From: an uncultured Pelagibacteraceae bacterium
Lineage (GTDB): Bacteria; Pseudomonadota; Alphaproteobacteria; Pelagibacterales; Pelagibacteraceae
NCBI GenBank assembly: GCA_902594865.1
Contig: CACJNV010000003.1
Coordinates: 35,668 to 99,667, forward strand
Reading direction: 5' to 3'
DNA: 64,000 bases
Numbering within the stretch: the first letter of the stretch is position 1; every line of letters begins with the position of its first letter. Shown piece after piece: positions 1 to 64,000 of this stretch. A model generated the notes under the pieces. It was not told the origin of the DNA and searched no databases. It saw only the letters and a list, made by a program, of their open reading frames with translations. Position numbers and translations under genes: made by a program.

Positions 1-47
1 ATTTTTTAATTTATTTATATTTATTGGCATCAAAAGATTAAAAAAGT

Positions 48-1106
48 TTAATCAAAATAAATAAATTCATAATCGCCAGTGTAGCCTGATTTTTTAAAAA
101 TCCATTTCCATGATTGAGTATCAATTAAAGTCTCAGCTGTTAATGCCCAACATTGTAAATTAAATTGTTGTTTATTATTTTTATAAGATTCTACGCAAAT
201 AAATTTATTTTTTGATAATCTTTCAATTTCTTTTAAGGCTTTTTCTAAGTTTTCTAGTTTTAAATTATGCAAAACATTTATACATATGACTAAATCAAAA
301 TGAATGTTTTTAAAACTGAATTTTTTTTTAATATCATGAAAAAAAACTTTATTTAGAAGCTCTTTTTTAGATTTCTTAATAGCGTATTTGGAAAAATCAC
401 AACATAAAATATTTTTATTTTTTAAAATTTTTTGCAACTCATATGCCAAAAAACCTTTACCACTTCCTATATCAAGGATTTTTGAATTTTCATTTAATCT
501 ATATTCTTTAACTAATTTTTTAGCTAAGTAAGTATGATAACCCTCTATGTATCTATATCCACCATATCCAAATTTTCGATTTCCATCCCAATAATCATAC
601 CCATATTTTTTAGAAACATTCATACATGCTACTTTATTGTTATTCATTCTTTCTAAATAATTTCTTTTTACTTTTTTATGTTTAAAGCTTACAAAGTTTC
701 TCAATTTTCCAATTGTCTTTGATTTTTTTTTACTAACTTCTGAAAGTTTAATTTTAAAGACCTCTTCAATATGGTTTTTATCTTTTTCATTTTGCATTTC
801 TAGTTCCTCGACTGCAAAATGAATAACTTTATTTTTCTTTAATATTTTGTTATATAAAAAATTTCTTTTTTTCTCATTTATAGGTAATTGAAATAGACTA
901 TAAAATACAAGACCATCATATTTTGAAATATCTTCTAACAGTTCCATCAATATTAAAGTACTTTCATCATATCTATATTCTGTTGCACTTAGTTGAAAAG
1001 TGTAATCTCTATTTGTACAATAATTTTGAATAACTATATTTTGAACATGTTGTGGAACTCGTTCTCCAAGAAAAGGTCTACTAAATATATAACCCTTTAA
1101 AATCAT
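48..1106 (-). CDS. Fusion protein: N-terminal sporadic carbohydrate cluster (LIC12192/TIGR04323-like) domain + C-terminal class I SAM-dependent methyltransferase
   Basis: N-term 'KGYIFSRPFLGERVPQHVQNIVIQNYC...LSATEYRYDESTLILMELLEDISKYDGLVFYSLFQLP' matches my recollection of the LIC12192 family; C-term 'SKILDIGSGKGFLAYELQ...FDLVICINVLHNL' is a SAM motif I region. Confidence 0.75.
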   Translation of the reverse strand: MILKGYIFSRPFLGERVPQHVQNIVIQNYCTNRDYTFQLSATEYRYDESTLILMELLEDISKYDGLVFYSLFQLPINEKKRNFLYNKILKKNKVIHFAVEELEMQNEKDKNHIEEVFKIKLSEVSKKKSKTIGKLRNFVSFKHKKVKRNYLERMNNNKVACMNVSKKYGYDYWDGNRKFGYGGYRYIEGYHTYLAKKLVKEYRLNENSKILDIGSGKGFLAYELQKILKNKNILCCDFSKYAIKKSKKELLNKVFFHDIKKKFSFKNIHFDLVICINVLHNLKLENLEKALKEIERLSKNKFICVESYKNNKQQFNLQCWALTAETLIDTQSWKWIFKKSGYTGDYEFIYFD

Positions 1107-1873
1107 ATGAATGGATATTTATAATTTATACCTATTTTAGTCATTGGTCTTGTTGTAATTGGCAAAAAGAATTCTCCAATCTTCTTATCCTCGTAGGGTG
1201 AAAAAATATTTTTAAATCTACAGTTTAATGACCATCTGGTCTCATTTTCTAAATTTATTATATTTCCATGTGGTAGTGTTTGGTTGAAAATTAAAAATTC
1301 ACCATATTTTATATTAATCCACTCAACTTTATTTTTAATAATATCAAATATCTGTTTACTACTTTTAATTTTTTTTTCCTTAATTTTTTTCAAGAAGAAA
1401 CTTAGTTTTTTTTGGTTAAGTATATACATAGATTTTGTTTTATAACAATTTACTAGTGGAACCCATAAATTAATTTCATATGGCGAATCTCCAGACCACA
1501 CATCTGAATGTATTGGTAGCAAAGAAGATGAATCATTAGGTACTTGAATACTTAGATTCAATCTTTTTTGCATCATTAATTCATTTCCAACGAGGGTATA
1601 AAGGTGTTCGCGAGCTAGATTAAAGTATTTATTTCTTATCGATTTATTTTTATTGAGATTGTTAAGAATTTTTACTCTTATTTTATTTAAGTCTTTGATT
1701 TTATTGTATTTATGGAATGAGTTGAGATTTAATGTCTTTTTTTTAGTTATTTTTTTTTTTATACATTTATTAAGATATTCTAAAGATTTTTTGTCTTCAA
1801 CTTTACCAATATAATAGCCATTTTGTAGAAATTTATTTATTATTTTATTTTCCTCGTTCTTAAAAAAAGTCAT
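1103..1873 (-). CDS. Putative 2OG-Fe(II) oxygenase (sporadic carbohydrate cluster type)
   Basis: HxD ('PIHSDVWSGDSPYEINLWVPL') followed by distal H and R ('LPHGNIINLENETRWSLNCRF'); 4-bp overlap with the LIC12192-like fusion gene. Confidence 0.7.
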   Translation of the reverse strand: MTFFKNEENKIINKFLQNGYYIGKVEDKKSLEYLNKCIKKKITKKKTLNLNSFHKYNKIKDLNKIRVKILNNLNKNKSIRNKYFNLAREHLYTLVGNELMMQKRLNLSIQVPNDSSSLLPIHSDVWSGDSPYEINLWVPLVNCYKTKSMYILNQKKLSFFLKKIKEKKIKSSKQIFDIIKNKVEWINIKYGEFLIFNQTLPHGNIINLENETRWSLNCRFKNIFSPYEDKKIGEFFLPITTRPMTKIGINYKYPFI

Positions 1874-1924
1874 AGTAAAATTAATTTAACATTTAAATTA
1901 TTAATATAAAATAAATAAATCAAT

Positions 1925-2902
1925 TTATTCAAGATTGATTTTTTGCATTTTTTTTATATTAAAGTATTCTTCATTTGTTAATGGATTTTTGAAAAAATTA
2001 TTTTTAAAGGCATTTTTTAAATCTCTTACAGCACTATCAATATCATGCTTAGTTTTAAAGTTAATTGTGCTTTTAATTTTTTCAGATGATACATGATAAG
2101 ATCTAATATCATCTGTGCTTACTTTTTCCAAAAGTACTTCGTGGTCCATATTTTTTTTAACAATATTGGCAATTTCTAAAACAGGAAAATTTTCAAATCC
2201 AATATTAAAAGCCTGTCGATTTACCAATGAAGAATCTGCTTTGATCAAATCTACATAAGCTTGACACATGTCATTAATATGAATATTGGGTCTTAGTTGA
2301 TCCCCTCCAAAAACTTTAATTTTTTTTGTATGATAAGCTTGATTTGTTAATATATTTACTACTAAATCAAACCTTTGTCTTTTGCTAAAGCCACATACAG
2401 TTGAAGGCCTTGCATTAATAGTAATAAAATTTTCACTTGAATATTTATTAAGAATATTTTCACACATTACTTTATAAACTGAATAGTCAGTTAGTGGTTC
2501 AAGTTTCATATCTTCGTAAACATTTTTTTCCTTTTTTATTCCATAAACAGACGAAGAAGATGCATAAATGAATCTTTCAATTTCATTTTCTTTTGCAGCT
2601 TTAACAAAATTTTCAAAGCAGTCATAATTAATTGATTTACTTAACTTAGGATTAAGGTCATAGCTTGGATCATTGGAAATACAAGCAAGATGAATAACAA
2701 TATTGTGATCTTTAACTGAATTTGTTATTTTTTTAAGATCTCTTATATCTCCTTTAATTTTTTTTAAGTTTGGATGATCTTTTATGTGATCACCATAAAT
2801 AAATAAATCATATACAGTAACTTTATAATTTAATTTTAAAAGTATTTCTGCTAATACTGTTCCCACATATCCCGCACCACCAGGAATAAATATTTTCTTC
2901 AT
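1925..2902 (-). CDS. NAD-dependent epimerase/dehydratase (extended SDR)
   Basis: GGAGYVG Rossmann motif, 'YASSSSVYG', YxxxK ('YSVYKVMCE'). Confidence 0.9.
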   Translation of the reverse strand: MKKIFIPGGAGYVGTVLAEILLKLNYKVTVYDLFIYGDHIKDHPNLKKIKGDIRDLKKITNSVKDHNIVIHLACISNDPSYDLNPKLSKSINYDCFENFVKAAKENEIERFIYASSSSVYGIKKEKNVYEDMKLEPLTDYSVYKVMCENILNKYSSENFITINARPSTVCGFSKRQRFDLVVNILTNQAYHTKKIKVFGGDQLRPNIHINDMCQAYVDLIKADSSLVNRQAFNIGFENFPVLEIANIVKKNMDHEVLLEKVSTDDIRSYHVSSEKIKSTINFKTKHDIDSAVRDLKNAFKNNFFKNPLTNEEYFNIKKMQKINLE

Positions 2903-2904
2903 TA

Positions 2905-3891
2905 TTATTTAATTATGTTATTAGAAATTGAGACTTTTTCAGCATATTCTGCTGAGATTAACTCTTCACCTGTGGCTTCATCCCATACATTACAATTTTC
3001 ACATATAGAAATATTTTTTTTATTTCCTTTAAGGTGTAGTTCTCTCCTAGTATTCAAGATTTTTGATTGCCATAATTCTTTAATAGAGTTTTTCATTATA
3101 TTTCCAGTTGGAAACTTATTGTTGTAATCAACATTACATAATGGAACATCTCCATTAGCAAAAAAAACCATTAATGACCATAATGCTACGCAAGGCAAAT
3201 TTGGTTCAAAACTTTTTTCAACTGATTTATAATTTTCTAGCTGGCCACCCCAATTAAATATATTATGATAATAAACTCTATCATTGTCTGATACATATTT
3301 TTTCCAGAAATTGTAATAGTCATCCCATTCATCCAAATTTTCTTCCTGTCTAATCATTCTAATCCACACTCTACATTTTGGGTTAATTTTGTCTCTTAGC
3401 TGTAAAAACTTAATTGCATTATCTTTTACTACCTCAAAATTCAGTCGAACTCTTATTTTTTCAAATACATCCTTTTTAAGACTATCAATTGACATTATTA
3501 CCATGCCTAGTCCAGCCTCTAATAATTCAGTTGATTTTTTTTCATTAAGCAAAGAAACATTGGTAGCTATTGATGTGTTTGTTATTCCATTTTCGAAAAA
3601 TTTGTTAATTCTTTTAGGCATTTTTTTATCAATTAAAGGCTCACCATCTCTGTAGAGACTTACTCTTTTAATTTTTTCCTTATTTGAGATAATATCGTCA
3701 CTAATTTTTTTAAAAACATCATCTTTCATAACTGGGTAGTTTCTTTCCCAATCATTTATGGTACACATTGGACATCTTGCATTACATGCATTAACAGTTT
3801 CTATTTCAACATATTTTGGATAATCAAGTAATCCATCATATGTAGATTTTAAATCTATTCTTCTATTTAAATATTTATAAAAATCTTTCAT
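2905..3891 (-). CDS. Radical SAM protein with SPASM-like C-terminal cysteines
   Basis: CxxxCxxC ('CNARCPMC'), 'SLYRDGEPLI', C-terminal 'PLCNVDY...CENCNVWD'. Confidence 0.9.
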   Translation of the reverse strand: MKDFYKYLNRRIDLKSTYDGLLDYPKYVEIETVNACNARCPMCTINDWERNYPVMKDDVFKKISDDIISNKEKIKRVSLYRDGEPLIDKKMPKRINKFFENGITNTSIATNVSLLNEKKSTELLEAGLGMVIMSIDSLKKDVFEKIRVRLNFEVVKDNAIKFLQLRDKINPKCRVWIRMIRQEENLDEWDDYYNFWKKYVSDNDRVYYHNIFNWGGQLENYKSVEKSFEPNLPCVALWSLMVFFANGDVPLCNVDYNNKFPTGNIMKNSIKELWQSKILNTRRELHLKGNKKNISICENCNVWDEATGEELISAEYAEKVSISNNIIK

Positions 3892-3895
3892 TAAT

Positions 3896-4408
3896 TTACT
3901 TTATCATTTTTATTACTTTTTTTTTAAATTGATTTATTCCAAGTTTATTTCTAAATTTATGATTCCATTTAGGAAAAATACTGTCGTTTTTTTTAAGAAA
4001 TGGCCCTATTTTACTTTCATGGTAAATTACAAACTTAGTTAGTGGTATCATTGTATGATAGGTATTTAATGGAGTTCTAAAAATATCATGCTTAACTAAT
4101 TTACAAATTTTTTTGATCTTTCCATTATCTTTAAAAAGTATGCTAGCCATTGATCCTTTAATTATATGGTATGTTTCTCCTTTTTTTTGATGTTTGTGAG
4201 GAAGATAGAAGTTTTTTCTTTGTTGTAAAATTACCATATCATGATGTTTATCTAAAGAATTTTTATGTAGACAAATTCTCAAATCTTTTTTTGTTTTTAT
4301 ATAATTTTTCTCTAAAAATTTAATCATTTTATGGCTTAAGAATTTGTAACTATCTTTTAGGAAAAATGATTTTGATTTTGCCTTTTTATCTTCGATTAAG
4401 TTTTTCAT
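3896..4408 (-). CDS. Cupin-fold protein, WbuC-like
   Basis: 'LPHKHQKKGETYHIIKGSMASILFKDNGKI...TYHTMIPLTKFVIYHESKIGPF' resembles WbuC family; sits in polysaccharide operon. Confidence 0.7.
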   Translation of the reverse strand: MKNLIEDKKAKSKSFFLKDSYKFLSHKMIKFLEKNYIKTKKDLRICLHKNSLDKHHDMVILQQRKNFYLPHKHQKKGETYHIIKGSMASILFKDNGKIKKICKLVKHDIFRTPLNTYHTMIPLTKFVIYHESKIGPFLKKNDSIFPKWNHKFRNKLGINQFKKKVIKMIK

Positions 4409-5276
4409 ATCTTGGATTTTTAATTAATTTTTGAATTATGTCTTCTATATTACTTATCTTAAAATTAAGCAATTTATTAAGTTTATTAGACTGTAGACTA
4501 AGATTTTTTGGTCTTTTCTCAGGAAATTTTAAATCATTTATACTAATTTTCTTTATTTTTAATTTAAAATTAGGATACTTATTTTTCAATTTTTTATAAA
4601 TAAGATTATATATTTTATATCTACTATACGATTTAGGACCACAGATATTAAATGTTCCTGTTATATTTTTTTTTAAGAAAAAATGAATTATTTTTTTTAA
4701 ATCATTTACATATAAAGGATTAAATATTTGATCATAAGCTCCAAAAAAATTTCTTTGACCTTTTTGCACTAGATTTAAAAAATCTGTTAAGAGTCCCTTT
4801 ACACGAAGGTTATCACCATAGGTTTTAGCAATCCTTAATATAGAGTAATTTGTAATATTTTTTTTTATATATTTTTCAATTAAGAGTTTTTGCATACCAT
4901 ATAAATTAATAGGATTAGTATTAGATTTTTCAGAATAGTCACCTTTATTACCGGAATATACAAATTCGGTTGAGATGAAAATAAGATGTATATCTTTGTT
5001 CTTAACTTTAGAAATTAAATTTTTCGTATATTTAACATTAATCGAGTGGGATTTTTTTTTATTTTTAAAACATTCGTCTGGATCACTAATTGCACTCAAT
5101 AAAATAATTTTGTTTATATTATATTTCTTAATTAATAATGATACATTATCATTACATAAATCAAATTTAATTCCATTTGGAATTCTATTTTTAAAATAAG
5201 TAAAGAAGTAGTTTTTGTTTGAATTTTTTAAAAATTTTCCAATTTTTCCACTCCCACCTATTATTAATACTTTCAT
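4386..5276 (-). CDS. RfbD-like dTDP-4-dehydrorhamnose reductase family SDR
   Basis: 'LIIGGSGKIGKFL', 'FISTEFVYSGNKGDYSEKSNTNPINLYGMQKLLIEKYI', 'GTFNICGPKSYSRY'. Confidence 0.8.
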   Translation of the reverse strand: MKVLIIGGSGKIGKFLKNSNKNYFFTYFKNRIPNGIKFDLCNDNVSLLIKKYNINKIILLSAISDPDECFKNKKKSHSINVKYTKNLISKVKNKDIHLIFISTEFVYSGNKGDYSEKSNTNPINLYGMQKLLIEKYIKKNITNYSILRIAKTYGDNLRVKGLLTDFLNLVQKGQRNFFGAYDQIFNPLYVNDLKKIIHFFLKKNITGTFNICGPKSYSRYKIYNLIYKKLKNKYPNFKLKIKKISINDLKFPEKRPKNLSLQSNKLNKLLNFKISNIEDIIQKLIKNPRYEKLNRR

Positions 5277-5322
5277 CTAATATAATTTTCTTTTTCTTTT
5301 TATTTTTTTTGGGCAGTTTTTA

Positions 5323-6303
5323 TTATTTAAGGTACTTAAACCAGTCAGCCGTTGCAATTTTAATTTTCTTTTTGTCCCAAATTGGAGCATTTTTCCACAA
5401 ATTTATATTATCTAAAAGTTTATTCACACCTTGTTCAATCCCAATTTTTGGTTGCCAATTAAGGAGCCTTTTTGCTTTCTGTATTTTAGCCCATGTAATT
5501 TCTGGTTCACCTGGTCGTTTAGGTATATAAATTTTTTTGCCACCTAGTAATTTCACAATATAATTTACACTATAGCATTTTCCACTACCTACATTGATTA
5601 TTTGATTTTTCTTTTTAAGTTTTATAGATTTTACTAATGCGTCAACAACATCTGTTACATAAGTAAAATCTCTTTTTTGTTTTCCACTTCCAACGATAGT
5701 AAAGGGTTTTTTATTTAATTTTTGAGCCAAGAAGATTCCAAACATTGCCCCGTAGGAACCTGTTGTTCTAGATCTTTCACCATAAATATTAAAAAATCTT
5801 AATGAGGTAACATTTAAATTATAGATTTTCCCCCAGTTCATTACTATGTCCTCACCTAATTTTTTAGTTAAAGCATACGGGTACTGAGGATTGAGCTTTT
5901 CAAGTTCGTCTGTTGGATATTTTTTTGGTATCCCGTAAGATGATGATGAGGCTGCATATATGATTTTTTTAACTTTATATTCACGTGAATTTTCCAAGAT
6001 ATTTAAGGTTCCTTTCACATTTACGTTAAAATATTTAGTTGGTTTATTTATACTTGGCACAATGTCAGCAATTGCTGCTAAATGAATAACCACATCTATT
6101 TTTTTGAAATATTTTTTCCATTCTCCATTTTTAGATATATCTACTTTAATAAGTTTAATTTTCTTAATGGAGTTTTTAATATTGGAAATTTTTCCATTAG
6201 ATAAATCATCAATAATTGTAACAGTGTGATTAAGTTTAACTAGCTGATCAACTAAATGACTTCCCAAAAAACCACAACCCCCTGTAACTAATATTTTTGC
6301 CAT
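5323..6303 (-). CDS. NAD-dependent epimerase (UDP-glucose 4-epimerase-like)
   Basis: 'ILVTGGCGFLGSHLVDQL', 'YAASSSSYGIPKKYPTDE', 'YPYALTKKLGE', 'RFFNIYG'. Confidence 0.9.
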   Translation of the reverse strand: MAKILVTGGCGFLGSHLVDQLVKLNHTVTIIDDLSNGKISNIKNSIKKIKLIKVDISKNGEWKKYFKKIDVVIHLAAIADIVPSINKPTKYFNVNVKGTLNILENSREYKVKKIIYAASSSSYGIPKKYPTDELEKLNPQYPYALTKKLGEDIVMNWGKIYNLNVTSLRFFNIYGERSRTTGSYGAMFGIFLAQKLNKKPFTIVGSGKQKRDFTYVTDVVDALVKSIKLKKKNQIINVGSGKCYSVNYIVKLLGGKKIYIPKRPGEPEITWAKIQKAKRLLNWQPKIGIEQGVNKLLDNINLWKNAPIWDKKKIKIATADWFKYLK

Positions 6304-6309
6304 TTAAAC

Positions 6310-6789
6310 TTAAAAATAAAAATTTTTTTTATGAATATTGTAAAATTTTCTTAATTTTAGAATTACATTCATTTTTCTAATACCATTTTTTTTTATTTGA
6401 AAAAATTCTTTTTGAGAATTTACTAACTTATTTTCTTTTAAAATTCTAATTCTTTTATCAAATTCATTTTGAACAATATTGTTTGTTATCTCTTTTATCC
6501 TATATTTATTTTTATTTTTTGATAAAAATACTAATATTTTTATTGATACAGATTTTGTAATTATTCCATAGATCCAGGTGTATATAGTGAATAGAAATGT
6601 TAGGATTGAAAAATTCAGCCACATTAAATCTAAATTAAATTTTTGTTTAAAAATGAAAATTGATGCATTAAATATAATGATTGAAAAATAAGCGATAATT
6701 ACAAATAAATATGTATTAGATATCATTTTTTTGATTAAAGTTAAAAAAATTATAATTAGTAAAATATTGATCACTAATAAATTAAGCAT
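6310..6789 (-). CDS. Small polytopic membrane protein with winged-helix-like cytoplasmic tail
   Basis: Hydrophobic N-terminal ~100 aa; tail 'SIKILVFLSKNKNKYRIKEI...FDKRIRILKENKLVNSQKEFFQIKKNGIRK' reads like a wHTH. Confidence 0.55.
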   Translation of the reverse strand: MLNLLVINILLIIIFLTLIKKMISNTYLFVIIAYFSIIIFNASIFIFKQKFNLDLMWLNFSILTFLFTIYTWIYGIITKSVSIKILVFLSKNKNKYRIKEITNNIVQNEFDKRIRILKENKLVNSQKEFFQIKKNGIRKMNVILKLRKFYNIHKKNFYF

Positions 6790-7279
6790 AGTAAAAATAT
6801 TTTCTTAAAAAAGTATGTATTTTAGAAATAGTTAATCCGATAGAATTTATTTGAATAATATCTCTCTTTTTTTTAATAGATTTAATTATTAATAAAAGTT
6901 TGATTCTATCACGAGTAAAAACATTTAAATTTTTGTTACCTGAGTAAATTTGAATCCATTTATATTTATTTATTCGCTTTTTATCCTTTATAGCTTCCAG
7001 CATTGAGACAGTAAAACCCCAGATTAATATACTCCAAAATGTAAAATTTATAATGATGGATGAAGTAAGAATTAAAATTGATGCTAAAATAAAAATTTCA
7101 TTTATTTTGAAAAAAAATACTCCAAAATAAATAATCAACAAATAACACGTGATAGAGGTGATTAAAAAGTTTGTTTTTGGATCAATCTTCTTAAAAATAA
7201 AACTAAAAATAGCTAATTGTAATAATTGAGAAATACATATTAGAAAAGTTATAATTATGAATTTAATTTCTATGGTCAT
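6782..7279 (-). CDS. Small polytopic membrane protein, possible paralogue of the adjacent 6310-6789 product
   Basis: Same length and layout (about four hydrophobic segments + basic tail); 8-bp overlap with downstream gene. Confidence 0.55.
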   Translation of the reverse strand: MTIEIKFIIITFLICISQLLQLAIFSFIFKKIDPKTNFLITSITCYLLIIYFGVFFFKINEIFILASILILTSSIIINFTFWSILIWGFTVSMLEAIKDKKRINKYKWIQIYSGNKNLNVFTRDRIKLLLIIKSIKKKRDIIQINSIGLTISKIHTFLRKYFYYA

Positions 7280-8944
7280 TTAATCTTTATAAAAAAAGTA
7301 ATAAGAGTTAATTTTTTTTATTTTTAATTTATTATCTATTTTGTAGTTAGTGCAAATTTTCTTACTATACATACAATACCCACTTATTGGATTTAAAATT
7401 ATTTTACCTTCAAGTGTATTAATGTTAAAATTAGTCAGCTGATTTTCATCATTCATTGAATAATATTTTGGCCATGGATGATTGTTATAATCATTATTAG
7501 TATAAAAAATTCTATACAAGTTTTTTGTTGTTATAATAGTTATAAAAAGAATAATTAAAATATTAAACAATTTTTTAGCATTTTTTTTAAAATTATAGTG
7601 CATAGCTAAATAAGCAAATATAAAACAAATTAAACTTATGATGTAAGAATAACCGTATCTAAAAACTGGAACTTTCAGTAACCAAAATAATGTGGATATA
7701 AACATTAAAATAATTAAACTTAAAAAAGTTTTATCTATAATTAATTTTTTTCGTTTTTTTTTAATTGTGTGAAATAGTAAAATTAGAATTATCAAAAAAG
7801 TCAAATAAGGTAAAAGAATACCTAAAATCTTCTTTAAATGAATTTGTGACCAATAAGGAAACCAAAATAGATCTTTCAAATATGTTTCTTTTGAAACCTC
7901 TTGTTTGTCATTATCATTAATCGAACGAACATAATCTGGCCATCCCTTAGTCCAAGCTTCATTTTCAAATGATACACTTTCAACTTCTTTAATATCAGTC
8001 CAAAATAAGGAGGAATTACATAATGATTTGACTGGATATAGAACACATCCAGAGACAATTATATTTTTTAATATCCAAAAAATACCAAAAATGATTATGA
8101 AATAGACTCTTTTTAATTTTAGAATTTCTTTCAAACTAGTATTCTTTAATAATATAACACTAAAAAAAATACTAAGTAACAAAGTAATCTTATTAAAAAT
8201 TATAAATGGTATTAGAACAAGATTATTTGCAATACTTTTAACTTCTGTTTTATTAAGACTTAACATTTCGGAAATTAAAAAAAAAAATAAAAAATGTGAT
8301 GGAGCATCATTTCCATACTCACTGTATCGATTCATTTTGTATGCAATAAAAATTGATGCTGAAATTAAGAAAAAAAAATGAAAATCATATTTTTGCCTCT
8401 TATTTTTTTCATAAATTTTACTAAAAAAATTGATCATAACCGCCGAAGCAATTAGAGCTTGAGCATATACAATTCCATTTTCCCCAAATATTATGTTGTT
8501 TGATATTGCTGAGAGATATTGAATAATAGATATATGACCATATCTAAAATGAAGGTTAGATAGACCAAATAAAATTTTTTCTTCATTTAAAATTTTTATA
8601 TAGGGTAAGTGATATAATCCAGCATCAGGTCTATAAACATGGCTTTCATAAATTAATAGAGTAATTATTATTGTAGAAAATATTAAGAATAGAAAAAATT
8701 GTTTTGTAAAATAGATATCTTTTTTTTTTATTAAAAATATTATTGGCAGAATAAGAACTAAAGTATTTATTGATTTATTTAATGGAAAAAAAAAATTTAA
8801 AAAAAGTGCTATAAAACTTAATATAATCAATCCATATAAAAGCTGAGATGAAAAATAATCTAAATTTTTCTTATTTTCATTTGATAAGAATAAACCTAAT
8901 GGTGTAAATAGGATGAGTATTAAAAAAGATTGTAAAATAAGCAT
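7280..8944 (-). CDS. Large polytopic membrane protein, GT-C-like (possibly LIC_10190-type)
   Basis: 554 aa, many hydrophobic segments, first loop motif 'YESHVYRPDAGLYHLPYIKILNEEKILFGLSNLHFRYGH'. Confidence 0.6.
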   Translation of the reverse strand: MLILQSFLILILFTPLGLFLSNENKKNLDYFSSQLLYGLIILSFIALFLNFFFPLNKSINTLVLILPIIFLIKKKDIYFTKQFFLFLIFSTIIITLLIYESHVYRPDAGLYHLPYIKILNEEKILFGLSNLHFRYGHISIIQYLSAISNNIIFGENGIVYAQALIASAVMINFFSKIYEKNKRQKYDFHFFFLISASIFIAYKMNRYSEYGNDAPSHFLFFFLISEMLSLNKTEVKSIANNLVLIPFIIFNKITLLLSIFFSVILLKNTSLKEILKLKRVYFIIIFGIFWILKNIIVSGCVLYPVKSLCNSSLFWTDIKEVESVSFENEAWTKGWPDYVRSINDNDKQEVSKETYLKDLFWFPYWSQIHLKKILGILLPYLTFLIILILLFHTIKKKRKKLIIDKTFLSLIILMFISTLFWLLKVPVFRYGYSYIISLICFIFAYLAMHYNFKKNAKKLFNILIILFITIITTKNLYRIFYTNNDYNNHPWPKYYSMNDENQLTNFNINTLEGKIILNPISGYCMYSKKICTNYKIDNKLKIKKINSYYFFYKD

Positions 8945-8956
8945 AGATAAAATTGA

Positions 8957-9658
8957 ATGAACAATCCTAAATTAACAATTATTATACCTGCTTACAATGA
9001 AATAAATACAATACAAAATTTAATAGACAAAGTTTCAAATTTAAAAATTGATAAACAGATTATTTTAATTGACGATAACTCGGAAGATGGAACTAGTGAG
9101 ATAATCAAGAAAAATAGTAACAAACTCGATAAGATAATTATTCATAATAAAAATATGGGCAAAGGTGCAGCAATCAAAAGTGCACAAAAATTTATTGAAG
9201 GTAAATACGTAGTTATTCAAGACGCTGATTTAGAATATGATCCAAATGATTTATACAGCTTACTAGATGAAATTGAAAAAAATAGATATAAGGTTGTATA
9301 CGGTTCTAGAGTACTTAAAAATCCATTAAATAAAAAATCTCAAAATTTTAGTCACAGTTTAAGAATTGCTGGAAATATTTTTTTAACGAAATTATCAAAT
9401 TTATTAAATAGGCAAAAATTAACTGATGCACATACTTGTTATAAAATTTTTGAGTCAAATCTATTTAAGTCGATTAAATTAAATGAAAAAGATTTTTCAT
9501 TTTGTCCTGAAATTACAACTAAACTATCTCTATTAAATGAAAAAATTTTAGAGGTACCAATAAATTATAAAGGAAGAACATATGATCAAGGAAAAAAAAT
9601 AAAAGCCTATGATGGTTTAAAAGCTATATATGTATTATTAAAATATAGATTTTTTTAA
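8957..9658 (+). CDS. Family 2 glycosyltransferase (dolichol-phosphate mannosyltransferase-like)
   Basis: 'LTIIIPAYNEINTIQNLIDKV', 'IILIDDNSEDGT', 'VVIQDADLEYDP'. Confidence 0.92.
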   Translation: MNNPKLTIIIPAYNEINTIQNLIDKVSNLKIDKQIILIDDNSEDGTSEIIKKNSNKLDKIIIHNKNMGKGAAIKSAQKFIEGKYVVIQDADLEYDPNDLYSLLDEIEKNRYKVVYGSRVLKNPLNKKSQNFSHSLRIAGNIFLTKLSNLLNRQKLTDAHTCYKIFESNLFKSIKLNEKDFSFCPEITTKLSLLNEKILEVPINYKGRTYDQGKKIKAYDGLKAIYVLLKYRFF

Positions 9659-10489
9659 ATGCTAATTAGATTAAAATACTTTTTAGTAAAATATTTAGAA
9701 AAAATTCCTTTAGTTCAATTTATTATTTATAATAATCTTAAATATTTTAAGTTTCTTCTTCCTCATGACAAAGATTATTTAGGATTAAATTTGCTTTTTA
9801 ATAAAAATGAAGAAGGCACATTTTTAGATGTAGGTGGAAATATTGGTTTATCAACTTTAGGATTTAGATATTTAGGTTTTAAAAATAATGAAATATTAAT
9901 TTTTGAACCAGATCAAAACTTAATAAAAACATATCTAATCCCGATAAAATCTAAAGATAATAAAATTAAAATCTATCCCTTTGGTCTTTCAAATAAAAAT
10001 GAGAGTAGATTTTTATACAAGGCAATTTACAAAAATTTACAAGTTCATGTTAATAATAGTTTTAGTAAAAAATATATTTACGAAAAGATAAAAAACAATT
10101 ACCCACTTAAGTATAAGTATTTTAAATATAGAAAAACAAAATATAAACTAAAAATTTTTGATAATATAAACTATAAAAAAAAAATTTCTTTTATCAAAAT
10201 TGATGTGGAAGGATATGATCATCTAGTTTTGGAAGGTATGAAGAATTTTTTAAAAAAAAATTGTCCTATTTTTTTGATTGAATATAATAAGTCAAATTTT
10301 TCAAAAATTTGGATTAATTTAAAGACAAAATACAGATGTTATAGATTTAATATTGACAATAAAAGTTTTGACGAGTTTTCTAAAAAAGAAGTTCAAGGTT
10401 TAGAAAAAGGTTATATTTTTGATAAAAAATATAATAAAAACAGTTTAAATTTTTTTTTAATTCCAAAAAAATTTAAATTTAAATTTTAA
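9659..10489 (+). CDS. FkbM family methyltransferase
   Basis: 'FLDVGGNIGLSTLGFRYLG', 'ILIFEPDQNL', 'FIKIDVEGYDHLVLEGM'. Confidence 0.9.
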   Translation: MLIRLKYFLVKYLEKIPLVQFIIYNNLKYFKFLLPHDKDYLGLNLLFNKNEEGTFLDVGGNIGLSTLGFRYLGFKNNEILIFEPDQNLIKTYLIPIKSKDNKIKIYPFGLSNKNESRFLYKAIYKNLQVHVNNSFSKKYIYEKIKNNYPLKYKYFKYRKTKYKLKIFDNINYKKKISFIKIDVEGYDHLVLEGMKNFLKKNCPIFLIEYNKSNFSKIWINLKTKYRCYRFNIDNKSFDEFSKKEVQGLEKGYIFDKKYNKNSLNFFLIPKKFKFKF

Positions 10490-10506
10490 TTAAAAGTATA
10501 AAGTTA

Positions 10507-11790
10507 ATGAAAAAATTTTATAAAATAAAATCTTGTAGAATTTGTAAAAGCAAAAAAATTATAAAAATTGTTGATTTAAAAAAGCAATATATCCAGGGTT
10601 CATTTATTAAAAAAAACCATCCAAAGCCATTTATTGAAAAAATTCCTTTAGAACTTTTACTATGTAAAAAATGTTCACTTGTCCAAACTTCGTATACAGT
10701 AAATAAAAATTTATTGTATAGCAATTATTGGTATTCTTCTGGGATCAATTTAACCATGAAAAATCATTTGAAAGATTTAGCTGGAGAAATACAAAAATTA
10801 TTTATAAGAAATAATACAAAAATTGAAATATTAGACATTGGATGTAATGACGGCACATTGTTAAAAAATTTTAATAATAAGTTTAAAAAATATGGAATTG
10901 ATCCAAGTCAGATTGCAAAAAAAATTAAAAACAAAAATATAAAAATTTTTAACGATTTTTTCCCTCCAAAAAAAAAAGAATTAGAAAACATGAATATTAA
11001 ATTCAATGTTATAACATCTATAGCAATGTTTTATGACATTGACGATCCAAACGCCTTTGTTAAGAAAATTAAGTATTACCTAAGCAGAGATGGAGTATGG
11101 GTATTTGAACTCTCATACCTAATCGATATGATTAAACTAAATTCATTTGATACTATCTGTCATGAACACTTGGAATATTATTCCCTTACGTCAATAAATT
11201 ATCTTTTAAAAAAAAACAAACTGAAATTATTTAAAGTAAGCCAAAATTCAATAAACGGCGGCAGTATAAGATGTTATGTTACTCATCAAGATAATAATTT
11301 ATATTCAAATTTTAAGAATTTAAAAAAAATTAATAAACTATTAAATAATGAAAAAAAAGTTAAAGTTAATTCAATAGGTTATTATTCTAAATTTAATAAA
11401 AAAATATCTCATATAAAAAAAAATTTATTATCAATAATCAAAAAAATTAATCAAAAATCACAAAAGATTTATATATTAGGCGCATCAACAAAAGGAAATA
11501 CAATTTTACAGTATTTAGGACTTGACTCGAAAGTTATTCCAATTGCAATAGAAAGAAACAAAAGTAAAGTAGGTGCTAAAACTATAGGTAGTGAAATTAA
11601 AATTCTTGATGAAAAAATTATAAAAAAAAATCCTCCAGATTTCATGCTAGTTTTGCCTTGGCATTTTAGATCAGAAATTCTGAAAAGAGAAATTAATTTT
11701 ATAAATAAAGGTGGTTCTTTAATCTTTCCTTTGCCAAATATTCACATCGTAAATAAGAATAATATTCAATTTTATGCAAAAAAAAATTAA
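10507..11790 (+). CDS. Sugar C-methyltransferase (NovU/TylC3-like: zinc-binding + MT + C-terminal domain)
   Basis: CxxC zinc pairs ('CRICKSKK', 'CKKCSLVQ'), 'ILDIGCNDGTLLKNF', 'FDTICHEHLEYYSL', 'YILGASTKGNTILQY'. Confidence 0.9.
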   Translation: MKKFYKIKSCRICKSKKIIKIVDLKKQYIQGSFIKKNHPKPFIEKIPLELLLCKKCSLVQTSYTVNKNLLYSNYWYSSGINLTMKNHLKDLAGEIQKLFIRNNTKIEILDIGCNDGTLLKNFNNKFKKYGIDPSQIAKKIKNKNIKIFNDFFPPKKKELENMNIKFNVITSIAMFYDIDDPNAFVKKIKYYLSRDGVWVFELSYLIDMIKLNSFDTICHEHLEYYSLTSINYLLKKNKLKLFKVSQNSINGGSIRCYVTHQDNNLYSNFKNLKKINKLLNNEKKVKVNSIGYYSKFNKKISHIKKNLLSIIKKINQKSQKIYILGASTKGNTILQYLGLDSKVIPIAIERNKSKVGAKTIGSEIKILDEKIIKKNPPDFMLVLPWHFRSEILKREINFINKGGSLIFPLPNIHIVNKNNIQFYAKKN

Positions 11791-12712
11791 TAAAAATTCA
11801 AAAATTTTTCTTGCAGGACACAATGGTTTAGTTGGTTCAGCAATTTATAGAAAGCTAAAGTTTGATGGATATAAAAATGTAGTTGTTAAGACAAAAAAGG
11901 AATTAGATTTAAGAGATCAAAAAAGAGTATTTTTATTTTTTAAAAAAAAAAAATTTCATGCTGTTATTAACGCAGCTGCTACAGTTGGAGGAATTCATGC
12001 GAATAATAAATATAAGGCAGATTTTATTTATAACAACATCTCAATTCAATCAAACATTATTCACGCCTCATATTTAAATAATGTTGAGCATATGATTTTT
12101 TTAGGATCAAGTTGTGTATATCCAAAAAATTCAAAACAACCTATTAAAGAAAAATATTTGTTAAGTGGTGAGCTAGAAAAGACCAATGAACCATACGCAA
12201 TAGCAAAAATTGCAGGTATAAAAATGTGCGAAAGTTATAACTCTCAGTATGGTACTAATTATAAATGTTTAATGCCTACAAACACTTATGGTCCAAATGA
12301 TAATTATGATCTTTTAACTTCTCATTTTTATCCAGCTTTAATAAGAAAAGTTCATGAGGCAAAAATTAATAAAAAAAAAAATATAACTATATGGGGAAAC
12401 GGAAAATCTTATAGAGAATTGATTTATGTAGATGATCTAGCTGATGCTTGTATATATTTTTTAAAAAAAAAGACAAAACATAGTTTAATTAATATCGGCT
12501 CAAATGAGGAAAGGAGAATCATAGATTATGCCAAGTTTGTAATTAAAAAAGTTGGTGTTAAGATAAAAATAAAACTAGATAAAAAAAAACCTAACGGAAC
12601 TTTTAGAAAGAAATTAGATACAAATTTAGCTAATAAGTATGGATGGAAAGCTAAAATAAGTTTAGATCAAGGTTTTGATAAAGTTTACAGATCTTTTTTG
12701 AGCAATTCATGA
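11774..12712 (+). CDS. fcl: GDP-L-fucose synthase (GDP-4-keto-6-deoxy-mannose epimerase/reductase)
   Basis: 'FLAGHNGLVGSAIYRKL', 'NAAATVGGIHANN', 'FLGSSCVYPKNSKQPIKE', 'PTNTYGPNDNYD'. Confidence 0.93.
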   Translation: MQKKINKNSKIFLAGHNGLVGSAIYRKLKFDGYKNVVVKTKKELDLRDQKRVFLFFKKKKFHAVINAAATVGGIHANNKYKADFIYNNISIQSNIIHASYLNNVEHMIFLGSSCVYPKNSKQPIKEKYLLSGELEKTNEPYAIAKIAGIKMCESYNSQYGTNYKCLMPTNTYGPNDNYDLLTSHFYPALIRKVHEAKINKKKNITIWGNGKSYRELIYVDDLADACIYFLKKKTKHSLINIGSNEERRIIDYAKFVIKKVGVKIKIKLDKKKPNGTFRKKLDTNLANKYGWKAKISLDQGFDKVYRSFLSNS

Positions 12713-12722
12713 TTTACTTTTC

Positions 12723-13748
12723 TTAAGTTTGTGTTGGGCTTTCCAAATTTAATAAAATTTCATTTTTTTTATAATTTAATGATTTCATTCTTTTTCCAGG
12801 CAAAATTCCAACATATCTATTATATTCTTTGTAAATCTTTAACTCATTATATTGGTCACTTGTATTTCTAATTTTATTTATTCTATAATTTAGCTTTATT
12901 AATTCCTCTTGATTTTTTGAAATTTCAAAATTACCTCTAAAAATATCTTTGTATGAAGAAAGTATTTTATAAATAAAATTTAAAATTTTGTTGTTACTTT
13001 TTTCAATATCTTTAATAAAATATTTTGGTTTTATATTAACACTTTTACCCAAACTCGATAGTAGCTCTGGCCAAAAAATGTCATTACATACAAATGTGTA
13101 TAATCCAGGTTTTTCTTTTTCGTAAACTATGTTTATTAAGGCTTTTTTAATCAGAGAAACAAAAGTTATCCAGGCAGGTGTTTCTGGTAATTCAAAAATT
13201 CTTTTATCTTCAATTAATTTAATTATGTTTATACTCGCTCTTTGAAATTTACCATGTACTTCAGCAAGCCTTAAATTGTATATCTCAATATTATTTTTTT
13301 TTCCCAACTCATTAAAATAATTTTCAGCAAATCTTTTATTTGACGCATAGATTGAGCTAGAAAAAAAATAATTTTTTAATTTCTTTCTTTTTTTGTCCAT
13401 ACCAAATGCATTCATTGTACTTGCAAAGACAAATTTTGATTTTTTTTTCATATTTGGAATAATTATATTTGCTCTTTTCTTATAGAAATTTTTTATTTCT
13501 TTTAAAGTTCCACTATTAGGAGCCGAAAGCTCAAAAATTAGATCTGCACTCTTAATTTCAGAAATAATTTTCTCCTCATTTAGTTCTCCAATAACATTTT
13601 TAATTTTGTAAAAATTGAAAAAAGATGATTTTACTGCAACCGTGGAATTACAAACAATCTCAATATCTGTAGTATCTTTAAATTCATATGACAACTCTTT
13701 ACCAATTTGACCAGTTGCTCCTAGCAAAAAAATTTTTTTATTTGCCAT
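12723..13748 (-). CDS. SDR-family NAD(P)-dependent oxidoreductase/epimerase
   Basis: 'IFLLGATGQIGKELSYEF', 'FASTMNAFG', 'YASNKRFAENYF'. Confidence 0.8.
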   Translation of the reverse strand: MANKKIFLLGATGQIGKELSYEFKDTTDIEIVCNSTVAVKSSFFNFYKIKNVIGELNEEKIISEIKSADLIFELSAPNSGTLKEIKNFYKKRANIIIPNMKKKSKFVFASTMNAFGMDKKRKKLKNYFFSSSIYASNKRFAENYFNELGKKNNIEIYNLRLAEVHGKFQRASINIIKLIEDKRIFELPETPAWITFVSLIKKALINIVYEKEKPGLYTFVCNDIFWPELLSSLGKSVNIKPKYFIKDIEKSNNKILNFIYKILSSYKDIFRGNFEISKNQEELIKLNYRINKIRNTSDQYNELKIYKEYNRYVGILPGKRMKSLNYKKNEILLNLESPTQT

Positions 13749-14706
13749 AGAATAATTCAGTAATTTGTGAGGTGAGAAGAAAGGAGTTGTAAGACAGATC
13801 GCTTTCTTTTTTGTTTTTGAAAGACTCTAAAAAATCATTCCAGTATACCCTAGCAACATCAAAAGAGTTGTTAGGAAAATTTAAAAATTCATTATCTTTT
13901 ATTATGAATTCAGAATTTTTATTATTTTTAATTTTTAGGTTTGAGTTATTATCAAAAAGAAAAAGATCAATTGAGCAATTATCAAAATTATATTCAATTT
14001 TATTATGAGTATTCCGTAAAGTAGATATTATGAATTCACATTTAATTTGATTTTTTTTGTTATCAACTAACTCAAAATTACCAAAAGACTCAATATCAAG
14101 ATTATTCTCATATTTTTTTTCTGAATTAAATTTTAAAATTTCTTGTGCATATGTAGTAAATAAAACACAATCAAACCAATGGGTTCCTGCTTCAAAAAAA
14201 ATACCACCTCCTGATTGTTTAATTTCAGATCTAAAATTATCAAATTTGTAATTAATATCTCCAAAAAAAATTTTTACTGTTCTTAATGCTCCAAAAATAT
14301 TTTGGTTTATAATTTTTCGCATAGAATTGACAATACCCATTTTTCTTTTTGTATAGCCAATAGTTAACGAGCTCGCTTCAAAATTATTAGAAAAAAAATT
14401 ATGCTCATTCAGGTTCAAGGCGTGAGGTTTTTCAAAAAAAATACCATTACAATTATTCTTGATTTTTTCAAAAATTTTTTTTCTTTCACCATAAGGCGTT
14501 GTAATAAGAATAATATCAACTTTCACAGATTTAATTGCTTGATCCAGATCATCAAAAAATTTTATTTTTTTTTTTTCAACAATTTTTTTTTTAGATAAAT
14601 TTAATTCACAAACCCATGAAACAATTACATCATTTCTTGAGAGCAATATTGGTAGATGTACGTTCCATGCTACATTTCCTAATCCTACTATTCCAATTTT
14701 AATCAT
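13738..14706 (-). CDS. Gfo/Idh/MocA family oxidoreductase
   Basis: 'KIGIVGLGNVAWNVHLPILL', 'DIILITTPYGER', 'GIFFEKPHALN', 'GGGIFFEAGTHWFD'. Confidence 0.9.
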   Translation of the reverse strand: MIKIGIVGLGNVAWNVHLPILLSRNDVIVSWVCELNLSKKKIVEKKKIKFFDDLDQAIKSVKVDIILITTPYGERKKIFEKIKNNCNGIFFEKPHALNLNEHNFFSNNFEASSLTIGYTKRKMGIVNSMRKIINQNIFGALRTVKIFFGDINYKFDNFRSEIKQSGGGIFFEAGTHWFDCVLFTTYAQEILKFNSEKKYENNLDIESFGNFELVDNKKNQIKCEFIISTLRNTHNKIEYNFDNCSIDLFLFDNNSNLKIKNNKNSEFIIKDNEFLNFPNNSFDVARVYWNDFLESFKNKKESDLSYNSFLLTSQITELFYGK

Positions 14707-14740
14707 TTAGATATAGTTTTTTATACTATATTACTGAAAT

Positions 14741-14848
14741 ATGAAAAAAAATTTTGAGTACCAAAAAGACAAAGATATATCGATTAAACATTTAATTTCT
14801 TCAGAGCAAAAAATTATTCTATTTGTATATTTAAAAAAATATGAATAG
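14741..14848 (+). CDS. Candidate small ORF (35 aa) overlapping the start of the downstream glycosyltransferase gene
   Basis: Read by hand: MKKNFEYQKDKDISIKHLISSEQKIILFVYLKKYE*; stop overlaps GT ATG at 14841 by 8 bp. Confidence 0.3.
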   Translation: MKKNFEYQKDKDISIKHLISSEQKIILFVYLKKYE

Positions 14849-16016
14849 AATTTTTTTAATATTGTGGGGTGACCCAAAATTTTATCAAACAATAATTTTT
14901 TTAGCAGAGATTTTATCAAGAAAGGGTTTTAAAGTTTTTATTTTATCTAAAAATACCAAGAAACAAAAAGATATAATTAAACAAGCAAATTTTGGTAAAA
15001 AAACAAAAATATTTGAAAGTCCAAATTTTTTTTTAGGTTATTCAAATTTTTTTGATTATTTTGTTTTTCTTATTTTTATTTTAATTAAAACTTTTTCTAT
15101 AAAGCCAAGATGTATAATATTTTTCAACAAAAAGGCTCTTTTTAGTTCAATTTTATTAAATTTATTTAAAAGAAAGAATGTTAATTTTATTTATCATAAT
15201 TTTGATTTCGAAATATTAAAAAACACACAAACTTTATTTGAAAAACTATATATCAAATTAGAATTTTTATGCTCAAATATTTGTGATTTTTTAATTTTTC
15301 CTTCTTTAGAAAGATCCAAAATATTTGTCAAAAATGCTAAAAATAAATTTAGTAAAACATTTTATTTGATGAATTGTTTTCCAGTTAAAAGAATAAAAAT
15401 TTCCTCACAAGAGTTTAGAAAATTTATAAAAATAAATAATCTTAAAAATAAAAAAATAGTTTGTCATCTTGGTTCTATTGGCAAAGATCACTATTTAGAA
15501 GAAATTGTTGAGAGTTTTAAGTATGTAAATAAAAATACTATATTGGTAATTGGAGGAAATTCATTAAATGGTTATTCAAATATTTTAAAAAATATAATTA
15601 GAAAAAGTAATTTGCAAAAAAAAGTCTTCATTTTTGAAGATATAAGCAATGAGTTTTGGTTTGAAATTTTAAAATATTCAAATTTAGGTTTGTGCTTTTA
15701 CAAACCTTCAGTTTTAAGTCATAAATTTATGGCAGGCACATCACAGAAATTTAACAATTATTTATTTTTTAAAATACCTATGCTTGTTAATAATAATTCT
15801 GATTTTAAAAATTTTAAAAAAAAATTTGATATTTTTAATATGATTAATCCAAGAAACCCTCGAAATATTGGTTTAAGTATTAATAAAATTTTTACTAATA
15901 AAAAAAGATACTATAAAATACAAAAAAATATGAAAAAGTCTTTTAATGAAAAGTTAAACTTTGAATATCAATATTCAATTAGTTATAAAAAAGTTTTTAA
16001 AATCATGAATATTTAA
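14841..16016 (+). CDS. Glycosyltransferase, GT4/GT-B-like
   Basis: 'FLAEILSRKGFKVFILSK', 'VCHLGSIGKDHYLEEIVESFKYV', 'ILVIGGNSL', 'NLGLCFYKPS'. Confidence 0.75.
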   Translation: MNRIFLILWGDPKFYQTIIFLAEILSRKGFKVFILSKNTKKQKDIIKQANFGKKTKIFESPNFFLGYSNFFDYFVFLIFILIKTFSIKPRCIIFFNKKALFSSILLNLFKRKNVNFIYHNFDFEILKNTQTLFEKLYIKLEFLCSNICDFLIFPSLERSKIFVKNAKNKFSKTFYLMNCFPVKRIKISSQEFRKFIKINNLKNKKIVCHLGSIGKDHYLEEIVESFKYVNKNTILVIGGNSLNGYSNILKNIIRKSNLQKKVFIFEDISNEFWFEILKYSNLGLCFYKPSVLSHKFMAGTSQKFNNYLFFKIPMLVNNNSDFKNFKKKFDIFNMINPRNPRNIGLSINKIFTNKKRYYKIQKNMKKSFNEKLNFEYQYSISYKKVFKIMNI

Positions 16017-17016
16017 TTTCTTCATCTATCATAATTTTAATCAATTTATTCAAATCAGTTTTTGGCTTCCATTTCAATTTTTTTCTTGCCTTGGTTGAAT
16101 TTCCAATCAATAAATTTACCTCAGCAGGTCTAAAATATTTTGGGTTAATTTTAATAATTGTTTTATTATTATCATTGTTCACAAGTCTCTCTTTTAAACC
16201 ATGACCACGCCAACTAACATTCATATTCAGATATTTTGTTGCTTTGTTGATAAAATCTTTGATTGAATAGGTTTTACCTGTAGATATTACGTAATCATCA
16301 GGTTTTTTTTGCTGTAGCATTTTCCACATTGCTTCAACGTATTCTTTAGCGTATCCCCAATCACGTTTAGCATACAAATTTCCTAACTCAAAAAATTTAA
16401 TTTCTTTTTTTAAAATTTTTATTAATCCAATAATTATTTTTCTTGTTACAAACTCTTCACCTCTAAGAGGTGATTCATGGTTAAAAAGAATACCAGATAC
16501 TGCAAACATATTGTATGAAGATCTATAATTTTGTGTCGAATAATGAGCAAAAACTTTTGAGATTGCATATGGACTTTGTGGATTTAGAGTTGTTTTTTCA
16601 TTCTGTACTTTACTTAAAACATCTCCAAACATTTCTGAAGAAGATGCTTGATAAAATTTTATTTTTGGGTTCATAGATCTTATTGTTTCTAAAATTCTTA
16701 ATGTTCCTAATCCAGTTATATTAGAGGTATTTAAAGGGCTATTGAATGAAGCTTTAACAAATGATTGAGCCGCTAGATGATAAACTTCGGAAAATTTATA
16801 TTTCTTGAATACCCTTTGAATTTCATATATTTCACTTAATTCCATTTCTTCGAAAATAATATCATTTTCAATTCCAAGTCTTTTAAGTCTCCAATTAGAT
16901 GATCTAGCAGACCTTCTATCAGTTCCTACAACTTTATATTTTTTTTCTAGTAATAATTTAGCTAAATATGCTCCATCTTGGCCTGATACCCCAGTAATTA
17001 GTGCTAATTTTTTCAT
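16003..17016 (-). CDS. gmd: GDP-mannose 4,6-dehydratase
   Basis: 'ALITGVSGQDGAYLAKLLLEKKYKVVGTDRR', 'YQASSSEMFGDV', 'SPYAISKVFAHYSTQNYR', 'LFNHESPLRGEEFVTRKI'. Confidence 0.95.
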   Translation of the reverse strand: MKKLALITGVSGQDGAYLAKLLLEKKYKVVGTDRRSARSSNWRLKRLGIENDIIFEEMELSEIYEIQRVFKKYKFSEVYHLAAQSFVKASFNSPLNTSNITGLGTLRILETIRSMNPKIKFYQASSSEMFGDVLSKVQNEKTTLNPQSPYAISKVFAHYSTQNYRSSYNMFAVSGILFNHESPLRGEEFVTRKIIIGLIKILKKEIKFFELGNLYAKRDWGYAKEYVEAMWKMLQQKKPDDYVISTGKTYSIKDFINKATKYLNMNVSWRGHGLKERLVNNDNNKTIIKINPKYFRPAEVNLLIGNSTKARKKLKWKPKTDLNKLIKIMIDEEIKYS

Positions 17017-17070
17017 AAAAAATATAAAATAAAAAAGTTATATAATTTCTTCTAATTAAATTAAATACTC

Positions 17071-17099
17071 TTTACAACAATTATTATTATTTGTATAAG
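17071..17099 (+). promoter_or_regulatory. Putative sigma70-type promoter for the 5S rRNA gene
   Basis: TTTACA (17071-17076), 17-bp spacer, TATAAG (17094-17099); each hexamer 5/6 to consensus. Confidence 0.6.
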
Positions 17100-17103
17100 G
17101 CCT

Positions 17104-17222
17104 TGCCTGGTGATTATTGCGCAAGGGTTATACCCGATCCCATTCCGAACTCGGAAGTCAAGCTTTGCTGCGCCGATGGTACTTTGTCTTAAGACATGGA
17201 AGAGTAGGACATTGCCAGGCTA
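17104..17222 (+). rRNA. rrf: 5S ribosomal RNA
   Basis: 'GCCTGGTGATTATTGCG...ACCCGATCCCATTCCGAACTCGGAAGTCAAGC...GCGCCGATGGTACT...AGAGTAGGACATTGCCAGGC'; terminal helix GCCTGG/CCAGGC; ends approximate. Confidence 0.95.
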
Positions 17223-17229
17223 ATCTAAA

Positions 17230-18123
17230 ATGAGAAATTTCATTATTGTTACTGGTGGGGCTGGTTTTGTTGGCTCTAATCTTATTGAACTTCTATTAAA
17301 AAGAACAAAATTTAAAATTATAAGCTTGGATAATTATTCATCTGGTAAAAAAGAAAATCATTTTAAAAATAAAAGAGTTAAATATTTAAAAGGCTGTACT
17401 ACAAATATTAATAAAGTTTTAATTAAATATAAAAAAAAAATTAATTCAGTTTTTCACTTTGGAGAGTTTTCAAGAATTTTTCAAAGTTTTAAAAAATTTG
17501 ATGAGTGTTACAAATCAAATTCAATTGGTTCGAAGGCAGTATTTAAATTTTGTTTAGATAATAATATCAAGTTAATTTATTCAGCAACTTCTGCAAGTTT
17601 AGGAAATCGAGGTAATGATAAAAATTTATCTCCTTATGCTTTTACTAAATCCAAAAACTTAGAATTATTAGAGAACTTTAAAAAATGGTTTAATTTTAAA
17701 TTTGAAGTTATTTTTTTTTATAATGTTTATGGTCCAAGACAAATTAAGGTTGGAGACATGTCAACAGTAATTGGAATTTTTGAAAATCAATACTCTAGCA
17801 AAAAACCTTTAACTGTTGTAAAACCAGGTACTCAGACCAGAAGATTTACTCATATTAATGATACTGTTAACATCTGTTATGAAGCCTTTAAAGAGAACAA
17901 ATGTAAATATTACAGTATTACTAATAAAAACTGTTATTCAATACTAGAAGTTGCAAAAATGTTTAAAAGTAAAATTAAGTTCTTAAAACCAAGATTAGGT
18001 GAAAGATATGCATCTGCTTTGACCAAAATATCAAGTAATAACAAAATAATACAAAAATATGGAAAATTACAATTGAAAGATTATGTAAGTTCCTTTATTA
18101 AGTCCCACAATTATGAAAATTAA
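17230..18123 (+). CDS. NAD-dependent epimerase/dehydratase (extended SDR)
   Basis: '[19 protein letters not shown]', '[12 protein letters not shown]', YxxxK 'YAFTKSK', 'FYNVYGPRQ'. Confidence 0.88.
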
Positions 18124-18238
18124 AAGCTCATTAAAATCTATTAAAAAAAGAGATTTAAACTCTAAGCTTGTTAGAAGAAGAGGAAGAGTTTATGTCATTA
18201 ATAAAACGAACCCAAAATTTAAAGCAAGACAGAAATAG
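18113..18238 (+). CDS. rpmJ: 50S ribosomal protein L36 (zinc-free form)
   Basis: Hand translation [41 protein letters not shown]; absent from the supplied ORF track (too short). Confidence 0.93.
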
Positions 18239-18242
18239 TTTT

Positions 18243-18353
18243 ATGGATAATGAAAACCATAAAAATACTTGGAATAATTTTACTAAATTTGTTTTATGGG
18301 GAACAATTGTGGTAATTGCAGTTCTAGTTTTAATGGCAATATTTCTTTTGTAA
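18243..18353 (+). CDS. Bacterial aa3-type cytochrome c oxidase subunit IV-like small membrane protein
   Basis: In-frame start MDNENHKNTWNNFTKFVLWGTIVVIAVLVLMAIFLL; the upstream part of the 18168 ORF overlaps rpmJ and is probably not translated. Confidence 0.75.
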   Translation: MDNENHKNTWNNFTKFVLWGTIVVIAVLVLMAIFLL

Positions 18354-18369
18354 TCATAAATAAATTTTT

Positions 18370-19458
18370 ATGAATTTAGCATCAATTTCAGAAAACAAAA
18401 ATGTTGAGAAGCGAATAGCTATAACTCCAGAAATTGCAAAAAAATATATTAGTTTAGGATTTAATTTAACATTATCTAATAATTATGGAGCCCACATAGG
18501 ATTTAGTGATGAAGATTATAAAAAACAAGGAGTTAATTTTTTAGATAATGAAGATGAAATAATTAAAAATTCTGAGATTGTTATTCAATTAGGATTGCCA
18601 GATGAAGAAAAATTATCATTATTTAAAGAAAATCAGAGTTTGATTGGTTCATTAAATGCTTTTTTGAATAAAGAAAAATTAGAGAATTTAAAAAATAAGA
18701 AAATAAATTGCTTTTCATTAGAGTTGCTGCCAAGAATAACAAGGGCGCAATCAATGGATATTCTATCATCACAAGCTAACCTTGCTGGATATAAAGCCGT
18801 GGTAGAGGCCTTCAAAGTTTATGAAAGAGCAATACCAATGATGATGACAGCGGCTGGTACAATTCCTGCAGCAAAAGTATTAGTGGTTGGAGCAGGGGTT
18901 GCAGGATTGCAAGCTATTGCAACAGCTAAAAGAATGGGGGCTGTTGTGTTTGCGACTGATGTCAGAATGGCTTCAAAAGAACAAGTTGAAAGTTTAGGTG
19001 GTAAATTTTTAACTGTTGAAGGATCTGAGAATTTAGAAACTGAAGGTGGCTATGCAAAAGAAGCTTCAGAGGAATTTAAAAAGAAACAAGAAGATTTACT
19101 CTCGGAAACATTAAAAAAAATAGATATCATAATTTGTACGGCTCTAATTCCAGGTAGAGAAGCTCCAAAGATAATTAAAGAAGATATGTTTAAAAATTTA
19201 CAATCAGGTTCAGTTATTTATGATTTAGCAGCTGTTCAAGGGGGAAATACTGTTTTTACTAAAGTTGATGAAATTGTTGACAAAGATGGTGTTAAAATTT
19301 TAGGAGAGGCAAATATATTAAACAAATTACCTGTATCAGCTTCTAATTTGTATGCGAAAAATGTATTTAATTTTATTTCTAATTTATATGATAAAGAAAG
19401 TAAGAAATTAAATATTAATTTAGAAGATGAAATAATAGAGAAAACACTTATTAAATAG
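18370..19458 (+). CDS. pntAA: NAD(P)+ transhydrogenase subunit alpha part 1
   Basis: 'ENKNVEKRIAITPE', 'KVLVVGAGVAGLQAIATAKRMGAVVFATDVR'; followed by the other two pnt subunits. Confidence 0.95.
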   Translation: MNLASISENKNVEKRIAITPEIAKKYISLGFNLTLSNNYGAHIGFSDEDYKKQGVNFLDNEDEIIKNSEIVIQLGLPDEEKLSLFKENQSLIGSLNAFLNKEKLENLKNKKINCFSLELLPRITRAQSMDILSSQANLAGYKAVVEAFKVYERAIPMMMTAAGTIPAAKVLVVGAGVAGLQAIATAKRMGAVVFATDVRMASKEQVESLGGKFLTVEGSENLETEGGYAKEASEEFKKKQEDLLSETLKKIDIIICTALIPGREAPKIIKEDMFKNLQSGSVIYDLAAVQGGNTVFTKVDEIVDKDGVKILGEANILNKLPVSASNLYAKNVFNFISNLYDKESKKLNINLEDEIIEKTLIK

Positions 19459-19462
19459 TATT

Positions 19463-19771
19463 ATGGAAATAGATCCTTTTATATTCAGATTAAGTATATT
19501 CATATTATCAATATTTGTTGGTTATTATGTTGTGTGGAGTGTAACACCTTCTTTACATACTCCATTGATGTCAGTTACAAATGCAATCTCTTCAGTAATT
19601 ATAGTGGGTGCGATAATTGCAGCTCTATCTGGAAGTGATGGAGTAGTTTTTTCATCATCTAGTATATATGGATTTTTAGCAATTATTTTAGCAGCAGTTA
19701 ATATTTTTGGTGGTTTTTTAGTCACTCAAAGAATGTTAGCAATGTACAAAAAAAAGAAAAAGGATAAATAA
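19463..19771 (+). CDS. pntAB: NAD(P)+ transhydrogenase subunit alpha part 2
   Basis: 'VVWSVTPSLHTPLMSVTNAISSVIIVGA'; position between pntAA and pntB. Confidence 0.95.
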   Translation: MEIDPFIFRLSIFILSIFVGYYVVWSVTPSLHTPLMSVTNAISSVIIVGAIIAALSGSDGVVFSSSSIYGFLAIILAAVNIFGGFLVTQRMLAMYKKKKKDK

Positions 19772-19774
19772 TTA

Positions 19775-21169
19775 ATGTCTGCAAATTTATCTGCAATATT
19801 ATATTTGGTATCTGGGGTATTATTTATCTTAGCTTTAAGAGGTCTATCATCTCCTGAAACTTCACGACAGGGAAATTTATTTGGAATTATTGGAATGCTA
19901 ATAGCTGTGACTGTTACATTTCTTTCAGTTGGAAATTTTTCATCAGGATTTATTTATGTTCTAATATTTTTGGTTATCGGTGGAAGTATTGGAGCATTTA
20001 TTGCATATCGTATTCCAATGACAGCAATGCCAGAATTAGTGGCTGGCTTTCATAGTTTAGTTGGTCTTGCGGCAGTATTCGTTGCAATCTCAGCATTTAT
20101 AAATCCTGCAGCCTTTAACTTAGGGACACCAGGAAATATTAAACTTGCAAGTTTAATAGAAATGGCCATAGGAGCAGCAGTTGGTGCAATTACTTTTTCT
20201 GGTTCTGTTATTGCATTTTTAAAATTACAAGGAATAATGTCTGGCGCACCTATCACTTTTAAAGGTCAGCATTTATTAAATGCACTATTATTAATACTGA
20301 TTGTAATATTAACAATTTATCTTTGTTCAACTCAATCATCTAATTTATTTTGGATATTAATTGCAGTTTCTTTTTTAATAGGATTTTTAATTATCATTCC
20401 TATTGGTGGTGCTGATATGCCCGTTGTAATTTCAATGTTGAATTCTTATTCAGGTTGGGCTGCAGCTGGAATTGGATTTACTTTAGAAAATACAGCTCTT
20501 ATTATAACAGGTGCATTAGTTGGATCATCTGGAGCTATCCTTTCTTATATTATGTGTAAGGGAATGAATAGATCATTCTTTAATGTAATATTAGGTGGTT
20601 TTGGGGCTACAGATCAAACTACTGGAGGTCAAAGTAAAGAACAAAGACCAGTAAAAAGTGGTAATGCTGATGATGCAGCTTTTTTAATGAAAAATGCATC
20701 CTCAGTTATAATTGTTCCAGGATATGGAATGGCGGTTGCACAAGCACAGCATGCTTTAAGAGAAATGGTAGATACACTTAAGAAAAATGACATTAAAGTG
20801 TCTTATGCTATACACCCAGTGGCCGGAAGGATGCCAGGACATATGAATGTTTTATTAGCAGAAGCAAATGTGCCTTATGATGAAGTGTTTGAATTAGAAG
20901 AGATAAACAATGATTTTGCTAATGCAGATGTTGCTTTTGTTATAGGTGCAAATGATGTTACCAATCCAGTTGCAAAAACAGATCCACAAAGTCCAATTTA
21001 TGGAATGCCGGTTTTAGATGTAGAAAAATGTAAGTCAGTTCTGTTTGTAAAAAGAAGCTTATCACCGGGCTATGCAGGAATAGATAATGACTTGTTCTAT
21101 AAAGAAAATACCTTAATGTTGTTTGCAGATGCAAAAAAAATGACTGAAGATATTACTAAGAATTTGTAA
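19775..21169 (+). CDS. pntB: NAD(P)+ transhydrogenase subunit beta
   Basis: 'VIIVPGYGMAVAQAQHALREM', 'YAIHPVAGRMPGHMNVLLAEANVPYDEV'. Confidence 0.96.
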   Translation: MSANLSAILYLVSGVLFILALRGLSSPETSRQGNLFGIIGMLIAVTVTFLSVGNFSSGFIYVLIFLVIGGSIGAFIAYRIPMTAMPELVAGFHSLVGLAAVFVAISAFINPAAFNLGTPGNIKLASLIEMAIGAAVGAITFSGSVIAFLKLQGIMSGAPITFKGQHLLNALLLILIVILTIYLCSTQSSNLFWILIAVSFLIGFLIIIPIGGADMPVVISMLNSYSGWAAAGIGFTLENTALIITGALVGSSGAILSYIMCKGMNRSFFNVILGGFGATDQTTGGQSKEQRPVKSGNADDAAFLMKNASSVIIVPGYGMAVAQAQHALREMVDTLKKNDIKVSYAIHPVAGRMPGHMNVLLAEANVPYDEVFELEEINNDFANADVAFVIGANDVTNPVAKTDPQSPIYGMPVLDVEKCKSVLFVKRSLSPGYAGIDNDLFYKENTLMLFADAKKMTEDITKNL

Positions 21170-21174
21170 ATCAT

Positions 21175-21873
21175 ATGAGTACAAAGATTTTTTGCGACAT
21201 TGCAGACATATCCTCAATAAAAAAATTTAATAATAAATCAATTGTAAAGGGGTTTACTACCAATCCAAGTTTAATGAGAAAAGCTGGTGCAAAAGATTAT
21301 AAATCTTATTCTAAACAAATACTTAAAATTTGTAAAAACAAGCCTATTTCTTTTGAAGTATTTGCTGATGATCAAGTTTCTATGATTGAGCAAGGCATAA
21401 AAATAAATAGTTGGGGTAAAAATGTGTATGTAAAAGTTCCAGTGGTTAATTCAAAAAATAAATTTTCAGAAAATGTAATAAAAGAGCTAAATAGTAATAA
21501 TATTAAGCTTAATATCACAGCAGTATACACAGCAAAGCAAACTGAAAAAATACTTAAGTTAATTAATAAAAAAACAAAAGTGATAATATCAATTTTTGCT
21601 GGAAGAGCAGGAGATACCGGAAAAGATCCAATCCCTGAATTTGTCAAAAGTATAAAATTAGCAAAAAATTACAAAAATGTAGAAATCTTATGGGCTAGTG
21701 TGAGAGAACCGTATAATTATTTACAAGCTAAACAATTGGGCTGCCATATAATAACTATTCCTCCAGCTGTAATTGAGAAAATAGAAAAATTTGGAAAATC
21801 ATTCAATCAGTTAACTATAGAAACAGTTAAGGCTTTCCTTGTTGACAGCAGAAAATCTAATTTTAAAATATAA
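21175..21873 (+). CDS. Transaldolase / fructose-6-phosphate aldolase family
   Basis: 'VKGFTTNPSLMRKAG', 'NVYVKVPVVN', 'ISIFAGRAGDTGKDP', 'ILWASVREPYN'. Confidence 0.9.
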   Translation: MSTKIFCDIADISSIKKFNNKSIVKGFTTNPSLMRKAGAKDYKSYSKQILKICKNKPISFEVFADDQVSMIEQGIKINSWGKNVYVKVPVVNSKNKFSENVIKELNSNNIKLNITAVYTAKQTEKILKLINKKTKVIISIFAGRAGDTGKDPIPEFVKSIKLAKNYKNVEILWASVREPYNYLQAKQLGCHIITIPPAVIEKIEKFGKSFNQLTIETVKAFLVDSRKSNFKI

Positions 21874-21879
21874 TTAAAT

Positions 21880-21956
<77 letters not shown>

Positions 21957-21961
21957 GTATT

Positions 21962-22168
21962 TTAAATTCTATTTTTGAGTTTATTTAATTTCTTAACTCT
22001 TTTTATATTTTCTTGAAGAATTCTCTTTTTCTTTTCTGATGGTTTTTCGTAAGTATTCTTTAATTTAATAACTTTAAAGAATCCATCTCTTTGAAGTTTT
22101 CTTTTTAAAACCCTCAAAGCTTGTTCAACATTATTATCTTTAACTTCTATTTTAATAACTACCTCCAA
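21962..22168 (-). CDS. rpsU: 30S ribosomal protein S21
   Basis: 'VEQALRVLKRKLQRDGFFKVIKLKNTYEKPSEKKKR'. Confidence 0.92.
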   Translation of the reverse strand: MEVVIKIEVKDNNVEQALRVLKRKLQRDGFFKVIKLKNTYEKPSEKKKRILQENIKRVKKLNKLKNRI

Positions 22169-22219
22169 AAAAGCGGTTAAATAACACTTTTATAAATTTA
22201 TGTCTATTAATTTTATTCA

Positions 22220-22801
22220 TTATACAGATGCCTGGGTTGATTTATTTCGTTTTTCTTTTTCTTTTTTTTCTCTTTTTATCCTTCTTTCAGCTTTTTCAAT
22301 TGCCTCAACTAAATCTTTTTGAGTGAATAAATTTAAAGCAACAGGATCTTTTGGGTTTAAATTATTATAATTCCAATAACTTTTATTTCTAATTGATGTT
22401 ACAGAATTTTTAGTAATACCAACTAACTTGGCTATTTGAGAATCTTTTAATATATTGTGTTGTTTAATTAACCACAAAGCAGAGTCGGGTTTATCTTGCC
22501 TTTTTGATAAAGGAATATATTTCTTTATTTTTTTTTCGTTATTTGAAATTTCAATATCACTGCTTTTAATATTTAATGGTCTATTTTCGTCTTTTGAAGA
22601 TAGTTCAATTTCCTCTCTTGAAAGTTGACCAGATATAATTGGATTATATGCTTTAATACCCTTTGCCACTTCACCATCTGCAATACCTTGTATTTCAACT
22701 TCATGTAATTTACAAAAATCTGCGATTTGTTTGAAAGTTAATGTAGTATTTTCTACTAACCATACGGCAGTTGCCATTGGCATTAAGGGTGCGTTTGACA
22801 T
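22220..22801 (-). CDS. DUF1013 / TrcR-like cell cycle transcriptional regulator
   Basis: 'PLMPMATAVWLVENTTLTFKQIADFCKLHEVEIQGIADGEVAKGIKAYNPI'. Confidence 0.9.
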   Translation of the reverse strand: MSNAPLMPMATAVWLVENTTLTFKQIADFCKLHEVEIQGIADGEVAKGIKAYNPIISGQLSREEIELSSKDENRPLNIKSSDIEISNNEKKIKKYIPLSKRQDKPDSALWLIKQHNILKDSQIAKLVGITKNSVTSIRNKSYWNYNNLNPKDPVALNLFTQKDLVEAIEKAERRIKREKKEKEKRNKSTQASV

Positions 22802-23032
22802 TTAGCTACTTTTTTCTGATTTAAAATTTTGGAATTTTTTATTAAATTTACTTATTCTACCTTTATCCATTAATTTTTGTTTTCCACCAGTCCAGGCTGC
22901 ATGAGATTTAGGGTCTATTTCTAATTTTAATATGTCCCCCTCAGCACCCCAAGTTGATTTAGTTTCAAATTGAGTACCATCAGTCATTTCAACCTTAATA
23001 GTGTGGTAGTTTGGGTGTATGTCTTTTTTCAT
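22802..23032 (-). CDS. rpmE: 50S ribosomal protein L31 (zinc-free form)
   Basis: '[29 protein letters not shown]...[11 protein letters not shown]'; no cysteine. Confidence 0.95.
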
Positions 23033-23067
23033 ATCGAGACTTATAGCAAAAGAAACTTAGAACACAA

Positions 23068-23808
23068 TTAAAAGTTCTTTAAATTTTCAAGCATTTTATC
23101 ATTAATTGCCCCGCTTGATGCTCGAATATCTATATTATTATGATCGAATTTATCTAAATCATTAACTATTCCACCTGCTTCCTCTACTAACAAGACTCCT
23201 GCTGCAACGTCCCAGATATTAATTTTATTATGAAAAAAACCATCTAATCTACCTGAAGCTACATAAGCCAAGTCTAAAGCTGCACATCCGCTATATCTCA
23301 TATTCAAATTGCTGAATTTGACTCCTTCGTGATTACTAGAAAATAAACATTCATCTATTAAGTTTTTATTTGATACTCGTAATCTTTGATTATTTAGATA
23401 AGCTCCTTTATTTTTTTCTGCATAAAACATTTCATCTTTAATAGGATCATAAATTAAACCACTAATTATCTCTTTTTTAGATTTAAGAGCTAAACAAATT
23501 GCAAAATGCGGAATGCCATGTAAAAAATTTGTTGTACCATCTATTGGGTCAATAATCCAAATATTATCTTTATCTTTGTTTTTAATTGAACCAACCTCTT
23601 CTGATAAAAAAGAATAATTTTTTTTTGTTTTGGAAAGTTCTTCAATTAGAATTTTTTCTACATGTTTGTCAGTTTTTGTAACAAAATCTCGAGGTCCTTT
23701 TTTAGATACTTGTAGTTTCTCAACTTCTCCAAAATCTCTTATCACAGACTTTGAGGCTTTTTCAGCTGCTTTAATCATAATATTTAAATTTGAAGATATA
23801 GAGATCAT
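23068..23808 (-). CDS. suhB: Inositol monophosphatase family protein
   Basis: 'FLSEEVG', 'WIIDPIDGTTNFLHGIPHFAICLAL', 'NIWDVAAGVLLVEEAGG'. Confidence 0.92.
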   Translation of the reverse strand: MISISSNLNIMIKAAEKASKSVIRDFGEVEKLQVSKKGPRDFVTKTDKHVEKILIEELSKTKKNYSFLSEEVGSIKNKDKDNIWIIDPIDGTTNFLHGIPHFAICLALKSKKEIISGLIYDPIKDEMFYAEKNKGAYLNNQRLRVSNKNLIDECLFSSNHEGVKFSNLNMRYSGCAALDLAYVASGRLDGFFHNKINIWDVAAGVLLVEEAGGIVNDLDKFDHNNIDIRASSGAINDKMLENLKNF

Positions 23809-23809
23809 T

Positions 23810-24370
23810 TTAGATTTTTTTAATGTATTCTAAATTTCTGGTATCAACTACAATTTCATCACCTGCTTCAATGAACGGAGGAACTTGAATATTTAAACCA
23901 TTATCAAGAGTTGCTGGTTTATAAGATGATGACACAGTTTGTCCTTTAAGAGCTGCATCAGTAGTTTCAATTTTACACTGAACTTGGTTAGGTAATTCAA
24001 TTGATAGGGGGTTTTCATTATAAAAACTTACAGAAACTTGTAGGTTTTCAGTCAAAAGTTTACCTTTATCACCTACAGTTTCTTTTTTTATTTCTATTTG
24101 TTCAAATGTTTTTGGATCCATAAAAAAATAATTAGTTTCATCACTATAAAGATAATTGAAAGTCGTTTCCTCCAATGATGCTTTTTCTACTGTTTCACTT
24201 GATCGAAACCTTTCATTTAACTTTGTATTTTTGTTTAAGCTTTTCATTTCAACCTGGGCAAATGCACCACCTTTTCCTGGTTTTACATGTTGGGTTTTTA
24301 AAACTTGCCATAAGTCATTTTTATATTCTAAGAGCATTCCAACTCTTATTTCTCCAGCATTAATTTTCAT
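23810..24370 (-). CDS. efp: Elongation factor P
   Basis: 'QVLKTQHVKPGKGGAFAQVEMKSL', 'NQVQCKIETTDAALKGQTVSSSYKPATLDNG'. Confidence 0.96.
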   Translation of the reverse strand: MKINAGEIRVGMLLEYKNDLWQVLKTQHVKPGKGGAFAQVEMKSLNKNTKLNERFRSSETVEKASLEETTFNYLYSDETNYFFMDPKTFEQIEIKKETVGDKGKLLTENLQVSVSFYNENPLSIELPNQVQCKIETTDAALKGQTVSSSYKPATLDNGLNIQVPPFIEAGDEIVVDTRNLEYIKKI

Positions 24371-24981
24371 TTTAATCTTTCTACAGCTTGTAACGGTTTA
24401 TATTTATTATTTTTCCAAATGTAGCCTGAGATAGCTAAAAAATTCGCATTATTCAATAATAGATTTTTATAATTAACAGCATTAATTCCACCAATAGCTA
24501 CTGTTGGTATTTTTGTGAGTTTTTTAACTTTATTTAAAATCTTTACAGAAGCTACATACTTAGTTTTTTTAGTTTTAGATTGATTAAAAGCACCAAAGGC
24601 AATGTAATCAGCTTTAGCTTTAATTGCTTTTTTCGCCAAAATCATAGAATTATGACAAGTAATTCCTATAATTTTTTTACCAAGTATTTTTTTTGCAGCT
24701 TTAATATTCATATCTTTTTGACCTAGATGACAACCATCAGCATCTAGTTTTAAAGCAAGTAAAGGGTCATCATTAATTATAAATTTTACGTTATTTTTTT
24801 TACAAATATTTTTAATTTTTTTTCCAATTATTATTTTCTTATTCTGAGAGTAACTTTTAAGTCTGAGCTGAAAAAAACTTACTTTTCCAGTTTTTAAAAC
24901 CAACTTTAGATTGCTAAAGAAAGAATTAGGTATTTTGTTAGGCGAAATAAGATAAATAAATTTATTTTTATTTATTTTCAA
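24367..24981 (-). CDS. thiE: Thiamine phosphate synthase
   Basis: 'FFQLRLKS', 'FIINDDPLLALKLDADGCHLGQKDM', 'DYIAFGAFNQSKTK', 'IPTVAIGGI'. Confidence 0.88.
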   Translation of the reverse strand: MKINKNKFIYLISPNKIPNSFFSNLKLVLKTGKVSFFQLRLKSYSQNKKIIIGKKIKNICKKNNVKFIINDDPLLALKLDADGCHLGQKDMNIKAAKKILGKKIIGITCHNSMILAKKAIKAKADYIAFGAFNQSKTKKTKYVASVKILNKVKKLTKIPTVAIGGINAVNYKNLLLNNANFLAISGYIWKNNKYKPLQAVERLK

Positions 24982-25978
24982 GTTCGCTCGACCATTTTCC
25001 TTGAGCAGCTAAGGTACACATTTTAGCTCTATGATTAAAAGTATTTTGAGTTGCCTCTACATTTTTAATATCTTTAGACCAAACTTTCAAAGCACTTTGT
25101 TGAAGAGCTCTTCCATATGAATAGGTCATTATAAAATTAGTGTTGTTATTTTTATTTATTAAATTTAAATTTTCTGTAGCCTCAATTTCAGATTGCCCTC
25201 CAGATAAAAAAGCTATCCCTGGAACTTCATTGGGTACAGAATTTTTAAGACATTCCAATGTTTTGATAGAAACTTCTTCATTAGAAATTTTATTTTCTGA
25301 TAGATTGCCAGGCAAAATCATATTTGGTTTTAATATTATTCCTGAGAGATCAACTTTGTGTAAAATTAGTTCCTCAAAACACTTTTTAATTACCTCTGAT
25401 GTTTTGATTAAACAAATTTCTGCAGAGTGGTTTCCATCCATCAATACCTCAGGTTCTACTATTGGAACCATTCCACTTTCTTGAACTAGTGCAGAGTACC
25501 TAGCAAGTGCATGAGCATTACTACTGATTGCAAGTTTGCTTGGATATTTTTCACCAATAGAATAGACGCCTCTCCATTTTGTAAATCTTGCTCCAATATC
25601 ATAATATTTTTTTAATCGATCTCTAAGTCCATCTAATCCCTCTGTAATTTTTTCTTTAGGGGAATGTGCTAAATCTTTCGCACCAGTATCAACCTTAATT
25701 CCAGGAACTGCACCAAAACTAGATATTAAATCTGGTATTGATTTTCCTGTGCTTGAAATTTGATTTATGGTTTCATCGTAAAGAATAACACCACCAATAC
25801 AATCTTTCATTCCATCTGATGAAAAAAGAATTTCTCTGAAGGCAAGTCTATTTTCTGGTATTGATTTGACATTTACTGCTTCAAGTCTTTTAGTCATAGT
25901 TCCATTGCTTTCATCAGCTGCAAGAATGCCTTTGCCATTGGAAATTATTTTAAGTGCAATTTTATTTAATTCAGACAT
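24968..25978 (-). CDS. fba: Class I fructose-bisphosphate aldolase
   Basis: 'GKGILAADESNGTMTKRLE', 'FTKWRGVY', 'PIVEPEVLMDGNHS', 'GIILKPNMILPG', 'IAFLSGGQSE'. Confidence 0.95.
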   Translation of the reverse strand: MSELNKIALKIISNGKGILAADESNGTMTKRLEAVNVKSIPENRLAFREILFSSDGMKDCIGGVILYDETINQISSTGKSIPDLISSFGAVPGIKVDTGAKDLAHSPKEKITEGLDGLRDRLKKYYDIGARFTKWRGVYSIGEKYPSKLAISSNAHALARYSALVQESGMVPIVEPEVLMDGNHSAEICLIKTSEVIKKCFEELILHKVDLSGIILKPNMILPGNLSENKISNEEVSIKTLECLKNSVPNEVPGIAFLSGGQSEIEATENLNLINKNNNTNFIMTYSYGRALQQSALKVWSKDIKNVEATQNTFNHRAKMCTLAAQGKWSSELENK

Positions 25979-25979
25979 T

Positions 25980-27158
25980 TTAATTTAATGCGGTTATACC
26001 AGGAAGGCTTTTACCTTCAAGATATTCTAAAAAAGCTCCACCTGCAGTTGAAACAAAATTAAATTCATTAACTGCCTTTAAATTATTTAATAAAGAAACT
26101 GTATCTCCACCACCAGCAACTGAAAAAATTTTGTTTGCTTTATTATTTTCAATTATTTTTTTTGCTATTTGAATACTTCCATTAGCAAAATTTGAATTTT
26201 CAAAATATCCTGCGGGTCCATTCCAAAGTATAGTTTTACTGTTATCAATAATTTTTGTTATCTTATCTATAGTTTTTGGACCAATATCTAATATCATTTC
26301 ATCAAATAATATTTCGTTCAAATCTTTCTTTTGAGGAGATCCATTTAAATTATTAGATACAATCACATCTTCTGGGTAAATTATTTTACATTTTTCTCTT
26401 TTTGAAAGAGAGATAATTTCTTCGACTATTTTATGACAATTTTTTTCTTTAATAGATTTTCCAATACTATTTCCGAAATATTCTATAAAATTATTAGCCA
26501 TACCCCCAACAATTATAATATTATCAAATTTAAGAATTAAATTTTTAATAACATTAATCTTAGTTGAAATTTTAGACCCTCCAATAATACAAGTAATTGG
26601 TCTGGAAATTTCGGAAGTTATTTTATTGAGTGCATTTACTTCTAAGTCTAACTGTAATCCAGAAAACGAAGGTAAGAATTTAGGAATCTCACAAATAGAA
26701 GTATGCGCTCTATGTGAGCAAGAAAAAGCATCATTGACATACATATCTCCAAGATTTGATAGGAGTTCAGCAAACTTATTGTCATTTTGTTCTTCTTCTG
26801 AATAAAATCTAATATTTTCTAAAATAAAAATATCTTCATTGTGGTTATTGAAAAAATTTTTATTTTTTATTTCTTTAATATTTTCATCAATAAGTCTTAT
26901 TTTTTTTCCCAATTTATTTTGCAATTCTTCACAAATTGGTTTTAGGGAGAGCTCCTTAACCACTTTTCCTTTTGGTCTTCCAACATGAGATAAAATTATA
27001 ATTTTAGCTTTTTCTTTAATCAAAAAATTTAATGTAGGAAGAATTTTATCGATTCTTGTTGTGTCTGTTATCTTGTTTCTTTCCAAAGGAACATTCAAAT
27101 CTAGTCTTAATAATATTTTTTTATTTTTTAGATTTTTTTCGTTTATAATGCTTCTCAT
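25980..27158 (-). CDS. pgk: Phosphoglycerate kinase
   Basis: 'LLRLDLNVPLE', 'ILSHVGRPKG', 'ILENIRFYSEEE', 'DAFSCSHRAHTS', 'VAGGGDTVSLL', 'STAGGAFLEYLEGKSLPGI'. Confidence 0.97.
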   Translation of the reverse strand: MRSIINEKNLKNKKILLRLDLNVPLERNKITDTTRIDKILPTLNFLIKEKAKIIILSHVGRPKGKVVKELSLKPICEELQNKLGKKIRLIDENIKEIKNKNFFNNHNEDIFILENIRFYSEEEQNDNKFAELLSNLGDMYVNDAFSCSHRAHTSICEIPKFLPSFSGLQLDLEVNALNKITSEISRPITCIIGGSKISTKINVIKNLILKFDNIIIVGGMANNFIEYFGNSIGKSIKEKNCHKIVEEIISLSKREKCKIIYPEDVIVSNNLNGSPQKKDLNEILFDEMILDIGPKTIDKITKIIDNSKTILWNGPAGYFENSNFANGSIQIAKKIIENNKANKIFSVAGGGDTVSLLNNLKAVNEFNFVSTAGGAFLEYLEGKSLPGITALN

Positions 27159-28165
27159 TAAGAGATTTTATGCAAAGTTTCAGCGATATCACACATTCTA
27201 TTAGAAAAGCCCCACTCATTATCATACCAGGCTGATATTTTACCCATATTACTTCCAACTACATTTGTTAAAGAAGCATCTACTATTGCAGAGGCAGGAT
27301 GATGATTAAAATCTATAGATACTAATCTTTCATGAGTAACTTCTAAGATGTTTTTTAATTTATTTTTTGATGATTGTTCAAAGGCATCATTAATTTTTTT
27401 TATGTTAATATCTTTTTTTGTACAAAAAACTAATTCAACAAGAGAAACATTAGGAGTGGGCACCCTCATCGCAACACCTTCTAGTTTCCCTTTTAAGTTT
27501 GGTATTATTTCTCCTATTGCTTTCGAAGCTCCTGTTGAGGTAGGAACGATTGATTGACTTGCAGATCTCGCTCTTCGGGGATCTTTGTGAGAGTTATCTA
27601 AAATTCTCTGATCGCTAGTAAATGCATGAATTGTAGTCATAAAACCTTTTTCAATTTCAAACTTTTGATCAAGAACACTAATTACTGGTGCTAGACAATT
27701 GGTTGTGCATGAAGCTGCAGATATTATTTTATCCTCTTTAGTAATTATATTTTCATTAACACCAAATACTATTGTTTTATCAGCATTTTTACATGGAGCA
27801 GAAACGATCACTTTTTTTGCACCATTTTCTATATGAGCAAGAAGTTTTTCTTTTGAATTAAATTTTCCAGTGCATTCGAAAACACAATCAACATCATGTT
27901 TTTTCCAATTTATGTCTTCAATTTTTGTTTCTTGAGAAAATGTAATTTTATTTTTATTAATTATTAAATGATTTGGATCATATTCTAAATCAGCATTTAA
28001 TTTTCCATGTATAGAATCATATTTGATTAATTTAGATGTAGTTTCTGAATTTGACCTGTTGTTTATATGATTAATTTTTAAATTTTTATTTTTACTTTCG
28101 ACAATCGATCTAACAACCATACGACCAATCCGTCCCATTCCATTAATTCCAATTTTAATTGTCAT
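27158..28165 (-). CDS. gap: Glyceraldehyde-3-phosphate dehydrogenase, type I
   Basis: 'KIGINGMGRIGRMVVR', 'SAASCTTNCLAPVISVLD', 'SAWYDNEWGFSNRM'. Confidence 0.97.
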   Translation of the reverse strand: MTIKIGINGMGRIGRMVVRSIVESKNKNLKINHINNRSNSETTSKLIKYDSIHGKLNADLEYDPNHLIINKNKITFSQETKIEDINWKKHDVDCVFECTGKFNSKEKLLAHIENGAKKVIVSAPCKNADKTIVFGVNENIITKEDKIISAASCTTNCLAPVISVLDQKFEIEKGFMTTIHAFTSDQRILDNSHKDPRRARSASQSIVPTSTGASKAIGEIIPNLKGKLEGVAMRVPTPNVSLVELVFCTKKDINIKKINDAFEQSSKNKLKNILEVTHERLVSIDFNHHPASAIVDASLTNVVGSNMGKISAWYDNEWGFSNRMCDIAETLHKIS

Positions 28166-28166
28166 T

Positions 28167-30125
28167 TTATTTATTTAATAATTTTTTAGTGATACTTTTA
28201 ATGTTTGTACTCTCTAGTCCAAAATATTTATAAATATCTTTATAGGGTGCACTTTTTCCGAATTCATCAATTCCAAAAGCAATACCGTTATCACCTACAT
28301 ATTTTTTCCAACAATCGCTTGATCCAGCTTCAATGGATATTTTAAATTTTGTTTCCTCTAAAATTTTATTTTTATAAGATTTTGATTGTAATTCAAAAAG
28401 TTCCATGCAAGGCATTGATATCACTTTGGAATATATTTTATCTTTGGCTAATTTATGGCTAACCTCTAATGCTAGATTAACTTCAGATCCACTCGCTAAT
28501 ATTGTTAGATTAATTTTTTTATTTGTTCTTAAAACTTCATAAGCACCTAATGAGCATAAGTTTCTATTTGGGTATGTTTTTCTTACTGGATTTAAATTTT
28601 GTCTTGTTAAAGATAGCACGCTAGGTGTTTTTGAGCTTTTTAATGCATGTTCCCAACACTCGATAGTTTCAATTCTGTCTGCAGGTCTGAATACATTTAG
28701 GTTAGGTATAGCACGTAAGCCCGAAAGCTGTTCTATTGGTTGATGGGTTGGGCCATCTTCTCCGAGCCCAATAGAGTCATGAGTCATTACATAAATCACT
28801 CTTTTTTTCATTAAGGCAGACAATCTGATCGAGGGTTTGCAATAATCAGAAAATATTAAAAAAGTACCTCCATAAGGAATTAAATTACTGTGAAGTGCAA
28901 TACCATTCATGACCCCACTCATTGCGTGTTCTCTCACTCCGTAGTGAATGTAGTCACCAGTGAAATCTCTAGGTTTAATTATTTTATGGTTTTTAGTTTT
29001 TGTATTATTTGATCCTGCTAAATCAGCAGAGCCACCAATTAAATTATTTTTTTGTTTTGTTAATGCATTCAATGTCATTTCTGAACATTTTCTAGTAGCT
29101 AAACTTTTTGGCTCCTTTATTGCATTCTCTTTTTCTTTATTAAGCACTCCAGTAAAGTTATTTTTTAAAGTTTGATTAAATTTTATTTTTTTTCTTTTTA
29201 ATGCTTTGTTCCATTTTTTTTCTAAAATTTCACCTCTTTGGCCAATTTTTCTCCATTCATTTAAAATTTTATTTGGGATATCAAAAGGTTTGGTTTTCCA
29301 ATTTAAGGCTTTTCTTACAAGCTTGATTTCATCTACTCCCAATGGACTTCCATGGGACGATGCTTTTCCTGATTTATTCGGTGAACCATATCCAATCTTT
29401 GTTTTACAAGAAATCACAGTAGGTTTTTTAGCTTTTTGAACTTTTTTTAGTGCTTTAAAAATTTCTTTTTCATTATGACCGTTGATAGAAATATAATCCC
29501 AACCATATCCTTCAAATCTTTTTTTAAAATTATCTGAAACCGCGAGATTTGTTGGACCATCAATTGAAATTGAATTGTTATCAAATAGCATAACTAAATT
29601 TTTAAGTTTTAAATGTCCCGCTAAACTCATCGCTTCATGACTTATTCCTTCCATTAAACACCCGTCACCAGCTAATACATAAGTTTTGTGATTAATTAAA
29701 TTTTTACCTAATTTATTTTTTAAAATTTCTTCAGCTATTGCAAAACCAACTGCATTAGCTATACCTTGTCCAAGAGGACCTGTTGTAGTTTCAATACCTG
29801 ATTTCGGATGATATTCAGGATGTCCAGCACAAATAGAATTAAGCTGCCTAAATTTTTTAATATTATTAATTGATATGCTTTTATATCCAGTTAGATAAAG
29901 CAAAGAATATAAAAGCATAGAACCATGACCAGCAGACAAAACAAATCTATCTCTATTTAACCAATCTGGATTCTTTGGACTAAATCTTAAAAAATTTTTA
30001 AATAACACTGTTGCAACGTCTGCCATACCCATTGGCATTCCTGGGTGACCTGAATTTGCTTTTTGAACAGCATCAATTGATAAAAATCTGATGCAATTAG
30101 CTAAATCATTGTGTAGTTTACTCAA
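28167..30125 (-). CDS. tkt: Transketolase
   Basis: 'NSGHPGMPMGMADVA', 'YVLAGDGCLMEGISHEAMSLAGHLKL', 'YGVREHAMSGVMNGIALH', 'DSIGLGEDGPTHQPIEQL'. Confidence 0.97.
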   Translation of the reverse strand: MSKLHNDLANCIRFLSIDAVQKANSGHPGMPMGMADVATVLFKNFLRFSPKNPDWLNRDRFVLSAGHGSMLLYSLLYLTGYKSISINNIKKFRQLNSICAGHPEYHPKSGIETTTGPLGQGIANAVGFAIAEEILKNKLGKNLINHKTYVLAGDGCLMEGISHEAMSLAGHLKLKNLVMLFDNNSISIDGPTNLAVSDNFKKRFEGYGWDYISINGHNEKEIFKALKKVQKAKKPTVISCKTKIGYGSPNKSGKASSHGSPLGVDEIKLVRKALNWKTKPFDIPNKILNEWRKIGQRGEILEKKWNKALKRKKIKFNQTLKNNFTGVLNKEKENAIKEPKSLATRKCSEMTLNALTKQKNNLIGGSADLAGSNNTKTKNHKIIKPRDFTGDYIHYGVREHAMSGVMNGIALHSNLIPYGGTFLIFSDYCKPSIRLSALMKKRVIYVMTHDSIGLGEDGPTHQPIEQLSGLRAIPNLNVFRPADRIETIECWEHALKSSKTPSVLSLTRQNLNPVRKTYPNRNLCSLGAYEVLRTNKKINLTILASGSEVNLALEVSHKLAKDKIYSKVISMPCMELFELQSKSYKNKILEETKFKISIEAGSSDCWKKYVGDNGIAFGIDEFGKSAPYKDIYKYFGLESTNIKSITKKLLNK

Positions 30126-30178
30126 AATTATCCTGACTAGACTAAGAAGAATCTATTTAATAATATAAACATATATAT

Positions 30179-30502
30179 ATGAATTCTATAAACGAAAAAG
30201 AAAAAAAATTAAATATTGCATTAGAGGAATTAAAAAATTTAGATCTGACAAATCCTGAATTACAAAAAAATATCGAAAATTTAAGCACAAAACAAAATCA
30301 ATTAGAAATTGAAAAAACACAGATTGAAGAAAAATATAAAACTTTACTCGAGGAACATGAAAATCTATCAAAAAAACTTGAGGATTTAAAAAACAAAGAA
30401 AAGTTGGAAGAAAGAAAACAAATTGAATTTTCTGAAAAAATTGACGAACTAAATCAAGAAACTGACACACTATTAGATGAAATAGATAAATGGCAAATGT
30501 AA
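30179..30502 (+). CDS. Coiled-coil protein (DUF4164-like), upstream of zapA
   Basis: Heptad-rich charged sequence; overlaps zapA start by 13 bp. Confidence 0.6.
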   Translation: MNSINEKEKKLNIALEELKNLDLTNPELQKNIENLSTKQNQLEIEKTQIEEKYKTLLEEHENLSKKLEDLKNKEKLEERKQIEFSEKIDELNQETDTLLDEIDKWQM

Positions 30503-30936
30503 GTATAAAATTTAACAATAAAGAGTTTTTGCTCGCTTGTGAAGATGGACAAGAGGAGCACTTAGAAGAATTGTTAATTCAGATTAACAAAAAGTTTAAT
30601 AATTTAAAAAATGATTTGGGAAATCTAGGTGAAAATAAATTATTATTAATCACAGCTGTAAAAATAATGGATGAATATTACGAAACTAAGAAAAAAGTAG
30701 ATCAAAAAAAAGATGAATTAAATGATCTATCAAAAAAATTTAAAGAACTAAAATCTCTAATTTACGATTATAGGGACAGAAAAGAATCTGAAATTGATAA
30801 ACTAAATCTTGATCATGAAAATTTAAAACAAGAAATTGACGATAATCAAAAAAAATACGAAAATTTAATTGATGAAGCTGCTGATCAAATATCAAATTTT
30901 GTAAAAAAAGCAAAACTAGAAAACATTTCAAAGTAA
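30490..30936 (+). CDS. zapA: Cell division protein ZapA
   Basis: 'MANVSIKFNNKEFLLACEDGQEEHLEELLIQINKKF' N-terminal ZapA fold, coiled-coil C-term. Confidence 0.8.
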   Translation: MANVSIKFNNKEFLLACEDGQEEHLEELLIQINKKFNNLKNDLGNLGENKLLLITAVKIMDEYYETKKKVDQKKDELNDLSKKFKELKSLIYDYRDRKESEIDKLNLDHENLKQEIDDNQKKYENLIDEAADQISNFVKKAKLENISK

Positions 30937-30940
30937 GTCT

Positions 30941-31486
30941 GTGAGCAAATCTAAGCTAAGAAGTAAAATTTTAAATCTTAGAAAAAAAAATTTTAATAAA
31001 AAACTTAGTCTCAATCCTGACGGAATTTATCGATTTTTAAAAAAAAATAAAATTAATTTCAAAAATGTAGGAGGGTATTACCCTTGTAATCATGAGATTG
31101 ATGACTTGGATATGCTTTATTTTTTAAGAAACAAGAAGGCAAATATTTCCTTACCAATAATTAGAGAAAATAACCAAATGGATTTTTTTGAATGGACAAA
31201 TAAAGATCCTTTAAAAATTAATAAGTATGGAATTGCTGAGCCAACTTTAGGAAAGAAAATTTACCCAGATATAATATTTGTTCCTTTAGTAGCTTATGAT
31301 GATGATTTGAATAGATTAGGCTATGGTGGAGGATTTTATGATCGTTATTTAGAAAAAGTATCTAAAATTAAAAAAATATTTAAAATTGGATTAGGATTTT
31401 CATACCAGGAAATAAAAAAAATACCTATCAACAAGCATGATAAGAAACTTGATTTAATAATAACCGAGAAAAAAATTATACAATGA
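30941..31486 (+). CDS. 5-formyltetrahydrofolate cyclo-ligase
   Basis: 'DIIFVPLVAYDDDLNRLGYGGGFYDRYL'; GTG start; downstream of zapA. Confidence 0.92.
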   Translation: MSKSKLRSKILNLRKKNFNKKLSLNPDGIYRFLKKNKINFKNVGGYYPCNHEIDDLDMLYFLRNKKANISLPIIRENNQMDFFEWTNKDPLKINKYGIAEPTLGKKIYPDIIFVPLVAYDDDLNRLGYGGGFYDRYLEKVSKIKKIFKIGLGFSYQEIKKIPINKHDKKLDLIITEKKIIQ

Positions 31487-32286
31487 GAATTTTATTTTTA
31501 GGAGATGTTGTTGGAATTTCAGGATGCTCTAAATTAACAAGTAATTTATTAAATGAAATTGATAAAAACAAAATCGATTTTGTAATAGTAAACGGTGAAA
31601 ATGCTGCAGTTCAAGGTGTGGGGATAACTAAGGAAATATGTAAGGATTTTTTTAATTGTGGAGTTGATGTTATCACAACCGGCAATCATGTTTGGGATCA
31701 AAAAGAAATTATGGAATTTATTGATAAAGAAGAAAGATTATTAAGACCTAAAAATTTATTTGAACCTGCACCAGGAAAAGGTTTTCAGATTTATAAAACA
31801 AAGAATAATATAAAAATTGGAGTTCTTAATTTGATGGGCAACGTATTTATGAAAAAGTGTGAAGATGTTTTTGAAGCTTCTCAGAAATTTTTAAAAGAAA
31901 ATGAAATGAAAAAGGATTTTGATTTACTTGTAGTTGATTTTCATGGTGAAATTACAAGCGAAAAAAATGCTATAGGGCATCTATTTGATGGAAAGGCAAC
32001 TCTCGTGGTTGGAACCCATACTCATATTCCAACAAATGATGCCAGAATACTTAATAATGGCACTGGATATCAAACCGATGCAGGTATGTGTGGGGATTAT
32101 GATTCAGTAATTGGAATGAATAAAGAAAATTCCTTGAATAGATTTTTAAAAAAAAATTCAGTGAAACACTTTCCCGCTACTGGAGATGCTACTTTGTGTG
32201 GTGTTATAGTAGATTGTGATATAAAAACAGGTTTAGCAATAGACATCAAAAGCTATACATACGGAGATCAATTAAAAAATATTTAA
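31483..32286 (+). CDS. YmdB family metallophosphoesterase
   Basis: 'RILFLGDVVGISG', 'FVIVNGENAAVQGVGIT', 'ITTGNHVWDQKEI', 'VVGTHTHIPTNDARIL'. Confidence 0.93.
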   Translation: MRILFLGDVVGISGCSKLTSNLLNEIDKNKIDFVIVNGENAAVQGVGITKEICKDFFNCGVDVITTGNHVWDQKEIMEFIDKEERLLRPKNLFEPAPGKGFQIYKTKNNIKIGVLNLMGNVFMKKCEDVFEASQKFLKENEMKKDFDLLVVDFHGEITSEKNAIGHLFDGKATLVVGTHTHIPTNDARILNNGTGYQTDAGMCGDYDSVIGMNKENSLNRFLKKNSVKHFPATGDATLCGVIVDCDIKTGLAIDIKSYTYGDQLKNI

Positions 32287-32291
32287 ATATC

Positions 32292-33017
32292 ATGGCAGGA
32301 CATTCACATTGGGCAGGAATAAAACATAAGAAAGGTAAGGCTGATAAGCAAAGATCAAAGATATTTTCAAAATTATCTAAAGAGATTACTGTTGCAGCAA
32401 AACTTGGTGATAAAGATCCAGCAATGAACCCTAGACTAAGATCTGCAGTACAGGCTGCTAGATCTGCAAATATGCCTAAAGATAATATTGAAAGAGCAAT
32501 AGATAAATCTTCTGCAGCTACAGGAGCAAATTTTGAAAATTTAAGATACGAGGGGTTTGGACCAGAAAAGATTGCTGTTATAGTTGAAACTTTAACAGAC
32601 AACAAAAATAGGACCGCATCAAATATTAGAACTATTTTTCAAAAAAGTGGTGGTAGCTTAGGAACTCAAGGTTCAGCATCTCACAATTTTCAACAATTGG
32701 GTATAATCAAAATTGATAAAAAAGAGATATCTGATGAAAAAATTTTAGATTTAGCGATTGAGTCAGGAGCTGATGAATGTTTCTCTTATGAGGATTATCA
32801 TGAGGTCCAGTGTCAAATGAGCGAAATATATAATGTAAAAAAAAATCTTGAGAAAATTATTGTGAATTTTATTTCTACAGAAATTGAATGGGTCCCATTA
32901 AATAGTGTTGATATAAATAAAGGTAATAAAGATAGTGTAGTAGATTTTTTAGAAACTCTTGAGGAAGATGATGATGTTCAGAACGTTTATTCAAACGTTA
33001 ATTTAGGTGGTATTTAA
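32292..33017 (+). CDS. yebC: YebC/PmpR family transcriptional regulator/translation factor
   Basis: 'MAGHSHWAGIKHKKGKADKQRSKIFSKLSKEI'. Confidence 0.97.
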   Translation: MAGHSHWAGIKHKKGKADKQRSKIFSKLSKEITVAAKLGDKDPAMNPRLRSAVQAARSANMPKDNIERAIDKSSAATGANFENLRYEGFGPEKIAVIVETLTDNKNRTASNIRTIFQKSGGSLGTQGSASHNFQQLGIIKIDKKEISDEKILDLAIESGADECFSYEDYHEVQCQMSEIYNVKKNLEKIIVNFISTEIEWVPLNSVDINKGNKDSVVDFLETLEEDDDVQNVYSNVNLGGI

Positions 33018-33511
33018 TGATGATTATTGGAATTGATCCAGGCATCTCAGGTTCAATCTGCTTTTTTCAAAATGGTATAATAAAAGATGTAATTGAAATG
33101 CCAACCATGACAGATGGTAAGAAAAATAAAAGACAAGTAAATGGCGCTCAAATATTTAATGAAATTAGTGAAAGGATAAACAAATTTGATAAAAAAAACA
33201 TAAAAGTTGTAATTGAACAAGTTTCTGCAATGCCTGGACAAGGCGTTACCAGTATGTTTAATTTTGGACAATCTTTCGGTATTTTAAAGGGAATATGCAG
33301 CGCAATGCATTTACCTGTTTATTATGTCAGGCCTGCTAAGTGGAAAAAATATTTTAACCTTATTAATTCAGAAAAAGATGCGAGCAGAACAAGAGCTATT
33401 GAAATTTTTCCATATTTTTCATCACAATTGTCAAAAAAAAAAGATAACAACAAGGCAGATGCTATTCTAATAGCTAGTTTTTTCTACGAAACTTATCAAA
33501 AAGAAGAATAA
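33017..33511 (+). CDS. RuvC-like (phage-type) crossover junction endodeoxyribonuclease
   Basis: 'IIGIDPGISGSICFF', 'VVIEQVSAMPGQGVTSMFNFGQSFGILKGI', 'KADAILIASFF' acidic triad pattern. Confidence 0.8.
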   Translation: MMIIGIDPGISGSICFFQNGIIKDVIEMPTMTDGKKNKRQVNGAQIFNEISERINKFDKKNIKVVIEQVSAMPGQGVTSMFNFGQSFGILKGICSAMHLPVYYVRPAKWKKYFNLINSEKDASRTRAIEIFPYFSSQLSKKKDNNKADAILIASFFYETYQKEE

Positions 33512-33564
33512 TCAATTTAAATTAAAAGACAAAATCATGACACATTTACGTGTGATGAGTAAGC

Positions 33565-34239
33565 ATGGAAGCAGATATAGCAGCAAAAGCAGTTGAATTA
33601 GGAACAAATACTGATTTTTCATTATTCAGTTTATTTTTTAGAGCAGACATAATTGTTAAGTCTGTAATGATTATATTAATATTGTGCTCAATATATTCTT
33701 GGGCTGTAATTATTGAAAAGTTTCGATTATTTAAAAAAATAACTAAATCTTCAGAGGAATTTGAAGAAAAATTCTGGAATTCTAAATCTGCTGAAACTTT
33801 TTACAATAGTTTACCTAGTAAACTTGAGGATCCAATGTCACTTGTGTTTCAAGATGCAATGGAAGGATTGCTTAAAAAAAAATCAAGAACCAATATTAGT
33901 GAGAGAATGAGCGCATCTTTAGAATCTGGAATTGAAAAACAAATGACAAAAATTGAAAAAGGTTTTACTTTTTTGGCAACAGTAGGCTCAACTGCACCAT
34001 TTATTGGTTTGTTCGGAACTGTTTGGGGAATTATGAATTCTTTTCAATCTATAGCTATTTCAAGAAACACAAGTCTTGCGATAGTTGCACCAGGAATAGC
34101 CGAAGCTTTATTTGCAACTGCACTTGGTCTATTGGCTGCAATACCAGCAGTAGTGGCATACAATAAATTTAATAATGATGCCAAAAAATATTCAGAAAAA
34201 TTAGAAAATTTTTCAAAAAGATTTTTAACAATTATTTAA
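33565..34239 (+). CDS. tolQ: Tol-Pal system protein TolQ
   Basis: 'FLATVGSTAPFIGLFGTVWGIMNSFQSIA'; tolQRAB-pal order. Confidence 0.95.
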   Translation: MEADIAAKAVELGTNTDFSLFSLFFRADIIVKSVMIILILCSIYSWAVIIEKFRLFKKITKSSEEFEEKFWNSKSAETFYNSLPSKLEDPMSLVFQDAMEGLLKKKSRTNISERMSASLESGIEKQMTKIEKGFTFLATVGSTAPFIGLFGTVWGIMNSFQSIAISRNTSLAIVAPGIAEALFATALGLLAAIPAVVAYNKFNNDAKKYSEKLENFSKRFLTII

Positions 34240-34656
34240 ATGGCATTTAAATTAAATCGTTCTTCTAAAGAACCAATGAGTGAAATAAATGTTACTCCTT
34301 TTGTGGATGTGATGCTTGTATTGTTAATAATTTTTATGGTAACAGCACCATTGTTAACGGTAGGTGTTCAAGTTGATTTACCAGAAAGTTCGGCAGACTC
34401 ATTACCTGAAGAAACAGAACCCTTAACACTATCAATTAACGCAAAAGGTGAAATTTTTATTCAAGAAGCAAAAGTTGAATACGATAATATTATTGCAAAA
34501 GTTTTAGCAGTTTCAAAAAATAGAACTGATACCAGAATTTATGTTAGAGGTGACAAAACTATAAATTATGGAAGAGTTTTAGAAATTATGGGATTACTAT
34601 CAGGATCTGGTTTTACTAAAGTAGCATTGATTTCAGAACCGTATAAGCAAAGGTAA
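34240..34656 (+). CDS. tolR: Tol-Pal system protein TolR (ExbD family)
   Basis: 'MSEINVTPFVDVMLVLLIIFMVTAPLL'. Confidence 0.95.
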   Translation: MAFKLNRSSKEPMSEINVTPFVDVMLVLLIIFMVTAPLLTVGVQVDLPESSADSLPEETEPLTLSINAKGEIFIQEAKVEYDNIIAKVLAVSKNRTDTRIYVRGDKTINYGRVLEIMGLLSGSGFTKVALISEPYKQR

Positions 34657-34661
34657 TTAAA

Positions 34662-35525
34662 GTGAATAGAAGTTTAATTATTTCTTCTGTTTTGCATGCT
34701 TTGTTAATTTTCATTACAGCTATGAGCTTACCTTTTTTGGCAAAGAAACCACTTGATATTCCTCCAATTGTTTCAGTTGAGTTAATTCAAATAGCAGAAA
34801 AAACTAATATTCCATTTGCACCTAAAGCAAAAAAGATAATTGAAAAAGTTAAAGAGAAAGAAAAAAAACTTGTTTCAGAGCAAGCACCACCAAAAAAAGT
34901 AGAAAAAACGAAAACAAAAACTGTTCTGGCTCCTGATCAAAATAATAAAAAAATAGAGAATGAAATACCTGAAGCAATTCCACTTCCAGATAAAACTTTA
35001 AAAAAGGTTGAAACAAAAGAGGAAAAAAAACAAAATCCTGAAAAAGTAGATGATGAAGTTAAACAGGTATCAGAATTTGAAAAAAAAGATTTATTTGATC
35101 CAAATAATATTGCAGCTTTAATTGATAAATCAAAAGAAGAGAGTGCTGAAGTTTTAAAAACAAATGATGACATTACTCAAGATCAAGAAAGAAATGTTGA
35201 AAATTTAGGTCTTACACTAAGCGAAGAGGATGCTCTTAAAGCACAAATATTTGGGTGTTGGAGTATTCCATTAGGATTACCGTACAATGAAAATTTATTG
35301 GTAAGAATAAAGTTAAAATTAAAACCTGATGGAACAGTATCAAAAACAGAAATTTTAGATCATGCAAGAATGAATAAACCAGGCCAAGGTTTTTATAAGG
35401 TTTTAGCAGAAAGCGCTTTGAGAGCTGTCAAGTTATGCCAACCATTAAGAGTTCCAACGACTGGATATGAAAGATGGAAAGAATTACAGTTAAATTTTGA
35501 TGCAAGAGAGATGTTAGAAGGGTAG
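34662..35525 (+). CDS. tolA: Tol-Pal system protein TolA-like
   Basis: N-terminal TM, long Lys/Glu-rich region, C-terminal 'GCWSIPLGLPYNENLLVRIKLKLKPDGTV'; GTG start; between tolR and tolB. Confidence 0.88.
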   Translation: MNRSLIISSVLHALLIFITAMSLPFLAKKPLDIPPIVSVELIQIAEKTNIPFAPKAKKIIEKVKEKEKKLVSEQAPPKKVEKTKTKTVLAPDQNNKKIENEIPEAIPLPDKTLKKVETKEEKKQNPEKVDDEVKQVSEFEKKDLFDPNNIAALIDKSKEESAEVLKTNDDITQDQERNVENLGLTLSEEDALKAQIFGCWSIPLGLPYNENLLVRIKLKLKPDGTVSKTEILDHARMNKPGQGFYKVLAESALRAVKLCQPLRVPTTGYERWKELQLNFDAREMLEG

Positions 35526-35534
35526 TATATATAA

Positions 35535-36875
35535 ATGACAAAAACAATTTTAATTTTATTATTTATATTAATTCCTATCAAAGCAAATGCTTTAATTGAA
35601 GTTGATATAACTAGGGGAAATTTAAATCCACTTCCATTAGCAGTTTCCCCCCTATCAATTGATGAAGAGTCTAGAAAAGGTTTTGAAAAAATACTTAAAA
35701 AAGAAAATATTGGCTCTGAGATATCAAATATCGTTGAGAATAATTTGAGAACCTCGGGATTATTTAATCCTCTAGACAAAAAGGCTTTTTTACAAGCTCC
35801 TGATATTGCAAATTTAAAACCAAGATTTGAAGATTGGAATTTAATTAAAGCTCAAGCACTTATTACTGGTAAAGTAAATTATGTTGACGATAAATTAAGA
35901 GTTGAGTTTCGATTATGGGACGTTTTAGCTGCTAAAGAAATGATGGCTTTAGCTTTTACCACAGTTCCTAACAATTGGAGAAGAGTAGGGCATATTATTT
36001 CTGATAAGGTTTACGAAAGGCTGACTGGAGAAAAAGGTTATTTTGATACAAGAATAATTTATGTCTCAGAAGAAGGACCAAAAACACAAAGAATAAAAAA
36101 ATTAGCAATCATGGATCAAGACGGAGCTAACAATAAATTCTTGACATTAGGGAATGAGTTAGTTTTAACACCACGATTTAACCCAGCTAGTCAAATGGTA
36201 ACTTATTTGTCTTACTTTAAAAATATGCCAAGGGTTTATTTGTTAGATATAGAAACTGGTACACAAGAGGTAGTTGGAGATTTTCCTGGAATGACGTTTG
36301 CACCACGTTTTTCACCTGATGGTAAAAAAATAATTATGAGTTTTGCTAAAGATGGAAAGTCAGATATTTACACCATGGATTTAGAAAATAGAATTGTAGA
36401 AAAAATTACTAATCATCCATCAATTGACACTTCCCCATCTTATTCTCCTGATGGAAAATATATTACATTTAATTCTGATAGAAGTGGTTATCAGCAAATT
36501 TATGTAATGAAGAATGATGGAAGTGATGTAAAAAGAATTTCTTTTGGTAACGGTTTATATGGAACACCTGTATGGTCTCCTAGAGGAGATTTAATTGCAT
36601 TTACAAAACTACATAAAGGTAAATTTTATATAGGCGTAATGAGAACCGATGGTAGTGGTGAAAGGTTGTTAACTGAAAATTATTATCAAGAAGCACCTTC
36701 TTGGTCTCCAAATGGAAGGGTGTTAATATTTTATAGAGAGACAAAAACTAACTCCAAAGGAGAAGGTTTTTCTGCAAAATTGTGGTCTATAGATTTAACA
36801 GGTTATAATGAACGGCAAATAAAGACACCAACAGATGCTTCAGACCCATCATGGTCATCTTTATTAAGTAATTAA
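35535..36875 (+). CDS. tolB: Tol-Pal system beta-propeller protein TolB
   Basis: Repeated 'FSPDGKKI', '[23 protein letters not shown]', '[12 protein letters not shown]'. Confidence 0.96.
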
Positions 36876-36972
36876 AGATTAATTTTTTTAAATTTCTTGA
36901 TTTTTAGACTTGAAACCTCTATTTAGTTGTGAAAAAGTCAAGAAATTGAAATTAGCAGCAAGGAGCAATTTA

Positions 36973-37464
36973 ATGAGATTAAACAAAATTTTAAAAAACA
37001 CACTTTTAGTATTAACAGCTTGCCTAGTGCTATCTGCATGTGCAACTAAAAAAGAAGTGGCAACAGACATTCAAGGTCAAATGCAAGGTGATGTTTACAC
37101 AGGAACAGACACAGTTAAATATTTAGCTGATGGTGTTCCAGACAGAGTTTTCTTTGCAACAAATGAGTCGATATTAACAACTGCATCAAGAGAAACTTTA
37201 AGAGCCCAAGCAGCTTGGTTAAGAAAGAATCCAAACATAAACGTAGTTCTTGAAGGTCATGCTGACGAAAGAGGAACAAGAGAATATAACTTAGCTCTTG
37301 GTGAAAGAAGGGCAAATGCAGCTAAAGACTATTTAATGACTTATGGAATATCTTCTGACAGAATTACGGTATTAAGTTATGGTAAGGAGAGACCGGTTGA
37401 CTCTGGTTCAAACCCGTTAGCTTGGTCAAAAAACAGAAGATCAGTAACTGTTAAAGCAAATTAA
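36973..37464 (+). CDS. pal: Peptidoglycan-associated lipoprotein Pal
   Basis: Lipobox 'LVLSAC', OmpA-like 'VVLEGHADERGTREYNLALGERRANAAKDYL'; start moved to the internal ATG preceded by AAGGAG. Confidence 0.93.
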   Translation: MRLNKILKNTLLVLTACLVLSACATKKEVATDIQGQMQGDVYTGTDTVKYLADGVPDRVFFATNESILTTASRETLRAQAAWLRKNPNINVVLEGHADERGTREYNLALGERRANAAKDYLMTYGISSDRITVLSYGKERPVDSGSNPLAWSKNRRSVTVKAN

Positions 37465-37478
37465 TTATTTAAAATTTA

Positions 37479-37518
37479 AGACCCTAAAACCTTTATTGGA
37501 TTTAGGGTCTTTTTTTTG
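37479..37518 (+). terminator. Rho-independent terminator after pal
   Basis: AAGACCCTAAA...TTTAGGGTCTT stem followed by a T-run. Confidence 0.9.
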
Positions 37519-37547
37519 CCATTTTTATAATCATAAATCTAATTTAA

Positions 37548-38555
37548 ATGATGCTCATGTTTAAATTAGTAATTTTAAAATTATTTTTAATCTTTAATTT
37601 GGTTTTTATTAATATTTCTTTTGCAGATAACCATAATATTTATGAAACATTAGAAATAATAAAAAATGATCTTAAAACTCTTGAAAGAGCAGTTTATTCT
37701 GGATCTATAGAAGTGAAAGCTAATACTAATGATAGTTCAGTTTCAGATTTGGATCAAAATTCAGAAGATGTTTTAACTAGACATTTATTAAAATTATCTG
37801 AGGTTGAGGATCAGTTTAGAGAACTCACTAATAAATTTGAAGAAATAAATTTTAAGTTGGATAAATTATCTACCCGTGTTTCAAAAATTCAAGCAGATAA
37901 CCAAATAAGATTTCAAGACATAGAAAACAATATTAGTTCTGGAAATGTTGGTAATACAGAAAACCAATTAAGTTTAAAACCAAAGACTGATGAACAAAAA
38001 GTTTTACCTGGTAGTTCACAGCCCCAAGATTTAGGAACAATTTCATATAAAGATACAGAGACAAACGAAACTTCACAACAAATTCAATCTGTTGATACTA
38101 CAGCTTCAATTGTAACTGAAACTTTTCAATCTGAAGAAAAAATACTTCCTCAAGATTTAAATCCTGTGGAGCAATATGAATTTGCAACGAGTTTTTTAAA
38201 AGTTGGAGACTACAGTACAGCGGAAAGAGCTTTCAGAGAATTTGTTATATCTAACCCTGATCATGAGTTAGCGGGTAGTGCACAATACTGGTATGCAGAA
38301 ACATTCAGAATTAGACAATTGTATACTGATGCAGCTTCTGCTTATTTAGAGGGTTACCAAAAATATCCTAAAGGAAAAAAAGCTCCAATTAATTTATTAA
38401 AACTTGGAGTATCAATGGTTCAAATTGGTGAAAAAGACCAAGGGTGTAAAATGATAAATGGTGTAGAATTACAATATCCTAATGCAAATCAGTCTGTAAT
38501 ACAAAAAGCAAAATATGAGTCCAAAAAATTTGAATGCATCAAACAAGACTCATAA
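37548..38555 (+). CDS. cpoB: Tol-Pal associated protein CpoB/YbgF
   Basis: Signal peptide, coiled coil, C-term TPR 'EQYEFATSFLKVGDYSTAERAFREFVISNPDHELAGSAQYWYAETFRIRQLY'. Confidence 0.92.
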   Translation: MMLMFKLVILKLFLIFNLVFINISFADNHNIYETLEIIKNDLKTLERAVYSGSIEVKANTNDSSVSDLDQNSEDVLTRHLLKLSEVEDQFRELTNKFEEINFKLDKLSTRVSKIQADNQIRFQDIENNISSGNVGNTENQLSLKPKTDEQKVLPGSSQPQDLGTISYKDTETNETSQQIQSVDTTASIVTETFQSEEKILPQDLNPVEQYEFATSFLKVGDYSTAERAFREFVISNPDHELAGSAQYWYAETFRIRQLYTDAASAYLEGYQKYPKGKKAPINLLKLGVSMVQIGEKDQGCKMINGVELQYPNANQSVIQKAKYESKKFECIKQDS

Positions 38556-39543
38556 GTTTTTATTAAATCAATTAAAAGATAAACAAACTTCTAAAATTTA
38601 TAAAAAATTTGAAAAAAATCTTAAATTACAAGAGGATTTTATAGTTGCGGTTTCTGGTGGACCAGACAGTTTAGCTTTATGTTTTTTATCAAAAATTTAT
38701 TCGATTAAAAAACATCTAAAAGTAAAATATTTTCACGTTGATCATAAAATTAGAAATAATTCAACAAAAGAGGCAAAATTTGTAAAATTGCTTCTAAAAA
38801 AATTGTCTACTAATCTTGAGATTTTAACCTGGGTTGGAAAAAAACCAAAAAGCAACATCCAATCTATTGCAAGAGATAAAAGATATGCACTGATGATAAA
38901 CAAGGCAAAAAAATTAAAAATAAATAATATTTTATTAGGTCATCATAAGGATGATTTAATAGAGAATTTTTTTATTAGAATTTTAAGAGGCAGTGGTTTA
39001 AATGGTATGGTATCATTTGATGAAAGAACCAACCTACAAAATATTAATTTGATAAGACCTTTGTTAAATTTTTCTAAAAAAAATTTAGAACATATTACCA
39101 AACAAGTTTTTAAAAATTATGTTGAAGATCCCTCCAATAAAAATGATGAATTTAAAAGAGTAAAAATTAGAAATTTTATAAAAAACTTGGAATTAGAGGG
39201 ATTGGATAATGATAAATTTAGTCTAACGATTAAAAATTTAAAATTTGCTAACGAGTCAATTAAATACTTTGTAGAAAAAAATTTAAAAGATAATTCAACA
39301 ATTTCAAATATTAATAAGTCTGTTATTTTGAATAAAAATTTTTTTCTTCAACCTGAAGAAGTAGTTTTTAGGTCTCTAACAGAAGTGTTACAAGCTGTTG
39401 GTAAAAAATACTACCCAGTACGAGGAAAAAAAATTGATAACTTAATTTATCGAATTAAAAATGATAACTCATTTATGACTACTTTAGGAAACTGTGTAAT
39501 AAAGAAGGTAAATAACTCAGTAATAGTATCAAAAGAGCGTTAA
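38515..39543 (+). CDS. tilS: tRNA(Ile)-lysidine synthase
   Basis: PP-loop 'VAVSGGPDSLAL', 'LLGHHKDDLIENFFIRILRGSGLNGM'; start may be further downstream. Confidence 0.92.
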   Translation: MSPKNLNASNKTHKFLLNQLKDKQTSKIYKKFEKNLKLQEDFIVAVSGGPDSLALCFLSKIYSIKKHLKVKYFHVDHKIRNNSTKEAKFVKLLLKKLSTNLEILTWVGKKPKSNIQSIARDKRYALMINKAKKLKINNILLGHHKDDLIENFFIRILRGSGLNGMVSFDERTNLQNINLIRPLLNFSKKNLEHITKQVFKNYVEDPSNKNDEFKRVKIRNFIKNLELEGLDNDKFSLTIKNLKFANESIKYFVEKNLKDNSTISNINKSVILNKNFFLQPEEVVFRSLTEVLQAVGKKYYPVRGKKIDNLIYRIKNDNSFMTTLGNCVIKKVNNSVIVSKER

Positions 39544-39606
39544 AGCTGATGAAATAACTGATATTTTGTCACTTGTTAATTTATTAATAATTCTTATTTT
39601 AAACAT

Positions 39607-41514
39607 ATGAATTTAAAAAATCTTGCAATGTGGGGAATTATAGTTTTTTTAACTATAGGTCTTTATAACATGTTCAAAAATCCACAGTCTAATGTTAGAG
39701 GTGGAAATCAAATAATATTTTCAGATTTTTTAAATTCAGTTGAAGACGGTGAAGTTCTAAAAGTTGAGATTCAGGGAAATAACATCAAAGGTACTTATTC
39801 GAATGGAAATTCTTTTTCAACTTATGCTCCTAATGATCCAAATCTTATAGAAAAATTATCAGAGAAAGGTGTGAGTATTTCAGCAGCACCTTTAGATGAA
39901 AAAATGCCTTCATTGTTTGGTGTGCTCTTATCATGGTTTCCTATGTTACTGCTTATTGCAGTATGGATTTTCTTTATGAGACAAATGCAAGGTGGCAAAG
40001 GTGGAGCAATGGGATTTGGAAAATCAAAAGCCAAAATGATGAATGAATTAAAAGGAAAGGTTACTTTTAATGATGTTGCTGGCGTAGAGGAAGCTAAAGA
40101 AGAAGTAGAAGAAATGGTAGAGTTCCTAAAAGACCCAAAAAAATTTAGTAGGTTGGGTGGTAAAATTCCAAGAGGAGCTTTACTTGTTGGACCCCCGGGA
40201 ACTGGTAAAACTTTATTAGCAAGGGCAATTGCGGGTGAAGCGGGAGTTCCATTTTTCACTATTTCAGGTTCTGATTTTGTTGAGATGTTCGTTGGAGTAG
40301 GAGCATCTAGAGTAAGAGACATGTTTGAACAAGGTAAAAAAAATTCTCCATGTATTATTTTTATAGATGAGATAGATGCTGTTGGAAGAAGTAGAGGGGC
40401 AGGTCTAGGAGGTGGAAATGATGAGAGAGAACAAACATTAAATCAGTTATTAGTTGAAATGGATGGTTTTGATACAAATGAAGGTGTCATAATTATAGCT
40501 GCAACAAATAGACCAGATGTGCTTGATCCAGCTTTATTGAGACCAGGAAGGTTTGATAGACAGGTAGTAGTTTCAAATCCAGATATTATAGGAAGAGAAA
40601 AAATTTTAAAAGTTCATGTAAAAAAAATAAAGATGGCGCCAGATGTTAATTTAAGAACAATTGCAAGAGGCACGCCAGGATTTTCAGGAGCTGATCTTGC
40701 AAATATAGTTAATGAAGCAGCTTTATTAGCAGCGAGAAAAAATAAGAGGATAGTAACATTACTAGAATTTGAGGAAGCAAAAGATAAAGTTATGATGGGT
40801 GCCGAAAGACGTTCAATGGTCATGACAGAAGATGAGAAAAAACTAACTGCATACCATGAAGGTGGACATGCTCTAGTGTCGTTTAATATGCCAAGTTATG
40901 ATCCAATTCATAAAGCTACTATTATACCAAGAGGAAGAGCTCTTGGAATGGTAATGAACTTACCTGAAAGAGACAAACACGGTTACTCAATAAAATATCT
41001 TAAAGCGAGACTAGCTGTTTGTTTTGGAGGAAGAGTGGCTGAAGAATTAATTTTTGGTAAAGATAATATATCTACAGGAGCAGGTGGAGGAAATGGGTCT
41101 GATATTAACCAAGCTACACAGTTAGCAAGAGCAATGGTGACAAAATATGGAATGAGTGAAGAAATGGGTCCAGTTGAATATGGGGAAAACCAAGAAGAAG
41201 TGTTTTTGGGAAGATCAGTTACTCAAACCCAATCGGTATCAGAGGAAGTTGCTCAGAAAATTGATAAAGAAATAAGAAAGCTTGTAGACGAGGGATATAA
41301 TAAAGCTAAGGAAATTTTGACAGAAAAAATAGATGATCTACATAAAATTGCAAAAGCTTTAATAACTTATGAGACTTTAACTGGTGAAGAAATAGAGAAT
41401 ATAATTAATAAAAATTTATATCCTAAAGATAAAATTTTAGATAATCCAGAATCAAAAGATGATCAAGATTCAGCTTTGGGTGCAATGGGTTTGAAACCAA
41501 AAATTGTTCATTAA
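39607..41514 (+). CDS. ftsH: ATP-dependent zinc metalloprotease FtsH
   Basis: Walker A '[24 protein letters not shown]', Zn site 'HEGGH'. Confidence 0.98.
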
Positions 41515-41520
41515 TAAATA

Positions 41521-42573
41521 ATGCCAAGATATTACACAAGAGCGTGTAATTTCTATTTCGGCAAACAATCAAAAATTTTAGTAAATAAAAAAAAATCTAT
41601 CCCTTTACATCAAATTAAAGAAATATCCTTCGACCATGTTGAGATAATTACAAGAAAAAAAATTAGAAAAATTTCAATAAATAAATTAAGAAATTTACCA
41701 AAAAAATTAAAAACAAAAATAAATTCAGATTTAAAAAAAATTAGGTCAAAAAAATCAAATTTTTCAAATTTAAATTTTAAAAAAATTCCAAATATATTGG
41801 GTGTTTTAAATTTAACTCCTGATAGTTTTTCCGATGGAGGAAAATTTAACAAAAAAAATAAAGGTGTCAGTCATGCTATCAATTTATATAAAACTGGTGC
41901 TTCGTTAGTAGATGTTGGTGGAGAGTCTACAAGACCAGGATCGAGGGAAGTAAATGAAAATCGAGAATGGTATAGAATTAATAAGACATTAAAATTAATT
42001 GTAAAAAAAATACCAATATCTTTAGACACAAGAAAATCTGCAATTATGGAAAATGGTATTAGAATGGGGGTTAAACTTATTAATGATGTTTCAGGATTAA
42101 GTTATGATCCTAAAACAATAAATGTTTTAAAAAAGTATAAAATTCCATTTGTAATACAGCATTCAGTTGGGACACCCGAAAATATGCAAAAAAAAGCGAA
42201 ATATAAAAATGAATTATTAGATATATATGATTATTTTGAAGATAAGATTAAGCTAATACGATCTAAGGGTATTAAACACAATAATATAATTTTAGATCCT
42301 GGAATTGGATTTGGAAAAAATTTGAAACATAATATGAATCTTATAAGAGGTGTTTCTATTTTTCATTCTTTAGGTTTTCCTATACTAGTAGGGAATTCAA
42401 GAAAAAGATTTATTAAAGATATATCAAAAAAAAATGATAGCAAAACAAGGATCGGCGGAACTATGGCCTCTTCAATATATCTTTTAATGCAAGGAATTCA
42501 GATTTTAAGAATTCATGATGTTAATGAAGTTAAGCAAGGAATTAAAGTTTTTAACGAGATAGTCAAAAATTAA
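41521..42573 (+). CDS. folP: Dihydropteroate synthase
   Basis: 'ILGVLNLTPDSFSDGG', 'VDVGGESTRPGS', 'ILDPGIGFGKNLKHN'; ~95-aa N-terminal extension. Confidence 0.95.
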   Translation: MPRYYTRACNFYFGKQSKILVNKKKSIPLHQIKEISFDHVEIITRKKIRKISINKLRNLPKKLKTKINSDLKKIRSKKSNFSNLNFKKIPNILGVLNLTPDSFSDGGKFNKKNKGVSHAINLYKTGASLVDVGGESTRPGSREVNENREWYRINKTLKLIVKKIPISLDTRKSAIMENGIRMGVKLINDVSGLSYDPKTINVLKKYKIPFVIQHSVGTPENMQKKAKYKNELLDIYDYFEDKIKLIRSKGIKHNNIILDPGIGFGKNLKHNMNLIRGVSIFHSLGFPILVGNSRKRFIKDISKKNDSKTRIGGTMASSIYLLMQGIQILRIHDVNEVKQGIKVFNEIVKN

Positions 42574-43904
42574 TGACAAAAAAATATTTTGGAACAGATG
42601 GAATAAGAGGAGCAGTCAATAGTGAATATATAAATGGAGATATGTTCTTTAAATTTGGGCTTGCTAGCGGAACATACTTTAAATCTCAAAAAAAAAGAAA
42701 ACAAACAGCAATAATTGCGAAAGATACGAGATTGTCAGGATACACACTTGAGCCAGCTCTTGTTTCAGGTTTGGCTTCAGCTGGTATGCATGTTTATACT
42801 TTAGGACCCCTACCAACTAATGGGCTGGCTATGTTAACAAAAGAAATGAAGGCTAATATGGGTATAATGATCACTGCCTCTCACAATCCACATTTTGACA
42901 ATGGTTTAAAATTGTTTGGTCCTGATGGAATGAAATTATCAGATAAAATAGAAAAAAAAATTGAGGGACTTATAGATAAGAAAATTACAAATAACCTTTC
43001 GCATTCTGAAAAATTAGGAAGAGTTAAAAGATTAGAAACAGGCACCAAAAAATATATTAAAATATTAAAAAAAAATTTCACTAAAGAGTTCAATTTAAGA
43101 GGACTAAGAATAGTAATCGATTGTGCAAATGGCGCTGGTTATAAGGCAGGTCCTGAATTATTAAAATCATTAGGAGCTAAAGTCATAGCAATAGGAATTA
43201 AACCAAATGGTTTAAACATTAATAAAAAATGTGGATCAACTTTTCCAAGAAAAATCAGATCTGCTGTAAAAAAATATAAAGCACATATTGGAATATCTTT
43301 AGATGGGGATGCTGACAGAATTATAATGTGTGATGAAAAAAGCAATATAATAGATGGAGATCAAATTATAGCTGCTTTAGCAACAAGATGGAAAAATAAA
43401 AAAATGTTAAAAGGGGGTGTTGTTGGAACATTAATGTCAAATTATGGGTTAGAAAAATATTTTAAATCAAAAGGAATAAAATTTTTAAGGGCAAATGTTG
43501 GAGATAGATATGTTAAAGAAAAAATGCAGAAATATAATTTTAATTTAGGTGGTGAACAATCAGGACATATTATTTTAGGTAAATTTGCAACCACAGGAGA
43601 TGGTTTGCTAGTAGCTTTAGAAGCTCTTTTTGCTTTAAGAAAAGGAAAAAAGGCAAGTGAGTTTTTTGATCAATTTAAGAAAACACCTCAGCTTTTAGAA
43701 AATATCGAGGTTAAAGATAAAAATATAATTAATAAACCAGAGATAAAAAAAATCATAAAAAATGCAGATAAATTAATCAAAAGTAATGGAAGAATTTTAG
43801 TAAGAAAATCAGGAACAGAATCTAAAATAAGAGTAATGGGAGAAAGTGAAAATAAAGCTCTTTTATATAAATGCGTGAACATGATTACCAAAAAAATTAA
43901 ATAA
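42573..43904 (+). CDS. glmM: Phosphoglucosamine mutase
   Basis: 'KYFGTDGIRG', 'GIMITASHNPHFDNGLKLF', 'GISLDGDADRIIMCDE', 'GGEQSGHIIL'. Confidence 0.97.
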   Translation: MTKKYFGTDGIRGAVNSEYINGDMFFKFGLASGTYFKSQKKRKQTAIIAKDTRLSGYTLEPALVSGLASAGMHVYTLGPLPTNGLAMLTKEMKANMGIMITASHNPHFDNGLKLFGPDGMKLSDKIEKKIEGLIDKKITNNLSHSEKLGRVKRLETGTKKYIKILKKNFTKEFNLRGLRIVIDCANGAGYKAGPELLKSLGAKVIAIGIKPNGLNINKKCGSTFPRKIRSAVKKYKAHIGISLDGDADRIIMCDEKSNIIDGDQIIAALATRWKNKKMLKGGVVGTLMSNYGLEKYFKSKGIKFLRANVGDRYVKEKMQKYNFNLGGEQSGHIILGKFATTGDGLLVALEALFALRKGKKASEFFDQFKKTPQLLENIEVKDKNIINKPEIKKIIKNADKLIKSNGRILVRKSGTESKIRVMGESENKALLYKCVNMITKKIK

Positions 43905-43905
43905 A

Positions 43906-44718
43906 TTGAAACCTAATTCTAAAATTTTAATTATTGCAGGATCTGACTCATCTGGTGGAGCAGGTATTCAAGCTGATATAAAAACTATCACTGCTCTTGG
44001 TTCTTATGCAATGACAGCGATAACTGCAGTTACATCACAAAATACCACTGGCGTAAAATCAATTGTTGGGATTAATCCAAAAGAAATTTTTAATCAAATT
44101 ATTTATACCTGTAAAGATATAAGACCTGATGCAATAAAAATTGGCATGCTGCATTCTTCAGAGGTTATTGGAATGGTACTAAAAGCTTTGGATGTAATTA
44201 AAGTTAAAAAAATCGTATTAGACCCGGTTATGGTTGCTAAAGGAGGGGCTAAACTAATAGATACTAAAGCTATTCAATTATTAAAATTTAAATTAATTAA
44301 AAAAGTATCACTTATTACTCCAAATATCCCTGAGGCAGAAATCTTGACTAAAACAAAAATTATAACAAAAGAGGATATGATTTTTGCCGCAAATAAACTT
44401 GTAGGTTTAGGAGCTAAAAATGTACTTATAAAAGGTGGTCATTTAAAACATAAAAATGTAATAGATATTTTAATAAACAAAAAAGACATAAAGATCTTCA
44501 AAAGTGAGCGTTACAAAACAAAGAATACCCATGGTACAGGTTGTACATTATCTAGCTCAGTTACAACTTTTTTATCATGTGGAAAAACAATAAAGAAATC
44601 TTGTGAGCTTGGAATTAAGTATGTAAATTCTGCAATTAAATCAAACCCGAAATATGGAAAAGGTCATGGCCCAATTAACCATCTCACTTCCTTAAAAGTA
44701 AACAGAAAATTTAAATAA
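43906..44718 (+). CDS. thiD: Hydroxymethylpyrimidine/phosphomethylpyrimidine kinase
   Basis: '[41 protein letters not shown]', '[11 protein letters not shown]'; TTG start. Confidence 0.95.
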
Positions 44719-46010
44719 TGAAAAATATAGTCGTTGTTGGATCTCAGTGGGGTGACGAAGGTAAAGGAAAAATTGTAGATTGGTTATCTGAACAGGCTGA
44801 TGTAGTAATAAGATTTCAAGGAGGTCATAATGCTGGCCATACTTTAGTGATTGATGGTGTTACATACAAATTGAGATTACTTCCATCTGGAATAGTTAGA
44901 AAAGGTAAAATATCAATTATTGGCAATGGAGTTGTTGTAGATCCATGGGCTCTATTAGAGGAAATAGAAGAAATAAAATCTAAAGGCGTAGAAGTAAATG
45001 TAAATAATTTTATTATCTCAGAGTCTGCAAATTTAATTTTGCCTTTTCATAGAGAAATGGATGAGATTAGAGAGGATGCAGCAGGAACAAGCAAAATAGG
45101 AACTACAAGACGTGGAATTGGACCCGCATATGAGGATAAAGTTGGAAGAAGATCTATAAGAGTTATGGATCTAAGATCTGAAAAAAATTTAGATCAAAGA
45201 CTGGACTCTGTATTACTTCATCATAATGCGATTAGAAAAGGCCTAGGAAAAAAAATTTTTGAAAAAGATCAGCTTAAATCTGATTTGCTTAAAATAGCAC
45301 CTAAAATATTAGAATTCTCTCAGCCAGTTTGGCTAAAGATTGATCAGTTTAAAAAACAAAAAAAGAAAATTTTATTCGAAGGAGCACAAGGTATTTTACT
45401 TGATGTAGATCATGGAACTTATCCTTTTGTAACTTCATCTAATACTGTTGCTTCAAGTGCTGCAACAGGAACTGGTTGTGGTCCTAATTCGATAAATTAT
45501 GTTCTTGGAATTACAAAAGCTTACACAACAAGAGTTGGAGAAGGCCCTTTTCCAACAGAGTTAACAGATGATATCGGTGAAATTTTAGGAACACGTGGAA
45601 AAGAATTTGGAACTGTTACAAGTAGAAAAAGAAGATGCGGATGGTTTGATGGTGTTTTAGTGAGACAAACTATTAAAGTTTCAGGGATTGATGGTATCGC
45701 TTTAACAAAATTAGATGTACTTGATGAATTAGATGAAATTAAAATGTGTGTTGCTTACGATCTTAATGGCGAAAGATTAGATTATCTACCCGCTGCTGTA
45801 GAAGACCAGATAAAAATAAAACCAATTTATGAAACTTTTCCAGGTTGGAAAGTTTCTACAAGTGGTGTCAAAAATATGGACTCATTACCTGAAAATGCAA
45901 AAAAATATATTTTTGCTGTTGAAGATTTTATTGGTGCAAAAGTATCAAGTATCTCAACTAGTCCAGAAAGAGATGATACTATTTTAATTGAAAACCCTTT
46001 TGAAGTTTAG
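44718..46010 (+). CDS. purA: Adenylosuccinate synthetase
   Basis: '[39 protein letters not shown]'. Confidence 0.98.
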
Positions 46011-46900
46011 TTTGCGGGTAAAAGATTTTTTGATTTAGCTAATAGAAGCATATGCTTTTGGAGTTTTTCAAATGCTTTATTTTCTATTTGTCTAACTCTT
46101 TCTCTACTAATTTTATATTTTTTACTTAAATCTTCTAGTGTAGTTGGGTCGTCATTTAGTCTTCTTGAGTATAGAATTTCTCTTTCTCTATCGTTAAGAA
46201 CTTTAATAGAGTCTTTCAATAAATCTTTTCTTTGCTCCATCTCCTCGTGGTGAGCAAATTTTAAATCATGATCAAGCTCTTTATCAACCAACCAGTCTTG
46301 CCATTCATCGCCATCTTCCCCAACTTGAGCATTTAGCGAGAACTCTTTTCCAGAAAGTCTTCTATTCATAGAAACGACTTCTTCTTTACTTACATCGAGC
46401 TTATTAGCTATATGATCAACGTGTTCATCTCTTAAATCTCCCTCAGTTTCTGGAGAAATTTGATTTTTAATTTTCTTTAAATTAAAAAATAATTTTTTTT
46501 GAGCAGTAGTAGTTCCAATTTTGACAAGGCTCCAAGATCTTAAAATATATTCTTGAATAGAAGCCTTAATCCACCACATTGCATAAGTTGCCAATCTAAA
46601 ACCTTTTTCTGGTTCAAATTTTTTGACAGCTTGCATAAGACCTACATTTCCCTCTGAAATCATTTCATTAATAGGCAAACCATATCCTTTGTAGCCCATA
46701 GCAATCTTTGCAACTAATCTTAAATGACTAGTAACTAGTTTTTCTGCAGCTTTAATATTACCAGTCGTTTTCCAATTTTTTGCTAGCATATATTCTTCTT
46801 CTGCAGCTAACATCGGAAATTTTTTAATCTGCTCTAAATATGCAGATAGTCCACCTTCATTAGAAAGGGTTGGCAGATTATTACTCATTGTTGTGCTCAT
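46007..46900 (-). CDS. rpoH: RNA polymerase sigma factor RpoH (sigma-32)
   Basis: '[89 protein letters not shown]'. Confidence 0.97.
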
Positions 46901-46941
46901 AGAAGTGTTTATTTAATTAATTATACCTAATTTTCAATAAT

Positions 46942-47922
46942 TTATTCTTCAGTGTTTCTAAGCATTTTTAGAATATTATTTAGATCTTGTGGCAAAAGTG
47001 AGGAAAAAATCATCTCTTTCTTAGTTCGTGGATGTATAAATCCTAAAGTTTTTGCATGCAGAAATTGTCTACTTAATTTAGTAATTGAATTTTGGATATC
47101 TAAATCAATATTTTTTAATTTTTTATATTTTTTTTTATATTTATCATCTCCAACTATGCTATTACCTTTATAATTCATATGAACTCTTATCTGATGTGTT
47201 CTTCCTGTTTCTAATTTACATTCAACTAAACTTAAGGTTGGTGTTTTCTGATTTTCAAAAATTTCAAGTGTTTTATAATTTGTTATAGCTTTCTTACCTT
47301 TAGAACTACTAACTTCCATAAGTTGTCTATTTTTTGAACTACGAGTTATAAATGTCTCAATTCTTCCTGAGGAGGGTCTTAATTTTCCCCATATTAAAAG
47401 TTGGTACTCTCTTATAATTATATGATCACTAAATTGTTTTGATAAATTTTCATGAGTTTCATTGTTTTTTGCAATTACAACTAAACCAGATGTGTTTTTA
47501 TCAATTCTATGAACAATACCAGGTCTTAACTCGTCACCTATATTTGATAAAGAGTCCTTGTCATAATGCATCAATGCATTAACAATTGTCTTGTCATAAT
47601 TTCCAGCTCCTGGATGCATGATTATTCCGGCAGGTTTATTAATTACTAATAGATCATCATCTTCATATATTATTTCTAATTTAAATTCGTAAGGTTTAAG
47701 GGATGCTATTTCAGGCTCTGGAATCTTAAGATTTATAGTATCACCAATTGAGACTTTTTTTGACGGACTTTTAATTATTTCATTATTTAGTGTTAACTTT
47801 TCTTTTAAAATTAAATTTTTAATCCTAGTTCTACTAATTAATTCCTCTCTTTTATTAATTAAAACATCAACCCTTAAATTCTTCTCATTCTCTTTGACTA
47901 TAAAATTAATGTTTTTTTCCAT
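46942..47922 (-). CDS. rluD: 23S rRNA pseudouridine synthase (RluD family)
   Basis: 'VINKPAGIIMHPGAGNYDKTIVNAL', 'RPGIVHRIDKNTSGLVVIAK', 'GRTHQIRVHM'. Confidence 0.92.
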   Translation of the reverse strand: MEKNINFIVKENEKNLRVDVLINKREELISRTRIKNLILKEKLTLNNEIIKSPSKKVSIGDTINLKIPEPEIASLKPYEFKLEIIYEDDDLLVINKPAGIIMHPGAGNYDKTIVNALMHYDKDSLSNIGDELRPGIVHRIDKNTSGLVVIAKNNETHENLSKQFSDHIIIREYQLLIWGKLRPSSGRIETFITRSSKNRQLMEVSSSKGKKAITNYKTLEIFENQKTPTLSLVECKLETGRTHQIRVHMNYKGNSIVGDDKYKKKYKKLKNIDLDIQNSITKLSRQFLHAKTLGFIHPRTKKEMIFSSLLPQDLNNILKMLRNTEE

Positions 47923-47945
47923 AAAATATAATATTAATACTATAT

Positions 47946-48022
47946 GCGCTTGTAGCTCAACTGGATAGAGCGCCTGACTTCGGATCAGGAGGTTCTGGGT
48001 TCGACTCCTAGCAGGCGCACCA
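47946..48022 (+). tRNA. tRNA-Arg (TCG), CCA encoded
   Basis: GCGCTTGTAGCTCAACTGGATAGAGCGCCTGACTTCGGATCAGGAGGTTCTGGGTTCGACTCCTAGCAGGCGCACCA; loop CTTCGGA gives anticodon TCG. Confidence 0.93.
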
Positions 48023-48024
48023 AT

Positions 48025-48816
48025 TTATTCTCCCATGTTTATCAAAGTTCCTTTTTCTCTTGCTTTATCGAAAGAGTAATAAAATACGGATATTGATAAA
48101 ATTAAATAAAACCCATTAAGATAGACTGCATTTATTATATTTTCATAATTGACTGTTCCATTAACTAAAATATTTCTAGTCTCCTCAAAAATATATACTA
48201 ATGGCAATACGAAAGCGATTGATTGGAAGACTTCTGGCAGTGTTTCAACTGGGTAGTATATACAGCCAAAAGGTGCTAACAAAAACATGGTAGACCATGC
48301 AATATTTTCAAAAGATGGACCAAATCTTAATAATCCTGCTGAAACAAGTAGACCAAGCGTAATTCCAAATAAATATAAACTTAAGAAAAGAAAAGCCAAA
48401 GGAAGACCAAGTTTTAACAATGAAATTCCAAACAATGGAGAAGTTAACAATATTGCTGGTATTAAACCAATTAAAGCTCTAATTAAAGCTGTTAAAACTA
48501 AAGAGATAATTATCTCACTAATTTTCATGGGAGCAATAAATAGGTTTGTAAAGTTTCTGCTCCAAATTTCCTCCAAAAATAACATATTAAAGCCAATACT
48601 GGTTCTAAATAAAAAATCATAAAGAATTGCACATGAAAGAATAACTCCTACCGCACCACTGTAGTAAGTGCTATGAGCTGCAAAAAAATTAGAAATAAAT
48701 CCCCAGAGAGTAATTTGAATTGAAGGCCAATAAATTAAGTCTAATATTCTTGGAAATGATCTAGTTATTAAATAAAAGTGTCTTAAAAAAAGACCATAAA
48801 TTCTCATTAAATTCAT
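48025..48816 (-). CDS. ABC-2 type transporter permease
   Basis: Polytopic, 'GVILSCAILYDFLFRTSIGFNMLFLEEIWSRNFTNLFIAPMK'; paired with adjacent ATPase. Confidence 0.88.
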   Translation of the reverse strand: MNLMRIYGLFLRHFYLITRSFPRILDLIYWPSIQITLWGFISNFFAAHSTYYSGAVGVILSCAILYDFLFRTSIGFNMLFLEEIWSRNFTNLFIAPMKISEIIISLVLTALIRALIGLIPAILLTSPLFGISLLKLGLPLAFLFLSLYLFGITLGLLVSAGLLRFGPSFENIAWSTMFLLAPFGCIYYPVETLPEVFQSIAFVLPLVYIFEETRNILVNGTVNYENIINAVYLNGFYLILSISVFYYSFDKAREKGTLINMGE

Positions 48817-48818
48817 TT

Positions 48819-49544
48819 TTATTTTCTCGCAATTTCTAAAAATACTTCTTCTAAATTTCTTCTTCCATACTTTGTTATTAACTCTTCAGGAGTTCCTCTA
48901 TCCACTATTAAACCATCTTTCATCATTAAAACAGAACTACATAATCTTTTTACTTCTTCCATATTATGAGAGGCAAGCAAAACTGATATTTTTTTTTCCT
49001 TTTTGTATTCTTCTAAAAACGATCTTACAAAATCACCAGTTTCAGGATCTAATGAAGCAGTGGGTTCATCCAACAAAAGTACCGTTGGATCATTTATTAA
49101 AGCTTTAGCAAGACTTACCCTATTTTTTTGTCCAGAAGAAAGTTCTCCTGTAATTTTGTTTAAAAGGTCTTTTAATCTAAGTTTATTTGCAAGGTGATCT
49201 ATTCGGTCATTTAAATTTTGAATATTATATAATTTTCCATAAACAATTAAATTTTGTTTAACTTTAAGTTTTTTAGGTAATTCAATATATGGTGAAATAA
49301 AATTCATTTTGTGAAGAAGTGAGATTTTGTTTTTTTCAATATTTTCTCCGTTGATTAAAACCTCACCACTACTTGGTTTTAATAATCCTAAAATCATTCC
49401 AATAGTTGTAGTTTTTCCACATCCATTAGGTCCCAATAAACCAACCATTTCATTTTCATTAATTTTAAAATTTATATTAGTTACTGCTACTTTATCTTTA
49501 TATTTTTTTGATAGATTTATTACTTCAATAGAATTTGTCATCAA
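48819..49544 (-). CDS. ABC transporter ATP-binding protein
   Basis: Walker A 'GLLGPNGCGKTTTIGMILGLL', signature 'LSSGQKNRVSLAKAL', Walker B 'VLLLDEPTASLDPE'. Confidence 0.95.
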   Translation of the reverse strand: MMTNSIEVINLSKKYKDKVAVTNINFKINENEMVGLLGPNGCGKTTTIGMILGLLKPSSGEVLINGENIEKNKISLLHKMNFISPYIELPKKLKVKQNLIVYGKLYNIQNLNDRIDHLANKLRLKDLLNKITGELSSGQKNRVSLAKALINDPTVLLLDEPTASLDPETGDFVRSFLEEYKKEKKISVLLASHNMEEVKRLCSSVLMMKDGLIVDRGTPEELITKYGRRNLEEVFLEIARK

Positions 49545-50473
49545 TATTTAGAGGCTCTCTTTAGTCTATCATTAATTGTTTTGCCAAGACCTTTGTTTGG
49601 TATCTTTTCGACTGCAATCTTTTTAAAACCATCGTTTTTAATTTTTCTTAAAGTTGAATATAAATTCTTTGCAGCTTCATCTATATTTTTCATTTTGGAT
49701 AAATAATAATAGTTTTTTAATTTTGATTTTCTTTTTTTAATTAATAAATAAGCCTCATCTTTTTTTGGTTTTTTAACATTGACTCTTAAAGGTATCCCAG
49801 GTGAGTAATGTAACGGAAATAAACCAGGTGATAATTTTTTTTTGGAATTTGTATTAATTAATAATTTTTTTTTTAACACATTTTCGATTTTTTTAGTATC
49901 TAGGCCCCCATATCTTAAAAGTGAGGGCTTTTTTAAAAGGTTTAGTATTGTGGACTCAACTCCAATTTTACTTTTTCCTCCATTTAAAATATATTTTATT
50001 TTTGAACCAAATTCTTCTTTTACATCAGATGGTTTAACTGAACTTAATCTTGAGGATATATTTGCACTAGGTGCCGCTACCGGATAATCTAAATTTTTTA
50101 ATAAATTTCTTAACAATTTATGTTTAGGGAAACGTACGGCAATACTTTTTTTATTATTGGTGACAAATTTTGATATTTTTGAGTTATTTTTTAATTTCAG
50201 AACATAAGTTATTGGACCTGGAGAAAATTTTTTGTAAAGTTTTACTAAATTATCATTTATATCACAGTCTTCTTTAAGTCTTTGAATATCATAATAATGG
50301 ACAATTAGAGGATTGTTTAATGGTCTTTTTTTAAGACTAAATATTTTCTTAACTGCACTATTCGAGTAAGCATTTGCAGCCAATCCATAAACAGTTTCTG
50401 TTGGAACCGCAACACAATGATTATTATCTAAATATTTTTTTGCTTTTTTGATATTTGATTGAATAGATTTCAT
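49541..50473 (-). CDS. L-threonylcarbamoyladenylate synthase (Sua5/TsaC family)
   Basis: 'HCVAVPTETVYGLAANAYSN', 'SLKKRPLNNPLIVHY', 'APSANISSRLSSVKP', C-term Sua5 'LSPGLFPLHYSPGIP'. Confidence 0.93.
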   Translation of the reverse strand: MKSIQSNIKKAKKYLDNNHCVAVPTETVYGLAANAYSNSAVKKIFSLKKRPLNNPLIVHYYDIQRLKEDCDINDNLVKLYKKFSPGPITYVLKLKNNSKISKFVTNNKKSIAVRFPKHKLLRNLLKNLDYPVAAPSANISSRLSSVKPSDVKEEFGSKIKYILNGGKSKIGVESTILNLLKKPSLLRYGGLDTKKIENVLKKKLLINTNSKKKLSPGLFPLHYSPGIPLRVNVKKPKKDEAYLLIKKRKSKLKNYYYLSKMKNIDEAAKNLYSTLRKIKNDGFKKIAVEKIPNKGLGKTINDRLKRASKY

Positions 50474-50493
50474 GTATTAATAATTATTATTAT

Positions 50494-50742
50494 ATGAAAG
50501 ATAAAATATTACCACTTGATTATGATCAGTATTCAGTTGAGGAGCTTACAGAAAAAGCAAATAAGATTATAGAGTCTCTAGAGAAGGAAAATGATTTAAA
50601 CAATTCAGTTGACAGTTATCAAGAACTTCTAAAATTAAATAATATTATTGAAAAGAAATTTCATAAAAATTTTAAATCTATTGGGGAAGAGACAAATAAA
50701 AAGATTAAAGAAATAACTAAAAAAAATGAAAAAACAGCTTAA
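50494..50742 (+). CDS. xseB: Exodeoxyribonuclease VII small subunit-like
   Basis: 'YSVEELTEKANKIIESLEKENDLNNSVDSYQELLKLNNIIEKKF'; upstream of ispA/dxs. Confidence 0.75.
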   Translation: MKDKILPLDYDQYSVEELTEKANKIIESLEKENDLNNSVDSYQELLKLNNIIEKKFHKNFKSIGEETNKKIKEITKKNEKTA

Positions 50743-51598
50743 TAAAATAGCTAAGGATACAAATATATTCCTTAAAAAATATATTAATTCACAGAAATAT
50801 TCTCAGCTAATGTCACCCATGAAATATGGTTTGTTTCCAGGTGGAAAAAAAATAAGATCTAAAATCTTAATTGACTTAGGGTCATTATTTTCAATAGATT
50901 ATAAAACATTGATAATAGTTGGGTCAGCTGTTGAATGTATTCATGCTTATTCTCTTATTCATGACGATCTACCCTGCATGGATGATGATGATATAAGAAG
51001 AGGGAAACCTTCAGCTCATATTAAATTTGGTGAGTCTACAGCAGTTCTAGCAGGAAATTCATTACTGACTTTAGCTTTTGAAATTTTATCAAGTCCCAAA
51101 TTGAAATTAAATGAAAAGATAAAAATTAACTTAATCAAAAAATTATCAGAATGTTCAGGACATTTAGGAATAGCTGGTGGGCAATATTTAGATTTAAGTT
51201 ATGAGAGAAAGAAAATATCAATGAACAAAATATTAGAAATGGAAATAAAGAAAACAGGAATGTTATTTAGTTTTTGTTGTGCAGCTCCAGCAATAATTAA
51301 GAAAAAAACAATCCAAGAAATTAAATTTTTTGAAAATATTGGATCAAAAATTGGCCTATTATTCCAAATAGCCGATGATTTAATTGATCTGAAAAGTAAT
51401 TCTAAGGAAGCTGGGAAAAAAACAGGAAAAGATCAAAAAAAAGGCAAGGCAACACTTATAAACTTAATAGGCTATGATGACTCACTTAAGTATTGTGATA
51501 AGATAATAAAAGATATTAATAAGAATTTAAGAAAATATGGTTCAAGATCTGAAAAAATAAATGAAACATTAGGCTATATATTGAACAGAAAAAAATGA
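50726..51598 (+). CDS. ispA: Farnesyl/geranyl diphosphate synthase
   Basis: '[42 protein letters not shown]'. Confidence 0.94.
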
Positions 51599-53511
51599 AA
51601 AAAAATTACCAATTTTTAAATAATATCAACTTTCCATCTGATTTAAGAAAAGTTTCTGAAAATAATTTACAAAAAGTAGCAGATGAGGTGAGGGAGGAAA
51701 TGATAAGTGCTGTTTCAGAAACAGGAGGTCACCTTGGTGCTGGTTTGGGAGTTGTTGAATTGACAGTTGCACTTCATTATGTTTTTGATACCCCAAATGA
51801 TAAATTAATATGGGATGTTGGCCATCAATCTTACCCACATAAAATTTTAACTGGAAGAAAAGAGAAAATCAGAACTTTACGACAGGGCGATGGTTTATCA
51901 GGTTTTACAAAAAGATCTGAAAGTGAGTATGACCCGTTTGGAGCAGCCCATAGTTCAACATCTATATCATCTGCATTAGGAATTGCAGAGGCAAATAAAT
52001 TAGAAAATAAGTCTTCCAATGTAATAGCTGTCATAGGTGATGGCGCAATTAGTGCAGGTATGGCTTACGAAGCTATGAATAATGCTGGAGCATCTAAGAC
52101 AAAAATGATTGTTATTTTAAATGATAACGACATGTCAATTGCAAAACCAGTTGGAGCAATGAGAACTTACTTAGCAAAATTATTTACTGGTAAAATATAT
52201 TTTAGTCTTAGGGAAACTTTAAAATTAATTACATCTGCATTTTCAAAAAGATTTAGTGCTAAAGCAGGAAAAGCAGAGGATTTTTTCCGTTCAGCAGTTA
52301 CTGGAGGTACATTGTTTAGTTCGCTTGGTTTTTATTATGCAGGTCCTATAGATGGTCATGATTTATCAAGCCTAGTTCCAATTTTAAAAAATGCAAAAGA
52401 ATCAAGACATGAGGGTCCTATAATGATTCATATCAAAACTCAAAAAGGAAAAGGTTATTCTTATGCAGAAAAAGCAAATGATCATTATCATGGAGTGTCA
52501 AAATTTAACGTAGAGACTGGTGAACAAGTAAAGAGCAAATCAAACCTTCCAGCTTATACAAAAGTATTTGCAAACACGTTAGTTAAACATGCTAAAAAAG
52601 ATAGCAAAATAGTAGGAATAACAGCAGCGATGCCTGGAGGAACTGGCATGGATATTTTTGGCAAGGAGTTTCCAAATAGAATGTTTGATGTTGGAATAGC
52701 GGAACAACATGCTGTAACTTTTGCAGCCGGTCTAGCAACCGAAGGATACAAACCATATGCTGCAATTTATTCTACATTTTTACAGAGAGCATATGATCAA
52801 GTTGTCCACGATGTTGCCATCCAAAGTTTACCAGTTAGATTTGCGATAGATAGAGCAGGATTAGTTGGTGCTGATGGATCAACACATGCTGGTTCATTTG
52901 ATATAACTTACTTATCAACTTTACCAAACTTTGTAGTAATGGCGGCAAGTGATGAAGCTGAACTGGTTAAAATGATTAATACTTCAGTAGATATAAATGA
53001 CAGACCTTCTGCAATTAGATATCCAAGAGGAACTGGAGTAGGTGTTGATCTCCCATCAATAGACGAAAAAATTGAAATTGGTAAAGGAAGAGTCGTTCAA
53101 CAAGGGACACAAGTTTGTATTTTAAACCTCGGTACTCGACTTGAGGAGTGCAAGTTAGCTGTAGAGGAATTAAAAGCAAAAGGGGTTTCAACAACTTTGA
53201 TAGATGCCAGATTTGCAAAGCCTTTAGACGAAAAACTTATACTAAAATCTGCTAAGGAACATGAGCTTATGATAACTATTGAAGAGGGATCAATAGGTGG
53301 TTTCGGTTCGCATGTTAAAAATTTATTAGCTGAAAGAGGAGTATTTGATAAAGGTTTAAAATTTAGATCACTGACTTTACCAGATGAATTCATTGAACAA
53401 AATGATCCAAAAAAAATGTACGATAAAGCTGGATTAAACAGTTCTCAAATTTCTAAGAAAATTGCTGATATTTTGTTTCAAAAGGAAACAATAAGAGTTG
53501 TGAAAAATTAA
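51595..53511 (+). CDS. dxs: 1-deoxy-D-xylulose-5-phosphate synthase
   Basis: '[45 protein letters not shown]', '[20 protein letters not shown]'. Confidence 0.97.
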
Positions 53512-53517
53512 TTTCAG

Positions 53518-54600
53518 CTAACTACATTGGGCTTTATTCATTAAGTAGTGGTCAAGTAAAACACAGTTCATCATAGCTTCACCAATTGGTACAGCTCTAA
53601 TTCCTACACAAGGATCATGTCTACCTTTAACAGATATTGAAGTATTTTTCCCAAATTTATTTATAGTTTTTCTACTAGTTAAAATTGACGATGTTGGTTT
53701 GACAGCAAAAGATGCAATAATTTCTTGGCCTGTAGAAATTCCACCAAGAATTCCACCCGCTTTATTTGAATTGAATTTTAATTTATTTCCTTTTGAAGAA
53801 ATTTCATCTGAATTTTGTTCTCCACTTAATTGTGCTGAGTTCATTCCTGCTCCAATATTTACACCCTTAACTGCATTAATACTCATTAGACCTGAAGCTA
53901 TGTCAGTATCCAATTTTGAATAAATTGGAGCACCTAAACCAACCGGGATACCTCTTGCTCTTATTTCAATCACTGCTCCACATGAGGATCCTGATTTTCT
54001 TACACCTAGCAAATATTTTTCCCATAATTTAACCATTGATTTATCTGGACAAAAAAATGGATTTTTTGAAATTACTTTATCGTTCCATTGATTTGTATCA
54101 CATCCAAGAATTCCTAGCTGAGTTACTGCACCAATCACTTTAAATTTTTTACCTAATTTTTTTTGAAGTACAACTTTTGCTATTGCACCGGCCGCAACTC
54201 TTGCTGCAGTTTCTCTAGCAGAAGATCTACCACCACCTCTATAGTCTCTAATTCCATATTTTTTAAAATAAGTAAAATCTGCATGACCTGGTCTGAACTT
54301 ATCTTTAATATTACTATAATCTTTGGATCTCATATCTTTGTTGTAGATTATTAGAGAAATAGGTGTTCCTGTAGTTTTACCCTCAAATACTCCTGACAAT
54401 ATTTGAACTTTGTCATCCTCTTTTCTCTGAGTTGTAAATTTAGATTGTCCTGGTTTTCTTTTGTCTAATTCTATTTGAATATCTTGCTCTTTAAGATTAA
54501 TGTTTGGGGGACAACCATCAACAATACAACCAATTGCAGGTCCATGAGACTCTCCCCAAGTTGTGAAACGAAATAGCTTTCCAAAAGTATTAAATGACAT
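53518..54600 (-). CDS. aroC: Chorismate synthase
   Basis: '[20 protein letters not shown]', '[24 protein letters not shown]', '[18 protein letters not shown]'. Confidence 0.98.
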
Positions 54601-54633
54601 TATTTATATTATATAGATTATTTTGTTTAAATT

Positions 54634-55260
54634 ATGAATCAAAAAAACTCTTTAGGTCTTAATAGTTGTTTTCTTGATATAGATGATCCAATTCATTTAT
54701 TTCATGAATGGATGGAGGAAGCAAAGAAAACTGAACTAAATGATCCAAACGCTGTTGCTTTGGCCACATCAGATAAAAACAACATTCCTTCAGTTAGAAT
54801 GGTTTTACTTAAAGATTTCAATAAAGATGGATTTGTATTTTATACAAATTTAAATAGTCAAAAGGGAAATGAATTAAAAGAAAATCCGTATGGTGCGATG
54901 TGTTTCCATTGGAAAAGTCTCCTAAGACAAATAAGAATTAATGGAAAGGTTTCATTAGTTTCTGATCAGGTTGCAGATGAATATTATTCATCTAGAGCGT
55001 ATGAAAGCCGGATAGGAGCATGGGCTTCTAAGCAAAGTGAAGAATTAAATTCGCGAGAACAACTGTTAAAATCTATACAAGATTACAAAAAAAAATATAG
55101 CAACAAATCAAATGTACCAAGACCAAGTCACTGGTCTGGATGGATTTTATCTCCAGATAGTATTGAATTTTGGCTAGATGGTGAGAACAGAATCCACGAG
55201 AGATTAAAATACAATAAAGATAACTCTGGGAAGTGGATAAAGTCTTTATTAAGTCCTTAA
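54634..55260 (+). CDS. pdxH: Pyridoxamine 5'-phosphate oxidase
   Basis: 'FVFYTNLNSQKGNELKENPYGAMCFHWKSLLRQIRINGKV', 'PRPSHWSGWILSPDSIEFWLDGENRIHERL'. Confidence 0.96.
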   Translation: MNQKNSLGLNSCFLDIDDPIHLFHEWMEEAKKTELNDPNAVALATSDKNNIPSVRMVLLKDFNKDGFVFYTNLNSQKGNELKENPYGAMCFHWKSLLRQIRINGKVSLVSDQVADEYYSSRAYESRIGAWASKQSEELNSREQLLKSIQDYKKKYSNKSNVPRPSHWSGWILSPDSIEFWLDGENRIHERLKYNKDNSGKWIKSLLSP

Positions 55261-56270
55261 AAATTTCTTGACAAACTAAATGATGTTAAACTTTTAAAAA
55301 TATTTTTTTCTTCAGAGTCTTTAAATACACTTAGAGAATTTGAGGCTAAATTTATATAGTGCTGAGCTTTTTGATAGCATTCTTGAATTATTTTATACTT
55401 ATTTATAAGACCAATAATTTCATTAAAGTCATCTTTAGTTCTTAACTCTTTTTTAAACATATTTGATAAAATTTTCTTTTCATCATTTCCTAATTTTTGA
55501 AAAAGTAAAATTATTGGTAAGGTAATTTTTCCTTCAAAAAAATCTTGACCAATTTTTTTACCAAATAGTTTGAGCTCAGCATTATAGTCTAGTGTGTCGT
55601 CTGCTATTTGAAAAGTTAATCCCAAGTTTCTTCCATAAAATTCTAAAGCTTCTTTTTCTTTATTTTCTGCATCAGATAAAATTGCACCAACTTTAGTTGC
55701 TGCTGCAAATAACTCAGCAGTTTTAGCTGTGATTATTTTTAAATATGTTTCTTCCAGCATATCAACTTCACCTTTGTGTTGAAGTTGTAGAACTTCTCCT
55801 TGAGCAATTTTAGATGAAGTGGACGATAATAATTTTAAAACTTCTAGGTTTCCATCTTCTACCATCATTTCAAAACATCTGCTCAATAGATAATCTCCTA
55901 TTAAAACTGACGAATGATTATCCCAAACTTTGTTTAAAGTTTCTTTACCTCTTCTTACAGTGCCTTCATCAATTACATCATCATGCATCAACGTTGCGCT
56001 GTGAATTAATTCAACACACGCAGCTAAATTTATATCTCTAGAGCCTTTAGAGTAACCACATAATTTTGCACTACCCAATGTTAGTAAAGCTCTTAGTCTT
56101 TTTCCTCCAGTTTCTATGTGATAATCTGTCATTTTTTGTACCAGCTGTACGTCACTAGATAATTTTGATTTTATTTTTTCTTCGGTTAAAACTAGTTTTT
56201 CTTCAACCGAGTCTTTAAGCTGAAAATATGAATCATTTATCTGATTTTTAAGCTGTACAACTGTTCCCAT
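55257..56270 (-). CDS. ispB: Polyprenyl (octaprenyl) diphosphate synthase
   Basis: 'GGKRLRALLTLGSAKLCGY', 'LIHSATLMHDDVIDEGTVRRGKETLN', 'QIADDTLDY'. Confidence 0.93.
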   Translation of the reverse strand: MGTVVQLKNQINDSYFQLKDSVEEKLVLTEEKIKSKLSSDVQLVQKMTDYHIETGGKRLRALLTLGSAKLCGYSKGSRDINLAACVELIHSATLMHDDVIDEGTVRRGKETLNKVWDNHSSVLIGDYLLSRCFEMMVEDGNLEVLKLLSSTSSKIAQGEVLQLQHKGEVDMLEETYLKIITAKTAELFAAATKVGAILSDAENKEKEALEFYGRNLGLTFQIADDTLDYNAELKLFGKKIGQDFFEGKITLPIILLFQKLGNDEKKILSNMFKKELRTKDDFNEIIGLINKYKIIQECYQKAQHYINLASNSLSVFKDSEEKNIFKSLTSFSLSRNF

Positions 56271-56384
56271 AACATTTTTAAATTAGTATAATTTGTTCAT
56301 ATATATTACTTATCAATTGACGCACCAGTTTCTTCAATTATAAGTAGTCTTTATATTCAATAAATAATTCTATAAGACTTACCT

Positions 56385-57191
56385 ATGTTCTCTTTTTTTA
56401 AAAAGAAAAAAATTGTTGCTCACTTAAAATTAAGTGGGGTTATTGGTAATGCAGGAAAATTTAAACAAGGTATTGATTTTGCAGGTCAAGAAGAACAAAT
56501 TAAAAAGGCTTTTTCTCTGAAAAAAGCGGCATGCGTTGCTATATCAATCAATTCTCCAGGAGGATCACCAGTCCAATCTCATTTAATCTACAGTTTTATT
56601 AGACAACAAGCAAAAAAACACAAAAAAAAAGTTATTGTATTCGCTGAAGACGTAGCAGCTTCTGGAGGTTATTTGATTTCTTGTGCTGGTGACGAAATTT
56701 ATGCAAATTCAAGTTCAATAATTGGATCTATAGGAGTGATATATTCTTCTTTTGGATTTACTGAGTTGATAAAGAAAATTGGTGTTGAAAGAAGAGTTCA
56801 TACTGCTGGCAAAAACAAAAGTACACTTGATCCATTTTTAGAAGAAAAAAACGAGGATATTGAAAGATTAAAAAATATTCAATTGGATCTTCATAAAGAC
56901 TTTATAGATGTTGTTGAAAAAAGCAGAGGATCAAAATTAAACAAATCTGATGTAGAACTTTTTTCAGGTGAGTTTTGGTCAGGTAGTAAAGCAAAAAATT
57001 TAGGATTGATTGACGGAATAGGTAACGCACATGAAATATTAAGGGATAAATTTGGTGAAGATGTAATAATTAAAAAATTTGAAAAATCAAAAGGATGGTT
57101 AAGTCAAAAACTTTCTTCATCCAGCAATCAAGTAGATCAAATAGCAAGTATTTTAGATGAAAGATCAATTTGGCAAAGATATGGTTTCTAA
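56385..57191 (+). CDS. S49 family signal peptide peptidase/protease
   Basis: '[26 protein letters not shown]', '[38 protein letters not shown]'. Confidence 0.93.
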
Positions 57192-58062
57192 AGCAAAAAA
57201 AGAAAAAAAAAAAATTCAAACATTCCAAGATACAATTTTAAATCTTCAGAAATTTTGGAGTAAAAAAGGATGCATTATTTTGCAGCCTTATGATATGGAG
57301 GTTGGTGCAGGAACTTTTCATCCAGCTACTACCCTAAGATCACTTGGAAATAAACCATGGAAAGCAGCTTACGTACAACCATCAAGAAGACCTACAGATG
57401 GAAGATATGGAGATAATCCAAACAGGTTACAACATTACTATCAATTTCAAGTTTTAATTAAACCTTCCCCTGAAAATATAAAAAAACTTTATCTAAATAG
57501 TTTATCTACTATAGGAATAGATCATAATGATCATGATATAAGGTTTGTTGAAGATGATTGGGAAAGTCCAACATTAGGTGCCGCTGGATTGGGATGGGAA
57601 GTATGGTGTGATGGAATGGAAATTACTCAATTCACCTATTTTCAACAAATGGCTGGATTTGATTGTAAACCTGTATCAGTTGAAATCACCTATGGATTAG
57701 AAAGAATTTGTATGTTCACTCAAAAAGAAAAAAATGTTTATGATTTATTGTGGAATGATGAAGGTATAAAATATCACGAAGTATTTCATCAAGCTGAAAA
57801 AGAATTTTCAGCATATAATTTTGAACACGCGAATGTAGAAACACTTTTGAAAATGTTTGAAATGCATGAGTCTGAGGCAAAAGATTTGGTAGAAAAAAAA
57901 ATTTCTTTACCAGCATATGATCAATGTTTAAAAGCCAGTCATGTGTTTAATATTTTAGATGCAAGAGGTGCAATTAGTGTTGCACAAAGAGCAGGTTATA
58001 TTGCTAGAATAAGAGATATTACAAAATCTGCAGCAGAGGTTTGGTTAGATAGTCAAAAATAA
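57181..58062 (+). CDS. glyQ: Glycine--tRNA ligase alpha subunit
   Basis: '[43 protein letters not shown]'; start chosen as internal ATG at 57181 rather than 57157. Confidence 0.96.
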
Positions 58063-60128
58063 TGTCAGAGTTTTTTTTAGAATTATTTAGTGAAGAAATA
58101 CCCTCAAATCTTCAACAAAATTTAAGGGAAGACTTACTAAAAAGTTTTAATGATTTTTTTTTAGAAAAATCAATTTTATTTAAAAAAAGCTCATCATACT
58201 CAACGCCAAACAGACTAGTGGTATTGTTTGAAGGTGTTCAAAAAAATGTTGTACTAAAATCTGAGGAGATTAAAGGTCCAAATATCAAGTCACCAGAGGT
58301 AGCACTCGATGGGTTTGTTAGGTCAAATAAAATCGTAAAAAAGGATCTTTACCAAAAGAAAACTGACAAAGGAGAATTTTATTTTTTCAAGACAAAATCA
58401 AAAAAATTGCACACACATGAGCTGCTAGAGGAATTTATTCCAATATTGTTAAGTAAAATTAAATGGAAAAAATCAATGTATTGGGGAACTTTTGACCTAA
58501 ATTGGGGGAGGCCGTTAAAATCAATACTAGCTGTATTTGACAAAAAAAAATTAAATTTTAATTTTCATCACCTGACATCTTCTAACTCAACTTTCATTGA
58601 TAAAGAATTTGAGGAAAATAAAAAGTCATTCTTAGAATTTAAAAATTATAAAAATTTTTTTAAAAAAATTGATATTATCGTTGATCATAACGAAAGAAAA
58701 AAGTTAATAGAAAAAAAATTCAACAATATAATAAAAAATAAAAATATTAAGATTCAACACAATCCTAGATTACTTAATGAAGTTGTAGATTTAACAGATC
58801 AACCAAATATCCTTCTTTGTGAATTTGATAAGAAATTTCTGAATATTCCAAAAGAAATATTAATTATTACCATGCAGTACCATCAAAAATATTTCCCTAT
58901 ATTTGATAATAAAGAAAATATTACTAATGAGTTTTTAGTGGTTGCAAACAAAAAAGATAAAAAGGGATTAATTAAATTAGGAAATGAAAGAGTGGTTGAA
59001 GCAAGATTAAGTGATGCAGAATTTTTTTGGAAAAAAGATAAATCTCAAAATATGGTTAAAAAAGTTACTGATTTAAAATCAATGAATTATTTTAAAGGAT
59101 TAGGAAGTTATTTTGATAAAGCCCAAAGAATGAGAAAATTGGGTGGAATGATATCAGATGAACTTTTAATCAGTAAAGAAAAAGTTGAATTATCAGCATC
59201 AATTTGTAAAGTTGATTTATTATCAGAACTAGTGGGTGAATTCCCGGAACTCCAAGGTGTGATGGGAGGTTATTTTGCTGTTGCACAAGGTTTTGATAAA
59301 GATTTGGCTTTGGCCATAAGTGAACAATATTTACCTACAGGTTCTGGCTCAAGAGTTCCCAAGAAACCATTTAGTATAGCTCTTTCTTTGGCTGATAAGA
59401 TAGATACTTTGGTTGGTTTTTTTGGTTTAAATCAAAAACCAACAAGTTCTAAAGATCCATATGCTCTAAGAAGATTAGCATTGGGGGTAATAAGAATAAT
59501 AGTTGAAAATAAAAAAGATTTTAAAATAAAAGATCTAATTAATTATTCTTTAAGCTTGTATTTAGATCAAGGTTTTGAAATTGATAATCAATCTCTACAA
59601 AATGAATTATCAGATTTTTTAATGGATAGATTAAAATATCACATGAAGGAAGAAAGTATTAGAAATGATATAATTCAAGCATCAACCAGTTCTTTTAACT
59701 TAGATCAATCTGTTATTATTTTTAATAAAGCTAAACATTTAAATAAAATTATTAACAAACCAGATGGTTTAGATATTATTGCAAGCTACAAAAGAGCCTC
59801 TAACATTTTAGATGGCGAACTAAAAAACGATAAAATAGAGTTATCAAACACAACTGACCCTGGTATTTTTAAAACTGAGTTAGAAAAAAACCTATTTAAA
59901 AAAATTAGTGAATTAAGGAAATATTTTTCAGGCATCAATAAAGATGAAAATTATGTTCAAACATTGGACAATTTAGCTAGTGTTAAAAGAGAGGTTTTTG
60001 ACTTTTTTGACAATGTAATTGTGAACGAAGATGATCCGGTCATAAAGAAGAATAGGCTGGAACTAATTCAAATGATGTGTAAAACGTTCAACAATTATGT
60101 TAATTTTTCTCTAATCGACTCCCATTAA
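58062..60128 (+). CDS. glyS: Glycine--tRNA ligase beta subunit
   Basis: 'FFLELFSEEIPSNLQ', 'GVMGGYFAVAQGFDKDLALAISEQYLPTGSGS', 'DPYALRRLALGVIRI'. Confidence 0.96.
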   Translation: MSEFFLELFSEEIPSNLQQNLREDLLKSFNDFFLEKSILFKKSSSYSTPNRLVVLFEGVQKNVVLKSEEIKGPNIKSPEVALDGFVRSNKIVKKDLYQKKTDKGEFYFFKTKSKKLHTHELLEEFIPILLSKIKWKKSMYWGTFDLNWGRPLKSILAVFDKKKLNFNFHHLTSSNSTFIDKEFEENKKSFLEFKNYKNFFKKIDIIVDHNERKKLIEKKFNNIIKNKNIKIQHNPRLLNEVVDLTDQPNILLCEFDKKFLNIPKEILIITMQYHQKYFPIFDNKENITNEFLVVANKKDKKGLIKLGNERVVEARLSDAEFFWKKDKSQNMVKKVTDLKSMNYFKGLGSYFDKAQRMRKLGGMISDELLISKEKVELSASICKVDLLSELVGEFPELQGVMGGYFAVAQGFDKDLALAISEQYLPTGSGSRVPKKPFSIALSLADKIDTLVGFFGLNQKPTSSKDPYALRRLALGVIRIIVENKKDFKIKDLINYSLSLYLDQGFEIDNQSLQNELSDFLMDRLKYHMKEESIRNDIIQASTSSFNLDQSVIIFNKAKHLNKIINKPDGLDIIASYKRASNILDGELKNDKIELSNTTDPGIFKTELEKNLFKKISELRKYFSGINKDENYVQTLDNLASVKREVFDFFDNVIVNEDDPVIKKNRLELIQMMCKTFNNYVNFSLIDSH

Positions 60129-62794
60129 TGAAAAAACTTATATTAAACTTTAATTCTAAGGATAGTAAAAAAATTAAAAATCCTAAAAACTTTTTAGGAG
60201 GAAAAGGTGCTAATCTTTCTGAAATGGGAAGAATGGGTCTTCCAGTGCCTCCTGGTTTTACAATATCTACAAAAGTTTGTGAAATTTTTTATAAGGATAA
60301 AAAAAAATTAAATAAAAATTTAATTTCTCAAATTAAAAAAGAATTAAAATTAATCGAAAAAAATGTTTCTAAGAAATTTGGGGACTTAAAAAATCCACTT
60401 TTGTTGTCTGTGCGGTCAGGTGCAAGAGTATCAATGCCAGGTATGATGGATACTATTCTAAATCTGGGTTTGAACGATAAAACAGTCAAAGCTTTAGCAA
60501 TTAAAACTTCAAATGGTAGATTTGCTAAAGACAGTTATAGAAGATTCATTCAAATGTACGGTAATGTTGTAATGGGTGTAGAAGGTTATCATTTTGAGGA
60601 ATTAATTGAAAATTATAAACTTACGAAAGGCGTTTTGTTAGATACAGATTTAAATGAAAGTGATTGGGATGGATTAATTGAAGATTTTAAAAGAACAGTA
60701 AGAGAAAAGGCAAAAAAAGATTTTCCTCAAGATGTTCATGAACAATTGCTAGGAGCAATAAGTGCAGTATTTTTATCGTGGGAAAGTAATAGAGCAAAAG
60801 TATATAGAAAACTAAATCAAATCCCAGCCGAGTGGGGAACTGCTGTAAATGTTCAATCAATGGTTTTTGGAAATATGGGTGATGATTGTGCAACAGGAGT
60901 TGTGTTTACAAGAAATCCATCAGATGGATCAAATGAAATATATGGTGAGTATTTAATAAATGCGCAAGGCGAAGATGTTGTAGCAGGTACAAGAACTCCT
61001 CAATACATAACAAAAAAAGCTAGGAGAGATGCTAAAGTAAAAGAATTATCAATGGAAGAGTCTATGCCTAAAGTCTTTAAAGAACTTCAAAAAATTTTGA
61101 AAAAATTAGAGATGCATTATAAAGATATGCAAGACGTAGAGTTTACAGTTGAAAATAGTAAACTATGGATGCTTCAAACAAGATCAGGAAAAAGAACAGC
61201 AAAATCAGCAGTGAAGATCGCAGTTGATATGGTTAAAGAAAAATTAATTTCTAAAAAGGAAGCTGTATTAAGAATTGACCCAAATTGTTTAGACACACTT
61301 TTGCACCCTACCTTGGATGAAAAAAGTTCAATAAATGTAATAGCAAATGGATTGCCAGCATCACCAGGTGCAGCCAGTGGTAAAGTTGTATTTACATCAG
61401 AAGAGGCTGAAAGACTAACTGCAATGATGCAAGATACAATTTTGGTTAGAGTAGAGACCTCTCCAGAAGATATACAAGGAATGCATGCTGCTAAGGGAAT
61501 TTTGACCGCTAGAGGAGGAATGACAAGTCATGCCGCTGTTGTTGCGAGAGGTATGGGTAGACCATGTGTATCAGGATCAAGTGAAATTGATATAAACTAT
61601 GAAAATAAATCTTTTAAAACATCCTCAATGGAGATTAAAGAAGGAGAAGTAATCACTATTGATGGCTCAACTGGAAGAATTATTGCTGGAAGTGTTTCAA
61701 CAGTTAAGCCTGAAATATCTGGTGATTTTTCCAAGTTAATGTCTTGGGCAGATAGCTTTAGGAAATTAAAAGTAAGAACAAATTCTGAGACTCCAAAAGA
61801 TACTAAAACAGCAAAAGATTTTGGTGCAGAGGGTATTGGATTATGCAGAACTGAACATATGTTTTTTGATGAAGAACGAATTTTGTCAGTAAGAGAAATG
61901 ATATTATCTAAAACAAAAGAAGACAGAGCAATAGCATTACAAAAATTGTTACCACATCAAAGAAAAGATTTTATTGATATTTTTAAAATCATGAGTGGAT
62001 TACCAGTCACAGTTAGATTGTTGGACCCACCATTACATGAATTTTTACCACGTACAGAAAAGGAAATTAATGAGGTTGCTAGTATAGTTAATCTCCCAGT
62101 TAAAGAGGTTGAGTCAAGAATTGAAGAGCTACATGAGCAAAATCCTATGTTAGGTCATAGAGGATGTCGTCTGGGAATATCTTTTCCTGAAATTTATGAA
62201 ATGCAATGCAAAGCAATATTCGAGGCCTTGGTTTACCTCAAAAAAAATAAAATTAAATCTGCATTTCCTGAAATAATGATACCTTTAGTATCTACAGAGG
62301 CTGAAATTAAAATAATGAAAGAATTAGTCATTAGAACTGCTAGTCAAGTTCAAAAAGAAAATAAATCGAAAATAGAATTTTTAGTTGGAACGATGATTGA
62401 ATTACCTAGAGCGGCAATAAAAGCAAAGGAGATTGCTAAGCACGCAGAGTTCTTTAGTTTCGGAACAAATGATTTAACTCAGACTACTTTTGGGATCAGC
62501 AGAGATGATAGTGGTAAATTTTTAAATGATTATTTAGAAAACAAAATATTTTCTGTTGATCCTTTTGTTTCAATAGATGAAGGAGTTTCAGATTTAGTTG
62601 AAATAGCTGTAGAAAAAGGGCTAAAACAAAATAAAAACCTAAAGTTAGGTATCTGTGGAGAGCATGGGGGTGATCCAAATAGTATATCTTTTTGTGCTAA
62701 AGTAGGATTAAATTATGTTTCATGTTCACCATATCGAGTTCCAGTTGCTCGATTATCAGCAGCACAATCTGAGCTGAAAAAATCAATTAAATAA
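60128..62794 (+). CDS. ppdK: Pyruvate, phosphate dikinase
   Basis: 'FLGGKGANLSEMGRMGLPVPPGFTIS', 'GILTARGGMTSHAAVVARGMGRPCVSG', 'FSFGTNDLTQTTFGISRDD'. Confidence 0.97.
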   Translation: MKKLILNFNSKDSKKIKNPKNFLGGKGANLSEMGRMGLPVPPGFTISTKVCEIFYKDKKKLNKNLISQIKKELKLIEKNVSKKFGDLKNPLLLSVRSGARVSMPGMMDTILNLGLNDKTVKALAIKTSNGRFAKDSYRRFIQMYGNVVMGVEGYHFEELIENYKLTKGVLLDTDLNESDWDGLIEDFKRTVREKAKKDFPQDVHEQLLGAISAVFLSWESNRAKVYRKLNQIPAEWGTAVNVQSMVFGNMGDDCATGVVFTRNPSDGSNEIYGEYLINAQGEDVVAGTRTPQYITKKARRDAKVKELSMEESMPKVFKELQKILKKLEMHYKDMQDVEFTVENSKLWMLQTRSGKRTAKSAVKIAVDMVKEKLISKKEAVLRIDPNCLDTLLHPTLDEKSSINVIANGLPASPGAASGKVVFTSEEAERLTAMMQDTILVRVETSPEDIQGMHAAKGILTARGGMTSHAAVVARGMGRPCVSGSSEIDINYENKSFKTSSMEIKEGEVITIDGSTGRIIAGSVSTVKPEISGDFSKLMSWADSFRKLKVRTNSETPKDTKTAKDFGAEGIGLCRTEHMFFDEERILSVREMILSKTKEDRAIALQKLLPHQRKDFIDIFKIMSGLPVTVRLLDPPLHEFLPRTEKEINEVASIVNLPVKEVESRIEELHEQNPMLGHRGCRLGISFPEIYEMQCKAIFEALVYLKKNKIKSAFPEIMIPLVSTEAEIKIMKELVIRTASQVQKENKSKIEFLVGTMIELPRAAIKAKEIAKHAEFFSFGTNDLTQTTFGISRDDSGKFLNDYLENKIFSVDPFVSIDEGVSDLVEIAVEKGLKQNKNLKLGICGEHGGDPNSISFCAKVGLNYVSCSPYRVPVARLSAAQSELKKSIK

Positions 62795-63373
62795 TTTATT
62801 TATTGCTTCACAGTATTTGGATATCCTTACTTTTGTAAATATTTCGTTGTTATAAAAATCTCTAATTTTTTTAATATCAGTAGATTTAAACTCACAGATT
62901 AAAATATTATTATTAAAACTTATATTTGAGTTAAATTTTTTATATTTTATCTCAGTATCTATTGTAACACGTAAATCTCTCAATTTGTAGTATTCTCTAT
63001 TATAATTTACTTCTACTTGTGGTTTGCATATTCCATAATTTTTATCAAATATTCCTTCTTTTAAAAATTCAATATATTTATTTTTTTTAATTATTTGGCT
63101 TATTTTATATTTTCCTTCAACACTATTAATTTTTTTTTCAAAAAAAAACTTTGAATTTTCTTGAGATGGATATTTTCGTATTCTTAATTTTTTTCTAGGA
63201 ACCAAACCTTCTTCTGAATGTAAAAACATTTCTTTATAAAAATTATCAAAATATATACTAGAGATTGTTCTTTTAGGATAAAGTTGCTTTATCTCAAATT
63301 CATTTAAATAATTCATTAAATGATTTTTATATTTAATATTCACTATATATTTTTCTTCAAATCTAAATGACAT
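62783..63373 (-). CDS. VTC-domain (triphosphate tunnel metalloenzyme fold) protein
   Basis: 'FRFEEKYIVNIKYKNHLMNYL', 'ISSIYFDNFYKEMF', 'RKKLRIRKYPS', 'FFFEKKI'. Confidence 0.82.
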   Translation of the reverse strand: MSFRFEEKYIVNIKYKNHLMNYLNEFEIKQLYPKRTISSIYFDNFYKEMFLHSEEGLVPRKKLRIRKYPSQENSKFFFEKKINSVEGKYKISQIIKKNKYIEFLKEGIFDKNYGICKPQVEVNYNREYYKLRDLRVTIDTEIKYKKFNSNISFNNNILICEFKSTDIKKIRDFYNNEIFTKVRISKYCEAINKLFN

Positions 63374-63378
63374 ATAGA

Positions 63379-64000
63379 TTAACTTTCATTTACTATTAAA
63401 ATCTTAGAAACTTTATCAGTCTCAATTTTTTTGTTAAAATTATTACATTTAAAATTCTTAACTCTTAAATAGCCTCCACCAAATTCCTCTTTTTTATTAT
63501 AAGCACTAATACATTTATTGGTATTTGAAATCTTCACATTATCAAAAAAGCTTTTAGAGGAATCTTTTGATGCAATACCTGTATTCGATTTAATTGTATT
63601 AATTGAAATATTTTTAAAATAACTGTTTTCTCCTACAGAAATTCCTTTATCTCCACAATTTTCCACATATATTTTTTCTATTTCATATTCTCCATACGAA
63701 AAATCCGCACAATCATTTTCAGAATTTACTGAAATAAGATTTTTTATTTTAAGTTTAGAAAAATCTGCATCTAGACCATCACTAATTGAGTTGCTTATAT
63801 AAATATTATTTATAGTTCCTTTACTTCTTATAAGATTTAAGGCATCTTCACATTTAGATTTATCTACTCTTATATTTACATTATTTAACCTGCTATCAAT
63901 AAAATTCAGACATCCAGTTAAACCATTAAAACTTTTGAAATCACTATTTAAATTCAAATTTTCAGATCTATCTATGAAGAAAATTTCCCATCCTGAAATT
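63379..64000 (-). CDS. Partial CDS: right-handed beta-helix-like domain protein, continues beyond window
   Basis: Supplied ORF starts at a TTG (63957), but the frame stays open to the window edge ('ISGWEIFFIDRSEN...'); repeated Ile/Asn/Gly coil pattern. Confidence 0.6.
   Translation of the reverse strand, partial: ISGWEIFFIDRSENLNLNSDFKSFNGLTGCLNFIDSRLNNVNIRVDKSKCEDALNLIRSKGTINNIYISNSISDGLDADFSKLKIKNLISVNSENDCADFSYGEYEIEKIYVENCGDKGISVGENSYFKNISINTIKSNTGIASKDSSKSFFDNVKISNTNKCISAYNKKEEFGGGYLRVKNFKCNNFNKKIETDKVSKILIVNES

Follow-up and report, generated by a model that had tools for sequence, protein, structure and literature searches.

At one end of the window, a 64,000-nucleotide stretch of DNA from an uncultured Pelagibacteraceae bacterium, lies a gene that joins two protein families in one reading frame, followed on its upstream side by a series of genes related to nucleotide-sugar metabolism (Table 1). 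The earlier note on this DNA had assigned the N-terminal ~125 amino acids of the gene product to the LIC12192/TIGR04323 family (here SCC1) and the remainder to a class I SAM-dependent methyltransferase (MT), with neither a stop nor a frame change between the two parts, and the reading frame as well as the profile searches bear this out. In the NCBIfam profile search, residues 3-120 of the fusion cover positions 2-119 of the 122 positions of TIGR04323 (E 2.3e-38, 130.9 bits; curated cut-off 55 bits), and two family alignments showed that the window protein has all invariant SCC1 columns, i.e., GY..R, RxPQHxQN, E43, S70, and A98xE100. The near-full match to the model above its cut-off, the conserved core residues, and the position in a carbohydrate cluster beside TIGR04324 make the domain a member of TIGR04323 (SpoChoClust_1 in NCBIfam). 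Most members of this family stand alone at about 130-170 aa, while the domain in the window is fused to an MT.

Table 1. Genes and domains at the locus of the SCC1-MT fusion, in positions of the window
Feature	Positions	Strand	Basis and remarks
SCC1-MT fusion ORF	48-1106	minus	352 aa from ATG; internal stop/frameshift absent
SCC1 domain (TIGR04323, LIC12192 family; residues 1-120)	747..1106	-	NCBIfam 130.9 bits; predicted serine-recombinase-like fold
Joint SCC1/MT (about residues 121-130, ~10 residues)	717..746	-	Where stand-alone SCC1 of relatives ends and stand-alone MT begins
Class I SAM-dependent MT (about residues 131-352)	48..716	-	Pfam and alignment of 37 relatives; N-terminal YWDG..GYGGY motif
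SCC2, 2OG-Fe(II) oxygenase (TIGR04324)	1103..1873	-	321.9 bits, cut-off 150
NAD-dependent epimerase/dehydratase (SDRa)	1925..2902	-	Pfam; present in 33/37 well-flanked loci
Radical SAM/SPASM protein	2905..3891	-	Profile matches; related genes immediately follow SCC1 in 8 other loci
WbuC-type cupin (TIGR04366)	3896..4408	-	87 bits, cut-off 42
RmlD-like NDP-sugar reductase	4386..5276	-	Pfam
GalE-like NDP-sugar epimerase (SDRg)	5323..6303	-	Profile matches

Residues 193-343 of the fusion match general class I methyltransferase models of Pfam, e.g., Methyltransf_31 (PF13847; 51.8 bits, cut-off 27 bits), and SAM-binding motif I is kept, reading LDIGSGKG in the window and LDIGxGKG in the family, as expected of a class I MT. 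A specific family of stand-alone MTs of ~220 aa aligns to the fusion from about residue 131 to 352. The segment YGYDYWDGNRKFGYGGYRYIEGYH, which had been described as preceding the MT, is placed by the alignment of 37 family members inside the N-terminus of this MT family and is thus not a linker; all 37 members share D44, G45, R47, G50, Y51, G52, and G53 (numbered as in the alignment). The earlier proposal could have failed on two points, but the TIGR04323 match is significant and neither NCBIfam nor Pfam annotates the SCC1-MT architecture as a separate family. Both halves belong to known families, of which the architecture is a new variant.

A survey of domain architectures detected the SCC1-MT fusion in six SAR11 genes, i.e., that of the window and five others, one of them from the isolate HIMB114. 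Among the 80 loci obtained in a genome-wide SCC1 scan, SCC1 and MT occur in a single frame only in the window, in HIMB114 (L026), and in the single-cell genome AG-891-D20 (L027). In the order of the window, 398 genomes were searched, and long open frames were found in G608, G541, and G584, all three with a confirmed MT domain, and in one of the two copies in G422, which has the coordinates of HIMB114. A quick tree search without bootstrap groups the six fusions in a single clade (68 rows, SH-aLRT 96) with one change of state, and in an earlier tree of 52 rows the three fusions then included were grouped with a support of 100. A missed stop or frameshift in sequencing or assembly could produce a single frame of this kind, but nothing apart from the rarity of the architecture speaks for such an artefact. 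Five other SAR11 genes, including that of the isolate, share the architecture at about 60% identity or less to the window and fall in one clade with it; the fusion is thus not a sequencing or assembly error, the artefact is refuted by independent genomes, and its probability is negligible. The fusion was gained once, in a small SAR11 clade. In many bacteria SCC1 and MT are separate yet adjacent genes, and in 5 of 30 such pairs they are already in the same frame, so that the loss of one stop codon could create a fusion of this type.

The gene directly upstream of the fusion encodes SCC2, and its stop codon overlaps the start codon of the fusion by 4 bases (ATGA stop/start). This protein is a clear member of TIGR04324 (SpoChoClust_2, the "sporadic carbohydrate cluster" oxygenase of NCBIfam). 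The SCC2 alignment conserves H, D, H, and R (HxD...H...R), which read HSD, H, and R in the window, thus comprising both the iron-ligand HxD...H motif and the 2OG-related Arg of a 2OG-Fe(II) oxygenase. SCC2 is a separate gene in the window, whereas certain viral contigs have the oxygenase fused to SCC1. Directly upstream of SCC1 and on the same strand, SCC2 was found in all 55 non-redundant loci (55 SCC1 domains at 85% redundancy), which span the Pseudomonadota, Cyanobacteriota, Chloroflexota, Bacteroidota, Planctomycetota, Myxococcota, Acidobacteriota, and Bdellovibrionota. Considering that these loci were collected by the SCC1 motif alone or by the SCC1 family model, and thus found through SCC1 only, their neighbors were not selected for. 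The search of the SAR11 order, which overlaps this set in part, also placed SCC2 upstream of SCC1 in 24 of 24 measured loci, including those of a divergent branch under the TIGR04323 cut-off, and an SCC2 match likewise precedes SCC1 in two further loci at contig starts. In the phylum sample, SCC1 and SCC2 exceed their cut-offs in the same 4 of 299 genomes, and neither SCC2 without SCC1 nor the reverse was seen among family members over the cut-off in this sample and the 55 loci. SCC1 is probably a near-obligate partner of SCC2 rather than a methylation domain. Within our search of open papers, in which no paper mentioning the TIGR04323/LIC12192 family was found, this assignment and the fold proposed below for TIGR04323 appear to be new.

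The genes upstream of SCC2 through the GalE-like epimerase are all on the strand of the fusion, and a split transketolase, a SIS protein, and a PfkB-cytidylyltransferase are encoded ~2 kb past its other side, beyond the window. The MT directly follows SCC1 in 29 of the 45 loci with room for it and lies somewhere in the fetched stretch in 42 of them, and the fact that both are often neighbors points to a shared pathway. Among the loci with at least 4.5 kb on each side (n=37), 35 have the MT and 33 have a transketolase or E1-like pair. The earlier note had read the fusion as Rosetta-stone evidence linking the family to methylation; SCC1 would then be an accessory or substrate-binding domain of the MT, and sugar methylation the function of the family, as the fusion itself and the frequent position of the MT next to SCC1 might indicate. 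However, 34 of the 299 sampled genomes have the MT family, 30 of them without SCC1, and several of the MT-only genomes encode, in clusters without SCC2 and SCC1 and in this order, an epimerase, the PfkB-cytidylyltransferase, HAD and APH-like proteins, TktN, TktC, a radical SAM protein, the MT, and RmlD. Conversely, the MT is absent from an Acidobacteriota locus with SCC1 (L063), from the surroundings of almost all viral fusions, and, within 1.5 kb of SCC1, from many loci of the SAR11-order search, and the MT fusion arose only once. With the MT present in many clusters that lack SCC1, the direct equation of SCC1 with methylation loses support, and we regard it as improbable; the shared pathway of SCC1 and MT stands, while the constant partner of SCC1 is the oxygenase. 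It was also considered that the MT O-methylates a hydroxyl made by SCC2, but this is disfavored, as the MT is common in clusters without SCC2. Given the transketolase clusters that contain the MT and lack SCC2 and SCC1, the SCC2-SCC1 unit seems to be an optional addition to a broader transketolase-MT pathway.

The gene neighborhoods vary in further respects. The wider cluster around the split transketolase and this MT, in most cases with radical SAM, HAD/APH-like, and PfkB-cytidylyltransferase genes and without SCC2-SCC1, is also found in other members of the phylum (L251, L252, L255, L257). The stand-alone MT lies beside a transketolase gene on a Solidesulfovibrio plasmid and beside a split transketolase on one viral contig. 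In the genome of the window, the second subunit of the split transketolase has only about 160 aa, corresponding to the pyrimidine-binding domain alone and half the usual length (L014:17013-17492, ~2 kb beyond the left end of the window), and the same is seen in several SAR11 relatives (L036, L045, L051, L055, and L070). The SCC2-SCC1 pair of the Acidobacteriota genome (L063:9102-10417) has no MT or transketolase within 10 kb, and in an Oscillatoria cluster (L034:10418-10924) a gene of the Uma2 type (putative endonuclease) lies between SCC1 and MT. A second type of cluster is marked by the divergent SCC1 branch, whose members mostly score below the TIGR04323 cut-off and are paired with an SCC2 that is divergent as well (L023:9504-9926, L024:9255-9680, L018:10297-10722, L278-L283). 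Many Bradyrhizobium species have the constant run SDRg-SDRa-TktN-TktC-DegT-DegT-SCC2-SCC1-MT-WbuC, which is a candidate for an operon that makes an unusual O-antigen sugar (L066, L071-L073, L078-L086, L088, L090-L093, L095-L098, L100, L101, L104). The bradyrhizose O-antigen of photosynthetic strains is described as needing an 11-gene cluster (PMC4743980); we do not claim that the cluster is the bradyrhizose pathway, as the searched text of that paper names no transketolase or methyltransferase.

A structure prediction of the N-terminal domain, which had been suggested together with the profile searches, gave a confident model with a serine-recombinase-like fold. The isolated SCC1 of the window, modeled with AF2 and a 58-row alignment (pLDDT 95.1, pTM 0.88), is predicted to have a strand-helix topology of four repeats. 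In a Foldseek search of this model against the PDB, ranks 1-13 were all serine-recombinase chains (best E 4.8e-5, TM-score up to 0.72), and the likeness to resolvases was visible from the sequence before the structure search. A sequence search of the PDB detected no relative of SCC1. The SCC1 profile matched a resolvase profile built here with an E of 7e-4 and a probability of only 26%, YSLFQLP falling on the recombinase motif DRLGR, and a common descent of SCC1 and resolvases thus rests mainly on the fold. The model shares its strand-helix order with the catalytic domain of serine recombinases and resolvases (PF00239), with TP901-1 integrase (3bvp) and gamma-delta resolvase as examples of these best structural matches, but SCC1 lacks the catalytic Ser, Asp, and Arg as well as a DNA-binding domain, and sits in sugar operons. 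At the catalytic motifs of recombinases, the window protein reads GYIFSR and YSLFQLPI; judged by position within strand 1, R and F replace the Ser and Arg of GYxRVS, and in the register of the resolvase profile comparison the D, R, and R of DRLGR are replaced by F, Q, and I. As the catalytic residues are absent, SCC1 is, judged by its sequence, not filed as a serine recombinase. The fold could still suggest that SCC1 acts on DNA, e.g., as a site-specific recombinase switching the polysaccharide locus, but this role is rejected on these residues, with Arg in place of the nucleophile Ser, and neither the lack of a DNA-binding domain nor the constant gene order, which shows no inversion, agrees with it, so that we consider it extremely improbable. 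Stand-alone SCC1 also gave a weak, non-significant Pfam match to poxvirus F16 (PF04708; E 0.13). F16 is a recombinase-like protein reportedly inactive in catalysis, and, unlike SCC1, a protein of eukaryotic viruses without a sugar context.

Polar residues of SCC1 that are near-invariant in two alignments are R10, R16, Q19, H20, N23, E43, S70, R81, and E100, and in the model the conserved R10, R16, Q19, H20, E43, Y69, S70, and E100 are predicted near the ends of successive strands. In a parallel sheet, residues at the strand ends would lie on one side, and we infer from strand ends and conservation, rather than from coordinates, that the conserved residues may form a pocket on one side of the sheet, where recombinases have their active site. 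The divergent SCC1 branch keeps P18, Q22, E43, S70, and E100 more than R10.

SCC2 and SCC1 are also found as one protein of 372 aa, encoded on a contig of genome bin G057 (L015:6437-7555) and identical over its length to that of an IMG/VR contig. A scan with this protein detected the SCC2-SCC1 fusion in 66 viral contigs (L106-L171), some of them cut by contig ends. The curated TIGR04324 and TIGR04323 models recognize both halves of these fusions, mostly below cut-off, and nearly all of the fusions are without this MT nearby. Among the INPHARED phage records, no match was obtained to the window fusion, the viral SCC2-SCC1 fusion, or SCC2. Radical SAM proteins, sugar epimerases, and putative amidinotransferase/carbamoyltransferase genes, the latter judged from the sequence start only, are neighbors of several viral fusions. 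AF2 modeling of a viral fusion with 27 natural fusions aligned (best of five models, described in full) gave a pLDDT of 89.0 and a whole-chain pTM of 0.88, a value that is no inter-domain error map and that refers to a divergent phage protein, not to the SCC2/SCC1 pair of the window. Within these limits, the pTM suggests that the SCC2 and SCC1 domains of the viral fusion are packed in a fixed arrangement. In the viral fusions, the iron motif HxD is replaced by HQG, which is invariant in 27 non-redundant sequences and corresponds to the HxG/HxA motif of halogenases, whereas bacterial SCC2 has HxD. The best PDB matches of the viral model are PhyH-like 2OG enzymes and Fe/2OG halogenases (CurA Hal, SyrB2, SnoN/SnoK, PtlH, EctD), with the CurA halogenase and SyrB2 among the top matches, at a TM-score of only about 0.4. 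To our knowledge, none of these enzymes has a partner with a recombinase fold.

Alternatively, SCC1 could itself be an enzyme, e.g., an isomerase, hydrolase, or phosphosugar lyase, that further converts the oxygenase product; the two genes would then be adjacent because they encode consecutive steps, and no complex would be involved. The near-invariant polar residues, mostly near modeled strand ends as in an active site, and the occurrence of SCC1 as a separate small protein in most bacteria are in line with this. However, in the 299-genome sample and the 55 loci neither family over its cut-off was seen without the other, the viral fusion is predicted as one packed unit, and the divergent branch loses R10 and H20 yet keeps the pairing with SCC2; an enzyme of this kind is thus a possibility to which we give limited weight.

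We lean towards the interpretation that the gene is a natural fusion joining two enzymes from the same cell-surface sugar pathway, in which SCC1 is a partner subunit of SCC2 with a dead recombinase fold and the MT has been tethered to it in one SAR11 clade. SCC1 would have a serine-recombinase fold that lost its catalytic residues and was repurposed as a dedicated subunit of SCC2; both proteins would be made together via the overlapping ATGA stop/start and probably bind each other. SCC2, with its HxD...H...R residues, would oxidize a nucleotide-sugar intermediate, while SCC1 may offer the conserved polar pocket at the sheet edge for substrate recognition, and the MT would act elsewhere in the same sugar pathway. 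The loss of the stop between adjacent genes in one SAR11 clade would have tethered the MT to SCC1, by which the oxygenase, its SCC1 partner, and the MT could act as one assembly, possibly with channeling of the sugar substrate.

More speculatively, and with considerable doubt, TIGR04323 might be a serine-recombinase domain that lost its activity and became an obligatory subunit of an Fe(II)/2OG enzyme; fusion would then have happened twice, once with an MT (in SAR11) and once with its own oxygenase (in aquatic phages), and the phage form, with its HxG, would be a candidate for the first phage-encoded Fe/2OG halogenase. TIGR04323, so far a name without a function, can now be given a fold (by prediction), a constant partner, and a pathway context, which makes its function directly testable. 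If this interpretation is correct, a DNA-cutting fold would have been reused in surface-sugar chemistry, and gene fusions would mark enzymes that work side by side on the unusual polysaccharides of SAR11, Bradyrhizobium, Azospirillum, and cyanobacteria.
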